Below the pieces are notes generated by a model, which worked only from the letters and a program-made list of their open reading frames with translations, ran no database searches and had not been told where the DNA came from. A DNA stretch of 38,473 bases, from the IMG/VR virus record IMGVR_UViG_3300030012_003944, positions 18,912 through 57,384 of that record; one strand, given 5' to 3'. Source of the stretch: a virus. The translations under genes and the position numbers were made by a program. How positions within the stretch are numbered: position 1 is the first letter of the stretch; each line of letters begins with the position of its first letter. This document shows positions 1-38,473 of the stretch, one piece after another.

Positions 1-60
1 TGGTTTTTGTTTGTAAAAGGACTAACCTTATTTATAACTAGTTTGTATATTGTAGTATAA
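1..60 (+). CDS. possible 3' end of an upstream gene (partial)
   Basis: The first frame is open from the window edge to a TAA at 58-60 and would encode about 19 mostly hydrophobic residues. The last few codons are the promoter-like motif itself, as also happens at the end of the gene at 935-1186. With so little sequence this may be chance. Confidence 0.2.
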   Translation, partial: WFLFVKGLTLFITSLYIVV

Positions 61-66
61 TTAAAA
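42..66 (+). promoter_or_regulatory. promoter-like motif, copy 1
   Basis: Contains the core GTATATTGTAGTATAATT, shared with copies at 189, 496, 1167 and 1451. The TATAAT at 56-61 ends 12 bases before the next ATG. It can be read as a sigma70-like -10 (TATAAT) or, with TATATTG, as a relative of the Bacteroidota -7 box (TAnnTTTG). Repetition in front of small genes is the main evidence. Confidence 0.6.
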
Positions 67-73
67 AGATAAT

Positions 74-178
74 ATGTTTTATAAAGAAGTAATTGGTAAT
101 GAGTTATATGTTTACTTTGGAGGTAGTTTACTTTATAAAAGGTGGATAGATAAAGGTTATGGTAAGGTATTTTATTAG
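74..178 (+). CDS. 34-residue hypothetical protein
   Basis: Begins MFYKEVIGNELYVYFGGSLL and ends in YGKVFY, rich in aromatic residues, with no recognisable domain. Support comes from its position: the ATG lies 12 bases after the TATAAT of promoter-like copy 1, almost the same spacing as the other motif-driven genes here, and copy 2 follows 10 bases after its stop. Too short for homology judgement; a small early accessory protein is an inference. Confidence 0.5.
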   Translation: MFYKEVIGNELYVYFGGSLLYKRWIDKGYGKVFY

Positions 179-188
179 TAAAAAATAA

Positions 189-212
189 TTTGTATATTAT
201 AGTATAATTTTA
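189..212 (+). promoter_or_regulatory. promoter-like motif, copy 2
   Basis: Reads TTTGTATATTATAGTATAAT followed by T/A-rich sequence, one base different from copy 1 over the core. TATAAT (203-208) ends 14 bases before the ATG at 223. Confidence 0.6.
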
Positions 213-222
213 AAGGGTAAAT

Positions 223-474
223 ATGAAAGATTATAGTGGTTATAGTGATGATGATTTGTTAGGTGAATTAGATCATTTAAGTTTAGAAATTAGTTGTATG
301 TTAGGTACTAAAAGAGGGGAGACACTTGAGAAATTATATTGGTTAGTAATAAAAGAACTTGAAAGAAGAGGAGTAGACCCTATTACAGGTGAAGAAATTA
401 TTGTTGGTACTGATATACTTGATGATGACTATGAAGAAGAAGAGGGTGATGATGGTTTAGATTTACCTTTTTAA
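223..474 (+). CDS. small acidic protein with an SSB-like C-terminal tip
   Basis: An 83-residue protein. Residues 8-55 look helical (repeated Leu/Glu/Lys, including LYWLVIKELERRG). From about residue 62 it becomes almost purely acidic and ends GDDGLDLPF. Bacterial SSB proteins end in an acidic tail closed by D-D-D-I/L-P-F, which binds many replication and repair proteins; here the tail is present without an OB-fold. Start chosen from the promoter-like motif 14 bases upstream. It may bind host or phage SSB-interacting proteins, but that is inferred from the last residues only. Confidence 0.7.
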   Translation: MKDYSGYSDDDLLGELDHLSLEISCMLGTKRGETLEKLYWLVIKELERRGVDPITGEEIIVGTDILDDDYEEEEGDDGLDLPF

Positions 475-495
475 GGAATACCAGTTTAGATAGAT

Positions 496-519
496 AGTTC
501 GTATATTGTAGTATAATTA
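496..519 (+). promoter_or_regulatory. promoter-like motif, copy 3
   Basis: AGTTCGTATATTGTAGTATA followed by ATTA. TATAAT at 512-517 ends 13 bases before the ATG at 531. Confidence 0.6.
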
Positions 520-530
520 AAAAAAGAAAT

Positions 531-734
531 ATGTTTGAAAAAGAAATGTTGTTGGGATTGAGTAAAGAGATGAAACTAGGTTTGTTGGATGATGCTAATA
601 AAACTGGTGAGTATACAATCGTATTCCAAATGATGAAGATACTATTGGATGCACCTATAAGTGAGGGTGGTATTAGTAGTGATGAGATACAAGAAGTACT
701 TGATATGAAAAAACAGTACGGTAGGTTTAAATAA
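531..734 (+). CDS. 67-residue hypothetical protein
   Basis: Predicted mostly helical (MFEKEMLLGLSKEMKLGLLD at the N-terminus), soluble, slightly acidic, ending in a basic KKQYGRFK. No domain recognised. It has its own promoter-like motif and is followed four bases later by the tRNA gene, so both may be read from that promoter up to the terminator at 826-862. Confidence 0.6.
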   Translation: MFEKEMLLGLSKEMKLGLLDDANKTGEYTIVFQMMKILLDAPISEGGISSDEIQEVLDMKKQYGRFK

Positions 735-738
735 ATAA

Positions 739-811
739 GCGGGAGTAGCTCAGTTGGTAGAGCGTCAGCCTTCCAAGCTGAATGTCGCGAGTTCGACCCT
801 CGTCTCCCGCT
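739..811 (+). tRNA. tRNA-Gly (anticodon UCC)
   Basis: Full cloverleaf: acceptor stem GCGGGAG (739-745) pairs with CTCCCGC (804-810). The D arm is GCTC/GAGC. The anticodon stem TCAGC/GCTGA encloses the loop CTTCCAA, giving anticodon TCC at 772-774. The T stem is GCGAG/CTCGT around TTCGACC. Discriminator base T811 is followed by CA, so CCA is not encoded and must be added. UCC reads GGA and GGG glycine codons, and GGA is common in the genes of this window, so a codon-supply role is plausible. Confidence 0.95.
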
Positions 812-825
812 CACATTTGGTTTAA

Positions 826-862
826 GGGTTTTAGCCATCAAATTAAAACCCATATCTTTTTT
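826..862 (+). terminator. Rho-independent terminator after tRNA-Gly
   Basis: Perfect 8-bp inverted repeat GGGTTTTA (826-833) / TAAAACCC (844-851) with a 10-base loop, followed by ATATC and six T (857-862). It lies 15 bases after the tRNA. Confidence 0.75.
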
Positions 863-873
863 AATTATACAAT

Positions 874-917
874 CGCCAACGGCTCTACACCCACCCAAGT
901 GTAGGGCTTTAGGTGGC
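874..917 (+). other. structured GC-rich element between terminator and next gene
   Basis: A 9-bp hairpin with G-T wobble forms between 882-890 (GCTCTACAC) and 899-907 (GTGTAGGGC). The flanks GCC (875-877) and GGC (914-916) could close a second, outer helix. No T run follows, so it does not look like a terminator. It stands out for its GC content and sits just before the gene at 935. It could be a 5' UTR structure or a small RNA; the function is unknown. Confidence 0.4.
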
Positions 918-934
918 CAAAAAATAGAAAGTAT

Positions 935-1186
935 ATGGTAAAAAGAGGTATGGTAGCAGTAATGCAAAAATTAGAGGCGCAATCATGGGTAGCCCAAGAA
1001 GAGTGGAAACAGTTATATGGTACAGATAGCAAGCACTATCTCCACCTAGAAACACGTTGGAAAACATTGTACATGGTACTCAAAGCGTGTGGGTTCGATC
1101 CAGATTACGACTTACGTAACCAGATGCTCAGCCAAGATATCAAGGGTAGAGGTTTAGCGAGTGATAGTTCGTATATTGTAGCATAA
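935..1186 (+). CDS. 83-residue hypothetical protein
   Basis: Helical, rich in Trp/Tyr/Leu (e.g. WVAQEEWKQLY, TRWKTLYMVLKACGF). Starts at 935, 950 or 962 are all possible; 962 (MQKLEAQSW) would still leave a sensible protein. Base use is more GC-rich and less A-biased than in the neighbours (CGTTGG, GCGTGTGGG, CTCAGCC), suggesting a different origin. The last eight codons (SDSSYIVA) are the promoter-like motif of the next gene, so coding and regulatory sequence coincide. No domain recognised. Confidence 0.6.
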   Translation: MVKRGMVAVMQKLEAQSWVAQEEWKQLYGTDSKHYLHLETRWKTLYMVLKACGFDPDYDLRNQMLSQDIKGRGLASDSSYIVA

Positions 1187-1191
1187 TTAAA
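1142..1191 (+). repeat. 50-base promoter cassette, copy A
   Basis: Matches 1426-1475 at 47 of 50 positions. The match covers the promoter-like motif (1167-1190) and 25 bases upstream of it (AAGGGTAGAGG...TTAGCGAGTG). Here the upstream part lies inside the end of the gene at 935-1186. Confidence 0.85.
1167..1190 (+). promoter_or_regulatory. promoter-like motif, copy 4
   Basis: Core GTATATTGTAGCATAATT, with CATAAT (1182-1187) replacing TATAAT. It ends 14 bases before the ATG at 1202 and overlaps the last codons of the preceding gene. Confidence 0.6.
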
Positions 1192-1201
1192 AAAAAATAA
1201 T

Positions 1202-1420
1202 ATGAGTAACATTGGTAAAATTTGGAAACAGATAAAGATTTTTACATGCGATACAGAACAATCTGTAATAATAGAACCTAACCCTGAAAGAGATGGAGTA
1301 TGTATTCATTCAAGTGAAGAAGCAGCTTCAGATACATTCTGTTTATATGCAAGCTATGATGAAGCATTGGCAATAGCAGAAGAATTAGTAAACTTTGTAA
1401 AAGAAAACAAAAATAAGTAG
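1202..1420 (+). CDS. 72-residue hypothetical protein
   Basis: Mixed alpha/beta appearance: a first half with strand-like segments (KIFTCDTEQSVIIEPNPERD, GVCIHSS) and a C-terminal helix (YDEALAIAEELVNFVKENKN). Soluble and acidic, no known motif. It has its own promoter cassette and is followed by a second copy of that cassette. Confidence 0.65.
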   Translation: MSNIGKIWKQIKIFTCDTEQSVIIEPNPERDGVCIHSSEEAASDTFCLYASYDEALAIAEELVNFVKENKNK

Positions 1421-1425
1421 GTAGT

Positions 1426-1475
1426 AAGGGTAGAGGGTTAGCGAGTGCTGGTTCGTATATTGTAGCATAATTAAA
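1426..1475 (+). repeat. 50-base promoter cassette, copy B
   Basis: Second copy of 1142-1191 with three substitutions. This copy is intergenic, starting six bases after the stop at 1420. Cassette plus gene appears as a unit, as expected if promoters were duplicated together with adjacent sequence. Confidence 0.85.
1451..1475 (+). promoter_or_regulatory. promoter-like motif, copy 5
   Basis: GTTCGTATATTGTAGCATAA then TTAAA. CATAAT at 1466-1471 ends 14 bases before the ATG at 1486. Confidence 0.6.
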
Positions 1476-1485
1476 ATGAGATAAT

Positions 1486-1824
1486 ATGAGTAAAAGTTTT
1501 TTAGATAAGTGGGAAGAAAGAGCAAAACAAAACACAGAAATTATTGAGAAACAAAAGTCCATTATTGAATGGAAAAAAAAGAAAAACATGAACATTTATA
1601 AAGTATACAGTACAGATGATTATGGTAGACCAGAAGATATTCTTGGTTATGTGAAAGCAGATAGTGAACATGATGCTAGAGTAAAGATGTCAATTGTGTT
1701 ATATGGAGATGATGATACTGAGATTGTAACGACTGGTTATTATGGAGCAAAGATGGTATCATCTGAAGAGTATAACTTAGCACTCCAAACAGCTAAAATG
1801 GAGTTAGATAAATTTAATTTGTAA
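1486..1824 (+). CDS. 112-residue hypothetical protein
   Basis: Residues 1-34 form a charged, probably coiled helix (FLDKWEERAKQNTEIIEKQK, EWKKKK). From residue 35 the protein looks like a compact alpha/beta domain (MNIYKVYSTDDYGRPEDILG, then DSEHDARVKMSIVLYGDDDT), ending in a helix. The internal Met at 35 could be an alternative start of the compact domain. No family recognised. It heads a chain of tiny genes coupled by TAATATGG junctions. Confidence 0.65.
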   Translation: MSKSFLDKWEERAKQNTEIIEKQKSIIEWKKKKNMNIYKVYSTDDYGRPEDILGYVKADSEHDARVKMSIVLYGDDDTEIVTTGYYGAKMVSSEEYNLALQTAKMELDKFNL

Positions 1825-1825
1825 T

Positions 1826-1900
1826 ATGGTAGTACAAGTAGTGTTTATAATGTGTTGTAGTTGTATATTTGGTTATATGATTAAAAATATCAATAAGTAA
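1826..1900 (+). CDS. 24-residue single-span membrane peptide
   Basis: The ATG follows one base after the preceding TAA (TAATATGG junction). The peptide is MVVQVVFIMCCSCIFGYMIK plus NINK: one hydrophobic span with three cysteines and a basic end. It is clearly related to the 29-residue product of 2049-2138 (shared VVFIMC, SCI, GY and a terminal NK), which argues for translation rather than chance. Function unknown; small phage membrane peptides can act in exclusion or lysis, but nothing here decides. Confidence 0.5.
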   Translation: MVVQVVFIMCCSCIFGYMIKNINK

Positions 1901-1908
1901 TATGGAAA
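1841..1908 (+). repeat. direct repeat of a mini-gene, copy 1
   Basis: Matches 2076-2146 with few substitutions and a short length difference in an A/T run. It spans most of the tiny membrane gene and the junction into the next start (AATAAGTAATATGGAAA). Confidence 0.75.
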
Positions 1909-2039
1909 TATTAATAGTATTGGTTTTAATTTTTTTGTTATTGTTGGGGTTTGGTTATGCATTAAATGACGACTTAGAACGTATAGAAAAAATAAGCCCA
2001 GAGTATAGAAAGTATTTAAAAAGAAAGTGGAAAATTTAA
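1902..2039 (+). CDS. 45-residue membrane-anchored protein
   Basis: The N-terminus MEILIVLVLIFLLLLGFGYA is a strong hydrophobic span. It is followed by a charged tail (NDDLERIEKISPEYRKYLKR, then KWKI) that would face the cytoplasm or periplasm. The start follows the previous stop by one base. The architecture (one span, short charged tail) resembles holin- or spanin-like and exclusion peptides, but no family can be assigned. Confidence 0.55.
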   Translation: MEILIVLVLIFLLLLGFGYALNDDLERIEKISPEYRKYLKRKWKI

Positions 2040-2048
2040 ATAAGTAAT

Positions 2049-2138
2049 ATGGTAGTTGGTATAGCAATATGGGTTGTGTTTATAATGTGTTTTAGTTGTA
2101 TACTTGGTTATATTTTTTTTAAAAATTTAAATAAGTAA
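2049..2138 (+). CDS. 29-residue single-span membrane peptide, paralogue of 1826-1900
   Basis: MVVGIAIWVVFIMCFSCILG then YIFFKNLNK. It shares the cysteine-containing core and the C-terminal lysine/asparagine end with the product of 1826-1900, as well as the DNA repeat that encodes it. Its TAA is followed by one base and the ATG of 2140, the same coupling as in the first copy. Confidence 0.5.
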   Translation: MVVGIAIWVVFIMCFSCILGYIFFKNLNK

Positions 2139-2146
2139 TATGGAAA
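2076..2146 (+). repeat. direct repeat of a mini-gene, copy 2
   Basis: Second copy of 1841-1908. The pair brackets the 45-residue membrane gene, giving the order small peptide, membrane protein, small peptide, soluble protein. Confidence 0.75.
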
Positions 2147-2331
2147 AGGATAAATATAAATATTTTAGTTTAATATTAGAGCATATGTTTGAAAACCTAA
2201 AAGAAAATGATATGAAAATTGAATGTTTAATTGGTGAAACATACCAGGTTACTGATGATTCTACTGTATGGTTCCAAGGTAGTTTATCAGATTGTTTTGC
2301 ATATATGTGCAAAGCATATTTAGACCAGTAG
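2140..2331 (+). CDS. 63-residue hypothetical protein
   Basis: N-terminal helix (MEKDKYKYFSLILEHMFENL) followed by strand-like segments (KIECLIGETYQVTDDSTVWF) and a C-terminal amphipathic helix with two Cys (DCFAYMCKAYLDQ). Soluble, no family recognised. It is the last gene of the first small-gene block and is followed at once by a GC-rich hairpin. Confidence 0.6.
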   Translation: MEKDKYKYFSLILEHMFENLKENDMKIECLIGETYQVTDDSTVWFQGSLSDCFAYMCKAYLDQ

Positions 2332-2332
2332 T

Positions 2333-2350
2333 AAGGGGGTAGTACCCCTT
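2333..2350 (+). terminator. hairpin after 2140-2331, probable weak terminator
   Basis: AAGGGG (2333-2338) pairs with CCCCTT (2345-2350) around the loop GTAGTA. It is followed by only TTATG (counting the last stem T, TTTATG) rather than a long T run. Position two bases after a stop codon favours a terminator. Confidence 0.5.
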
Positions 2351-2360
2351 TATGCCGTAC

Positions 2361-2411
2361 CGCGTGCGGCGGTATATATATGGTATATATATGGTAATAC
2401 CGTACCACGCG
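2361..2411. repeat. large imperfect palindrome
   Basis: CGCGTG (2361-2366) pairs with CACGCG (2406-2411) and GGTAT (2371-2375) with ATACC (2397-2401). They are separated by small internal loops and a 21-base AT loop containing the repeated TATATATGG. Very GC-rich arms in a roughly 30% GC genome are striking. It could form a cruciform in DNA or a stable RNA hairpin. Confidence 0.7.
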
Positions 2412-2480
2412 CGCGGGTGTCAATACGCGGGTATGTGGTGGAAAAAGCCGGATTAGACACACTCATAAATCGTAAACGAT

Positions 2481-2663
2481 CTACCAACCTCGATTAATAT
2501 ATACGAATATCCCCACGTTGTAAATCGCTTTTTCAACATGGAATTTTTGTGTTTTTTCCACGAGAATCAAATCTTTTTTCTTTAAAAATCTTTTGCATCG
2601 ACGCAAGTATATACCTATATTTCTTTTGTTTTTATCCAGCTTAAACCCTAAGTTTTCTTTCAC
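2481..2663 (-). pseudogene. possible minus-strand gene or remnant
   Basis: The only non-shadow minus-strand frame. It would start at GTG (2663) and give 60 basic residues, including a run of Arg/Lys (IYLRRCKRFLKKKDLILVEK) and a strand-like end (IYNVGIFVYINRGW). The frame stays open upstream to 2759 without any ATG, running into the oppositely oriented gene at 2726. The extension reads protein-like (NGEGITIVRNCIYKYVKENL). This looks like a gene whose start was lost or replaced, but chance cannot be excluded. Confidence 0.3.
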
Positions 2664-2725
2664 ATATTTATAGATACAGTTGCGAACAATAGTTATACCT
2701 TCACCATTAAAAAATTTACAAACAG

Positions 2726-3193
2726 ATGAAAAAGATATTACTATTATTATTGCTATTGCCTACTATACTTCTAAGTCAGACACGACAATTCCGTCCCGAT
2801 AAACAAACATATATTGAAGCAATCACTGGTATAGGTATTGTTGGGGACTGGGATATAAGTAATCGTCCCTTTACCTCCTTGTCTATAGGTAGGACAGTTG
2901 ATTTTGGGGATTATAGTTTAATGGATATATCCGTAGGATTGTCATATCCAATGATTGCTAGTGCAAAGTTCGGCTTAGGTTCTTATTATGGTAAAAAAGA
3001 GAATACCTCTATTGTTTTAGGTATAAGAGTAAGGCCTCTAACTGCTTATTCTCAAGTACGTACTAAAATTAAAGATAAAGGGTTTTTAACTGTTTCTGTT
3101 GAATGGGGAACAGGAGGAGATAGAGTTGTTGGGTATACTAATTTATTTAATATTGGGTGGTATTGGCCTTTAAAATTTAAGAAAAAGAAATGA
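2726..3193 (+). CDS. secreted or outer-membrane-like protein
   Basis: Residues 1-18 are a classic Sec signal peptide (MKKILLLLLLLPTILLSQ) with likely cleavage near LLS-Q. The mature part is rich in alternating strands with Gly and aromatic residues (GIGIVGDWDISNRPFTSLSI, then SVEWGTGGDRVVGYTNLFNI) and ends in basic KFKKKK, like a small beta-barrel or periplasmic beta protein. It overlaps the lipoprotein gene by four bases (ATGA). Secretion suggests that it alters the infected cell's envelope, for instance by superinfection exclusion; this is inference. Confidence 0.75.
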   Translation: MKKILLLLLLLPTILLSQTRQFRPDKQTYIEAITGIGIVGDWDISNRPFTSLSIGRTVDFGDYSLMDISVGLSYPMIASAKFGLGSYYGKKENTSIVLGIRVRPLTAYSQVRTKIKDKGFLTVSVEWGTGGDRVVGYTNLFNIGWYWPLKFKKKK

Positions 3194-3744
3194 TAAAATT
3201 AAAAATTATTGCTATAAGTATAATATTATGTTTTGTTTCTTGTACTAAAATTGATGATAATGGGTTTAAAGTTTATAAAATAAAAAAAGGTAAACATCGT
3301 TCTACTGTAAAAATTCAACATACAAAAAAAGATTCGTTTGATATTCAAGTTAAATTTAATGAATCTGCAAAGTATACTTCTCAACATCCCGAAAATCAAT
3401 TAGATGTAAATAAAATATGGGGTGTAAGTGATTGTGGAACTACTCATCATAAAAATTCTATACGATTTGGGTGGCGTTGGGATTTAAATCAAGAACAAAT
3501 TGAGATTTTGATGTATCGTCGTTTATTAGGTGAATTTGATTATAAGCAATTGGGGTATGTAAATCCTGGAGATATTAATTATATGTCATTAAATATAACT
3601 GATAGTCATTATTATATGTATTTAAATGGGATTGTAGATTCTATAAGTAGATGTTGTGATGAACCTAAAAGAAGATATTTTTTATACCCTTATTTTGGGG
3701 GAACTGAAAAAGCTCCTCATGATATTATTATAAAAATAAAATAG
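3190..3744 (+). CDS. lipoprotein of unknown function
   Basis: A short basic start and hydrophobic span (MIKLKIIAISIILCFVSC) place a lipobox cysteine at residue 18. The following T-K-I-D-D resembles the acidic lipoprotein export signal that sends Bacteroidota lipoproteins to the cell surface. The mature part is beta-rich with several His, Cys and Trp residues (GVSDCGTTHHKNS, RFGWRWDL, RCCDEPKRRY). Translationally coupled to the secreted protein before it, so the two likely act together in the envelope. No family recognised. Confidence 0.75.
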   Translation: MIKLKIIAISIILCFVSCTKIDDNGFKVYKIKKGKHRSTVKIQHTKKDSFDIQVKFNESAKYTSQHPENQLDVNKIWGVSDCGTTHHKNSIRFGWRWDLNQEQIEILMYRRLLGEFDYKQLGYVNPGDINYMSLNITDSHYYMYLNGIVDSISRCCDEPKRRYFLYPYFGGTEKAPHDIIIKIK

Positions 3745-3751
3745 TTGCTTA

Positions 3752-3768
3752 TATATTTATAATAAAAT
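3752..3768 (+). promoter_or_regulatory. late-gene motif ATATTTATAATAAAATA
   Basis: The same 17-base string, allowing a one-base shift, precedes the genes at 15608 and 32758. Shorter forms of the motif (ATATTTATAA) precede 5663, 9310, 12985 and 27873. Its reverse complement contains TATAAATA, the T4 late promoter octamer, but on the + strand the reading is TATTTATA. It is either a promoter of this phage or an RNA element near starts. Confidence 0.5.
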
Positions 3769-3773
3769 AAATA

Positions 3774-4064
3774 ATGGCAACATTTACATTTCATAATCCT
3801 TCTGGGTCTGCTTATTTTGCTATGGAAACAACAAGGTCTTTCGATACAGGTACTTATCTTACTGGTACTCCTAAATATGCATCGGGCTCATTTTCTCAAT
3901 TTACTGGGTCTAATTCTAATTCTATTGTTCAATCTGATTTTATTTTTGGTCAAGTAGTACCTCCTGGCACATCCTCGTTTGTATTTTCTAATGCTGTTAC
4001 TATACCTGTTGGGAATGTGTTTTTTAGAGGAACAGGGGAATATAATTTAATTATAGAGGCATAG
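3774..4064 (+). CDS. small structural-type protein
   Basis: A 96-residue beta-rich protein with Ser/Thr/Gly/Phe-rich composition (GSAYFAMETTRSFDTGTYLT, SSFVFSNAVTIPVGNVFF). It has no Cys and no signal peptide, and the composition matches phage fibre or decoration proteins. It sits behind a late-gene motif and just before the two LamG genes, so a role in a receptor-binding appendage is plausible. Confidence 0.6.
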   Translation: MATFTFHNPSGSAYFAMETTRSFDTGTYLTGTPKYASGSFSQFTGSNSNSIVQSDFIFGQVVPPGTSSFVFSNAVTIPVGNVFFRGTGEYNLIIEA

Positions 4065-4073
4065 TATATACAT

Positions 4074-4835
4074 ATGGCAATTTATAACATAACAGCTGAG
4101 CAACTAAGAGGTAGAGGTATTTTAAATTCATTTGAAATAGCTGCTGGTGGGGCTTTTAACACTTACAGTGTAGCATTTGATGGTACTGATGATCATGTAG
4201 ATTGTGGTAATGATTCAAGTTTACAACCAACTGATGAATTTTCTGTAAGTGCTTGGTTTAAATCAGCTGTTGTAGGAAATTCAACTAATAATTTTATATG
4301 GAGTAAACTATATTTTAGACTCTTGATTCTAGGAACTAGTGGTAGAATAGGATTTGTTGTTCATAGGAGTGCTGGTCAATCAACAGCTAGATATACCCCT
4401 GATGATGGTACAAGTTATTCAGATGGTAATTGGCATCATGTAGTAGCAACATTTAAAAAGAACGACCCAGCAGCTGCTTCGTATAAAATATATGTAGATG
4501 GTGAATTAAAGGTAGATGCAGGAGGGTATAATAGTAATGTTTTTGCTAGTAGTGATTCATTTAAAATTGGTGCTAAAAATGTTTCTGGTACTACTGGTAT
4601 GAATGGTAATATTGATGAGGTTGCATTTTGGAAAACTAAATTAACTTTAACTGATGTACAAAACATTTATAATAGTGGTATACCTAATGATATAAGTTCA
4701 TATAATCCTATATCATGGTGGAGAATGGGTGATAATGATGGAGGAACGGGAACAACGGTAACAGATCAAGGTAGTGCCGGTAATAATGGTACATTAAATA
4801 ATGATACTGTATTCGAAGAAGATACACCGAGCTAA
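4074..4835 (+). CDS. LamG/concanavalin-like virion adhesin, copy 1
   Basis: The N-terminal 40 residues (MAIYNITAEQLRGRGILNSF) form a conserved cap shared with the next gene. Residues about 35-210 are a LamG-type lectin sandwich: YSVAFDGTDDHVDCG, FSVSAWFKS, then DGNWHHVVATF, KIYVDGELK, GNIDEVAFWKTKL. A C-terminal block ISWWRMGDNDGGTGTTVTDQ follows. LamG domains in phage tail and fibre proteins bind surface glycans. No catalytic residues are visible. A tail-associated or decoration adhesin is the best reading; the position in the particle is unknown. Confidence 0.8.
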   Translation: MAIYNITAEQLRGRGILNSFEIAAGGAFNTYSVAFDGTDDHVDCGNDSSLQPTDEFSVSAWFKSAVVGNSTNNFIWSKLYFRLLILGTSGRIGFVVHRSAGQSTARYTPDDGTSYSDGNWHHVVATFKKNDPAAASYKIYVDGELKVDAGGYNSNVFASSDSFKIGAKNVSGTTGMNGNIDEVAFWKTKLTLTDVQNIYNSGIPNDISSYNPISWWRMGDNDGGTGTTVTDQGSAGNNGTLNNDTVFEEDTPS

Positions 4836-4847
4836 TTAATATAAAAA

Positions 4848-5645
4848 ATGGCTATCTATAACATAACATCTCAACAATTAAAAGGTCAAGGTATTTTAAA
4901 TTCGTTTGAATTAGCTAGTGTTGGGTCGTTTTCTAATGTTTATAGTGTAGCATTTGATGGGGTTGATGCTCGTACTGAAACTAGTGTAAATTATTCTGAA
5001 TTTGATGGAGGAACAAAAGGAACATTTTCTTTTTGGTTTAAATGTAATGGTAATCATAGCAACCAGCACGATAATGTAGTTAAAGTTGGGCCTGCATATG
5101 GAAGAAGGACATTTCAGATTGGGGTAACCTTTTCAACAACAACAAGCTTTGCATTTAACATGGCACAGAGTGGTAATGGAAGGAGAGTATCTGTAAACAA
5201 CATAGGTAATTTTAGACAAGATGATTTATGGCATCATATTTTATTTTGTGTAGATTTAAGTTTATCACCAAATGAAAATAAAACAAAATTATTTGTAGAT
5301 GGTAGTGAAGTAACATTAAGTGGTGCACTATCCTTAAGTAGTTTTCCATCGCATCCGGCTCCTTTAACAGTTGGAGGAACTACACAATCAAATAAATCAT
5401 TTCAGGGTAATTTAGATGAAGTTGCTTTATGGAGTGGAGTAGATTTAAGAGATAACGTAGCAATTATATATAATAGTGGTGTTCCAAATGATCTCAATAG
5501 TAATGGATTAACTATTCCAACAACATATTATAGAATGGGTGATAATGACGGAGGTACAGGTACAACAATAACAGATAATGGTACTACTAATTATGATTTA
5601 GATTTTGTGTCTAATCCTATATTTGAAGAAGATGTCCCAAGTTAA
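4848..5645 (+). CDS. LamG/concanavalin-like virion adhesin, copy 2
   Basis: Paralogue of the preceding gene: the same cap (MAIYNITSQQLKGQGILNSF), VYSVAFDG, a LamG core (GTFSFWFKCNGN, DDLWHHILFCVDLS, KLFVDGSE, GNLDEVALWSGVDL) and the same end (RMGDNDGGTGTTITDNG ... FEEDVPS). The core has diverged much more than the cap and the C-terminus. This fits constant attachment ends with a variable carbohydrate-binding middle. Spaced 12 bases from copy 1, so co-expressed. Confidence 0.8.
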   Translation: MAIYNITSQQLKGQGILNSFELASVGSFSNVYSVAFDGVDARTETSVNYSEFDGGTKGTFSFWFKCNGNHSNQHDNVVKVGPAYGRRTFQIGVTFSTTTSFAFNMAQSGNGRRVSVNNIGNFRQDDLWHHILFCVDLSLSPNENKTKLFVDGSEVTLSGALSLSSFPSHPAPLTVGGTTQSNKSFQGNLDEVALWSGVDLRDNVAIIYNSGVPNDLNSNGLTIPTTYYRMGDNDGGTGTTITDNGTTNYDLDFVSNPIFEEDVPS

Positions 5646-5647
5646 TT

Positions 5648-5658
5648 AATATTTATAA
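5648..5658 (+). promoter_or_regulatory. late-gene motif (AATATTTATAA)
   Basis: Short form of the motif seen at 3752; it lies four bases before the ATG at 5663, very close for a promoter. Confidence 0.35.
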
Positions 5659-5662
5659 GAAA

Positions 5663-5851
5663 ATGGCACATAAAGTATTTATCCGACACACTTATATCTA
5701 TAAATGTAGTGATACTAAATGTGAGGGAGAGTGGAAAATAAATGAAGCTGATAATATTGAAAAATTAAGTTGTCCACATTGTGGAAAGCAAGATTATATA
5801 GAATATGTTAGAGTAGATCAACGTGAAAAATATAATAAAAAGTGGGGATAA
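5663..5851 (+). CDS. small zinc-ribbon protein
   Basis: A 62-residue protein with Cys15, Cys20, and CPHC (residues 37-40) in YKCSDTKCEGEW ... LSCPHCGKQ. The second knuckle (C-P-H-C-G-K) is typical of zinc ribbons; the first has the wider spacing C-x4-C. Basic tail (REKYNKKWG). Likely binds zinc and perhaps nucleic acid or a protein partner. Confidence 0.7.
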   Translation: MAHKVFIRHTYIYKCSDTKCEGEWKINEADNIEKLSCPHCGKQDYIEYVRVDQREKYNKKWG

Positions 5852-5873
5852 AGCTTGGATATTGTAAAAATAT

Positions 5874-5900
5874 TTCGTATACTATAACATAAATTTAAAA
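5874..5900 (+). promoter_or_regulatory. promoter-like motif, divergent copy
   Basis: TTCGTATACTATAACATAAA then TTTAAAA, aligning with the motif of the first 1.5 kb (TTCGTATATTGTAGCATAAT). An A/T hairpin (ATATT/AATAT) lies just upstream at 5859-5873. The ATG at 5911 follows. Confidence 0.5.
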
Positions 5901-5910
5901 AATAAAAGTT

Positions 5911-6093
5911 ATGTCAAAATTAATTAAAATGAAAAAAGAAAAAGTAAACAGTATTATAATTGCTACACTAGCAGTAGGATTATTTGTTTCTTACTTTTTT
6001 ACAGGTTTTCTTGCACTTCCATTTGTAGCAGGGTTATTTATAGGTGAAAGATTTATTAACCCAATACTTTTCCCAACACAAGATGGAGAATAA
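5911..6093 (+). CDS. 60-residue membrane protein
   Basis: A basic start (MSKLIKMKKEKVN) is followed by one long or two short hydrophobic spans: SIIIATLAVGLFVSYFFTGF and LALPFVAGLFIG. A short polar end follows (QDGE). No signal cleavage site. It could be an inner-membrane protein such as a holin-like or exclusion protein; nothing specific supports either. It overlaps the next gene by 11 bases. Confidence 0.6.
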   Translation: MSKLIKMKKEKVNSIIIATLAVGLFVSYFFTGFLALPFVAGLFIGERFINPILFPTQDGE

Positions 6094-6322
6094 AGAATTT
6101 AAATCAAGAAAAATTACAACTTCAGACGGAACAATAATGTATATGTTTAATGGAAAATTACATAATTGGGAAGGACCAGCATTAATTCCAGAAGGTAATA
6201 TGAGAAAAAGAGAATATTATTTAAATGGAATTAAAATGTCAGAATCAGAGTATAAAGATGCTTTAAGAAGACGTGAAGGATTACCATGGTATAAAGGTTC
6301 TAGTGCTAATGCAAGATTTTAA
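6083..6322 (+). CDS. MORN-like small protein
   Basis: Start chosen at ATG 6083 (MENKEFKSRKITTSDG), giving 79 residues; an upstream ATG at 6044 would lie deep inside the preceding gene. The segment MYMFNGKLHNWEGPALIPEG followed by KREYYLNGIKMSE is the phage MORN-like pattern (YxNGxLHxxxGPAxI ... YYLNG). Such proteins are frequent in large phages, with unclear function. Confidence 0.7.
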   Translation: MENKEFKSRKITTSDGTIMYMFNGKLHNWEGPALIPEGNMRKREYYLNGIKMSESEYKDALRRREGLPWYKGSSANARF

Positions 6323-6330
6323 AATAAAAT

Positions 6331-6579
6331 ATGGAAAATACTTACGAAAGAAAATATAAAGAAGAATTAACTGATTTACAGGATCAATTAATAAATTTAC
6401 AAAATAATTTAATTAGTATGTGTAGTATTAGAGATGATATTTGGAGATATCACCCTAATAATGATAATTTTGTAAATCCTATTACTGAGTATGATAACAT
6501 TGTTAGTGAAATTGATGAATTACAAAAAACAATTAGTAAAACAGAATTAAAAATTATTCATTTAAATTCAACAAATTAG
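6331..6579 (+). CDS. coiled-coil hypothetical protein
   Basis: 82 residues in two heptad-like helices (ELTDLQDQLINLQNNLISM at about 11-29 and IVSEIDELQKTISKTELKII at about 57-76), joined by a loop with WRYHPNNDNF. Likely a helical hairpin or oligomer. No enzymatic motif. Confidence 0.6.
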   Translation: MENTYERKYKEELTDLQDQLINLQNNLISMCSIRDDIWRYHPNNDNFVNPITEYDNIVSEIDELQKTISKTELKIIHLNSTN

Positions 6580-6583
6580 TAAT

Positions 6584-7045
6584 ATGGCAATAGATATAGA
6601 TAACGTATTTGGGCTATTTGGATTTGGAAAAGATAAAGGTAAGAATAAAAAACTTGAAACTGATTATTTTGAAGATTTTAAAAATACTCCTAAATTTAAA
6701 GTAGGAATGTTTTATAAAATGATTTGGGAAGGAAATAGTTTTCGTGATCAAATTTCTAACTTTTTTCTTAATTCTAATTTAGGAGATGTTCCTTCTGGGT
6801 TGGATGAAGCGGGTGATTATGTTATGTATACAAGAGCTTATTATTGGATACAAGAATGTAATTTACAAGATAAAGAATGGGAAGAAGCATTAAATTATTA
6901 TCTTGATAGAGAACTTATAAACTGTATAAAATTATCTATAAAGTATTTTGAAGAAATAGAGGAGTTTGAAAAATGTGCTTTCCTTAAAAGATTACAAACA
7001 TACTCGGAAAAACAAGAAGTTTTAAATAAGTTAAAAGAAACTTGA
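6584..7045 (+). CDS. 153-residue hypothetical protein
   Basis: A short N-terminal amphipathic piece (MAIDIDNVFGLFGFGKDKGK) precedes a mainly helical acidic domain (FYKMIWEGNSFRDQISNFF, RAYYWIQECNLQDKEWEEAL, NCIKLSIKYFEEIEEFEKCA). No family recognised. Soluble, with four Cys-containing helices near the C-terminus but no metal-binding pattern. Confidence 0.6.
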   Translation: MAIDIDNVFGLFGFGKDKGKNKKLETDYFEDFKNTPKFKVGMFYKMIWEGNSFRDQISNFFLNSNLGDVPSGLDEAGDYVMYTRAYYWIQECNLQDKEWEEALNYYLDRELINCIKLSIKYFEEIEEFEKCAFLKRLQTYSEKQEVLNKLKET

Positions 7046-7134
7046 TTTCTTAAAATATTGTTATTACCTTAAATTTATATTTAAATTATTAAATAAAAAA
7101 GTTTAATAAAAATAAATAAATAATTAAATAAAAA

Positions 7135-7302
7135 ATGAAAAATAAAGAGTTATTATTAAGACGCATGCAAACTTTAGAAGGGCTACTTAAACGAACCAGA
7201 GTATACCTTAGTGAAAATCGTGTACAAGACGCTAAAAAAGTAATTGAAGAAATTCTTGAATTAAGACAGGATATGGAATCAATAGTAGAAAGAGAAAATT
7301 AA
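7135..7302 (+). CDS. 55-residue helical protein
   Basis: An ATG after an A/T-rich leader (7046-7134, no other content seen). The product is almost all helix: MKNKELLLRRMQTLEGLLKR, TRVYLSENRVQDAKKVIEEI, then LELRQDMESIVEREN. Regular heptads and alternating charge support a real coiled-coil or helical-hairpin protein. Located between the 153-residue protein and the HD hydrolase. Confidence 0.65.
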   Translation: MKNKELLLRRMQTLEGLLKRTRVYLSENRVQDAKKVIEEILELRQDMESIVEREN

Positions 7303-7317
7303 ATCAAAATAAAAGTT

Positions 7318-8112
7318 ATGAAATTAAAACCAGAACATATCCAAGCAAATTGGGAAATATTTTTAACTAATATTGAAGAACATATTTTATCTCCCAGAAA
7401 AGAAAAATTGTTAGATTTTTATAAAAAATATGAAGATCGTATAATATTAATGCCTGCTGCTCATAAAAAAGAATATCATAATGCATTCCCAGGTGGATAT
7501 GTTGAACATGTAAATCGTGTTGTTGCGGCATCACTTAGAATTTATGACGTGTGGTGTGAATTTGAAATGGACAGGTCTACATTTACTATTGAAGAATTAG
7601 TATTTTCAGCTATTAATCATGATTTAGGTAAAATGGGTGATGAAGAAAATGAATCTTACATACCACAGACTGATAAATGGAGACGTGATAAATTAGGTGA
7701 AGATTATATGTTTAATAAAAAAGTCCCATTTGCTTCAGTTCCTGATAGAGGGTTATTTTTACTCCAATCACATGGTATACAATATTCATTTAATGAAATG
7801 TTAGCTATCCAGACACATGATGGTTTGTATGATGAAGCAAATAAAAAATATCTATTTTCATACATGCCAGAACAAAAACCACGTACATCTTTACCTTTTA
7901 TAATACATCAAGCTGATTTAATGGCAGCTCGTGTTGAATTTGAACGTGAATGGTTACCAAAATTAAAGGGGGAACAAGGATCCTTGGATAAGCTAAAGGA
8001 AAATTATACATTAGGGACAACACCAAACACATCTAAAAAATTATCTACTAAAACAAAAGCTTTAGGTTCGATAAAAAGTGATGGTTTGAAAAACATGTTA
8101 GATAACTTATGA
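7318..8112 (+). CDS. HD-domain phosphohydrolase
   Basis: 264 residues. The HD signature is spread over EYHNAFPGGYVEHVNRV (H64), AINHDLGK (His101-Asp102), QTHDGLYDE (H167) and a distal Asp (IHQAD, D200), the metal-binding set of HD hydrolases. Family members cleave phosphoester bonds in nucleotides or nucleic acids, and versions of this protein are common in T4-like marine phages. Substrate unknown; nucleotide turnover in the infected cell is likely. The C-terminus (about 215-264) is basic and low-complexity. Confidence 0.8.
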   Translation: MKLKPEHIQANWEIFLTNIEEHILSPRKEKLLDFYKKYEDRIILMPAAHKKEYHNAFPGGYVEHVNRVVAASLRIYDVWCEFEMDRSTFTIEELVFSAINHDLGKMGDEENESYIPQTDKWRRDKLGEDYMFNKKVPFASVPDRGLFLLQSHGIQYSFNEMLAIQTHDGLYDEANKKYLFSYMPEQKPRTSLPFIIHQADLMAARVEFEREWLPKLKGEQGSLDKLKENYTLGTTPNTSKKLSTKTKALGSIKSDGLKNMLDNL

Positions 8113-8396
8113 TACCTTTAATAGTAGCAGTTTGTACCTTATCCGTTTTATCTATAATTTTAGGATGGACAACTTATAATTTAATGAAAAAACAAGAAAA
8201 ATCAGAAGATATTCTTTTAGGTTATATGGAATATTTAGATAAATTTTCTAGAGTAATTGAAATTTCTAATAAAAAATTAAAAGAAGTAGATAATAGAAAA
8301 ATATTTGAAAAAGATGATGATGTAGGGGTTATATTTGATTCGATTTTACAAATTCAAGAAATTTTAAATGAATTTACAGTAAAAAAGATTAAATGA
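8109..8396 (+). CDS. membrane-anchored helical protein
   Basis: N-terminal transmembrane span (MIPLIVAVCTLSVLSIILGW) followed by a long charged helical region (MKKQEKSEDILLGYMEYLDK ... ILQIQEILNEFTVKKIK). Four-base ATGA overlap with the HD hydrolase gene, so co-translated. One span plus cytoplasmic coiled coil; function unknown. Confidence 0.65.
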   Translation: MIPLIVAVCTLSVLSIILGWTTYNLMKKQEKSEDILLGYMEYLDKFSRVIEISNKKLKEVDNRKIFEKDDDVGVIFDSILQIQEILNEFTVKKIK

Positions 8397-8399
8397 TTT

Positions 8400-9275
8400 A
8401 TGGCCCCCCGCAAAGCAAAAAGTAAAAACTATTTTACTAAAGATACAGAGAATGCTATTATGTTATATAATAGTACTTCTTGTTCTCGTGAAAGAAGTAA
8501 AATATACGAAAAAGAAATACACTATCCTTTCTTTAAATTAACCCAAAACATTATACACACATTTAAATTTTACCATACAGAGGTAGAGAATTTAGAACAT
8601 TTACAACATGAAATTGAAGTGTTTTTATTAGAAAAAATGCAATTATTTCATCCTGTAAAAAGTGCTGATAATAAAATTAGAAAAATAATACAAAAAGAAT
8701 TTGGAGAACAATATAGTGGTAGTTTTATAGATTATATGCCTGAAAATGAAATTAAATGTTCTACTCAGGATATTCAAGATTATGTTAATACACTTAAGGT
8801 ATCTTCAGAATGTTATAGTAAATTAATTAAAATAACCCCAGCTAAAGCATATTCATATTTTGGTACTATTGTAAAAAGGTGGTGTATATTATATAATGAA
8901 AAAAATTATAAAAAGAAAATTTCATCTGTTCCTGTTGGTGAATTAGAAAAAGATGATACACATTCATATTCAATAGATTATACTCCTGATGATAAATTAT
9001 CATATTTTATAGATGAATTTACAAATTATATTTCAGATAATATATTTGAGTTATACCCTAAAAATATTGACGCACAGATTGCAGATTCAATATTAGAATT
9101 ATTTAGAAAAAGAGATTCTATAGACGTATTTAATAAAAAAGCTTTATACATTTATATACATGAAATGTTACCTAATGTAAAAACTCCAAAAATAACTAAA
9201 ATAGCTAATAGTTTATACAACATCTTTAAAAAACATTACATTTTTTATATAGAAAACGGATACATCAATTTCTAA
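8400..9275 (+). CDS. gp55-like late-transcription sigma factor
   Basis: 291 residues. Residues 149-163 (KAYSYFGTIVKRWCI) followed by a basic patch (NEKNYKKK) match the sigma region-2-like segment of phage late sigma factors; T4 gp55 has the corresponding AYITQACFNAF block. The N-terminus (NYFTKDTENAIMLYNS) also matches the usual start of this family. gp55-type proteins direct host RNA polymerase to late promoters with help from the sliding clamp. This protein is longer than T4 gp55. The upstream HD and membrane genes form one closely spaced run with it. Likely partner of the ATATTTATAA motifs, by inference. Confidence 0.75.
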   Translation: MAPRKAKSKNYFTKDTENAIMLYNSTSCSRERSKIYEKEIHYPFFKLTQNIIHTFKFYHTEVENLEHLQHEIEVFLLEKMQLFHPVKSADNKIRKIIQKEFGEQYSGSFIDYMPENEIKCSTQDIQDYVNTLKVSSECYSKLIKITPAKAYSYFGTIVKRWCILYNEKNYKKKISSVPVGELEKDDTHSYSIDYTPDDKLSYFIDEFTNYISDNIFELYPKNIDAQIADSILELFRKRDSIDVFNKKALYIYIHEMLPNVKTPKITKIANSLYNIFKKHYIFYIENGYINF

Positions 9276-9289
9276 TTTTTTTATATTTT

Positions 9290-9303
9290 TATATTTATAA
9301 ATA
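9290..9303 (+). promoter_or_regulatory. late-gene motif with T4-type octamer TATAAATA
   Basis: TATATTTATAA (9290-9300). Here the + strand also contains TATAAATA (9296-9303), exactly the T4 late octamer, seven bases before the ATG at 9310. It heads the baseplate/tail block, immediately after the late sigma gene. Confidence 0.5.
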
Positions 9304-9309
9304 AATGAT

Positions 9310-9648
9310 ATGGGAAATCTAGAATCAAATATTTTTGGAAAGAAAAAATTTTCTGATATTCTAAAAGAAATTTACGATAATCAAAAGAAAAAAGAAGTTC
9401 AAATTTCTGCTTTAATAGGTGAACTAAAACCTTTAATTAATGATATTGGTGATGCTACTTTAGTAGTTCCTTTAATTAAGGAGTATATGGAATTAGGCAT
9501 TAAAAATGATGAACAATTAATTAAAATGTCTACTATTATTCAACGTGCTTTATCCTCAAATAAATCAGAAGAAGAAGGGTTTGGAATGACTGAAGATGAA
9601 AAGAAACAACTTTTACAAGAAATAGAAAAATTTAAACCTAAAGGATAA
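9310..9648 (+). CDS. conserved-type structural or assembly protein
   Basis: 112 residues, helical, acidic, no Cys: FSDILKEIYDNQKKKEVQIS, then LVVPLIKEYMELGIKNDEQL, then a C-terminal EDEKKQLLQEIEKFKPKG. A gene of this type often precedes the baseplate spike gene in marine T4-like phages, from memory of such genomes. Its TAA overlaps the ATG of the next gene (TAATG). Confidence 0.55.
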   Translation: MGNLESNIFGKKKFSDILKEIYDNQKKKEVQISALIGELKPLINDIGDATLVVPLIKEYMELGIKNDEQLIKMSTIIQRALSSNKSEEEGFGMTEDEKKQLLQEIEKFKPKG

Positions 9649-10892
9649 TGGCTATTTTAAAAAAAGGTATAGTAAATTCTACAAAATCTACTTTAGACTT
9701 ATCCTCCCCTAACCAGGATAGATTAAATAAAAATATTGAAGGGTTAAATAGTAATAATATTTTAGTACGAGTTACTGATATAGTATTAAATGAATCACAC
9801 CCTAAATTTAATGAAGTAGGTCAATTTAGTGGTATAGGAGCTATATTTTTTGAATCTTATACTTCTAATCAACCTATTACACCTATTACTTCTTTTGCTT
9901 TACCTTGCTCTGCTATTTTAAGATACCCTCTTATAAATGAAATAGTTACTTTAATAAAATCCCCAGGAAGAGAATATTCTAGTAATAGTTCAAAAGATCA
10001 ATATTATTACCTTTCACCAATTCAAATATGGAATACCCCAAATCAAAATTCTAACCCTATATTATTACCTACTAAAACTATAAATAGTAATTATTCATCT
10101 AATAATAATGGAGAAATCTCCCAAGAGGGTAATGAACTTTTTACAGTTGATTTAAATAGTCCAACAGACAATTCTCAAGAAAAATTTATTGAAAAAGCTA
10201 ATATTAGAAGTTTAATACCACAAATGGGTGATACTATAGTAGAAGGACGAAATGGTCAAAGCATACGCTTTAGTAATAATAGTGGTGATCCTATAACCTT
10301 TATTAGAAATGGGCAAAATAGAACAACCCCATCTTCTGGGTTTGAACCTATATCTGAAGATGTTAAAAATGATTTATCTTCTATTTATTTAACTTCTTAT
10401 CAAAATATACCAAATTTAAGTCTAGAAACTGAAAAAGGTATTCCTTTTGTTTCTTATTCTACACCCCCAATAACCCCTTCACAATTTAATCAACCCCAAG
10501 TTATTTTAAATTCTGATAGAATAATAATTGAAGCTGAAACAGATAGTGTATTAGTAAGTGCTGGTAAATCCGTAGGGTTATTTTCAAATGAAAGTATTAA
10601 CTTAGAATCAAAAAATATTAATATACATACTGATAATAGAATTAGATTAGGATCTAAAAATGCAGGTGAATCTGTTTTATTAGGTGATAAAACATATGAT
10701 ATTTTGGAATTTACTTTAAATATATTAGAAATTCTTACTGATACTTTAACCCCAACTCAAATATATCCAACAGGAGCACCTATTCCTGATGCTTCAACCC
10801 AAGCAGTAACATCTACTTTATCTCAAGCTATTAAAACAGTTAAAGAAAAAGTTTTAGTAAATATTAAATCTAATAAAGTTAAAGTAGAATAA
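9648..10892 (+). CDS. gp5-like baseplate spike/hub protein
   Basis: 414 residues. Residues about 38-140 look like an OB-fold module (NILVRVTDIVLNESHPKFNE ... LPCSAILRYPLINEIVTLIK). The segment PQMGDTIVEGRNGQSIRFSN is characteristic of phage gp5/VgrG-type spikes. From about residue 280 a repeated short-strand pattern (SDRIIIEAETDSVLVSAGKS, NINIHTDNRIRLGSKNAG) is the beta-helix seen in spike needles. No lysozyme domain is visible, unlike T4 gp5. Proposed to form the membrane-piercing tip of the contractile tail. Coupled by TAATG on both sides. Confidence 0.75.
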   Translation: MAILKKGIVNSTKSTLDLSSPNQDRLNKNIEGLNSNNILVRVTDIVLNESHPKFNEVGQFSGIGAIFFESYTSNQPITPITSFALPCSAILRYPLINEIVTLIKSPGREYSSNSSKDQYYYLSPIQIWNTPNQNSNPILLPTKTINSNYSSNNNGEISQEGNELFTVDLNSPTDNSQEKFIEKANIRSLIPQMGDTIVEGRNGQSIRFSNNSGDPITFIRNGQNRTTPSSGFEPISEDVKNDLSSIYLTSYQNIPNLSLETEKGIPFVSYSTPPITPSQFNQPQVILNSDRIIIEAETDSVLVSAGKSVGLFSNESINLESKNINIHTDNRIRLGSKNAGESVLLGDKTYDILEFTLNILEILTDTLTPTQIYPTGAPIPDASTQAVTSTLSQAIKTVKEKVLVNIKSNKVKVE

Positions 10893-12964
10893 TGGCTACC
10901 CCCTCAGAATCTATAAATACTACCCATGATAAGGATTATGACTATAAAAAAGTTGTTCAAGAGGATGGTAATGTAACATATTTTTTTATAGGGAGAAGAA
11001 ATAAACCTAAAGAACGTTTCCCTAATTGGACTGAAGCAGTAGATGATGGTAATTTTGGTACAATTAGAAGAAATGCTATAATAGAAAGGGTTAAATTTGA
11101 TTTACCACCTAATTTATCACCCCCTGAAACTTCACAAACAAGCAATATAATTAAAAATTCTGAAGATCCAAATGCTAGTAGTTTATATGGAACTGTTGTA
11201 GATGAAAAAACTTTAGAACCTATTGAAGGAGCTGCTGTTGAATATGCTAGATATTCCACTACAACAGATAAGGATGGAAAATTTGTAATTAAATTACCAT
11301 CTCCAAAAAAACAAGAACCTGTTTTACTCCAAGAATGTCTTAATACCACCCACGATTCAGCATATAATTATAAAAAATTAACATACTCAGATGGTAGAGT
11401 AGAATATTATTTTAAAGGTAAAACTGGTGAATTTAAACAAAATTTTCCAAATTGGACAGAAGCTCCTCCTGATACTTTAGTGGGAAAAACATCAGGTACT
11501 ATAAATAGAGATGCTATAGTTGAAAAAGTTAAGTTTAAAAATTGCCCACCAATTGAAATTAAAGAATCTTCTACCTTAAATGATAACATAGATACTCCAC
11601 CAACCCCAACAGAAACACCCCAAAATACTAACTCTCAATTAAGAGAAATATCTGGTGAAATTCAAATTAGTGATACTGACCCCGGAGCTACAAATTATAA
11701 TGGTCTTATAAGATTAGTTAAAAATGAAATAGGTGATATAACAACTCCTCCTTATCAAACTCGAACTGATTTTGATGGTAAATTTAAAATCTCAGTACCT
11801 ATAGATGGTAAATTTATTCAGGCTAAAAAGCCTAATTCTACTCAAACTATAGTTTTACCATTAACTCAAGAAACAAACTATAATTTTGATTTTTCAAACC
11901 AGGCAAATGAAGGAGTAATTCAAGAACAGGTAGAAACTACTGTAACCGCTTCTCGTCCTAATTTAGAAATTAGTGCTACTGACTATGAATCCAAATCAAT
12001 CCCAGTTATAAAAGGAGATGGTACTTTAAAAAATAATTTTGGAGTTATTCCTTTAAAAACAACTAAAGCTGATTTAGATAAAGAAATTATTGATACCTCT
12101 CTTCCTGAAGTTGAAGATATTAAAGAATTAACTAAAAATAAAAAAGATTTTAGGTGGCATTTGAATCAAAAGCTTATAGATTTACTTAATAGGTTAAAAA
12201 ATATTCTTTTACCTATCATATTAACTATGATAGCAAAGTTTGGTATAACAAAAGTACAAGAATTAATTAAACAAGGAAAAAACAAAGCTGAAGATGTACC
12301 AAATAAAATTTGTCCCCCTAAAGAAGAAATTGAAAAAATTATAAGGCGTAAAAATAAATTTGTTAAACAAATTAATAATTCTTTAAAATTGATTGATACA
12401 ACTCTTACAGTTTTAGGCATAGCTCGTAGTTTTATATCTATAGCTATAGGAATCATAAGAGGAATAGATATAGCACAACTTGCCCTTCCAACTGCAATCC
12501 CCGGAGTAACAGCAGGAGCTATAACTAAAGTAGATGATGTAAAAAAATCCACTCAAGATAGGTCCGAAATTACAAAACAAAGTATTGATGGAACAATTGG
12601 GGTATTAAACTTACTTAGAATTACTTTAACTCAAATTGTAAATTATCTTAGTTTACTAGATAGCCTAATCCAAGATTGCCTCCCAGATAGTGAAATTGAA
12701 CAAGAACAAATTGCAGCTGAGTTAATAGCTTTAACTCAAGAACAATCAAACCAACAATCTCCCGTGGTTACCACAGTAAATGGTTTTACCATGGGTGTAG
12801 AAACTGAAGTAACTACAAATCCTTTAAAACGAAGAAGAGCAACAGCAACAAACCCTAGTGGTGTAGTAATGTTAAGAGGAGAATATTCATTTAGTTCAGT
12901 TGACCAAATACTTATAGATGAATTAGTATTCTATATACAAGTAAATGATTTAAAAGCAGATTAA
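10892..12964 (+). CDS. multidomain baseplate-associated protein with internal duplication
   Basis: 690 residues. Repeat A (8-69) and repeat B (149-215) share NTTHD..Y.YKK, G.V.YFF.G, FPNWTEA and T..R.AI.E.VKF. Between them, 97-136 (YGTVVDEKTLEPIEGAAVEY then TTTDKDGKF) is a carboxypeptidase-regulatory-like beta sandwich; a second similar domain lies at about 248-330. The C-terminal third has hydrophobic and amphipathic helices (NILLPIILTMIAKFGITKVQ, IAIGIIRGIDIAQLALPTAI). This composition suggests a hub or tape-measure-like role near the spike, possibly contacting membrane. No catalytic motif seen. Confidence 0.65.
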   Translation: MATPSESINTTHDKDYDYKKVVQEDGNVTYFFIGRRNKPKERFPNWTEAVDDGNFGTIRRNAIIERVKFDLPPNLSPPETSQTSNIIKNSEDPNASSLYGTVVDEKTLEPIEGAAVEYARYSTTTDKDGKFVIKLPSPKKQEPVLLQECLNTTHDSAYNYKKLTYSDGRVEYYFKGKTGEFKQNFPNWTEAPPDTLVGKTSGTINRDAIVEKVKFKNCPPIEIKESSTLNDNIDTPPTPTETPQNTNSQLREISGEIQISDTDPGATNYNGLIRLVKNEIGDITTPPYQTRTDFDGKFKISVPIDGKFIQAKKPNSTQTIVLPLTQETNYNFDFSNQANEGVIQEQVETTVTASRPNLEISATDYESKSIPVIKGDGTLKNNFGVIPLKTTKADLDKEIIDTSLPEVEDIKELTKNKKDFRWHLNQKLIDLLNRLKNILLPIILTMIAKFGITKVQELIKQGKNKAEDVPNKICPPKEEIEKIIRRKNKFVKQINNSLKLIDTTLTVLGIARSFISIAIGIIRGIDIAQLALPTAIPGVTAGAITKVDDVKKSTQDRSEITKQSIDGTIGVLNLLRITLTQIVNYLSLLDSLIQDCLPDSEIEQEQIAAELIALTQEQSNQQSPVVTTVNGFTMGVETEVTTNPLKRRRATATNPSGVVMLRGEYSFSSVDQILIDELVFYIQVNDLKAD

Positions 12965-12967
12965 CCC

Positions 12968-12978
12968 TATATTTATAA
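12968..12978 (+). promoter_or_regulatory. late-gene motif TATATTTATAA
   Basis: Exact 11-base match to the copies at 3752 and 9290; six bases before the ATG at 12985. Confidence 0.4.
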
Positions 12979-12984
12979 ACATAT

Positions 12985-13332
12985 ATGAAAACCGAAGTAC
13001 TTAAAAAATTAATTAAAGAAGCAGTAAAAGAAGCAATTCAAGATGAATTGAAGGATATTTTATTAGAAGCTGTTAAAGCTCCTAAAACACAAGTTGTAAG
13101 AGAATCTATACAACCTATTACAACTCCTCCACCATCTCCAAAACCTACCTATACAGAACCTACTATGGGTATGAAACAAAAATATGCTGATATAATAGGT
13201 GAAACTGCTATAAGTATGACTAGTAAAGATGTTCCTTCTTTTAACCCACAAGGAGTAGATCCTATAAATGGAGATTTAGGTAGTGGAGAAGTTGAAATGA
13301 ATACAATAATGGGACTTTTAAATTCTAAATAA
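12985..13332 (+). CDS. small protein with amphipathic N-terminal helix
   Basis: 115 residues. Residues 1-30 form a strongly amphipathic helix (MKTEVLKKLIKEAVKEAIQD ELKDILLEAV). A proline-rich linker (TTPPPSPKPTYTEPT) and a polar C-terminal half with conserved-looking short motifs (KYADIIGETAISM) follow. The helix resembles the leaders of the 28-38 kb block (LIKE) but here sits between spike and gp25 genes. Baseplate-associated or assembly role inferred only from position. TAATG overlap with gp25. Confidence 0.55.
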   Translation: MKTEVLKKLIKEAVKEAIQDELKDILLEAVKAPKTQVVRESIQPITTPPPSPKPTYTEPTMGMKQKYADIIGETAISMTSKDVPSFNPQGVDPINGDLGSGEVEMNTIMGLLNSK

Positions 13333-13736
13333 TGGCATTTAACCCAAAACAAATATATCCAGATGATTTAAATCCTAGCAAAGCTATTGGGATAGATCTT
13401 CCTTTAAATGGTAATGCTGTTTTTAAACCTAATTTTCAAACTAAAGATGCTATAAAAAGCAGTTTATTGAATTTTTTTTTAACTAACCCTGGAGAAAGAT
13501 ATTTAAATCCCTTATTTGGAGCAGGATTAAGGTCATTTATATTTGAACAAATAGAAGATAATAATATTAGTTCTTTAACAAGTACTGTTAATTCTTTACT
13601 TCAACAATATTTTAATAATATTAATGTAGAATCTTTAGATATACTAAAACAAGAAGATAATAATACTATAATAATAGTTTTAAAATATTCAATTATAAAT
13701 ACAAATATTAATGATACTATAAACATTCAATATTAA
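13332..13736 (+). CDS. baseplate wedge protein gp25-like
   Basis: 134 residues, the usual length of the GPW/gp25 family. Diagnostic block at about 52-72: LTNPGERYLNPLFGAGLRSF then IFEQ. The family has a lysozyme-like fold but acts structurally, initiating sheath assembly on the baseplate wedge. A beta-rich C-terminus (NNTIIIVLKYSIINTNINDT) closes the domain. Directly followed by gp6, the gene pair conserved in contractile injection machines. Confidence 0.9.
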   Translation: MAFNPKQIYPDDLNPSKAIGIDLPLNGNAVFKPNFQTKDAIKSSLLNFFLTNPGERYLNPLFGAGLRSFIFEQIEDNNISSLTSTVNSLLQQYFNNINVESLDILKQEDNNTIIIVLKYSIINTNINDTINIQY

Positions 13737-13738
13737 AA

Positions 13739-15580
13739 ATGTCTCAATTAAATAGAAATATAAGATACATAAATCGTGATTTTAATGATTTTAGATCTAG
13801 ATTAATAGATTATTCTAAAACTTATTTCCCAAATACTTTTAGTAATTTTTCAATATCTTCTTTAGGAATGATGTTTATGGAACAAGCATCATATGTAGGT
13901 GATGTTTTAAGTTTTTATTTGGATAATCAACTACAAGAAGGATTTATTCAATATGCTAGACAAACTAATAATATATTTGAATTAGCATATATGTTTGGTT
14001 ATAAACCTAAAACAACAAGTACTGCTCAAGTAGAATTAGAAATATTTCAACAATTACCTGCTAAAAATATAAGTGGTGATTTTTTTCCTGATTATGATTA
14101 CTCTTTAGAATTTCCACCTAATACTCAAGTAGAAGGCAACGGTCAAACTTTTTTAATACAAGACCCAATTGACTTTTCCAGATCTAGTTCCCAAGATCCT
14201 ACTGAAGTATCAATATACCAAACAATAGGAACTCAACCTGCTTATTTTCTTTTAAAGAAAAAAAGAATAGCTATTTCTTCTACTATTAAAACAACCTCTT
14301 TTAATGTAAATGCTCCTGTACCTTTTTTAACATTAAATATATCAGATAATAATATTATTAAAGTTTTAGATATTGTAGATGGAGATAATAATGTTTGGTA
14401 TGAGGTAGATAATTTAGGTCAAGAAATGGTTTTTAATTCTGTAAAAAATACAAACATAAATGACCCTAATAGAGGTAATGATGCTCCTTATATTTTAAAA
14501 CTTTTAAAATCTCAATATAGATTTTCATCACGTTTTACTTCTTTAAACAATTTACAACTCCAATTTGGAGTAGGTTCTCCTAATGATAATAGTGAAGATA
14601 TTATACCTAATCCTAATAATGTAGGTCTAGGTTTACCTTTTAAACAAGATAAACTAACATCTGCTTATTCTCCTACTAATTTTCTTTACACAAATACTTA
14701 TGGAATAGCACCTTCAAATACTGTTTTAACAGTAAGATATTTAACTGGTGGAGGAGTTAGTACAAATGTAGAAGCTAATACTTTAACTAGTTTAAGCAAT
14801 TCTTCCCCTAATTATTTATTAACTAATCTTAATGCTACAACTGCTAATTATATAAGAAATTCTATATCTGTAAATAATCCTCAACCCGCTACAGGTGGTA
14901 AAGGAGGGGATACTATTGAAGAAATTAGACAAAATACTTTATCTTTAGTAGCATCACAAAAAAGATCTGTTACCTCAGAAGATTATTTAATTAGAGCTTT
15001 AAGTATGCCTTCGGATTTTGGTTCAATAACTAAAGCTTGCATTGAAAAACCTAAAATTACTGATGAACAAATATCAACAATAGAAACTCTTTGCCTATAT
15101 GTTCTTTCTCAAAACTCACAAGGCCAATTTGATTATGCAGGGAGTACTTTAAAACAAAACTTACGAACTTATTTATCACAATATAGGATGATAGGGGATA
15201 GTATTGAAATTAAAGATGCTTATATTATTAATATAGGAGTTGAATTTGAAATTATAGTATTACCTAATTTTAATAATAATAATGTTTTAGATAAATGTAT
15301 TATTTCCTTACAAGAATATTTTAATAGAAATAACTTCCAGTTAAAACAACCAATATTTTTAAAAGATTTATTTATTAGATTAGACAAAATAGAAGGAGTA
15401 CAAACTGTAAAAAATATAAAAATAACTAATAAAGCTGGAACAACATCTGGATATTCTCAATATGCTTATGATATAGATGGAGCTACTCAAAACCAAGTTA
15501 TCTATCCTTCTTTAGACCCTAGTATATTTGAAATCAGATACCCTAATCAAGATATTAAGGGTAGGGTAGTTCCTTTATAA
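13739..15580 (+). CDS. baseplate wedge protein gp6/J-like
   Basis: 613 residues. The N-terminus NIRYINRDFNDFRSRLIDYS then SISSLGMMFMEQASYVGDVL SFYLDNQ is the typical start of gp6-like wedge proteins. The central GKGGDTIEEIRQNTLSLVAS then RSVTSEDY is the baseplate-J core motif (GGxDxEtxeexRxra...VTxxDY). The C-terminal part (VEFEIIVLPNFNNNNVLDKC ... KDLFIRLDKIEGV) matches the gp6 dimerisation region. With gp25 and partners it builds the inner baseplate ring. Two bases after the gp25 stop. Confidence 0.9.
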   Translation: MSQLNRNIRYINRDFNDFRSRLIDYSKTYFPNTFSNFSISSLGMMFMEQASYVGDVLSFYLDNQLQEGFIQYARQTNNIFELAYMFGYKPKTTSTAQVELEIFQQLPAKNISGDFFPDYDYSLEFPPNTQVEGNGQTFLIQDPIDFSRSSSQDPTEVSIYQTIGTQPAYFLLKKKRIAISSTIKTTSFNVNAPVPFLTLNISDNNIIKVLDIVDGDNNVWYEVDNLGQEMVFNSVKNTNINDPNRGNDAPYILKLLKSQYRFSSRFTSLNNLQLQFGVGSPNDNSEDIIPNPNNVGLGLPFKQDKLTSAYSPTNFLYTNTYGIAPSNTVLTVRYLTGGGVSTNVEANTLTSLSNSSPNYLLTNLNATTANYIRNSISVNNPQPATGGKGGDTIEEIRQNTLSLVASQKRSVTSEDYLIRALSMPSDFGSITKACIEKPKITDEQISTIETLCLYVLSQNSQGQFDYAGSTLKQNLRTYLSQYRMIGDSIEIKDAYIINIGVEFEIIVLPNFNNNNVLDKCIISLQEYFNRNNFQLKQPIFLKDLFIRLDKIEGVQTVKNIKITNKAGTTSGYSQYAYDIDGATQNQVIYPSLDPSIFEIRYPNQDIKGRVVPL

Positions 15581-15583
15581 CTG

Positions 15584-15600
15584 CATATTTATAATAAAAT
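15584..15600 (+). promoter_or_regulatory. late-gene motif, long form
   Basis: CATATTTATAATAAAAT, differing at its first base from the strings at 3751-3767 and 32732-32748. It falls in the 27-base gap between gp6 and the next gene and ends seven bases before its ATG. Confidence 0.5.
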
Positions 15601-15607
15601 ATTATAA

Positions 15608-16738
15608 ATGGCCGTTTATAAAATCTTTCCTACTAAAGATGCTACTCTTTATTCTTTATACCCTTCTATGAATACGGGGTTAGATGCTATACTTGAAGTT
15701 TCTAATATTAGAAATATAGACCTCAAACCTGATGTTGCAAGGTATTTAATTGAATTTGATACAGATGAAATTAAAGATACTATAGATAATAAAATTTTAG
15801 GTAGTACATTTGATGTATTTTTAAGAAACTATGTTTCAACAGCCCAAGGTATAAATGCCGATGTTGAATTAGAAGTATTTGCTGTAGCCCAATCTTGGAA
15901 TAATGGTACAGGCCACTATTTAGACATACCTGAAGTTAATGATGGTGTTTCATGGAAATTTAGAAATTTTCTTTCTGGATCTAGTTGGAGTATGAGTGGG
16001 AATGTAGGGGGATATGGTTTTACAGGTTCTTTTGATCCGTTAAATTCTCCACTAGGTGGTGGTAGTTTTTTTACTTCTTCAAATTTAATTCCTCAAGTAA
16101 CTGAATCTTTTGGTTTAAGATCTAATAAAGATTTAGAATTAAATGTTAAAGAATTTACAAAATTATGGTATAGTGGATCTATTCCTAATTATGGATTTTT
16201 AACAAAATTAAGTTCTAGTGCTGAATTTCATCCTAGCAGTAGTATGCAACCTATTTTAAAATACTATAGCGTAGATACAAATACTATTTATCCCCCTCAA
16301 CTTGAATTTAGATGGAGAGATTATAGCTCTGTTCTTACTGGTTCTCTTTCTGGAAGCATAGTGTCTACTAAACAAATTAAATTATCATTAGATGATAATC
16401 AAGGTGAATTTCAACCTAGTAGTATAAATAGATTTCATGTAAATGTAAGTCCTTTATATCCAACACGAACATATCAAACTAGTTCTTTATTTACTAATAC
16501 TAATTATTTACCAACTTCTTCATTTTATGCAATAAAAGACTTGGCTACTAATGAATTTGTTATTAATTTTGATACTCAATATACTCAAATTAGTTCCGAT
16601 AGTAGAGGAAATTATTTTGATGTTTATATGAGTGGACTAGAACCTGAAAGATATTATAAAATTTTAATTAAAACTGAAATAGATGGTTCTACTTTAATAC
16701 TTGATGATGATTATTATTTTAAAGTTATTAATGGATGA
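15608..16738 (+). CDS. baseplate/tail structural protein with DNRLRE-like beta domain
   Basis: 376 residues. The N-terminal part (KIFPTKDATLYSLYPSMNTG then LDAILEV) has the A/D-T-x-Y...NxG pattern of DNRLRE/CBM-like beta sandwiches; the WNNGTG and VSWKFRNF elements that follow also fit. The remainder is beta-rich and Ser-rich. Directly after gp6, where gp7/gp8-type wedge components lie in T4-like genomes, so a baseplate periphery role is likely. Carbohydrate binding is possible but unproven. Confidence 0.65.
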   Translation: MAVYKIFPTKDATLYSLYPSMNTGLDAILEVSNIRNIDLKPDVARYLIEFDTDEIKDTIDNKILGSTFDVFLRNYVSTAQGINADVELEVFAVAQSWNNGTGHYLDIPEVNDGVSWKFRNFLSGSSWSMSGNVGGYGFTGSFDPLNSPLGGGSFFTSSNLIPQVTESFGLRSNKDLELNVKEFTKLWYSGSIPNYGFLTKLSSSAEFHPSSSMQPILKYYSVDTNTIYPPQLEFRWRDYSSVLTGSLSGSIVSTKQIKLSLDDNQGEFQPSSINRFHVNVSPLYPTRTYQTSSLFTNTNYLPTSSFYAIKDLATNEFVINFDTQYTQISSDSRGNYFDVYMSGLEPERYYKILIKTEIDGSTLILDDDYYFKVING

Positions 16739-17181
16739 GCGAAAGTATAGAATTTAGTAAACAAGTATTTAATAAAAGCCAATATAATAAGATTATTGAT
16801 ACTTCTTTTAAACAATTAGGTATTAAATCACCTTTACAACAAATTGAAGAAACCCCTTCAGTTAATGACTTTTTTCAAATGTATAATGAATTATTTTATG
16901 ATATTCCTGAAACAGGACCTACTAATTCACATGAGTTTTTAATCCAACGAAGTAGTGAATATATTAATTTTGAACCAAATAATGAAGAAATAGAAGCTTT
17001 ACAAAATGAAATAGCTCAATTAAGAACTGAATTATTAGATACTCAAAGGCAATTAATAGAAGCAGAAACAGGAGTTATTGTAGATGAATTACCTAATAAT
17101 ACTTCATTAAATTCAACTACCTCAACTAGTAGTGGGGCTACAACTGGTGGATCTTCAGGTGGTAGTGGGGGTGGATACTAA
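16735..17181 (+). CDS. structural-region protein with coiled coil and Gly/Ser tail
   Basis: 148 residues. The N-terminal half is helical and polar, with DFFQMYNELFYDIPETGPTN. Residues about 80-113 are a coiled coil (NNEEIEALQNEIAQLRTELL DTQRQLIEAETG). The end is Thr/Ser/Gly-only (SSGATTGGSSGGSGGGY), a flexible tail. Four-base overlap with the previous gene. Probably a baseplate assembly or linker protein. Confidence 0.6.
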   Translation: MSESIEFSKQVFNKSQYNKIIDTSFKQLGIKSPLQQIEETPSVNDFFQMYNELFYDIPETGPTNSHEFLIQRSSEYINFEPNNEEIEALQNEIAQLRTELLDTQRQLIEAETGVIVDELPNNTSLNSTTSTSSGATTGGSSGGSGGGY

Positions 17182-17197
17182 AATATTAAAATAAAAA

Positions 17198-20100
17198 ATG
17201 GCAACAGAAGTTAATTTAATAAGTACTGATAGTTTTGATCCACAAGGTTATAGTAGCCAAGATAATAACTTAGTATCTTCTCAAGAGATTAATACATCTT
17301 TTTCTACAAAAAGCTATATAGAACTTAATATATATAATACTAATAATGAATTACTATTAAATGATTTATCATTTTCTCAATATCGTATTATAAATGATGG
17401 ACAATCCTCTTTAACTAATGAAATATCTAAAATTGAATTAAATCCTGAAAATATTTTGCTAAGCTATGGATTTGATCAAGGAGAATATATTACCTATTTT
17501 AACTTTTTTAATAAACAAATAGGATCAGAACTTCAAAATTTATATATATCTGAAATATCTTCTGATAGAACAGAAATTAGATTAGATAGTAATAACTTTT
17601 CTAATCTTGATTTAACTGATCAAACTCTTGAGTTTATTCAACAAAGAGAAAATAGTGAGTATTTTATAGACTTTTATGTAAATTTTGGAAATAATCAACT
17701 TTATATAGCTAATAATATTAGACTAGATAATAGTGATCCTTCTAATCCAACTATATTAATTAAACTATATAACCCTCTTCCTTTAGGTTTTAATTTAAAA
17801 GATACTTTATGGGTTGTAACTCTATTAGAAGAATCTAGAGCTTATCAAGTAACTTTTGAGGATGAAATAATAGAAATTAATGATGGTACTATAACAATTA
17901 GTGGGCCTAATTTTAATATAGATTTAAAGGATCAAGTAAATAATTCAACAGGTTTACTTTCTTATAATAATTTAATTTCTGCTAAACAAACAAGCTCATT
18001 AGATCAAATAAATAATTTATTAAGTAAAAAAGAAATTGATATAAATGTTGATTATACCCAATTCTCAGAATTTATTCATTTTAGCTCAGCCCAAACTCGC
18101 TTAGAAAATTTTTATTATAAAATAGGTTTATTAGAAAGTTATTCTTCTTCTTTAGCTACTTTAGATAAAATAACTTCTACCCCAAATCTTAGTAGTAGTA
18201 AATCTAGTTTTGAAGGAAAAATAAGTGATATTATTAAAAATTTTGATGGGTATGATTATTTTTTATATTATGAAAGTAGTTCTATAGCATGGCCTAAAAC
18301 TACTTCTACTAAACCTTACCAATTAGCTAAAAGAGATAGTATAGAAGTAAGTAATTGGTTTGGTAGTATAAATGAAAATAGTCCTATTTATGGTGGATTA
18401 ATACTTTCAGCTTCATTATTTGATAATGAGAACAAAGATAATTTAAAATTTTCTATCCCTGAATATTTAAGAGATGACCCAGATAATTCCCAATATGAAC
18501 TATTTGTTGATATGGTTGCTCAACATTATGATAATATTTGGATATATCATAAAGAATTAACTCAAAAATATGATGCTGATAATCGTTTAGAACAAGGTAT
18601 ATCAAAAGATATAGTTGCTGATGCTATCAGAGATTTTGGAATCAAATTATACCAAAATAATTTTTCAAATGATGATTTATATACAGCATTTTTAGGATTA
18701 ACACCTGATGGAAGTTTATTCCCTTTCCCAAATATAACAGGATCTTTACCTACACCTACAGGATTTGAATATGTTAATACTTTAATATCTGCTTCTAATG
18801 ATATTATACCGTTAGATGATGTAAATAAGTCGTTATATAAACGAATTTATCATAATATACCATACTTATTAAAAGCAAAAGGTACTCTACCTGGTTTACG
18901 CGCTCTTATAACTTCTTATGGTATTCCTGATACTATATTAAGGATAAATGAATATGGGGGTAAAGATAAAATTAATGTAAATGATTGGGATCATTGGCAA
19001 AGAGAATTTAATTTTGCTTTTTCTACAACAGGAAACAATTTTATATCTTCTTCTTGGCACATTAATAGTGATTTCCCACCCTATACTGGATCAGGTGGTC
19101 TACCTGATGTCCCAAATCAAATAGCATTTAGATTTAAAACTAATGGTTTACCTACATCTAATATCCCTCGATCTCAAAGTTTATGGCATTTAAGTGGAAG
19201 TGGAGTTGGTGAAAGTCTTATAGCTTTAAGATATGAAGGTACAGGATATATTAGTGAATCTTATAGTGGTTCAATTAAAGATCCTTTTTGCGAATATGCT
19301 TATTTAGATTTCTATCCAGATTTAGAAACTTCCTCTTCAATTTCTGCTAGTGTATACTTACCATTTTTTGATGGAGGATGGTGGTCTATAGCAGCAAGTA
19401 GAGATGATACTTCTTCTAAAAATTTTACACTAAGAGCAGCTAATAAACTTTATGATGAAGGAGATAATAGTACAGAAATAGGTTTTATATCCTCATCTGT
19501 AATAAACCATCCTACTCGTATAGGAAGTTGGAGAGAAACAGGCTCAATAAGTTATTTTCCTGCTTCTTCTAGTGTTTTAACTAATTATACTCCTTTTTCA
19601 GGATTATATCAAGAAGTTAGATACTATCTGAATCCTATAAGTGAAAATGTATTTAAGGATTATACAATGAATCCCCATTCAATTGAGGGTAATACAATAA
19701 ATTCATCACCAAATGAATTAGTTTTTAGAGCTTCTTTAGGAGGAGAATTATATACTAGTTCTTTTTCTATACATCCTAAAATAACAGGTTCATGGGTTGT
19801 AACCCAATCTTTTAGTGGAAGTAATGGTGGATTTAGTAATTTTAATTTTAATAGTACTCCAACTTTTATATCTAATGCAGAAACATTTTTTGCTGACCAA
19901 CCAATAGCAGGTATAAGAAATATAGTTGGAGATAAAATTAGAATAGAAAATAACGTAATACCTGAGGGTAATACTTTATCACCTTTTATGTCATTATCTC
20001 AAATGACAAATATATCTCAAAGTTATACCCCTGGTATAAATTATTTAGAGGTAGCATTTTCTCCACAAAATGAAGTAAATGAAGATATAATAAATCAAAT

Positions 20101-20878
20101 TGGATTTTTTAATATAGGAAATTATATTGGTGACCCAAGATTAAGATCATCTTCAGCTACTTCATATCCTGATTTAGATAATTTAAGAGATGATTATTTT
20201 GAAAAGTATACTAAAAATTATAATTTAAAGGATTTTATACGTTTAATAAAGTTTTTTGATAATTCTTTATTTAAAATGATTAAAGATTTTGTACCTGCAC
20301 GTGCAAGTCTTTCTTCTGGGGTTATAGTTAAACAACATTTACTTGAAAGAAATAAATATCCTCAACCTCAACTTTCATTTTCAAATCTTGAAATTAGTGG
20401 TACTGTTAAACCCCAATGGAATGATTATAAAGAAGAAAAAATAGTTAGAGCAGTTGGTGGAACAGGAGGAATGTTTGATGTAGTTAATGGAACTCAATTT
20501 CACCCTTCAGGATCTTTAGGTAATGGTCCTAATAATAGATTTAATATAACTCAAAGTTGGAGTGAAACTATTCCTACTTTATCTGGATCTGTTATAAAAA
20601 CCTATTCTAACCAAGATGAATTTTATGATGGTGAATTTAGTGGGTCTGAAATGATAGTTTCTACTCAAAATTTAAATGCTGGATGTGATCCTTATAAAAA
20701 AATAAATCCAAGATCCTTAGCTTATACTGGGGTAAGAATTTATAGTTCAAGTGCAGTAGGTGAAAGTTATGCGTTTGATAAATTTATAGATGATAATAAT
20801 AGACCATTAAATGGACATATATCAATGTATTATGATACAATAGCATTTCCTCTACCCATTCCTAATTCAAACTCTTAA
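17198..20878 (+). CDS. giant baseplate/tail protein with tail-protein-I-like and LamG-like domains
   Basis: 1226 residues, the largest gene here. Residues about 550-590 (HNIPYLLKAKGTLPGLRALI then TSYGIPDTILRINEYGGKDK) match the conserved centre of phage tail protein I / wedge connector proteins (LLxxKGTxxxLxxLLxxYGIP). Residues about 638-770 look like a LamG/concanavalin insertion (IAFRFKTNGL ... DGGWWSIAASRD). The C-terminus has a second conserved block (LKDFIRLIKFFDNSLFKMIK DFVPARASLSSGVIVKQHLL ERN). Probably spans from baseplate ring to fibre attachment. Low Cys, Ser-rich like the other structural genes. Confidence 0.75.
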   Translation: MATEVNLISTDSFDPQGYSSQDNNLVSSQEINTSFSTKSYIELNIYNTNNELLLNDLSFSQYRIINDGQSSLTNEISKIELNPENILLSYGFDQGEYITYFNFFNKQIGSELQNLYISEISSDRTEIRLDSNNFSNLDLTDQTLEFIQQRENSEYFIDFYVNFGNNQLYIANNIRLDNSDPSNPTILIKLYNPLPLGFNLKDTLWVVTLLEESRAYQVTFEDEIIEINDGTITISGPNFNIDLKDQVNNSTGLLSYNNLISAKQTSSLDQINNLLSKKEIDINVDYTQFSEFIHFSSAQTRLENFYYKIGLLESYSSSLATLDKITSTPNLSSSKSSFEGKISDIIKNFDGYDYFLYYESSSIAWPKTTSTKPYQLAKRDSIEVSNWFGSINENSPIYGGLILSASLFDNENKDNLKFSIPEYLRDDPDNSQYELFVDMVAQHYDNIWIYHKELTQKYDADNRLEQGISKDIVADAIRDFGIKLYQNNFSNDDLYTAFLGLTPDGSLFPFPNITGSLPTPTGFEYVNTLISASNDIIPLDDVNKSLYKRIYHNIPYLLKAKGTLPGLRALITSYGIPDTILRINEYGGKDKINVNDWDHWQREFNFAFSTTGNNFISSSWHINSDFPPYTGSGGLPDVPNQIAFRFKTNGLPTSNIPRSQSLWHLSGSGVGESLIALRYEGTGYISESYSGSIKDPFCEYAYLDFYPDLETSSSISASVYLPFFDGGWWSIAASRDDTSSKNFTLRAANKLYDEGDNSTEIGFISSSVINHPTRIGSWRETGSISYFPASSSVLTNYTPFSGLYQEVRYYLNPISENVFKDYTMNPHSIEGNTINSSPNELVFRASLGGELYTSSFSIHPKITGSWVVTQSFSGSNGGFSNFNFNSTPTFISNAETFFADQPIAGIRNIVGDKIRIENNVIPEGNTLSPFMSLSQMTNISQSYTPGINYLEVAFSPQNEVNEDIINQIGFFNIGNYIGDPRLRSSSATSYPDLDNLRDDYFEKYTKNYNLKDFIRLIKFFDNSLFKMIKDFVPARASLSSGVIVKQHLLERNKYPQPQLSFSNLEISGTVKPQWNDYKEEKIVRAVGGTGGMFDVVNGTQFHPSGSLGNGPNNRFNITQSWSETIPTLSGSVIKTYSNQDEFYDGEFSGSEMIVSTQNLNAGCDPYKKINPRSLAYTGVRIYSSSAVGESYAFDKFIDDNNRPLNGHISMYYDTIAFPLPIPNSNS

Positions 20879-20889
20879 AAATAAAATAA

Positions 20890-22962
20890 ATGTCAGACGG
20901 AGTAAGATATATAAAAATAGCTAAAATAGATGCAAATGGTATTGACCAAACAATTACCCTTCAATCTTTAGAAAATTTAACTATCCCATTTAGTACAGGA
21001 GATATAAAATATGAAATTCTTTCTATAACTGAAAAACCAACTTTTTTCTTATATTATGTAAATCCAGAAAATGTAGAATGGAATGATAAATCTAATATAA
21101 AATATTCTTTTTCTAGTTCATATAGTGGAAATCAATCTTTACCTTTTTTAGGTACTCCTCAGTTAACATCAACGTTAGATAATCAAGGTTTCTTTTTAGA
21201 AGGAGGATCAAATAGTAATGGTCTTGGTAGTAATGCTGCACCTACAGATTCTTATAGAATATTAACTTATCCACAAAAAGATTTAAATATTAATATTTCT
21301 TCAAGTGTACAATTTGAAATTGAAGCAAGAAATCCTACAACAAGTGTAACAGCATCTGTAAGAATAGTTTCTTCCCCCTTAACTCCTGGACTAACTCCTG
21401 GGTTTAGTGGAACTTCTCAACCAACAGTATTAGCATCCTCTCTTTTATCTTCTTCAATACAAGATTTAGATTCGTCTACTTTTATATTTACGGGATCCTA
21501 TAACCTCTCCGCTATTATTGCTTCTTCTAGTTTTAACCCTGGTGATTGTGTATATTTTCAAATTTTTCCTCAAGTAGATGGTAATGGACCTTTTACTGGA
21601 TGTTCTTTTAAAGCTCCTATAACTTTTACAAATGGTTTATTTAATATTTCTTCTTCTGAAGCAGTAAATTCACAAGTTGGAATAATAGCTGAACCATATT
21701 TTGGTTCTAATGATTTTAAAAGAGCGCTTGATTGTCAACCCTTATTAAATAATGCTGAAAAAGTTAGAAAACATAATTTATATATGGATATAGATTATTC
21801 TGCTGGGGCAACTGAGCCTGTTAATTTTGGTTTATTAATAAGTGAAAGTGCTGCAAGAGCAGAAGTTCAGTTTTCAAATTATACAACACGAAGACACGTA
21901 ATACCTCGTTACGAAGGTTCAAGAACTACTTCTCAAAGATTAAATAGTTGGACTGAAGGAGATACTGGTACATTTGGTAAATTACCCACAGTAGATTCTT
22001 TAGATGCTAACATATATGAATTTGAGTGGGGTGGTGGAACTTCACCTGAAATTCCTGGGTTTGGGGCACTTAAAATTGGGAAAATATTACAAGTAGGAAA
22101 AAAGGATGCTGTTAAAACTATAAAACCAAATGAAGGACTTAACACTGTTATTATAAACTATGACTACCCCGCTATATATAATAGATCCTCTTCTATTAGC
22201 CAAAGTGTAAGTAATTATTATTATATATTAGATAGTAATGTACCTTTTAATTCTGATATTTCTTTAAATCTTTACCCTAACCCAACAGCAGGTTCAAACC
22301 CCGTACTACCCCAAGTTTCTAAAATATTAACTACTAATTTTGGTGTACCTACTAATAGTAGTTACGTAGTTACAAGTAGTACCTCTGGTTATACAATTGG
22401 AACAAATGATAAATATATTGAATTAAATAATGCCGATAAAACATTTGTACAAGGTTTAAATAGTAGTTATGCATTAAGTGGAACATCAGGATCTTGGACA
22501 TCAGGCTCTGCTGGTAATGTTACTGATATTATTTTAAATGACCTTAATAATGGAGAAAGATGGTTTGTAACTTTATTCCAAAATGGTATTTCTTTCCCTT
22601 TTGATTCTTCAACCCTCATTCCAGAAAATAGAGGGTTTATTAACAATAACTTTGATAATAGTTTTAGAGGAGTACTAGCATCAAGGGGAGTATTTGAAAT
22701 AATGGGATTAAAACATACTACTAGCAACAGAGTGTTATTATATGTAGGTAGAATTTTTAAAGACCCCCCATACGATGATGAAGGAGTTGGTAGTATGCTA
22801 ATTTGGAAAGCTAGATCTGTAGGTAAAAATGATTTTGTAATAGTACAAGATGAAATAACTGGAGGAGTTGGTGCTGGGGCTTTTACAACACCATTTACAA
22901 CAAAAGAAATAAAAGATAATTTTGATGAAATTACTAAAACATATGGTGCTAATACTAATTAA
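20890..22962 (+). CDS. large structural protein (fibre/baseplate type)
   Basis: 690 residues of beta-rich, Ser/Thr/Asn/Gly-rich sequence with a repeated S-S-S/T-S-x pattern. A recognisable start (MSDGVRYIKIAKIDANGIDQ TITLQSLENLTIPF) and block (NLYMDIDYSAGATEPVNFGL) look conserved in marine myoviruses. No enzyme motif. The end contains the N-terminal-like fold GGVGAGAFTTPFTTKEIKDN. Likely a baseplate-to-fibre component co-transcribed with the giant protein 11 bases upstream. Confidence 0.6.
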   Translation: MSDGVRYIKIAKIDANGIDQTITLQSLENLTIPFSTGDIKYEILSITEKPTFFLYYVNPENVEWNDKSNIKYSFSSSYSGNQSLPFLGTPQLTSTLDNQGFFLEGGSNSNGLGSNAAPTDSYRILTYPQKDLNINISSSVQFEIEARNPTTSVTASVRIVSSPLTPGLTPGFSGTSQPTVLASSLLSSSIQDLDSSTFIFTGSYNLSAIIASSSFNPGDCVYFQIFPQVDGNGPFTGCSFKAPITFTNGLFNISSSEAVNSQVGIIAEPYFGSNDFKRALDCQPLLNNAEKVRKHNLYMDIDYSAGATEPVNFGLLISESAARAEVQFSNYTTRRHVIPRYEGSRTTSQRLNSWTEGDTGTFGKLPTVDSLDANIYEFEWGGGTSPEIPGFGALKIGKILQVGKKDAVKTIKPNEGLNTVIINYDYPAIYNRSSSISQSVSNYYYILDSNVPFNSDISLNLYPNPTAGSNPVLPQVSKILTTNFGVPTNSSYVVTSSTSGYTIGTNDKYIELNNADKTFVQGLNSSYALSGTSGSWTSGSAGNVTDIILNDLNNGERWFVTLFQNGISFPFDSSTLIPENRGFINNNFDNSFRGVLASRGVFEIMGLKHTTSNRVLLYVGRIFKDPPYDDEGVGSMLIWKARSVGKNDFVIVQDEITGGVGAGAFTTPFTTKEIKDNFDEITKTYGANTN

Positions 22963-22990
22963 TAAAAAAAGTTTGTTTTTATAATATTTA

Positions 22991-23016
22991 TTAGTATATT
23001 GCAATAATAATTAAAA
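22991..23016 (+). promoter_or_regulatory. promoter-like motif upstream of 23023
   Basis: TTAGTATATTGCAATAATAA then TTAAAA, similar to the early motif TTTGTATATTGTAGTATAAT but with one extra base. It lies in the 60-base gap after 22962, with a preceding TTTATAATATTTATTAG stretch. Confidence 0.45.
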
Positions 23017-23022
23017 TAAAAA

Positions 23023-23688
23023 ATGGGATATTTAAATAACCAAGTCATAACAGTTGACGCTATATTAACAAAAAAAGGAAGAGAATTATTAGCTAAAAAT
23101 GATGGTTCTTTTCGAATTACACAATTTGCTTTAGCAGATGATGAAATAGATTATACTCTTTATAACCCAACCCACCCCTCAGGATCTTCTTTTTATGGTC
23201 AAGCAATTGAAAATATGCCTTTACTTGAAGCATTTCCAATTGAAACCCAAATAATGAAATACAAATTAGCTACTTTACCACGTGGGACAGCTAAATTACC
23301 TGTACTTGATTTAGGATATTCTGCTATTACTTTAAAACAAGGTGCTTCACTTGCTCTTACCCCTCAAACCTTAAACTTTTTAGGCAATAACCAAACATTT
23401 GAAACTTCAGGATATTCAGCAACTATTTCTGATGTAAGATTAATGTCTACATTTAATGGTATTGGTATTAATACAGAAGCAGCCCAAGCAGCTAATTCTT
23501 CTACTACTACATTAGGAACTAATGTATCTAGAACAGTTATTGGGTCTCAAATTAATTTAAGAGCAACAACTGTAAATACTCTATTTGGTACTAATACTTC
23601 TTTATCCTCTACTTTAACAATAGTTGGATTAGATAGTGGAGCAAGATTAACTATCCCAGTAAATATAACAAAAACCGTTACTGACTAA
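23023..23688 (+). CDS. conserved tail/neck-region structural protein
   Basis: 221 residues. The start MGYLNNQVITVDAILTKKGR then ELLAKNDGSFRITQFALADD EIDYTLYNP is a block that recurs in marine T4-like phages. NMPLLEAFPIETQIMKYKLA then TLPRGT continues it. The C-terminal half is a Thr/Ser-rich beta domain. Exact position in the virion is not known; expression level may be high, since it has its own promoter-like sequence. Confidence 0.65.
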   Translation: MGYLNNQVITVDAILTKKGRELLAKNDGSFRITQFALADDEIDYTLYNPTHPSGSSFYGQAIENMPLLEAFPIETQIMKYKLATLPRGTAKLPVLDLGYSAITLKQGASLALTPQTLNFLGNNQTFETSGYSATISDVRLMSTFNGIGINTEAAQAANSSTTTLGTNVSRTVIGSQINLRATTVNTLFGTNTSLSSTLTIVGLDSGARLTIPVNITKTVTD

Positions 23689-23698
23689 AAATTAAAAT

Positions 23699-24712
23699 AT
23701 GTCATTTAAAAGATTTGATCCCGAAGATTTTGTAGTAAGTAGTGATTCGATTACTTCTACTTTATGGTCTACAGGTGCACCTACATTAACACAATTTTTT
23801 ACTTCTTCTGTTCAAAAAGCAGGTTCATCTGGAGATTATTATTTAGCTGTTTACCAAACATCATCAACTTTAGCTTCTTCTACTCCACAATTTGAAATTG
23901 CTTATGCAGATGATAAAGGAAGTGGTAGTGTTTTATATGATAGTGTAGTTGCAGGTAAATCCCCATCATTAACTACGTATGGGCAATATAGAACTTTAAT
24001 ATTAGAAGATGAAAATAAAACTTTTACATTTGGTACTGGTACTAATCTTTTAACTGCTACACATTATTGGGTAGTAAATGTTGATAGAGCACAATATAAA
24101 GAAAGTCTTTTCCCTGGATCTTTAAATTTAAAACTTTCAGGATCAAATGGTATAATTAATTTAACAGATGATTCTCAAGATAATCCTGTCAATACATTTT
24201 TAGGCTCTTCAAGAGTTTTCCAATTAATTTCAGGATCAAATGGTACATCACGTGGTTTAACAAACAGTGGATATGTTGCTAATTCAGGATCTTATGGTTT
24301 AGTATTCCCAGATTTAGGAACTATTTTAATTAACCCAGATGCTGTTTCTCAATCAATCCATGTTGATACTGCAAGAAATTCAAATACAAATGATGATAAT
24401 CCTACAACATTATTAAATGCTATGGAGTTAGGAGCTAGTTTCCAATTAAATTCAGAAGAAACTATTACATCTGATTATATATTTGTTAGAGCAAGAAATA
24501 GTGAATTTAATTACTCTGAAAACCCTTCATTTATATCAGGATCAACAGGTGAAGTAATATATACCCAATTTGTTAATCATCCCCAAGTGTATGCTACTAC
24601 TGTGGGAATGTATAATGATAGTAATGAATTATTAGCTGTAGCTAAACTATCAAGACCTTTATTAAAAGATTTTACTAAAGAAACTTTAGTTAGAGTTAAG
24701 TTAGATTTTTAA
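23699..24712 (+). CDS. structural protein with shared C-terminal domain, copy 1
   Basis: 337 residues, beta-rich. Its last 75 residues (NSEFNYSENPSFISGSTGEV ... VYATTVGMYNDSNELLAVAK LSRPL) are homologous to the end of the next gene. The N-terminal start MSFKRFDPEDFVVSSDSITS TLW is of the type found next to neck/tail genes in similar phages. Function likely structural; the common C-terminus may be an oligomerisation or attachment module. Confidence 0.65.
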   Translation: MSFKRFDPEDFVVSSDSITSTLWSTGAPTLTQFFTSSVQKAGSSGDYYLAVYQTSSTLASSTPQFEIAYADDKGSGSVLYDSVVAGKSPSLTTYGQYRTLILEDENKTFTFGTGTNLLTATHYWVVNVDRAQYKESLFPGSLNLKLSGSNGIINLTDDSQDNPVNTFLGSSRVFQLISGSNGTSRGLTNSGYVANSGSYGLVFPDLGTILINPDAVSQSIHVDTARNSNTNDDNPTTLLNAMELGASFQLNSEETITSDYIFVRARNSEFNYSENPSFISGSTGEVIYTQFVNHPQVYATTVGMYNDSNELLAVAKLSRPLLKDFTKETLVRVKLDF

Positions 24713-24717
24713 GATGA

Positions 24718-25683
24718 ATGAGCGTTTATTTAAAACCTTTTACTACTTCTGATGTTATTATCTCACCATTTGAGGTAAACAAATCTTTTATATTTAAAGG
24801 TAATTCTGAACTTACTTCTTCTAATGTATCCATAGATAGATATATAGGCCAAAATTTAACTTCTTCTTTATTTATTTCAGGTTCAAACCCTACAGGGTAT
24901 ATTAAATCTCAAAATAAAAAATTAGTTTATGAATCTATTAAACAATTATATTATTCCAACTATATAAAAGATGAAAATGGTTCTCCTGCTAACACAGCAT
25001 CATTTAATAATGATGGAACAGTAACAGGACCTAGATATACTCCTAATTATTATAATTATTTAACTACAACTTTATTAGCTGATAGATTTTTCCCAACAGG
25101 ACCAAATCATGTTATTGGTATAATTTCTATTCCTTCAAATTTATATGGTGAATATATTAAATTAAATTCTGTAACATTATCTACCTCTAATTATACTATA
25201 TCTGATGATGGAAATGGAAATATGCTTTCTGGTTCGAAAAAAGTAGGAGATATAATATACGAACACGGTATGATAATCCTAACAAATGATGGAATTGATC
25301 CTGAAGGGGATCAAGGATATGGTACTGTAATTTATGGAACAGGCACTTATGGAGTTGATGATACTAATTTTATAAATGATTTTATTGATAATTCAAATTT
25401 TACTTGTTCATTTGAAAGCACAACAACAGTATATGAATCACAATATAAATGCACATTACGCCAAAATGAATTTAATTTTACCCAAAACCCAACTATAATA
25501 TCAGGTAGTTCTTTAGATAGTACTTTATATAATTTTGCTACAGGTTCATATTTTTCTCCATATGTAACTACAGTAGGAATGTATAACAATGCTAAAGAGT
25601 TAATTGCGGTAGCAAAGTTAGCACAACCCCTCCCAATTTCTCAAGTTACAGATACATCAATTCTTGTTAACTTAGACTTATAA
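24718..25683 (+). CDS. structural protein with shared C-terminal domain, copy 2
   Basis: 321 residues. Start at ATG 24718 (MSVYLKPFTTSDVIISPFEV); an overlapping ATG at 24714 leads to an early stop. The C-terminus (QNEFNFTQNPTIISGSSLDS ... PYVTTVGMYNNAKELIAVAK LAQPL) mirrors that of the previous gene, while the N-termini differ. Only five bases separate the two genes. Together they look like a duplicated pair that diverged at the N-terminus. Confidence 0.65.
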   Translation: MSVYLKPFTTSDVIISPFEVNKSFIFKGNSELTSSNVSIDRYIGQNLTSSLFISGSNPTGYIKSQNKKLVYESIKQLYYSNYIKDENGSPANTASFNNDGTVTGPRYTPNYYNYLTTTLLADRFFPTGPNHVIGIISIPSNLYGEYIKLNSVTLSTSNYTISDDGNGNMLSGSKKVGDIIYEHGMIILTNDGIDPEGDQGYGTVIYGTGTYGVDDTNFINDFIDNSNFTCSFESTTTVYESQYKCTLRQNEFNFTQNPTIISGSSLDSTLYNFATGSYFSPYVTTVGMYNNAKELIAVAKLAQPLPISQVTDTSILVNLDL

Positions 25684-25687
25684 AATC

Positions 25688-26134
25688 ATGAACTGGACAT
25701 ATAATAAAAAACAAATTGAGGATCTTTCTCATTTTCCAAATAATACTTACGGATTTATTTATAAAATAACTCATGTTCCTACTAATAAATCTTATATTGG
25801 TAAAAAAGTATTATTTCATAATCGTAAAGTAAAACTAACTAAAAAAGATTTAGCCCTATACGAAGGTGTAGTAGGTAGAAAACCTGCTTATAAAATTGCT
25901 ACTAAAGAATCAGACTGGAAAACATATTGGGGGTCAAATAAACCACTCTTAGAGATATTAAAATCAGAATCTCAAGAAAATTTTACTAGAGAAATTTTAA
26001 AATTTGCATCAACAAAAAAATTATTAACATATTACGAAACACAAGTTTTATTTGTATATAGAGTTTTAGAAGAACCTGAAATGTATTATAATGATAACAT
26101 TTTAGGTAAGTTTTTTAGAAAAGATTTTGAGTAG
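25688..26134 (+). CDS. GIY-YIG-type endonuclease
   Basis: 148 residues. The YGFIYKIT (21-28) and SYIGKK (35-40) strands form the GIY-YIG core; the likely metal-binding Glu is E117 in LLTYYETQV. The middle block (ESDWKTYWGSNKPLLEIL) is shared with Seg-like phage endonucleases. Such enzymes cut DNA and often behave as free-standing homing endonucleases. Here it sits at the junction between the tail genes and the replication genes, a typical homing position. Confidence 0.8.
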   Translation: MNWTYNKKQIEDLSHFPNNTYGFIYKITHVPTNKSYIGKKVLFHNRKVKLTKKDLALYEGVVGRKPAYKIATKESDWKTYWGSNKPLLEILKSESQENFTREILKFASTKKLLTYYETQVLFVYRVLEEPEMYYNDNILGKFFRKDFE

Positions 26135-26161
26135 TCAAATCTATTTCATACATTATCTAAT

Positions 26162-27091
26162 ATGGTAAATGAACTACTAGTTAATCTAGTAAATAAGGTT
26201 TTAGGTCGAGGAAAACGTACTGCAAGAGGTAATCAAGCTTATACTTGTCCCTTTTGCCATCATCATAAACCAAAATTAGAAGTTAATTTTACTGAAAATA
26301 AAAAAGGGATTAATTTATGGCAATGTTGGGTATGTGGTAAAAAAGGTAAAACTGTAAAAAGTTTATTTAAGCAATTAAAAGTATCATCTGATTATTATCA
26401 ACAACTAGGTAAATTAGTAAAAAATGTATCTGATGAAAATTTTATTTCTACGAAAGTAGAACAGTTAGAATTACCTAAAGAATTTAAAAAATTTGTAAAT
26501 AATAAGGATATTATAGCAAAACATGCTTATTCTTACTTAAAAAAAAGAAATATTACTCCACAAGATATTTTAAAATATAATATAGGGTATTGTGACTATG
26601 GGCGATATTCAAACATGATTATTATACCTTCATATGATGAATATGGTAAATTAAATTATTTTACCGCAAGATCATTTGAAAAAGATCCTTATATAAAATA
26701 CCGTAATCCTGATGCTTCACGCGATATTATACCGTTTGAATTATTTATTAATTGGGATTTACCTATTATATTATGTGAAGGACCTTTTGATGCTATGGCT
26801 ATTAAACGTAATGTTATACCGTTATTTGGTAAAAATATACAACCTAGTTTAATGAAAAAACTAGTTGAATCTAAGGTAGAAAAAATATATATTGCTTTAG
26901 ATAACGATGCAATAAAACAAGCTTTAAAGTTTTGTGAACAACTTTTAAATGTTGGAAAAGAAGTTTATTTTGTTGAATTGCAAGGGAAAGACCCAAGTGA
27001 GTTAGGTTTTGAAAAATTCACTAAATTAATACAAACAGTTACTCCATTAACTCAATATTCACTTATGGAGAAAAAATTATCTCTAATATGA
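26162..27091 (+). CDS. DNA primase, gp61/DnaG-like
   Basis: 309 residues. N-terminal zinc ribbon C29-x2-C32 ... C55-x2-C58 (YTCPFCHHHK, LWQCWVCGKKGK), used for template recognition. The TOPRIM domain has EGPFDAMAI (E206, D210) and the ALDND motif (D247, D249). KDPSELG near residue 282 completes the fold. Makes RNA primers for lagging-strand synthesis, normally with a replicative helicase that is not in this window. ATGA overlap with the following nuclease gene. Confidence 0.9.
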   Translation: MVNELLVNLVNKVLGRGKRTARGNQAYTCPFCHHHKPKLEVNFTENKKGINLWQCWVCGKKGKTVKSLFKQLKVSSDYYQQLGKLVKNVSDENFISTKVEQLELPKEFKKFVNNKDIIAKHAYSYLKKRNITPQDILKYNIGYCDYGRYSNMIIIPSYDEYGKLNYFTARSFEKDPYIKYRNPDASRDIIPFELFINWDLPIILCEGPFDAMAIKRNVIPLFGKNIQPSLMKKLVESKVEKIYIALDNDAIKQALKFCEQLLNVGKEVYFVELQGKDPSELGFEKFTKLIQTVTPLTQYSLMEKKLSLI

Positions 27092-27861
27092 AAAAGAGAA
27101 ACATTAAAAAATCTTACAATCGAATTTTAGAAATCTCAGAAGATGCTCAACAGATAACCCTACCTGACTCTAGATATTATCGTAGAAATGGTAAATATTA
27201 TCCTTCTGTAACATATGTTTTAGGTTATTACCCTAAAGGTAAATTTTTTGAAGATTGGCTTAAAAAAGTAGGATATAGTGCTGACTATATTGTTAAAAAA
27301 GCAGGTGAAGAAGGTACTCAAACACATGAAATGATTGAAGCTTATTTAAATGGAGAAGAATTAAACTTTTTAGATAAAAACGGACGCCCACAACACCATC
27401 CTGATGTTTGGCAAATGTTTTTAAGATTTGTTGAGTGGTGGGAAGAATATAACCCTACACTTATAGAAACAGAGGTACATTTATTTTCAGATAAACTTAA
27501 AGTAGCAGGTACTTGTGATATGGTTTGTGAAATAGATGGTGAATTATGGATTATAGATTTTAAAACATCTAATAATTTACAAACAACTTATGATTTACAA
27601 ACTGCAGTTTATGGACAAATGTATAAAGAATGTTTTGGTAAAGAAGCAAACCGTTATGGTATCTTATGGTTAAAATCTAGTAAAAGGAAAAATTCAAAAG
27701 ATAAAATGCAAGGTAAAGGATGGGAAATGTATGAATCAAAACGTTCTCAAGAAGAAAACTTAGATATATTTAAAACTGTAAAAAAATTATTTGATTTAGA
27801 AAACCCCACACATTCTCCTAAGTTTACTGAATTTAAAACAACAGCTAAAAGAAACTTGTAA
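27088..27861 (+). CDS. PD-(D/E)XK nuclease, RecB/Cas4-like
   Basis: 257 residues. GTQTHEMIEAYL (76-87) supplies the upstream His. TEVHLF and AGTCDMV give D144. WIIDFKTS contains the D157-x-K159 catalytic pair, and YDLQTAVYGQM (168-178) is the QxxxY motif of RecB-type nucleases. All four motifs are intact. Likely exonuclease in recombination-dependent replication or DNA processing, co-translated with the primase. Confidence 0.85.
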   Translation: MKKRNIKKSYNRILEISEDAQQITLPDSRYYRRNGKYYPSVTYVLGYYPKGKFFEDWLKKVGYSADYIVKKAGEEGTQTHEMIEAYLNGEELNFLDKNGRPQHHPDVWQMFLRFVEWWEEYNPTLIETEVHLFSDKLKVAGTCDMVCEIDGELWIIDFKTSNNLQTTYDLQTAVYGQMYKECFGKEANRYGILWLKSSKRKNSKDKMQGKGWEMYESKRSQEENLDIFKTVKKLFDLENPTHSPKFTEFKTTAKRNL

Positions 27862-27870
27862 TATTTATAA
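27860..27870 (+). promoter_or_regulatory. late-gene motif AATATTTATAA
   Basis: Overlaps the stop codon of the nuclease gene and ends two bases before the ATG at 27873. If a promoter drove this gene from here, its transcript would be leaderless or start inside the gene, so the motif may act at RNA level. Confidence 0.35.
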
Positions 27871-27872
27871 GC

Positions 27873-28622
27873 ATGATAAGTCTTATTCAATTACTAAAAG
27901 AATCCCAAAAAACCCCTAAAGTTATATTTATGGCTGGACCTGCAGGAGCAGGTAAAACATATGTATTAAATCAGTTAGGATTACAAAACTTTAAAGTAAT
28001 TAATGTAGATGATGTATATGAAAAATTGCTTAAAGATACTTTAGGTAAAGAAGATTTTGGCTCTATGTCACCTGAAGAATTATCAACAGCGGGTAAACTA
28101 ATGGGTAAAGCTAGGGTTGTTACTAGAGAAAAAGAAACTCAAGCATTAGAAAATCTTGAAAACATAATAATTGATGGTACAGGTGCTGCCTCAAGACCCT
28201 TACTTAAGAAAAAACAACAATTAGAAGATTTAGGGTATAATACATTTATGGTTTTAATTTATGTATCTCCTATGGTATCTTTAAAAAGAAATGCTCAAAG
28301 AGGTAGAAGTTTACCTACATCAGCTGTTTTAGCTAGTTGGGATGGTGTAATGAAAAATATAAATTTATATAAACAAGAATTTGGTAGTAATATTACTTTA
28401 ATAAATAATGATCCTGAAAATGCTGATAAGTCTTTTGATCCTAATTCTATTATAAAATTATTCCCACAACCTAAAGGTAAACCTAAAACCCCAGAGGAAA
28501 GGGCTAAATCAAAAGCTAAAAAAGAACAAATAAACCAGAATATAAAAGCTCTTTTAAATGCAGAACGTGAATTTGATACTTTAAATGTAGCAAAACAAAA
28601 AATTAATGGATTCGTTAACTAG
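27873..28622 (+). CDS. P-loop kinase, zeta-toxin/AAA_33-like, with capsid-leader-like N-terminus
   Basis: 249 residues. Leader MISLIQLLKESQ contains LLKE, similar to T4-type prohead protease sites. Walker A is GPAGAGKT (22-29). NVDDVYE (44-50) is the acidic residue block after strand 2, IIIDGTG (97-103) the second nucleotide-binding strand, and LKRNAQRGR (136-144) the arginine-rich lid. This set is that of zeta-toxin-like and polynucleotide-kinase-like small-molecule or RNA kinases. The C-terminus is basic (KTPEERAKSKAKKEQINQNI). Substrate unknown. Overlaps the following gene by 17 bases. Confidence 0.75.
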   Translation: MISLIQLLKESQKTPKVIFMAGPAGAGKTYVLNQLGLQNFKVINVDDVYEKLLKDTLGKEDFGSMSPEELSTAGKLMGKARVVTREKETQALENLENIIIDGTGAASRPLLKKKQQLEDLGYNTFMVLIYVSPMVSLKRNAQRGRSLPTSAVLASWDGVMKNINLYKQEFGSNITLINNDPENADKSFDPNSIIKLFPQPKGKPKTPEERAKSKAKKEQINQNIKALLNAEREFDTLNVAKQKINGFVN

Positions 28623-31581
28623 ATCACTTATTAAAGATCTTTTACCTGAAAGTATAGAAGGTAAAGAGGTTACTGCTGTTTTTGGTGGTGGGTTTAAACC
28701 ACCAACATCTGGACATCTTTTAGTAATTCAAAAAGCACTTCAAGACCATCCTGAAATAGATAATATTATAATTTATGTTGGTAGTAAAGCAAGAGATGGG
28801 ATTACACAAGATCAAGCATATAAAATTTGGAATGAATATTATAAATCTTTAATTGATAAACCAGTTAGAGTAGAAAAATCAGTTTCCCCAATTGGAGATA
28901 TTTATAGATATGCTAAAGACAACCCTGAAGATTCTATATATTGGATTATAGGAGCAAGAGAAGGTAGAGAAGATGATTTACAAGACATATCATTAAGATC
29001 TGTATCTATAGACAAATACCCTAATTTAAATTTAAAAACAATATCTACTCCAGATAGGGGTATGAGTGGTACTAATGCTAGACAAGCATTAATAAACAAT
29101 GATAAAGAAGCTTTTAAATCTTTTATACCTAGCAATGCTAATCAAGATGAAATTTGGAATATCTTAACTTCTACACCTTTAAATGAAGGTGACCCTAAAA
29201 AAGGTACAGGTAAAAAACCTAAAGGGTCAGGTAGACGTTTGTATACAGATGAAAATCCAAAAGATACTGTTAAAGTTAAATTTTCTACAAGACAAGATAT
29301 AATAGATACTTTAAATAAAACTTCATTTAAATCTAAATCACATGCTCGACAATCTCAAGTAATCAATTTAATACATCAAAGAGTAAGAGCAGCTTTAAGT
29401 AGAACAAAAGATCCTAAAAAGAAAGCTAAATTACGTTCTGCTTTTGAATATATTAAAAAACGTAAAGAGGCATCTAAGAAAAAAACTCAACGTTTAAAAA
29501 AACAAAAAACTAATGAAGCTATAGATACTAATTTTGATAAGGTTAAATTTTATTATGATTATTATACTAATGTTTCCCCATCAACTTTTGGAGTTACTAT
29601 GGAAGAAAACAATATTAAAATAAGTAACATTACAGAACCCTATTCTTCTAATTTTGGTCCTGAAAATGTAAAACAAATCCCTGTAAATCAAAATTTAGAA
29701 GAAAGCTTAAATGAGGATATTTTAGAAAAAACGTCTTTAGTTTTACCAAGAGGCAAAAAAATATATTTACAAGCAGAAGAAGAAGATTATGATAGAGGAA
29801 TTATAGTTGAATTAAGTGAAGAAGGAGGATATAAAATTAACTATTGGTATGGTGATGATGCTAAAGTATATCCTGTTGAAGTTGAAGTTGATGGAGAATC
29901 AATTAAACCTGATGCTAAAGAAGTTTACATGAAATTCCACCCATATTTAAAAAAAGAAAATATAGATCCTAAAGTTCAAGCTAAACATAAAGGTAAATCA
30001 TCCCCTTTTGGTTCAGCATATAAACCAGTAAATGAACAAAAAACTACACATGAAGTTATTGCTAAAGGAATAGTATTTGAACCTAAAAACATTACTATAA
30101 ATGTAGGAGATACTGTTAAATGGGTAAATGAACAAGGAGCACATAATGTTAACGGAGAAAAATCTCACGAAAGAAATAAAGATAACCCTGAAAGTTTTGG
30201 TAATAAAGTAGGAACAGGGTGGACATATAAATTTACATTTACTAAACCTGGATTATATAAATACCACTGTGACCCACATCTATCAGCTGATATGGTTGGG
30301 ACTGTAAAAGTAAAAGGTAAAATAGATGAAGGTGATACTTATGAAAAAATGGCTGCTAAAGGAAAAAAAGCAGGCAGTTTAAAACAAGGCACAGTTAGAA
30401 AAAGATTAAATATACCTAAAGATAAAAAAATTCCATTATCACTAATTAATAAGGAATTAGCCCGTTTAAGAAAAATGGATAAAGATAAAAAGAAAAAAGG
30501 GGTACAATTAGGAGATAAAAATCAAAAATACTATAAAGCACTTCAATTATCTAAAACATTAAAAACTACAACTAATGTAAATGAAACTGGTTTAGAAATA
30601 GCTAAAAAAAATATGGATGATTATAAAAGATCTAATCAACTAAATGAAAATGCTACATACTCTAGTCATATAGATTATAAACAAGAAATTATAGATTTAA
30701 CAAAACATATGTTAAAAAAGGGCATGAATATTAAACCTTTGCCTAAAGTAATATTTAAACATAATGATAAAGAAAATGCTCAAGAATTTTTAGGTAGAAC
30801 TGCTTATTATAATCCTAATAGTATGACAATAGTTTTATATACCGAAGGTAGACATCCTAAAGATATAGCTAGATCATTTGCTCATGAAATGATTCATCAC
30901 ATTCAAAAACTAGAAGATAGATTAGAAAATATTACTACTACTAATACTCTTGAAGATGATCATTTAAATAATATAGAAAGAGAAGCATATACAAGAGGTA
31001 ATATGGTCTTTAGAAACTATACAGATGGTAAAGATGGAGAAGAAGTTACTAGTTTAAATGAGAAAGAAAAACCATATAAACACAAGTATGGGTTTGATAA
31101 AAATCTAGGTAAAGATCCTTTTGGATTAAATCAGTTTGCTAGAGAATTAGCTAGTTTAGAAGAAAATGAAGATAATGAAGGTTTTCGTTCTTATAAAAGC
31201 ACATTTGCTCCTCAAGTTAATATTACAATAGTTTTTAAAGAATATGATAAATATAAGGATTTAAAATCTTTATTTAAAGAATATGGGTATGGTTTTTATT
31301 CACCTAAAACTAAAACTATAGTAATAGATGGTGAAGTTTTTATAGACTCTAATTTGACTTTTAATGATTTAAAATTTGTTGAAGCTCATGAAATATCTCA
31401 TTTAATAATGAACCATTCAGGTCCTCGTTCTGATAAGGATGAATTAGATGCAGATTTAGGAGCCTATATTTTATTAAAAAGTCAAAATTTACCTGTGGAT
31501 AACTTAAAAAAACAATTTAAATTTAGACATGGAATAGAATTTAATGAAAAATTACTTGATCGTGTTAAAGATAAATTTTAA
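28606..31581 (+). CDS. 991-residue multidomain (poly)protein: nucleotidyltransferase, basic module, cupredoxin, two HExxH metallopeptidase domains
   Basis: Residues 1-18 are an amphipathic leader. Residues 21-190 form an HxGH-type nucleotidyltransferase (GGGFKPPTSGH 27-37; MSGTNARQAL 153-162). Residues 195-300 are a Lys/Arg-rich module (GSGRRLYTDENPKDTVKVKF). Residues 305-475 hold two unknown modules. Residues 478-570 are a type-1 copper domain with ligands H513, C555, H558 and M563 (YHCDPHLSADM). Residues 578-655 are a basic helical module. Residues 682-815 contain HEMIHH (760-765). Residues 820-991 contain HEISH (928-932) with ELDADLGAY (946-954). Modules are separated by PLNE 194, KTNE 304, SLNE 370, PVNE 477, NVNE 660, QLNE 681 and SLNE 820. 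These look like protease sites, so mature products may be separate. Fusion order and processing are unusual and inferred. Confidence 0.8.
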   Translation: MDSLTRSLIKDLLPESIEGKEVTAVFGGGFKPPTSGHLLVIQKALQDHPEIDNIIIYVGSKARDGITQDQAYKIWNEYYKSLIDKPVRVEKSVSPIGDIYRYAKDNPEDSIYWIIGAREGREDDLQDISLRSVSIDKYPNLNLKTISTPDRGMSGTNARQALINNDKEAFKSFIPSNANQDEIWNILTSTPLNEGDPKKGTGKKPKGSGRRLYTDENPKDTVKVKFSTRQDIIDTLNKTSFKSKSHARQSQVINLIHQRVRAALSRTKDPKKKAKLRSAFEYIKKRKEASKKKTQRLKKQKTNEAIDTNFDKVKFYYDYYTNVSPSTFGVTMEENNIKISNITEPYSSNFGPENVKQIPVNQNLEESLNEDILEKTSLVLPRGKKIYLQAEEEDYDRGIIVELSEEGGYKINYWYGDDAKVYPVEVEVDGESIKPDAKEVYMKFHPYLKKENIDPKVQAKHKGKSSPFGSAYKPVNEQKTTHEVIAKGIVFEPKNITINVGDTVKWVNEQGAHNVNGEKSHERNKDNPESFGNKVGTGWTYKFTFTKPGLYKYHCDPHLSADMVGTVKVKGKIDEGDTYEKMAAKGKKAGSLKQGTVRKRLNIPKDKKIPLSLINKELARLRKMDKDKKKKGVQLGDKNQKYYKALQLSKTLKTTTNVNETGLEIAKKNMDDYKRSNQLNENATYSSHIDYKQEIIDLTKHMLKKGMNIKPLPKVIFKHNDKENAQEFLGRTAYYNPNSMTIVLYTEGRHPKDIARSFAHEMIHHIQKLEDRLENITTTNTLEDDHLNNIEREAYTRGNMVFRNYTDGKDGEEVTSLNEKEKPYKHKYGFDKNLGKDPFGLNQFARELASLEENEDNEGFRSYKSTFAPQVNITIVFKEYDKYKDLKSLFKEYGYGFYSPKTKTIVIDGEVFIDSNLTFNDLKFVEAHEISHLIMNHSGPRSDKDELDADLGAYILLKSQNLPVDNLKKQFKFRHGIEFNEKLLDRVKDKF

Positions 31582-31583
31582 TT

Positions 31584-32129
31584 ATGGCTAACCTATTTGA
31601 TCTATATAAACTAATTAAAGAAAATGATGTATCTGCATATACTATTTATTTAGACATGGATGGTGTAATAGCTGATTTTGATCAACGATTTTTAGATTTA
31701 TCTGGAATGACCCCAAATGAATATAGAGATAAATATGGTATGGACCAATTTTGGGATTTTATAGATGAAGAAAATAAAGTAAGATTTTGGGCAGGTATAC
31801 CTGTGATGCCTGGAGCTAAAAAATTAGTAGATTATGTTTCACAATATGATTATGAGATACTAACTGCCCCTTCTATTAAAAAACAATCTAGGTTAGGAAA
31901 AATGGTATGGTTGCGTAAAATTCATTCTAATTTATTTCCTGATACACCAAAAGTAAATTTTAAACCTGCTAAAGAAAAACATCAAGTAAAACCAACTCTT
32001 ACTAAAACAGATATTCTTATAGATGATAGAGCAAGTACTATAGATACTTGGAATTCTTCTGGTGGAACAGGAATATTATATACATCCGCAGATGATGCTA
32101 TTAAACAACTTAAACAATTAGGATTATAA
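31584..32129 (+). CDS. HAD-family 5'(3')-deoxyribonucleotidase-like phosphatase
   Basis: 181 residues. Leader MANLFDLYKLIKEN carries LIKE. HAD motif I is YLDMDGVIADFD (22-33; nucleophile D24, acid D26). The later ILIDDRASTIDTW is motif IV. The cap region (MTPNEYRDKYGMDQFWDFID) and FWAGIPVMPGAKKLVDYV are typical of NT5C-like nucleotidases. The catalytic lysine is probably in TAPSIKKQSRLGKMVWL. Likely dephosphorylates nucleotides. TAATG overlap with the next gene. Confidence 0.8.
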   Translation: MANLFDLYKLIKENDVSAYTIYLDMDGVIADFDQRFLDLSGMTPNEYRDKYGMDQFWDFIDEENKVRFWAGIPVMPGAKKLVDYVSQYDYEILTAPSIKKQSRLGKMVWLRKIHSNLFPDTPKVNFKPAKEKHQVKPTLTKTDILIDDRASTIDTWNSSGGTGILYTSADDAIKQLKQLGL

Positions 32130-32701
32130 TGTCAGATTCAGTATTAAAAAAACAATTCCAAAAACGTGATGTAGAACGCCTTAGAAACCTAATAAAAGGT
32201 AAATCAGGCAATAAAACTACTACAGGTATAGGTTATAAAGGTGAAGAATCCATTAGTTATAAAGAAGGTGATATTTGGGAAGAAAATGGAAAAAAATGGA
32301 CTATACGTGATGGTATAAAAGAAAACATTACTAAATTAGATAAATTTAAAAAAGTTTCGGTTCCTATTTTTTGTCCTAAGTGTAAACAAAATATGGATGG
32401 GCAATTAGATTCTCATTATTATAAAGCTTACGGTGAATGTGTTGATTGTAGAGCAACTACTGAAACAAAATTAAAAAATGAAGGTAAATGGAAAGAATAC
32501 GTTACTACTACATTTAATAAAGAAATAGATATTAATATAGAAGAATATAAAAAATTTATGGAAGATATGCTTTCTGAAAGTAATAATAATTATGTTACTG
32601 AAGCTGGTGATGTTCAAAAATGGGTAGGTGGTATTGATAAAAAACGTGCTAAAAAAGCAATGGAAGAGGGAATTGAATACCTAAAAAATCTAAAAAAATA
32701 A
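32129..32701 (+). CDS. zinc-ribbon protein of the head-protein block
   Basis: 190 residues. Basic helical start (VLKKQFQKRDVERLRNLIKG), a beta segment (EGDIWEENGKKWTIRDGIKE) and a zinc ribbon CPKCKQ ... GECVDCR (C-x2-C, C-x2-C). The last 50 residues are helical with VTEAGDVQKWVGG, another x-E site. Likely nucleic-acid or protein binding; similar proteins occur in marine T4-like genomes, from memory. Start set by TAATG coupling. Confidence 0.65.
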   Translation: MSDSVLKKQFQKRDVERLRNLIKGKSGNKTTTGIGYKGEESISYKEGDIWEENGKKWTIRDGIKENITKLDKFKKVSVPIFCPKCKQNMDGQLDSHYYKAYGECVDCRATTETKLKNEGKWKEYVTTTFNKEIDINIEEYKKFMEDMLSESNNNYVTEAGDVQKWVGGIDKKRAKKAMEEGIEYLKNLKK

Positions 32702-32720
32702 TATTACTTTCCTGTAATAT
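32701..32720 (+). terminator. hairpin after 32129-32701, weak terminator or attenuator
   Basis: Perfect 7-bp repeat ATATTAC (32701-32707) / GTAATAT (32714-32720) around TTTCCT, beginning at the last base of the stop codon. AT-rich, without a continuous T run after it. A late-gene motif follows, so it may separate two transcription units. Confidence 0.4.
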
Positions 32721-32732
32721 GTATTAGTCTTA

Positions 32733-32749
32733 TATATTTATAATAAAAT
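32733..32749 (+). promoter_or_regulatory. late-gene motif, long form
   Basis: TATATTTATAATAAAAT with further ATATTTTAAA downstream, matching the 3752 copy over the same 17 bases; nine bases before the ATG at 32758. Confidence 0.5.
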
Positions 32750-32757
32750 ATTTTAAA

Positions 32758-33423
32758 ATGAAAGATAACTTTGATTTAAAGAAATTTTTAACGGAAAATA
32801 AAACCATTGAAAATTCTAATCCTTATTTAAAAGAAGAAAAAGAAATATCAAAAAAAGAAGAAAAATCTCTTAAAAAAGTTTCTAAACAACTAAAAAAATC
32901 AGTTAAAGCTCATGATTTACAAGCTAAAACCATTGATAAAGCTTTAAAAGAAGAATCAACAGACCTTAAATCTAAAATTCGTGAAATGATTATTAACGAA
33001 TTAAGTGAAGTAATGGATCCTAAAGATGAAGAGGAAGAAATAGATTATGAAGATTATGAAGAGCAAAAAAGACAAGCAGAAGAAGAAGCTGAAATAGCAG
33101 CTTATCTTGGTAGTATACCATTTGAAGAATCTTTAGACGAAGCTAAAGAAGATGAAGAAGAAATAGAAACTGATGAATCCGAAGACACAGAAGAAGTACC
33201 TGAAGAGGAAGAAACTGAAGAAATAGAAACAGAAGAAAAACCTGAAACTGGAGGTGGATTAGAAGATATAGCTGCTGACATGGAAGGTGATGAAGGTGAT
33301 CTTATGGACCACCTAATCTCAGCTTTAAAAGTATCTAAAGCAATGGACAACGAAAAACTTACTACTCAAATAGGAAACACCTTAAAATTCTTTGTAGGTG
33401 AGTACATTGGAGGAGAAGAATAA
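32758..33423 (+). CDS. highly acidic core/internal head-type protein
   Basis: 221 residues. Leader MKDNFDLKKFLTENK is close in pattern to T4 capsid-targeting sequences and contains FLTE. A Lys-rich coiled coil follows (KKEEKSLKKVSKQLKKSVKA), then an extremely acidic middle (about 85-175, e.g. EEIETDESEDTEEVPEEEET), then a C-terminal helical domain (LMDHLISALKVSKAMDNEKL). This composition is typical of prohead scaffold/core or internal proteins. Internal L/x-E sites (LSE, LDE) are frequent, but so are glutamates. Confidence 0.65.
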   Translation: MKDNFDLKKFLTENKTIENSNPYLKEEKEISKKEEKSLKKVSKQLKKSVKAHDLQAKTIDKALKEESTDLKSKIREMIINELSEVMDPKDEEEEIDYEDYEEQKRQAEEEAEIAAYLGSIPFEESLDEAKEDEEEIETDESEDTEEVPEEEETEEIETEEKPETGGGLEDIAADMEGDEGDLMDHLISALKVSKAMDNEKLTTQIGNTLKFFVGEYIGGEE

Positions 33424-33449
33424 AATAAAATCTATATAAAATAAAAACT

Positions 33450-33620
33450 ATGAACTTAAATGAAATTATTGAAGCTATTAAAGAACAAGTAGTAACTTTA
33501 GAAGCTGAAAACGAAAAAACAACAAAAGTAGCTCGTACGCGTGCACGTAGAGCAGCTAATGAAATTAAAAAATTAGCAGCTGAGTTTAAAAGAACTTCAA
33601 CTGCTGAAGATAAAGCTTAA
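33450..33620 (+). CDS. Hc1-like histone/nucleoid protein
   Basis: 56 residues: helix 1 MNLNEIIEAIKEQVVTLEAE, then TKVARTRARRAANEIKKLAA and EFKRTSTAEDKA. The centre T-R-A-R-R-A-x2-E-I-x-K-L-x3-F-(K/R)-x2-S matches the small histone H1-like Hc1 family that is widespread in Bacteroidota (GTRARKxxLEIEKLxKEFRKxS). Expected to bind DNA, perhaps packaged or condensing phage DNA, or altering host chromatin. Sits between the acidic core-type protein and the EF-hand-like protein, 29 bases from the former. Confidence 0.75.
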   Translation: MNLNEIIEAIKEQVVTLEAENEKTTKVARTRARRAANEIKKLAAEFKRTSTAEDKA

Positions 33621-33621
33621 T

Positions 33622-34443
33622 ATGAAGCAATTAACCAATGAAGCGTTCTCTCCTGAGGAATCCAAAAAAATATATGACAATTTTTTGTCTATAGTTGGAA
33701 CTCGGAGAGATAAATTGGTTAAAAGATATGGCTCTGAAGCCGAAAAAGTAGCATATGCTAAAGCTGTTAAACAAGTTAAAAAACAAGCAGAAGAAAAACC
33801 TATGGAAAAAGAAATTGAAGAAGGTACTTGTGGGTATGGTATAGACGGAAAAATTGGAGATACACCAGCTGGCCCAATGTTAATTAGACTTAAAGAAATG
33901 GTTAAAGATGCCTTAAAAAACCCTAAAAAAGCTGATTTAAATAAAGATGGTAAGCTTTCTGATTATGAAAAGAAAAGAGGAGCTGCTATTGAAAAAGCAA
34001 TGCAAAAAGAAGATATTGATGTAGGCCACACAGACGATGAACCAGGTATGTTAAAAGCAGATTTATATCGTATTGGAAAGTATGCTATGGAGCTTTATAA
34101 AATGGTTGATAAGTTTGATGAAATGGATAGTGAAGTAGATTTTCCACATTGGTGGCAATCAAAAATTACTAAGTCAAAAGGTATGTTGGTTTCTGCAAAA
34201 CATTATCTTGATTTTGAAATGAAAGAACCTCAAATTGATGCAATGGTAGACGTTGCAAGTGAGGAAGGTGTAATTGATGAAAAAAAACTCACTACAGCAG
34301 AAAAAAATAAAAAAGAAGATATTATTAAAGGTATAGCTAAACAAAAAGGTGGAAAAGATAAACTTAAAGGTGTAGACTATGCTGTAGCTACTGATAGAGC
34401 TAAAAAATTAGCTGAAACTATATTTGCTAAACTTAGATCATGA
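33622..34443 (+). CDS. EF-hand-like multi-module head-block protein
   Basis: 273 residues. Begins MKQLTNEAFSPEES (a TNE site), then a basic helical segment. Residues 104-120 contain ADLNKDGKLSDYEKKRG, a complete EF-hand/dockerin-like calcium loop (D-x-N-x-D-G-x-L-x-x-x-E). Residues about 135-215 (DDEPGMLKADLYRIGKYAME, then DFPHWWQSKITKSKGMLVSA KHYLDFE) are a module recurrent in marine T4-like phages. The C-terminal part is Lys-rich. Likely a processed virion-internal protein; function unknown. Confidence 0.65.
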   Translation: MKQLTNEAFSPEESKKIYDNFLSIVGTRRDKLVKRYGSEAEKVAYAKAVKQVKKQAEEKPMEKEIEEGTCGYGIDGKIGDTPAGPMLIRLKEMVKDALKNPKKADLNKDGKLSDYEKKRGAAIEKAMQKEDIDVGHTDDEPGMLKADLYRIGKYAMELYKMVDKFDEMDSEVDFPHWWQSKITKSKGMLVSAKHYLDFEMKEPQIDAMVDVASEEGVIDEKKLTTAEKNKKEDIIKGIAKQKGGKDKLKGVDYAVATDRAKKLAETIFAKLRS

Positions 34444-34910
34444 CAAAACAAGAGCTACAAAGTAGATTAAAGATTTTAATTAAACAGGTGTATGCTAATA
34501 AAACTATTACACCTGAGGAAGCTGTTCAATATGATGAACTAACTAAGTTTCCTGAATTAAAAGCTGTTATTGTAGATCTTTTAACACCTGAATATGATAA
34601 CTTTGTAGCTTCAATTGATTGGGTTGCACCACGTCCTTCAACATTTAGAATTAATTTAAAAAATGATCAATTATTTTACTTAATTTATGGTAAAAGAAGT
34701 TTTATAGCTCAAATTGAAGGTAAAAAATACTATTTATTAAATCTTCCTGAAGAACAACACGCTGCTGAAGCAATAGCTCGTATTTTAAGATTTGGAGTTA
34801 AACCTGAAGAAGGAACAGAAGATGGTATGGGTGGAGATTTAGCAACAGAAGAACCACCAGCTGAAGAACCAGCAACAGAAGAACCACCAACCGAAGAACC
34901 AGAAACATAA
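34440..34910 (+). CDS. 156-residue conserved-type protein with acidic repeat tail
   Basis: N-terminal leader-like helix (MTKQELQSRLKILIKQVYAN). A compact alpha/beta domain follows (PSTFRINLKNDQLFYLIYGK RSFIAQIEGKKYYLLNLPEE). The low-complexity tail is built of E-E-P-P/A-T/A units (ATEEPPAEEPATEEPPTEEP). ATGA overlap with the previous gene, TAATG with the next. No family recognised. Confidence 0.6.
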   Translation: MTKQELQSRLKILIKQVYANKTITPEEAVQYDELTKFPELKAVIVDLLTPEYDNFVASIDWVAPRPSTFRINLKNDQLFYLIYGKRSFIAQIEGKKYYLLNLPEEQHAAEAIARILRFGVKPEEGTEDGMGGDLATEEPPAEEPATEEPPTEEPET

Positions 34911-35470
34911 TGGGAAATTTTGATTTAAGAAAATTTATAATAGAAGGTAAATTGTTTGAAGCAGCAATGGAATGTCCCGCTGCTACTCAAGATGTAGCAT
35001 TAAATACTGCTAATAGAGATAGAGCTATACAAGCTGACTTTATTAATTATGGCCCATTAAATGTAGAAGAACCTGGTGATTATTGGAAAGATATAGCTAA
35101 AAAATGGAAAACAACATTTAAAGCTGCTTTTAAATCACGATGTGGTAATTGTGTAGCATTTGATATTTCACCAAGAATGTTAAAATGTATACCTGGTTTA
35201 ACTTCTGAACCTGTAGAAGAACCTAATGCAAGAGAAGATATTGATAAAGCTTTTAAAGATAATCCTAAAATAGCAAATTTAGTTAAAAAAGGTGTTTTAG
35301 GGTATTGTTGGATGCATCATTTTAAATGTCATTCTGCAAGATCTTGTAATACATGGGCAGCAGGTGGTCCTATTAATAAAGATAGTGTATCTTATGATTG
35401 GCAAGAAAGAAATGAAAAAGCCGCTTTAAACCCAGAACCTATAGACCCTGATCTTTATAAAGACGATTAA
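34910..35470 (+). CDS. cysteine-rich protein with HiPIP-like spacing
   Basis: 186 residues. Leader MGNFDLRKFIIEGKLFEAAM contains FIIE and KLFE. The body holds ATQDVALNTANRDRAIQADF and INYGPLNVEEPGDYW, a block I recall from marine phages. Cysteines: RCGNCVAF (C-x2-C), MLKCIPG, then LGYCWMHHFKCHSARSCNTW AAGG. The order C-x2-C-x-aromatic ... G-Y-C ... C-x2-W resembles high-potential iron-sulfur proteins, though a zinc site is equally possible. No start ambiguity (TAATG). Confidence 0.65.
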   Translation: MGNFDLRKFIIEGKLFEAAMECPAATQDVALNTANRDRAIQADFINYGPLNVEEPGDYWKDIAKKWKTTFKAAFKSRCGNCVAFDISPRMLKCIPGLTSEPVEEPNAREDIDKAFKDNPKIANLVKKGVLGYCWMHHFKCHSARSCNTWAAGGPINKDSVSYDWQERNEKAALNPEPIDPDLYKDD

Positions 35471-35471
35471 T

Positions 35472-36455
35472 ATGGATGTTTTAGATAAATTTTTACATGA
35501 CGTAGCTTATAAGTTTCCTAAAGGATATCCTGACATGAATGATCCTAAGGATAAAGATATGCTGTTTAAAATGATCCATGAAGTAACAGAAGAAAAATCT
35601 TTATTAAAAGAAGGAAGTGAATTATATGATAAAGTTATCTTAAATGCTTTAGACACAGACACCATTCCTCAATCTAAAAATAAATATAAATTTGGAGGTA
35701 GTTCAACATTTGATATTCAAGTTAAATCTGATGATTTAGATATTTGGAAAAAATTATGGGGTGTAAAACCACCTAAAGTAGGTAAAGAAGTAGGAACTGC
35801 TGGTTCTTTAGGAGTAGGAAATGGAGAGATTTCTCTTTATTGGCTATATAATTACTCTAATAGTGGTATTGATGTTACTATGGGAAGAGAAGGAGATGAT
35901 CCTGATTTATTTTTTAGTGGTAAAGGAGTAGAAGTTAAAGCCTATGATAAACACACAGGACTTTTAGGTTTAGGTAGATATGGAGCTGATAAAGAAAATT
36001 TACGTTTATTAGGGTTAATTTTTGGACTTAATAATTTAGTTAAAATTTTAGGAAAAGATGAAAAACTTAAAACTATTAATCCTACTAATTTTAAAGGAGT
36101 TGATTTAGTTCCTGCTATGGAAGATGTGTTAAAATTAAAAAATTTAGAATTAGGTGATTTAGCACAAACATATCCTTTATTTGCTACTATTAAAAATAAT
36201 ATAGATTCTTTAGTTAGTGAATTAGGGGATTTTAGTACTGCTGAAGAAGGAGCTAGAAATATGGCACACAAATTAGTTCAAAGTAAACTTTTTAGAAAAC
36301 CCGGAACTGGTGGTTTTTTAGCTAGTTTAAAAGAAGATGGTGATGTTAGATTTTTTGCTATAGATTTAGAAAAATTAAAAGCAAGTGATGACTTTTTAAG
36401 TAACTTCCAATCTAAACAAAGTTCTTTAGGTTTAAATTTTGACAAATTATTTTAA
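35472..36455 (+). CDS. putative PD-(D/E)XK nuclease of the head-protein block
   Basis: 327 residues. DDPDLFFSGKGVEVKAYD carries P144-D145 and E154-V-K156, the core PD...(D/E)xK motif. E119 in GNGEISLYWLY, a helix glutamate before it, fits as the first acidic residue. GLLGLGRYGADKENLRLLGL follows the nuclease core. EVTEEKSLLKEGSE (37-50) has an LKE site. The rest is helical. Nuclease activity is inferred from the motif; the overall family is not recognised. Confidence 0.6.
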   Translation: MDVLDKFLHDVAYKFPKGYPDMNDPKDKDMLFKMIHEVTEEKSLLKEGSELYDKVILNALDTDTIPQSKNKYKFGGSSTFDIQVKSDDLDIWKKLWGVKPPKVGKEVGTAGSLGVGNGEISLYWLYNYSNSGIDVTMGREGDDPDLFFSGKGVEVKAYDKHTGLLGLGRYGADKENLRLLGLIFGLNNLVKILGKDEKLKTINPTNFKGVDLVPAMEDVLKLKNLELGDLAQTYPLFATIKNNIDSLVSELGDFSTAEEGARNMAHKLVQSKLFRKPGTGGFLASLKEDGDVRFFAIDLEKLKASDDFLSNFQSKQSSLGLNFDKLF

Positions 36456-36456
36456 T

Positions 36457-37467
36457 ATGACACGTTTAACAAATTTAATAAAAGAAGTATTATCTACTCA
36501 ACCAAAAAAGAAAGATTGTAACTGCGGTTGCAATACTTGTGATAATGTAGGTAATGAAGGTGTGTTATTAAATGAAAATAAAGCCCCTAAACAAATATTA
36601 TCGGAAAATCTGCAATATCATGTGCAAAATAAACTACCACTAACCGAAAACACATTCCGTTATGGTTCCGAATCTTTCCTTAATTTATGGCAAGAAGCAC
36701 GTTATTTATATTTGCGTGAAATTATCCATGTAAATGATGATGATAAAGAAATTTTAGAAGAAACTGACTTAGGTAACTATGGAATGTATGAAGGTAAAAA
36801 AGTACCTTTAGGTTTACCTATGGAAAATGTAGTTAATGAGTCTTTTAATATAGGTGATAAAGTAAAGTTTGTTGGTGATAAGTCTAGTTTTAAAAACTTA
36901 GACCCAAATAAAATATATATTATTGATGATATAATACGTGACACACTTTTTAATGATGTGCGATATATAGTTGGTGAAGAGCCTCTAAAAGTAGATGATA
37001 TTCAACTTGCTGAATCAGAAGATTTAGACAAAATTCGAAAAGAAGTAGAAAAAATAGCCCAAAATTCTCCAGGTAAAGGTTGGACAAAAAAATCTATAGA
37101 TCAAGAAGTTAATAGAAGATTCCAACAGTTTTTAAATAGAAAACCTATGGATGAATCAGAAGATTTAGATGAAGCAGCTAAAAAGAAAAAGAAAAAAAAT
37201 CCACCTATAGGAAAACCAAAACGTGGTGGACCTAAAGCATATTATGTTTATGTTAGAGATCCTAAAACAAAACGTATTAAAAAAGTTACATTTGGTTCTG
37301 GTGGATTAAAAGCAAAAATTAATAACCCTAAAGCAAGACGAGCTTTTTCAAAAAGACACGATTGCCCTAATAAAAAAGATAGAACAAAAGCATCATATTG
37401 GTCTTGTAGATTACCTCGCTATGCTAAACTATTAGGTTTAAAATCATCCTTTAGTGGATTTTGGTAA
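36457..37467 (+). CDS. multi-module head-block protein with cysteine cluster and basic YWSCR domain
   Basis: Start at ATG 36457, right after the preceding stop; an upstream ATG (36439) overlaps that gene. Leader MTRLTNLIKEVLS is followed by DCNCGCNTCDN, a tight cysteine cluster. A series of modules is separated by LLNE, ILSE, PLTE, VVNE, QLAE and PMDE. The C-terminal domain (GGPKAYYVYVRDPKTKRIKK VTFGSGGLKAKINNPKARRA, then RHDCPNKK, then SYWSCRLPRYAKLLGL) is a basic domain very common in marine T4-like phages, with paired Cys/His. Likely a processed virion protein binding DNA. Confidence 0.7.
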   Translation: MTRLTNLIKEVLSTQPKKKDCNCGCNTCDNVGNEGVLLNENKAPKQILSENLQYHVQNKLPLTENTFRYGSESFLNLWQEARYLYLREIIHVNDDDKEILEETDLGNYGMYEGKKVPLGLPMENVVNESFNIGDKVKFVGDKSSFKNLDPNKIYIIDDIIRDTLFNDVRYIVGEEPLKVDDIQLAESEDLDKIRKEVEKIAQNSPGKGWTKKSIDQEVNRRFQQFLNRKPMDESEDLDEAAKKKKKKNPPIGKPKRGGPKAYYVYVRDPKTKRIKKVTFGSGGLKAKINNPKARRAFSKRHDCPNKKDRTKASYWSCRLPRYAKLLGLKSSFSGFW

Positions 37468-37468
37468 A

Positions 37469-37903
37469 ATGGAAAGATTAAAAAAAATAGTTAAAGAAAT
37501 TCTTGCTGAAAAAAAGAGCAAAAGAGATAGATGTTTACGCATTGCTGATCGTAAATTTGACAAACCCTCTGCCTATAAATCAGGTGCTGTAGTTAGATGT
37601 AGAAAAGGTAAAATTTGGAAAGGTATAAAAGAAGAACAAATACGTGATGTAATTAAAGAATCTTTACGTGATTGGTTTAAAAAAGAAAAATGGGTTCGTA
37701 TTAATACACAAGGTAATATAACTGGCCCTTGTGGTACAATGAAAAAAGGTAAAGCTACAACTCGTTGTTTACCTAGAGCAAAAGCACAATCCTTAACTAA
37801 AGCTGAAAGGAAAGCTACAGTAGCTAAAAAAGTTAGAGGAGGTAAAAAAGGTAAACAATTTGTAAAAAATACTAAAAAAGCTCAATATAAAAAAAAGTCT
37901 TGA
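37469..37903 (+). CDS. basic cysteine-containing protein, probably virion-internal
   Basis: Start at ATG 37469 (MERLKKIVKEILAEKKSKRD), one base after the previous stop. Residues 20-50 (DRCLRIADRKFDKPSAYKSG AVVRCRKGKIWKG) form a first module. ESLRDWFKKEKWVRINTQGN then ITGPCGTMKKGKATTRCLPR AKAQSLTKAE is a second, resembling short WV(R/D)I...GPCG...C.P modules known in several large viruses. The tail is almost purely basic (KKVRGGKKGKQFVKNTKKAQ). Strong positive charge suggests DNA binding in the capsid. Confidence 0.7.
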   Translation: MERLKKIVKEILAEKKSKRDRCLRIADRKFDKPSAYKSGAVVRCRKGKIWKGIKEEQIRDVIKESLRDWFKKEKWVRINTQGNITGPCGTMKKGKATTRCLPRAKAQSLTKAERKATVAKKVRGGKKGKQFVKNTKKAQYKKKS

Positions 37904-38160
37904 AACCCTACACTGATATAGAAGTTACAGATTCCTATATTATTCGTGAATTTTCTGAAAATATAGATCCAATAGAATTGTTATGGCATCGTGATGATGA
38001 AGATCGAACTTTAGAAATCCTTGGAGAAACAAACTGGAAGATACAACTTGATAATGAGTTGCCAACCTCATTAAACAAACCCATATTTATACCAAAACAT
38101 TATTGGCACCGTGTTATAAAAGGAGATAATAGTCTTAAATTAAAGATATATAAAAAATGA
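37900..38160 (+). CDS. small cupin-like protein (TTG start)
   Basis: 86 residues. The only good start is TTG at 37900, overlapping the previous TGA (TTGA); no ATG is available upstream before the stop. ELLWHRDDEDRTLEILGETN WKIQLDNELPTSLNKPIFIP KHYWHRVIKG has WHRD...E...H at cupin-like spacing (His at WHR and YWHR) and the fold-defining strand order. Similar small proteins follow the basic head-block genes in marine phages. Metal binding possible. ATGA overlap with the next gene. Confidence 0.65.
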   Translation: MKPYTDIEVTDSYIIREFSENIDPIELLWHRDDEDRTLEILGETNWKIQLDNELPTSLNKPIFIPKHYWHRVIKGDNSLKLKIYKK

Positions 38161-38473
38161 TATTAGATTGGAGAACGTATGTATTGAGAAGCGATATAAG
38201 AAATTTACCCTTAGAAGAGCAAAGAAGACAATTTTTAAAAGAACAATTGTATTATGACAATCTTTTAAGTGAGCAAAGACAACTCCAATATCAATTATCT
38301 CAAATTCAATCTCAAGGAGGACGAACACCAAACCCATCCTCAAATTCTTTTCTTAATACTCGTTCACTATTATTTGATAGAACAGATGATAGAGTTGCTA
38401 CGAATATTGATATTGACGCTACAAATGGTGTAACTGTTTCAATGTGGGTAAAGGCACCTGATAGTGGTACTAA
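38157..38473 (+). CDS. LamG-type adhesin, third copy (truncated by window end)
   Basis: Open from ATG 38157 (ATGA overlap with the previous stop) to the window end; 105 residues seen. The N-terminal half is a coiled coil rich in Gln (EEQRRQFLKEQLYYDNLLSE QRQLQYQLSQIQ). The start of a LamG domain follows (SLLFDRTDDRVATN ... GVTVSMWVKAPDSGT), matching VAFDGTDDHV and FSVSAWFK of the gene at 4074. Its N-terminus differs from copies 1 and 2. Partial gene, missing its 3' end. Confidence 0.75.
   Translation, partial: MILDWRTYVLRSDIRNLPLEEQRRQFLKEQLYYDNLLSEQRQLQYQLSQIQSQGGRTPNPSSNSFLNTRSLLFDRTDDRVATNIDIDATNGVTVSMWVKAPDSGT

Follow-up and report, generated by a model that had tools for sequence, protein, structure and literature searches.

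Module composition of the polyprotein gene

The DNA analysed here, referred to as the window, is a stretch of 38,473 nucleotides of a virus (IMG/VR record IMGVR_UViG_3300030012_003944, positions 18,912 to 57,384). A sequence check showed that the polyprotein gene at 28606–31581 is a single, stop-free reading frame with an ATG start, which encodes a protein of 991 residues (Table 1). A scan for promoters and terminators gave nothing informative. The first-pass annotation had described the product as a nucleotidyltransferase, a cupredoxin domain and two HExxH metallopeptidases joined in one chain. All four named domains are present and the motifs quoted for them are in place (GGGFKPPTSGH at residue 27, MSGTNARQAL at 153, HEMIHH at 760 and HEISH at 928, followed by ELDADLGAY), but the chain comprises more modules than were listed, namely two Lys-rich basic and two small uncharacterised ones.

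Table 1. Polyprotein gene, its modules and neighbouring genes in the window. Slashes indicate putative cleavage positions; CTS, capsid targeting sequence.
Feature	Position	Strand	Remarks
P-loop (zeta-toxin-like) kinase	27873–28622	+	neighbour; CTS-like start MISLIQLLKE/; fused in L030
Candidate cargo polyprotein gene	28606–31581	+	991 aa
Residues 1–15, capsid-targeting-like N-terminal peptide	28606–28650	+	MDSLTRSLIKDLLPE/; Psi-x-E site at end
Residues 16–194, HxGH nucleotidyltransferase, NadD/PPAT fold	28651–29187	+	LNE/ at 194; phrog_3041, Foldseek
Residues 195–304, 'SHARQS', helical, very basic	29188–29517	+	pI 10.8, net +25
Residues 305–370, 'YDYYT', small acidic module	29518–29715	+	LNE/ at 370
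Residues 371–477, 'DILEK' module and 'HKGKSS' linker	29716–30036	+	VNE/ at 477
Residues 478–575, plastocyanin-type cupredoxin	30037–30330	+	IDE/ at 575; PF00127 2.2e-17
Residues 576–660, 'GDTYEK' basic module	30331–30585	+	VNE/ at 660; pI 10.3, net +17
Residues 661–681, 'AKKNMDD' short spacer	30586–30648	+	LNE/ at 681
Residues 682–819, zincin domain 1	30649–31062	+	HEMIHH at 760, Glu791 conserved; LNE/ at 819
Residues 820–853, 'KPYKHK' short spacer	31063–31164	+	LEE/ at 853
Residues 854–991, zincin domain 2, IrrE/M78-like	31165–31578	+	HEISH at 928, Glu946; phrog_87 2e-6
HAD 5′-nucleotidase	31584–32129	+	neighbour; CTS-like start MANLFDLYKLIKE/; fused in L010, L012, L036, L049
Acidic protein	32758–33423	+	CTS-like start MKDNFDLKKFLTE/
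Protein	34910–35470	+	CTS-like start MGNFDLRKFIIE/; L027 homologue starts MKHVVPFINFINE/
Protein	36457–37467	+	CTS-like start MTRLTNLIKE; Psi-x-E 13 vs 5.8 expected
Basic protein	37469–37903	+	CTS-like start MERLKKIVKEILAE/

In profile searches the nucleotidyltransferase matched phrog_3041, a phage cytidyltransferase family, at 9e-12, and its modelled structure matched the NadD/PPAT fold (Foldseek, NadD 2.8e-6). The PF01467 score of 15.4 bits lies below the gathering cut-off of 21; the GxFxPxHxGH and SGTxxR motifs are present. The cupredoxin was recognized by Pfam PF00127 with a score of 63.7 against a cut-off of 21.2, far above chance, and matched PDB plastocyanins with an E-value of 4e-12. 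Its identity as a cupredoxin is certain at the sequence level. The type-1 copper ligands His, Cys, His and Met occupy exactly the positions given in the first-pass annotation (H513, C555, H558 and M563), and the spacing of 42 between the His and Cys ligands recurs in all eight distinct cupredoxin copies found. The domain would be expected to bind copper. The equivalog cut-offs of TIGR02656 (plastocyanin; 56.7 vs 87.85) and TIGR02375 (pseudoazurin; 51.8 vs 109.85) were missed, and by its sequence the domain is a cupredoxin of the plastocyanin/pseudoazurin type and none of the named members.

Both HExxH domains were likewise recovered. The HExxH and the later Glu are invariant in 41 of 41 relatives for domain 1 and in 40 of 40 for domain 2, and a model of residues 682–991 built with 68 sequences displayed both domains with high confidence (pLDDT mainly >90), separated by a linker predicted to be disordered. 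The full-length AlphaFold model was poor (mean pLDDT 49.9), and its use was limited to the nucleotidyltransferase, to the helices of SHARQS and GDTYEK and, to a small degree, to the cupredoxin. The top fold matches of the HExxH domains were IrrE and selecase, with probabilities above 0.95, yet E-values of 0.04 to 0.06. Domain 2 matched IrrE (3dti) with a probability of 0.97 and E=0.04, reached 18.5 bits against Peptidase M78 (gathering cut-off 22) and matched phrog_87. Domain 2 is probably IrrE/M78-like, and domain 1 falls outside the named peptidase families so far. More than 20 other viral contigs carry domain 2 as a gene of its own; tblastn found none in named phages.

Shuffled architectures in related phages

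Dozens of relatives carry the gene, and in the IMG/VR contigs it occupies a common slot with the P-loop kinase on one side and the HAD nucleotidase on the other. For a module census, the protein was split into modules, which were searched against all ORFs of the fetched loci. The census revealed 33 distinct polyproteins with many architectures, in which modules are gained, lost and reordered; the nucleotidyltransferase, in every chain that has one, lies ahead of all other shared modules. The domain order, at first regarded as the novelty of the protein, was rejected as such because it is fluid and represents one of dozens of architectures. Relatives contribute further modules: an Fe/Mn superoxide dismutase (SOD) with both Pfam domains (L024, L026 and L030), a GNAT module (L012 and L024), DUF192, DUF6267, DUF5661 and a Pol-beta nucleotidyltransferase. 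The two flanking genes also appear as modules. In one relative the kinase is joined to the chain, with IKE/ at the junction. Many phages have the nucleotidase as a separate gene with an N-terminal peptide of its own, and in four relatives it is part of the chain, with FDE/, LSE/ or LRE/ at the junction.

Module identities are strongly discordant within protein pairs, and the modules therefore move horizontally. For example, the window protein and its L024 relative share 37% identity in the nucleotidyltransferase and 85% in the cupredoxin. Estimates of dN/dS were low (about 0.02–0.35) for comparisons near enough to judge. A search of cellular genomes for a close relative found none.

A fusion of separate genes created by assembly or sequencing was ruled out, because many independent contigs, and the genome of an isolate, Flavobacterium phage immuto, carry long fused forms in this slot beside matching neighbours. 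Nothing was found that speaks for such an artefact, and its probability is negligible. The syntenic immuto homologue gp088 (NC_055915; 907 aa), annotated as NadR-like NMN adenylyltransferase, has the nucleotidyltransferase and zincin 1 in common with the window protein, lacks the cupredoxin and most modules and contains an extra N-terminal region of ~290 aa.

Psi-x-E motifs at module edges and gene starts

The T4 prohead protease gp21 cleaves after L/I-X-E, strips internal proteins of their CTS propeptides and also cuts core proteins to pieces (PMC9026906, PMC5694885). The contig of the window stops short of the head-gene region, and genes for an S77 (gp21-type) protease and gp23 were seen only in close relatives with long contigs (G001–G003 and W01); both are also encoded by Flavobacterium phage immuto. 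Alignment of the relatives' gp23 with that of T4 showed an invariant E65-A66 pair, present as VTE/A or VSE/A, and the tails of their proteases contain LNE/S or LNE/G.

The background frequency of Psi-x-E is 1.9% of positions. At the edges of modules the motif was found at a single offset in each case. It precedes the GDTYEK module in 10 of 11 distinct left contexts, which are unrelated to each other (DLIE, TINE, NVKE, PVKE, DIGE, KIDE, NLEE, NLKE, ELKE). The corresponding counts of distinct contexts, which like the former are not phylogenetically independent, were 7/7 at the start of DILEK, 14/14 at the end of HKGKSS, 4/4 at the end of the cupredoxin, 18/27 at the start of SHARQS and 15/20 at the start of zincin 1. 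When boundaries were not preset, 261 of 781 alignment breaks carried the motif compared with 163 at random (sd 12), and a second count of this kind gave 310 of 856 against 178 (sd 11). Within the window protein, 11 motifs fall into 207 aa of linkers and five into 784 aa of domain cores, one of them (WVNE509) in the cupredoxin; the p-value of 4e-5 is approximate, because we set the core boundaries from profile hits and the model. There is no overall excess of Psi-x-E in this protein (21 found, 18 expected), and an excess was observed for the (I/L/V)NE form alone (8 vs 1.3 expected).

The chain starts with a capsid-targeting-like peptide of 15 residues ending in LPE/. A similar peptide is present in most relatives and absent from one subgroup (L024, L032, L048, L062 and L110). 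Stand-alone SHARQS genes start with MISLNNILNEVLSE/SDPK, VKFNTLVEKILLE/ADPK and the like, and their peptides end in VLSE/SDPK, ILLE/ADPK or EITE/GDPK, with the same cut residue as in the polyprotein. In the L027 relative, nine consecutive genes with different bodies start with MKHIxxFxxFIxE or similar sequences, which resemble the MKTYQEFIAE of T4 ipII/ipIII. These genes include the cupredoxin, a kinase and homologues of the window genes at 33622 and 34910. The start of the stand-alone cupredoxin, MKYIKVYEKFINADKDE, contains no perfect motif and is a poorer match than those of its neighbours.

These starts bear on the possibility that the protein remains unpackaged and acts as a cytoplasmic multi-enzyme protein of auxiliary metabolism during infection. 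Nucleotidyltransferase, nucleotidase and SOD do resemble metabolic functions, and plastocyanin is a free gene in cyanophages. However, CTS-like starts belong to 7 of the 11 genes in the cluster and to 3 of 26 elsewhere in the window (p=0.003), so that the gene lies beside others starting as it does; in G002 the head genes lie downstream of it, and its junctions carry prohead-protease motifs. A purely cytoplasmic role is quite improbable in the light of these findings.

Candidate head cargo and its proposed processing

We consider it probable, at roughly 80%, that a T4-like phage makes this protein as internal-head cargo, in the form of a polyprotein that is targeted to the head, cut by the prohead protease and ejected with the DNA. 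From the domains, their shuffling, the edge motif, gp21 and gp23 in relatives and the separate-gene versions with N-terminal peptides, all of which were observed, we infer packaging, cleavage and ejection as well as the role of each module. Residues 1–15 would act as a capsid targeting sequence, by which the complete chain enters the prohead core. There the gp21-type (S77) protease would cleave after Psi-x-E in the disordered linkers, at about residues 15, 194, 304 or 370, 477, 575, 660, 681, 819 and 853, yielding about eight proteins. Besides the nucleotidyltransferase and a blue copper protein, the products would include both zinc-peptidase domains and basic pieces resembling DNA-binding proteins; by analogy to T4 internal proteins, SHARQS and GDTYEK could bind DNA. 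The pieces would remain with the packaged DNA, be ejected into the host and act in the first minutes. Because one short site would bound every module, recombination could add, remove or reorder modules with processing undisturbed. The first-pass annotation had already proposed that several small proteins arise from a single translation product, a view that gains good comparative support from shuffling, the edge motif and the separate-gene versions; it needs refinement as to the processing enzyme, which had not been named and is likely a T4-type prohead protease.

Alternatively, the chain might be cut by its own zinc peptidases. Embedded zincin metallopeptidases have been proposed to process the 'polyvalent proteins' that phages and plasmids encode (Iyer et al. 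2017, PMC5512222), and both HExxH sites of the window protein appear intact. Yet complete chains without HExxH (L032, L048 and L062) retain Psi-x-E junctions, zincin-free stand-alone modules have the identical cut residue, and the motif at the junctions matches both that of gp21 and the cleavage site in the gp23 of these phages, which makes self-processing unlikely. We assign a similarly low probability to a protein that is packaged and stays uncut, that is, a true polyvalent protein whose linkers are flexible and in which Psi-x-E matters only at the N-terminus. The virion RNA polymerase of N4 has a peptidase domain and is nevertheless packaged in unprocessed form (PMC5512222), and the predicted disorder of the linkers fits such a protein. 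Against it, the motif clusters precisely where modules are exchanged and the sequences on the left are unrelated, and modules occur as independent proteins.

A cargo polyprotein processed by the prohead protease would combine features of several described systems. The T4 internal head proteins (IPI, IPII, IPIII and Alt) have in common with it the short N-terminal peptide ending in Psi-x-E, the S77 protease and gp23, diverse bodies and probable ejection with the DNA. They consist of a single body with a terminal propeptide, whereas the chains described here contain several exchangeable bodies and internal sites. Polyvalent proteins share many unrelated domains, shuffled architectures and probable injection (Iyer, Burroughs and Aravind 2017, PMC5512222). 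Here too, one polypeptide combines several unrelated catalytic domains in shuffled architectures, and zincin metallopeptidases, GNAT and Pol-beta-type nucleotidyltransferases occur in the relatives as well. Processing by embedded zincins was proposed for polyvalent proteins, whereas it points to the prohead protease in the present case; unlike theirs, the lead nucleotidyltransferase is of the HxGH (NadD/PPAT) type, and a word search of PMC5512222 did not find 'plastocyanin'. In head and ejection proteins of phiKZ and SPN3US, a gp21 homologue performs maturation after a short x-E at several sites per protein (PMC5694885). The extra sites clear propeptides there and would free several folded enzymes here.

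T4 provides precedents for the parts of the mechanism, and injected proteins with many domains have been described as polyvalent proteins. Compared with these systems, the new element would be several folded enzymes in one processed chain, a blue copper protein or SOD included. The literature searched (open-access, few subscription journals) contained no phage polyprotein of several folded enzymes split by a prohead protease and no blue copper protein or SOD in a chain split in this way. If true, the scheme would be a natural counterpart of engineered T4 packaging, in which foreign proteins are packaged via CTS peptides of about 10 residues (PMC9026906): one chain with many enzymes, cut inside the capsid. 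It would account for giant ORFs with changing architectures in such phages, and reading between Psi-x-E sites would serve as a rule to find injected effectors in uncultured phage genomes.

A more far-reaching and tentative idea is that T4-like phages possess a recombinational cartridge system, by which any enzyme could be loaded, freed in the capsid and injected, and that its set of blue copper protein and Fe/Mn-SOD protects DNA or the early stage of infection against damage by oxidation or copper. This may be so, although we would not call it probable. Given the SOD in sibling chains, our guess for the cupredoxin itself is that it protects the DNA, or the early stage of infection, in a redox- or copper-related manner. 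The cargo scheme as such would place a blue copper protein and SOD among the likely injected proteins, for which we know of no precedent. The cyanophage plastocyanin (petE; P-SSM2 and S-SSM7), described in the first-pass annotation as a stand-alone gene, has the PF00127 fold in common with the present cupredoxin at ~40% identity. It is a free gene, whereas the cupredoxin described here is a module in a head-cargo chain, as proposed above, or is encoded by a separate gene whose start is CTS-like. The axial Met is replaced by Gln only in the stand-alone cupredoxin copy.

Superoxide dismutase modules in related polyproteins

Metal-ligand-type residues are present in the Fe/Mn superoxide dismutase modules of the predicted head-cargo polyproteins encoded by the related IMG/VR loci L024, L026 and L030. 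In L024 and L026, this module and a cupredoxin occur in the same polyprotein. A subgroup consisting of L024, L032, L048, L062 and L110 displayed polyproteins without an N-terminal targeting-like peptide, in which the nucleotidyltransferase forms the very first part.

Features of loci related to the window
Feature	Locus	Position
Fe/Mn superoxide dismutase module, complete	L024	344-540 (polyprotein residues)
Fe/Mn superoxide dismutase module, complete	L026	488-684 (polyprotein residues)
Fe/Mn superoxide dismutase module, complete	L030	617-813 (polyprotein residues)
Five paralogues in tandem, start MKHIxxFxxFIxE resembling a capsid targeting sequence (CTS), GEGSxKPY body	L027	2815-5446

Modules encoded as separate genes

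In IMG/VR, at least 590 stretches match the basic SHARQS module (window 29188-29517), for which no Pfam family was found; among the matches listed, a stand-alone CTS-like protein is a frequent form. More than 20 viral contigs encode the IrrE-like zincin 2 as a gene of its own (L133-L162; ORFs of about 138 aa), the start of these ORFs coinciding with the module edge. One module of the L012 polyprotein resembles the GEGSxKPY body of the L027 paralogues.

Other ORFs of the window

ORF 36457-37467 contains 13 Psi-x-E prohead protease cleavage motifs compared with 5.8 expected, a significant excess, and may encode a further core or cargo protein that is cut at several sites. The family of window 25688-26134 is labeled 'NAD synthetase' in PHROGs, which looks wrong because the remaining matches are homing endonucleases.

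Follow-up and report, generated by a model that had tools for sequence, protein, structure and literature searches.

A plastocyanin-type copper domain in a mosaic phage protein: a probable cargo cassette of a capsid-targeted polyprotein

In phage T4, the unrelated proteins IPI, IPII, IPIII and Alt begin with a short N-terminal tag that ends in [LI]xE (PMC9026906; PMC3012670), and the prohead protease gp21 cuts after L/I-x-E (PMC9026906). The tag MKTYQEFIAE is common to IPII and IPIII. In giant phages of the SPN3US/phiKZ type, a gp21-related protease cuts many head proteins after x-x-E (S/A-x-E in phiKZ), and these proteins are ejected; the accessible parts of the papers on these phages describe no enzyme-cassette polyprotein (PMC5694885; PMC9026906). 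Polyvalent proteins are mosaics of disparate domains, including zincin-like peptidases, GNAT and Pol-beta-type nucleotidyltransferases, for which injection is predicted and autoprocessing by the zincin-like domains has been proposed (Iyer et al., 2017; PMC5512222). In the wording of PMC5512222, polyprotein occurs twice and prohead protease once (in a reference), with no occurrence of cupredoxin, plastocyanin or copper. Cyanophages encode the plastocyanin PetE (phrog_515) as a free gene with a signal-like N-terminus; in S-SSM7 and S-SM2, its neighbour is a gene for plastoquinol terminal oxidase or for ferredoxin. The algal virus PBCV-1 packages a Cu/Zn superoxide dismutase in its virion, which has been linked to lower superoxide in early infection; in the available text it is a lone enzyme and no cassette polyprotein is described (PMC7019647). 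Among titles and abstracts of the openly licensed PubMed Central literature, we found no publication that describes a cassette polyprotein as capsid cargo or a cupredoxin in any phage other than a cyanophage.

Here we analyse a 38,473-nucleotide stretch of DNA from a virus of marine bacteria (the window; IMG/VR record IMGVR_UViG_3300030012_003944). It is like T4 in its tags and, in its relatives, in a phage-encoded gp21-type protease and a capsid protein with a homologous cleavage site. Unlike the single, small internal proteins of T4, many putative cargo domains stand on one polypeptide, spaced by the cut motif, and are swapped as cassettes; they include cupredoxin, superoxide dismutase, nucleotidyltransferase, kinase and zincins. 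The mosaic make-up, domain types and predicted injection of polyvalent proteins are shared, but for those proteins processing by embedded zincins was proposed, whereas the borders here fit the gp21 motif and single-module tagged genes occur.

The preliminary description had reported a type-1 copper pattern, and the peptides that it quoted are present in the ORF at 28606-31581 (+). A plastocyanin-type cupredoxin is encoded at 30037-30330 (Pfam PF00127 Copper-bind, 2.2e-17, 63.7 bits against a cut-off of 21.2). A profile search matched the module to PHROG 515 PetE at 6.3e-12, and it shares the predicted cupredoxin fold and the CxxHxxxxM loop with cyanophage PetE, at 35-41% identity over ~82-89 residues. 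The best PDB match by sequence was Synechococcus plastocyanin 1bxu (8.9e-14), followed by pseudoazurins (~1e-11). In the alignment to 1bxu, HNV lies over HNV and the C..H....M loop over the plastocyanin loop, and the His/Cys/His/Met ligand set is complete in plastocyanin spacing. Both His and the Cys are invariant in the seven aligned phage copies, and six of these retain the axial Met, whereas L030 has Gln in its place. Pairwise dN/dS between the seven copies was 0.07-0.38 in all 21 comparisons. An AlphaFold model from the seven-row alignment had a mean pLDDT of 67.5, with weak ligand loops (below 50), and its best Foldseek match was plastocyanin 1pcs (E 4.9e-8, TM 0.67). These data support the prediction that the cassette is a type-1 copper domain of the plastocyanin/azurin family. 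No Sec signal was found in the window sequence ahead of the module, which is internal to its ORF. Export to the lumen or periplasm, as for plastocyanin proper, is thus not predicted, which argues against a simple periplasmic carrier role.

Although the preliminary description handled the domain as a stand-alone protein at 30034-30325, it spans residues 478-575 and is one cassette of a mosaic ORF of 991 residues, with the natural borders given in Table 1. This single ORF unites at least two domains whose activities differ widely, as in the polyvalent proteins of Iyer et al. (2017). The nucleotidyltransferase-like module scored under the cut-off of Pfam CTP_transf_like, and the first basic module is found in hundreds of viral contigs. 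A model of the whole ORF (pLDDT 46) was too poor to reveal linkers.

Table 1. Modules of the mosaic ORF, predicted copper ligands and tagged neighbouring genes (window positions).
Feature	Position	Strand	C-terminal end	Remark
Mosaic ORF, 991 aa, proposed capsid-cargo polyprotein	28606..31581	+		stop codon included
N-terminal tag MDSLTRSLIKDLLPE, capsid-targeting-like	28606..28650	+	LPE (E15)	
Nucleotidyltransferase-like (NMNAT/cytidylyltransferase) module	28651..29187	+	LNE (E194)	PHROG 3041, 8.8e-12
Basic module GDPKKGTGKKPKG...	29188..29517	+	TNE	pI 10.8; P3 is Thr, not hydrophobic
Module AIDTNF...	29518..29715	+	LNE (E370)	missing from some relatives
Module DILEKT...	29716..29958	+	KKE	P3 is Lys, non-canonical site; missing from L009
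Short linker module NIDPK...KPVNE	29959..30036	+	VNE (E477)	
Cupredoxin cassette	30037..30330	+	IDE (E575)	98 codons
Copper ligand His513 (HNV)	30142-30144	+		sequence alignment
Copper-ligand loop C-D-P-H-L-S-A-D-M	30268-30294	+		sequence alignment
Cys555 codon	30268-30270	+		
His558 codon	30277-30279	+		
Met563 codon	30292-30294	+		
Basic module GDTYEKMAAKGKKAGSLKQG...	30331..30585	+	VNE (E660)	pI 10.3
Zincin-like module 1 (HEMIHH)	30649..31062	+	LNE (E819)	
Zincin-like module 2 (HEISH)	31165..31578	+		M78/IrrE-like
Tag MISLIQLLKE + Zeta-toxin/AAA_33-type kinase	27873..28622	+		fused module in L043
Tag MANLFDLYKLIKE + NT5C-type nucleotidase	31584..32129	+		fused module in L043
Neighbour gene, tag MKDNFDLKKFLTE	32758..33423	+		
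Tag MGNFDLRKFIIE + Cys-rich module	34910..35470	+		

In relatives of the window phage, the modules are interchangeable and have [LIV]xE at their borders. Across 68 mosaic ORFs, [LIVMF]xE at block edges was enriched 3.39x over background at 1,410 start edges and 3.56x at 1,117 end edges, in edge windows chosen after inspection of a first histogram of HSP edges; that histogram was fuzzy, and the X-drop and identity limits were then tightened. When all 20 residues were tried at the E position, none but E exceeded 1.45x, and with Glu at the edge, over-representation by ~2x or more at both kinds of edge was confined to L, V and I at P3. Of 86 ORFs, 67 have [LIVMF]xE 0-3 residues ahead of the basic module, at positions in the ORF that range from 4 to 1001. 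For the cupredoxin, [LIV]xE occurs directly before the module and at its end in all 11 polyproteins, although the modules next to it vary, with several kinds on either side. L009, a relative with 95% identity, is missing precisely the cupredoxin cassette, and the DNA breakpoints fall at the two flanking Glu codons: the left match stops at 30036 and the right match (98.0% over 738 nt) begins at 30328. At KTNE and YLKKE, two of the inner borders in the window ORF, P3 is not hydrophobic. Triplets of the form [LIV]xE also occur inside domains, as at E492 and E509 of the cupredoxin, so folding would have to shield these from cutting.

The N-terminal tag of the mosaic ORF has the T4-type form, ending in [LI]xE. 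Relatives have tags of like form (MNELTKFLVDGILNE and similar), and several neighbouring genes in the window also begin with short tags resembling T4 capsid-targeting sequences. A tag of the NFDLKKFLxE type heads 13 ORFs, whose bodies are of six unrelated kinds, and one of the MKHIxxFxNFIxE type heads six ORFs, whose bodies are of three unrelated kinds. The kinase and nucleotidase are each singly tagged in the window and fused in a relative. The L030 cupredoxin is free-standing among genes bearing like tags, and its own tag ends in FINA, not FINE; no tag accompanies the basic module of Pelagibacter phage HTVC033P. Tags are scarce on tail genes, both in Flavobacterium phage immuto_2-6A (0/8 compared with 22/32 other genes, p 0.0006) and in the window (3/30 compared with 7/12, p 0.002, with the boundary chosen post hoc). 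For the Cys-rich tagged module, the label HiPIP given by one depositor found no support in a Pfam search (E up to 10) or in a PDB profile search. PADLOC returned a single weak match (RmrA, 3.2e-5).

The gp21-type protease (PF03420) was detected in 3 of 8 records and, in a second set that has two records in common with the first, in 10 of 18, including the near-complete close relatives L002, L003 and L009. It was not found in the other 8 of the 18, two of which are near 200 kb. In L021, the gp21 homologue is encoded by an ORF near 1392. The 57-kb record of the window gave no protease match; by synteny with immuto, it ends upstream of that region, and it stops short of the capsid genes. The capsid protein gp23 (PF07068) was present in 3 of the 8 records, and VTE61-A (L021) and VSE-A (immuto) align with LTE65-A of the T4 gp23 cleavage site.

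Because the modules are separated by T4-type head-loading cut signals, we think that the virion probably carries the copper protein into the host at infection, as a cargo cassette that is freed in the head from a capsid-targeted, T4-like polyprotein and injected with the DNA. The polyprotein, which has no Sec signal, would be made in the host cytoplasm, and the form and gene context of its tag suggest that the tag would act like a T4 capsid-targeting sequence and bring the polyprotein into the prohead core. During head maturation, the gp21-type serine protease would cut after [LIV]xE between cassettes and release a cupredoxin of ~98 residues, as motif and junction statistics suggest. By analogy with the T4 internal proteins, DNA would then be packed around the freed cargo, which would enter the next host with it; there the copper protein may work as a redox protein. 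The proposal in the preliminary description that it acts after ejection agrees with this.

The two zincin-like modules of the window ORF, and HExxH in 54 of 73 mosaic ORFs, would also be expected of a polyvalent protein that is packaged and injected as one long chain, with any processing done by its own zincin-like modules after delivery. We consider this improbable. HExxH is absent from 19 of the 73 ORFs, some of which end at contig ends, and 17 of these 19 still have a basic module bordered by [LIVMF]xE; like tags and motif occur on single-module genes that encode no peptidase; and the border motif is that of gp21, a homologue of which is encoded. Less probable still is an intracellular multi-enzyme protein that is never packaged, in which [LIV]xE is only a recombination-prone or linker-like sequence. 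In its favour, no module is a virion structural protein, and genes for replication (primase and exonuclease) lie in this region as well, but the borders are specific for P1 Glu with a hydrophobic P3, unrelated proteins share tags, and tail genes rarely have them.

The closeness of the sequence to a solved plastocyanin could point to an ordinary auxiliary plastocyanin that, like those of cyanophages, was captured for electron transport in the host's periplasm or lumen. This seems very improbable for a domain embedded in a cytoplasmic mosaic protein with no Sec signal; the four cyanophage PetE proteins examined (L137-L140) have signal-like hydrophobic N-terminal stretches. The module copies group together, apart from these PetE proteins, with one label change and support of only 57/82. 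The nearest isolate is immuto_2-6A, whose host is Flavobacterium, and the claim that this is no cyanophage is borne out as far as that isolate goes. A photosynthetic auxiliary metabolic gene was rejected because both the signal and such a context are absent. The accessible text of a paper on Baltic Flavobacterium phages other than immuto (PMC7077304) contains no virion proteomics.

If the cupredoxin is indeed head-carried cargo, our leading, tentative guess is that it protects against reactive oxygen in early infection. Two relatives have a complete Fe/Mn superoxide dismutase cassette within the same polyprotein, which favours redox protection and lends indirect support to the oxidative-burst role suggested in the preliminary description. 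Given the same delivery, copper binding as the role is possible but doubtful, electron supply to host enzymes is rather unlikely, and a non-redox use of the cupredoxin fold is the least likely of these roles. Two scans of genome_contigs (with no loci, then five) found no cellular donor of the module. In the best of the five loci (L132, 67%), [V]DE borders flank the module; the locus lies on a 3.75-kb contig binned as Nitrosopelagicus, which probably represents a mis-binned phage. A Fraserbacteria locus (48%) came second.

More speculatively, T4-like phages of marine heterotrophs may keep a rack of exchangeable cargo cassettes on a polyprotein processed by the prohead protease, with swaps at [LIV]xE codons that give every freed product defined ends. 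Cupredoxin, alone or together with Fe/Mn superoxide dismutase, would then form one class of cargo: a redox kit carried in the head to influence reactive oxygen or electron flow during the earliest minutes of infection. If capsid delivery is correct, phage metabolic genes would shift from expression after infection to delivery alongside the DNA, and [LIV]xE borders together with a tag would be a rule for predicting, from sequence, which cargo is injected by hundreds of uncultivated phages. Engineers who wish to load several enzymes into a single head would also have a natural precedent. Finally, this would be a blue-copper protein with neither a photosystem to serve nor an export signal, so how a cupredoxin made in the cytoplasm acquires its copper would become a question.

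The preliminary description had read a complete type-1 copper site in one segment of the window. This segment is a true cupredoxin: it scores 42 bits above the Pfam cut-off for Copper-bind, its ligand set is complete and the plastocyanin spacing of the ligands His, Cys, His and Met is kept. In a sequence comparison with the PDB, the closest solved structure was a cyanobacterial plastocyanin, followed by pseudoazurin. The module is under purifying selection and is part of a mosaic ORF, the proposed capsid-cargo polyprotein, which also contains one nucleotidyltransferase-like module, two zincin-like modules and two strongly basic modules (pI 10.8 and 10.3). No signal sequence was found on the polyprotein cupredoxin module. 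By contrast, the four cyanophage PetE proteins examined have one, as do the phage-contig cupredoxins L031, L126 and L129.

Coordinates of features in the window
Feature	Position	Remark
Mosaic ORF	28606-31581 (+)	991 residues
NMNAT-like module	28606-29187	start of mosaic ORF
Basic module	29188-29517	used to collect relatives
DILEKT-type module	29716-29958
Cupredoxin cassette	30037-30330	98 codons, inside mosaic ORF
Gene matching PHROG 447	25688-26134
Tagged Cys-rich module	34910-35470	seven invariant Cys

In all 11 polyproteins, [LIV]xE stands on both sides of the cupredoxin module, where the end border is the first site after the last strand as assigned by us; a twelfth copy (L125) is interrupted by the contig end. 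Among the 73 ORFs with 300 residues or more, 11 contain a cupredoxin, which gives no frequency because several were fetched for carrying one. The ORF of the related contig L009 is 95% identical to that of the window over shared columns and the cupredoxin is missing. The nucleotide match between the two stops at 30036, where the E477 codon ends, and restarts at 30328, where the E575 codon begins (98.0% over 738 bases). Contigs L028 and L029 are 98% identical and differ by a block of approximately 948 bases, containing a superoxide dismutase cassette and a DILEKT-type module, that occurs in L029 only.

For a wider comparison we used 12 viral contigs with whole-ORF relatives and 80 of at least 582 candidates encoding the basic module. 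This resulted in 89 distinct ORFs, of varying module order and number, one of which (L093) is a start-codon artefact. Borders were located in 68 ORFs (300 residues or longer) from where local blastp matches with a minimum of 60% identity and 20 residues began and ended. Each distinct local context was counted once, which left 1,410 start edges and 1,117 end edges. [LIVMF]xE occurred at 34.9% of start and 31.0% of end edges versus 10.3% and 8.7% at random positions, although these counts come from related ORFs and are non-independent events. When Glu was swapped for any of the other 19 residues, the edge ratio was at most 1.45, using edge windows that were fixed after a first histogram was inspected and were identical for all residues. 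At edge Glu, L, V and I were enriched 2.1–2.7-fold at P3, and Met at P3 was enriched at end edges only. As a comparison, T4 gp21, the prohead protease, is described as cleaving C-terminal to L/I-x-E (PMC9026906).

The rule is best seen at the basic module, which is located anywhere from residue 4 to residue 1001 of the ORF. The motif lies 0–3 residues upstream of it in 67 of the 86 ORFs with an anchored pattern (of 89), and many of the remaining 19 read LxEGRKKKK. If this form is allowed and anchorless ORFs are scored as violations, the rule holds for 82 of the 95 ORFs that make up the final set. The inner borders KTNE and YLKKE of the window ORF are off-motif, and some motif-fitting triplets lie inside domains and not at borders. 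In L107 (3004-9024), a mosaic ORF of 2,007 residues has several near-repeat modules separated by LNE sites; we read one stretch of it as PAP2-type, and Pfam PAP2 was matched in 1 of 46 ORFs.

The window ORF begins with MDSLTRSLIKDLLPE and its relatives with MNELTKFLVDGILNE, MSKLSQFLVDSILNE and similar stretches, and genes neighbouring the window ORF have the same kind of tag. The NFDLKKFLxE-type tag is found on 13 ORFs in six clusters that have no mutual blastp match, and the MKHIxxFxNFIxE-type tag on six ORFs in three clusters. This resembles T4, where MKTYQEFIAE is common to the internal head proteins IPII and IPIII. In the stretch from Flavobacterium phage immuto_2-6A, a tag whose [LIVMF]xE ends between residues 6 and 16 is absent from all 8 tail genes and present in 22 of the 32 others; in the window such tags occur in 3 of 30 genes before 27873 and 7 of 12 from there on, a boundary picked post hoc. 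The basic module of HTVC033P, a 53-kb pelagiphage, is untagged. Locus L030 encodes a free-standing cupredoxin of 108 residues within an array of tagged genes; it starts with MKYIKVYEKFINA, a tag without the final Glu but with VYE at residue 8. In T4 IPIII, Asp at position 10 is described as blocking processing while targeting is kept (PMC9026906). L030 also has five consecutive paralogous tagged genes (the IGEGSS... family), a local amplification, and this module is found fused in L013. The tagged Cys-rich module recurs in L009, L013, L030, L040, L074, L099 and L100. Its sole phage-database match, in DSL-LC01, adjoins two capsid maturation proteases and is labelled a high potential iron-sulfur protein, an identity unsupported by Pfam and PDB searches.

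The nearest isolate to the window phage is immuto_2-6A (160 kb), in which the order of primase, exonuclease, NMNAT fusion and NT5C is similar. Its homologue of the mosaic ORF has no cupredoxin, and its gp20, gp21 and gp23 genes lie about 12–18 kb downstream of that ORF. The window covers bases 18912-57384 of a 57,384-base IMG/VR record and shares its end; the record ends upstream of the gp20–gp23 region, so the protease of the window phage would lie outside it. The protease was matched in 10 of 18 records searched, with two records of about 200 kb among the misses, and both protease and gp23 are present in L003 and L009 (156-kb contigs) and L002 (a 49-kb contig). T4 gp23 shrinks from 521 residues to 456 on maturation, which places the cut after residue 65, at LTE. 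MAFFT aligns this site with VTE61 in the capsid protein of L021 and with VSE in that of immuto, and Ala is next in each. It is therefore plausible from sequence that the L021 and immuto proteases accept Val at P3, matching the Val at cassette borders. The NMNAT-like module, which heads most polyproteins and adjoins a kinase gene, may be relevant to the NAD supply of infected cells. PHROG 447, named NAD synthetase, matches a window gene that homing-endonuclease PHROGs match too; the name is doubtful for this gene.

Cupredoxins usually act outside the cytoplasm, and pseudoazurin is able to feed peroxidases and nitrite reductases. The free-standing cupredoxin of L030 has Gln instead of Met at the axial position (CDPHLGMNQ), which we take to be reminiscent of stellacyanins. 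In L132 (CALBOT010000029.1), binned as an archaeal MAG and likely mis-binned phage DNA, a phage cupredoxin module is flanked by VDE sites. A Pfam scan of 46 mosaic ORFs, a set that is cupredoxin-enriched by design, gave Copper-bind (6 ORFs) and Fe/Mn superoxide dismutase (3 ORFs) as the most frequent named enzyme or redox cargoes. The superoxide dismutase cassette matches solved structures over its entire length (1.3e-45), is flanked by [LI]xE and is complete in L027, L029 and L043; L027 and L029 have it in one polyprotein with a cupredoxin. Chlorovirus PBCV-1 is described as packing a superoxide dismutase in its virion (PMC7019647). Judging from the superoxide dismutase cassettes that accompany cupredoxin, our first-ranked guess is that the copper protein might give early protection against reactive oxygen.

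The nearest concept to the mosaic ORF appears to be that of polyvalent proteins (PMC5512222); the words copper, cupredoxin and plastocyanin are absent from that article. Processing of polyvalent proteins is attributed there to embedded zincins, whereas here the bordered basic module is retained in 17 of the 19 mosaic ORFs that lack HExxH. We rate the system as a variant of T4-type internal-protein packaging joined to polyvalent architecture, in which packaging, cutting and copper binding are all predicted.
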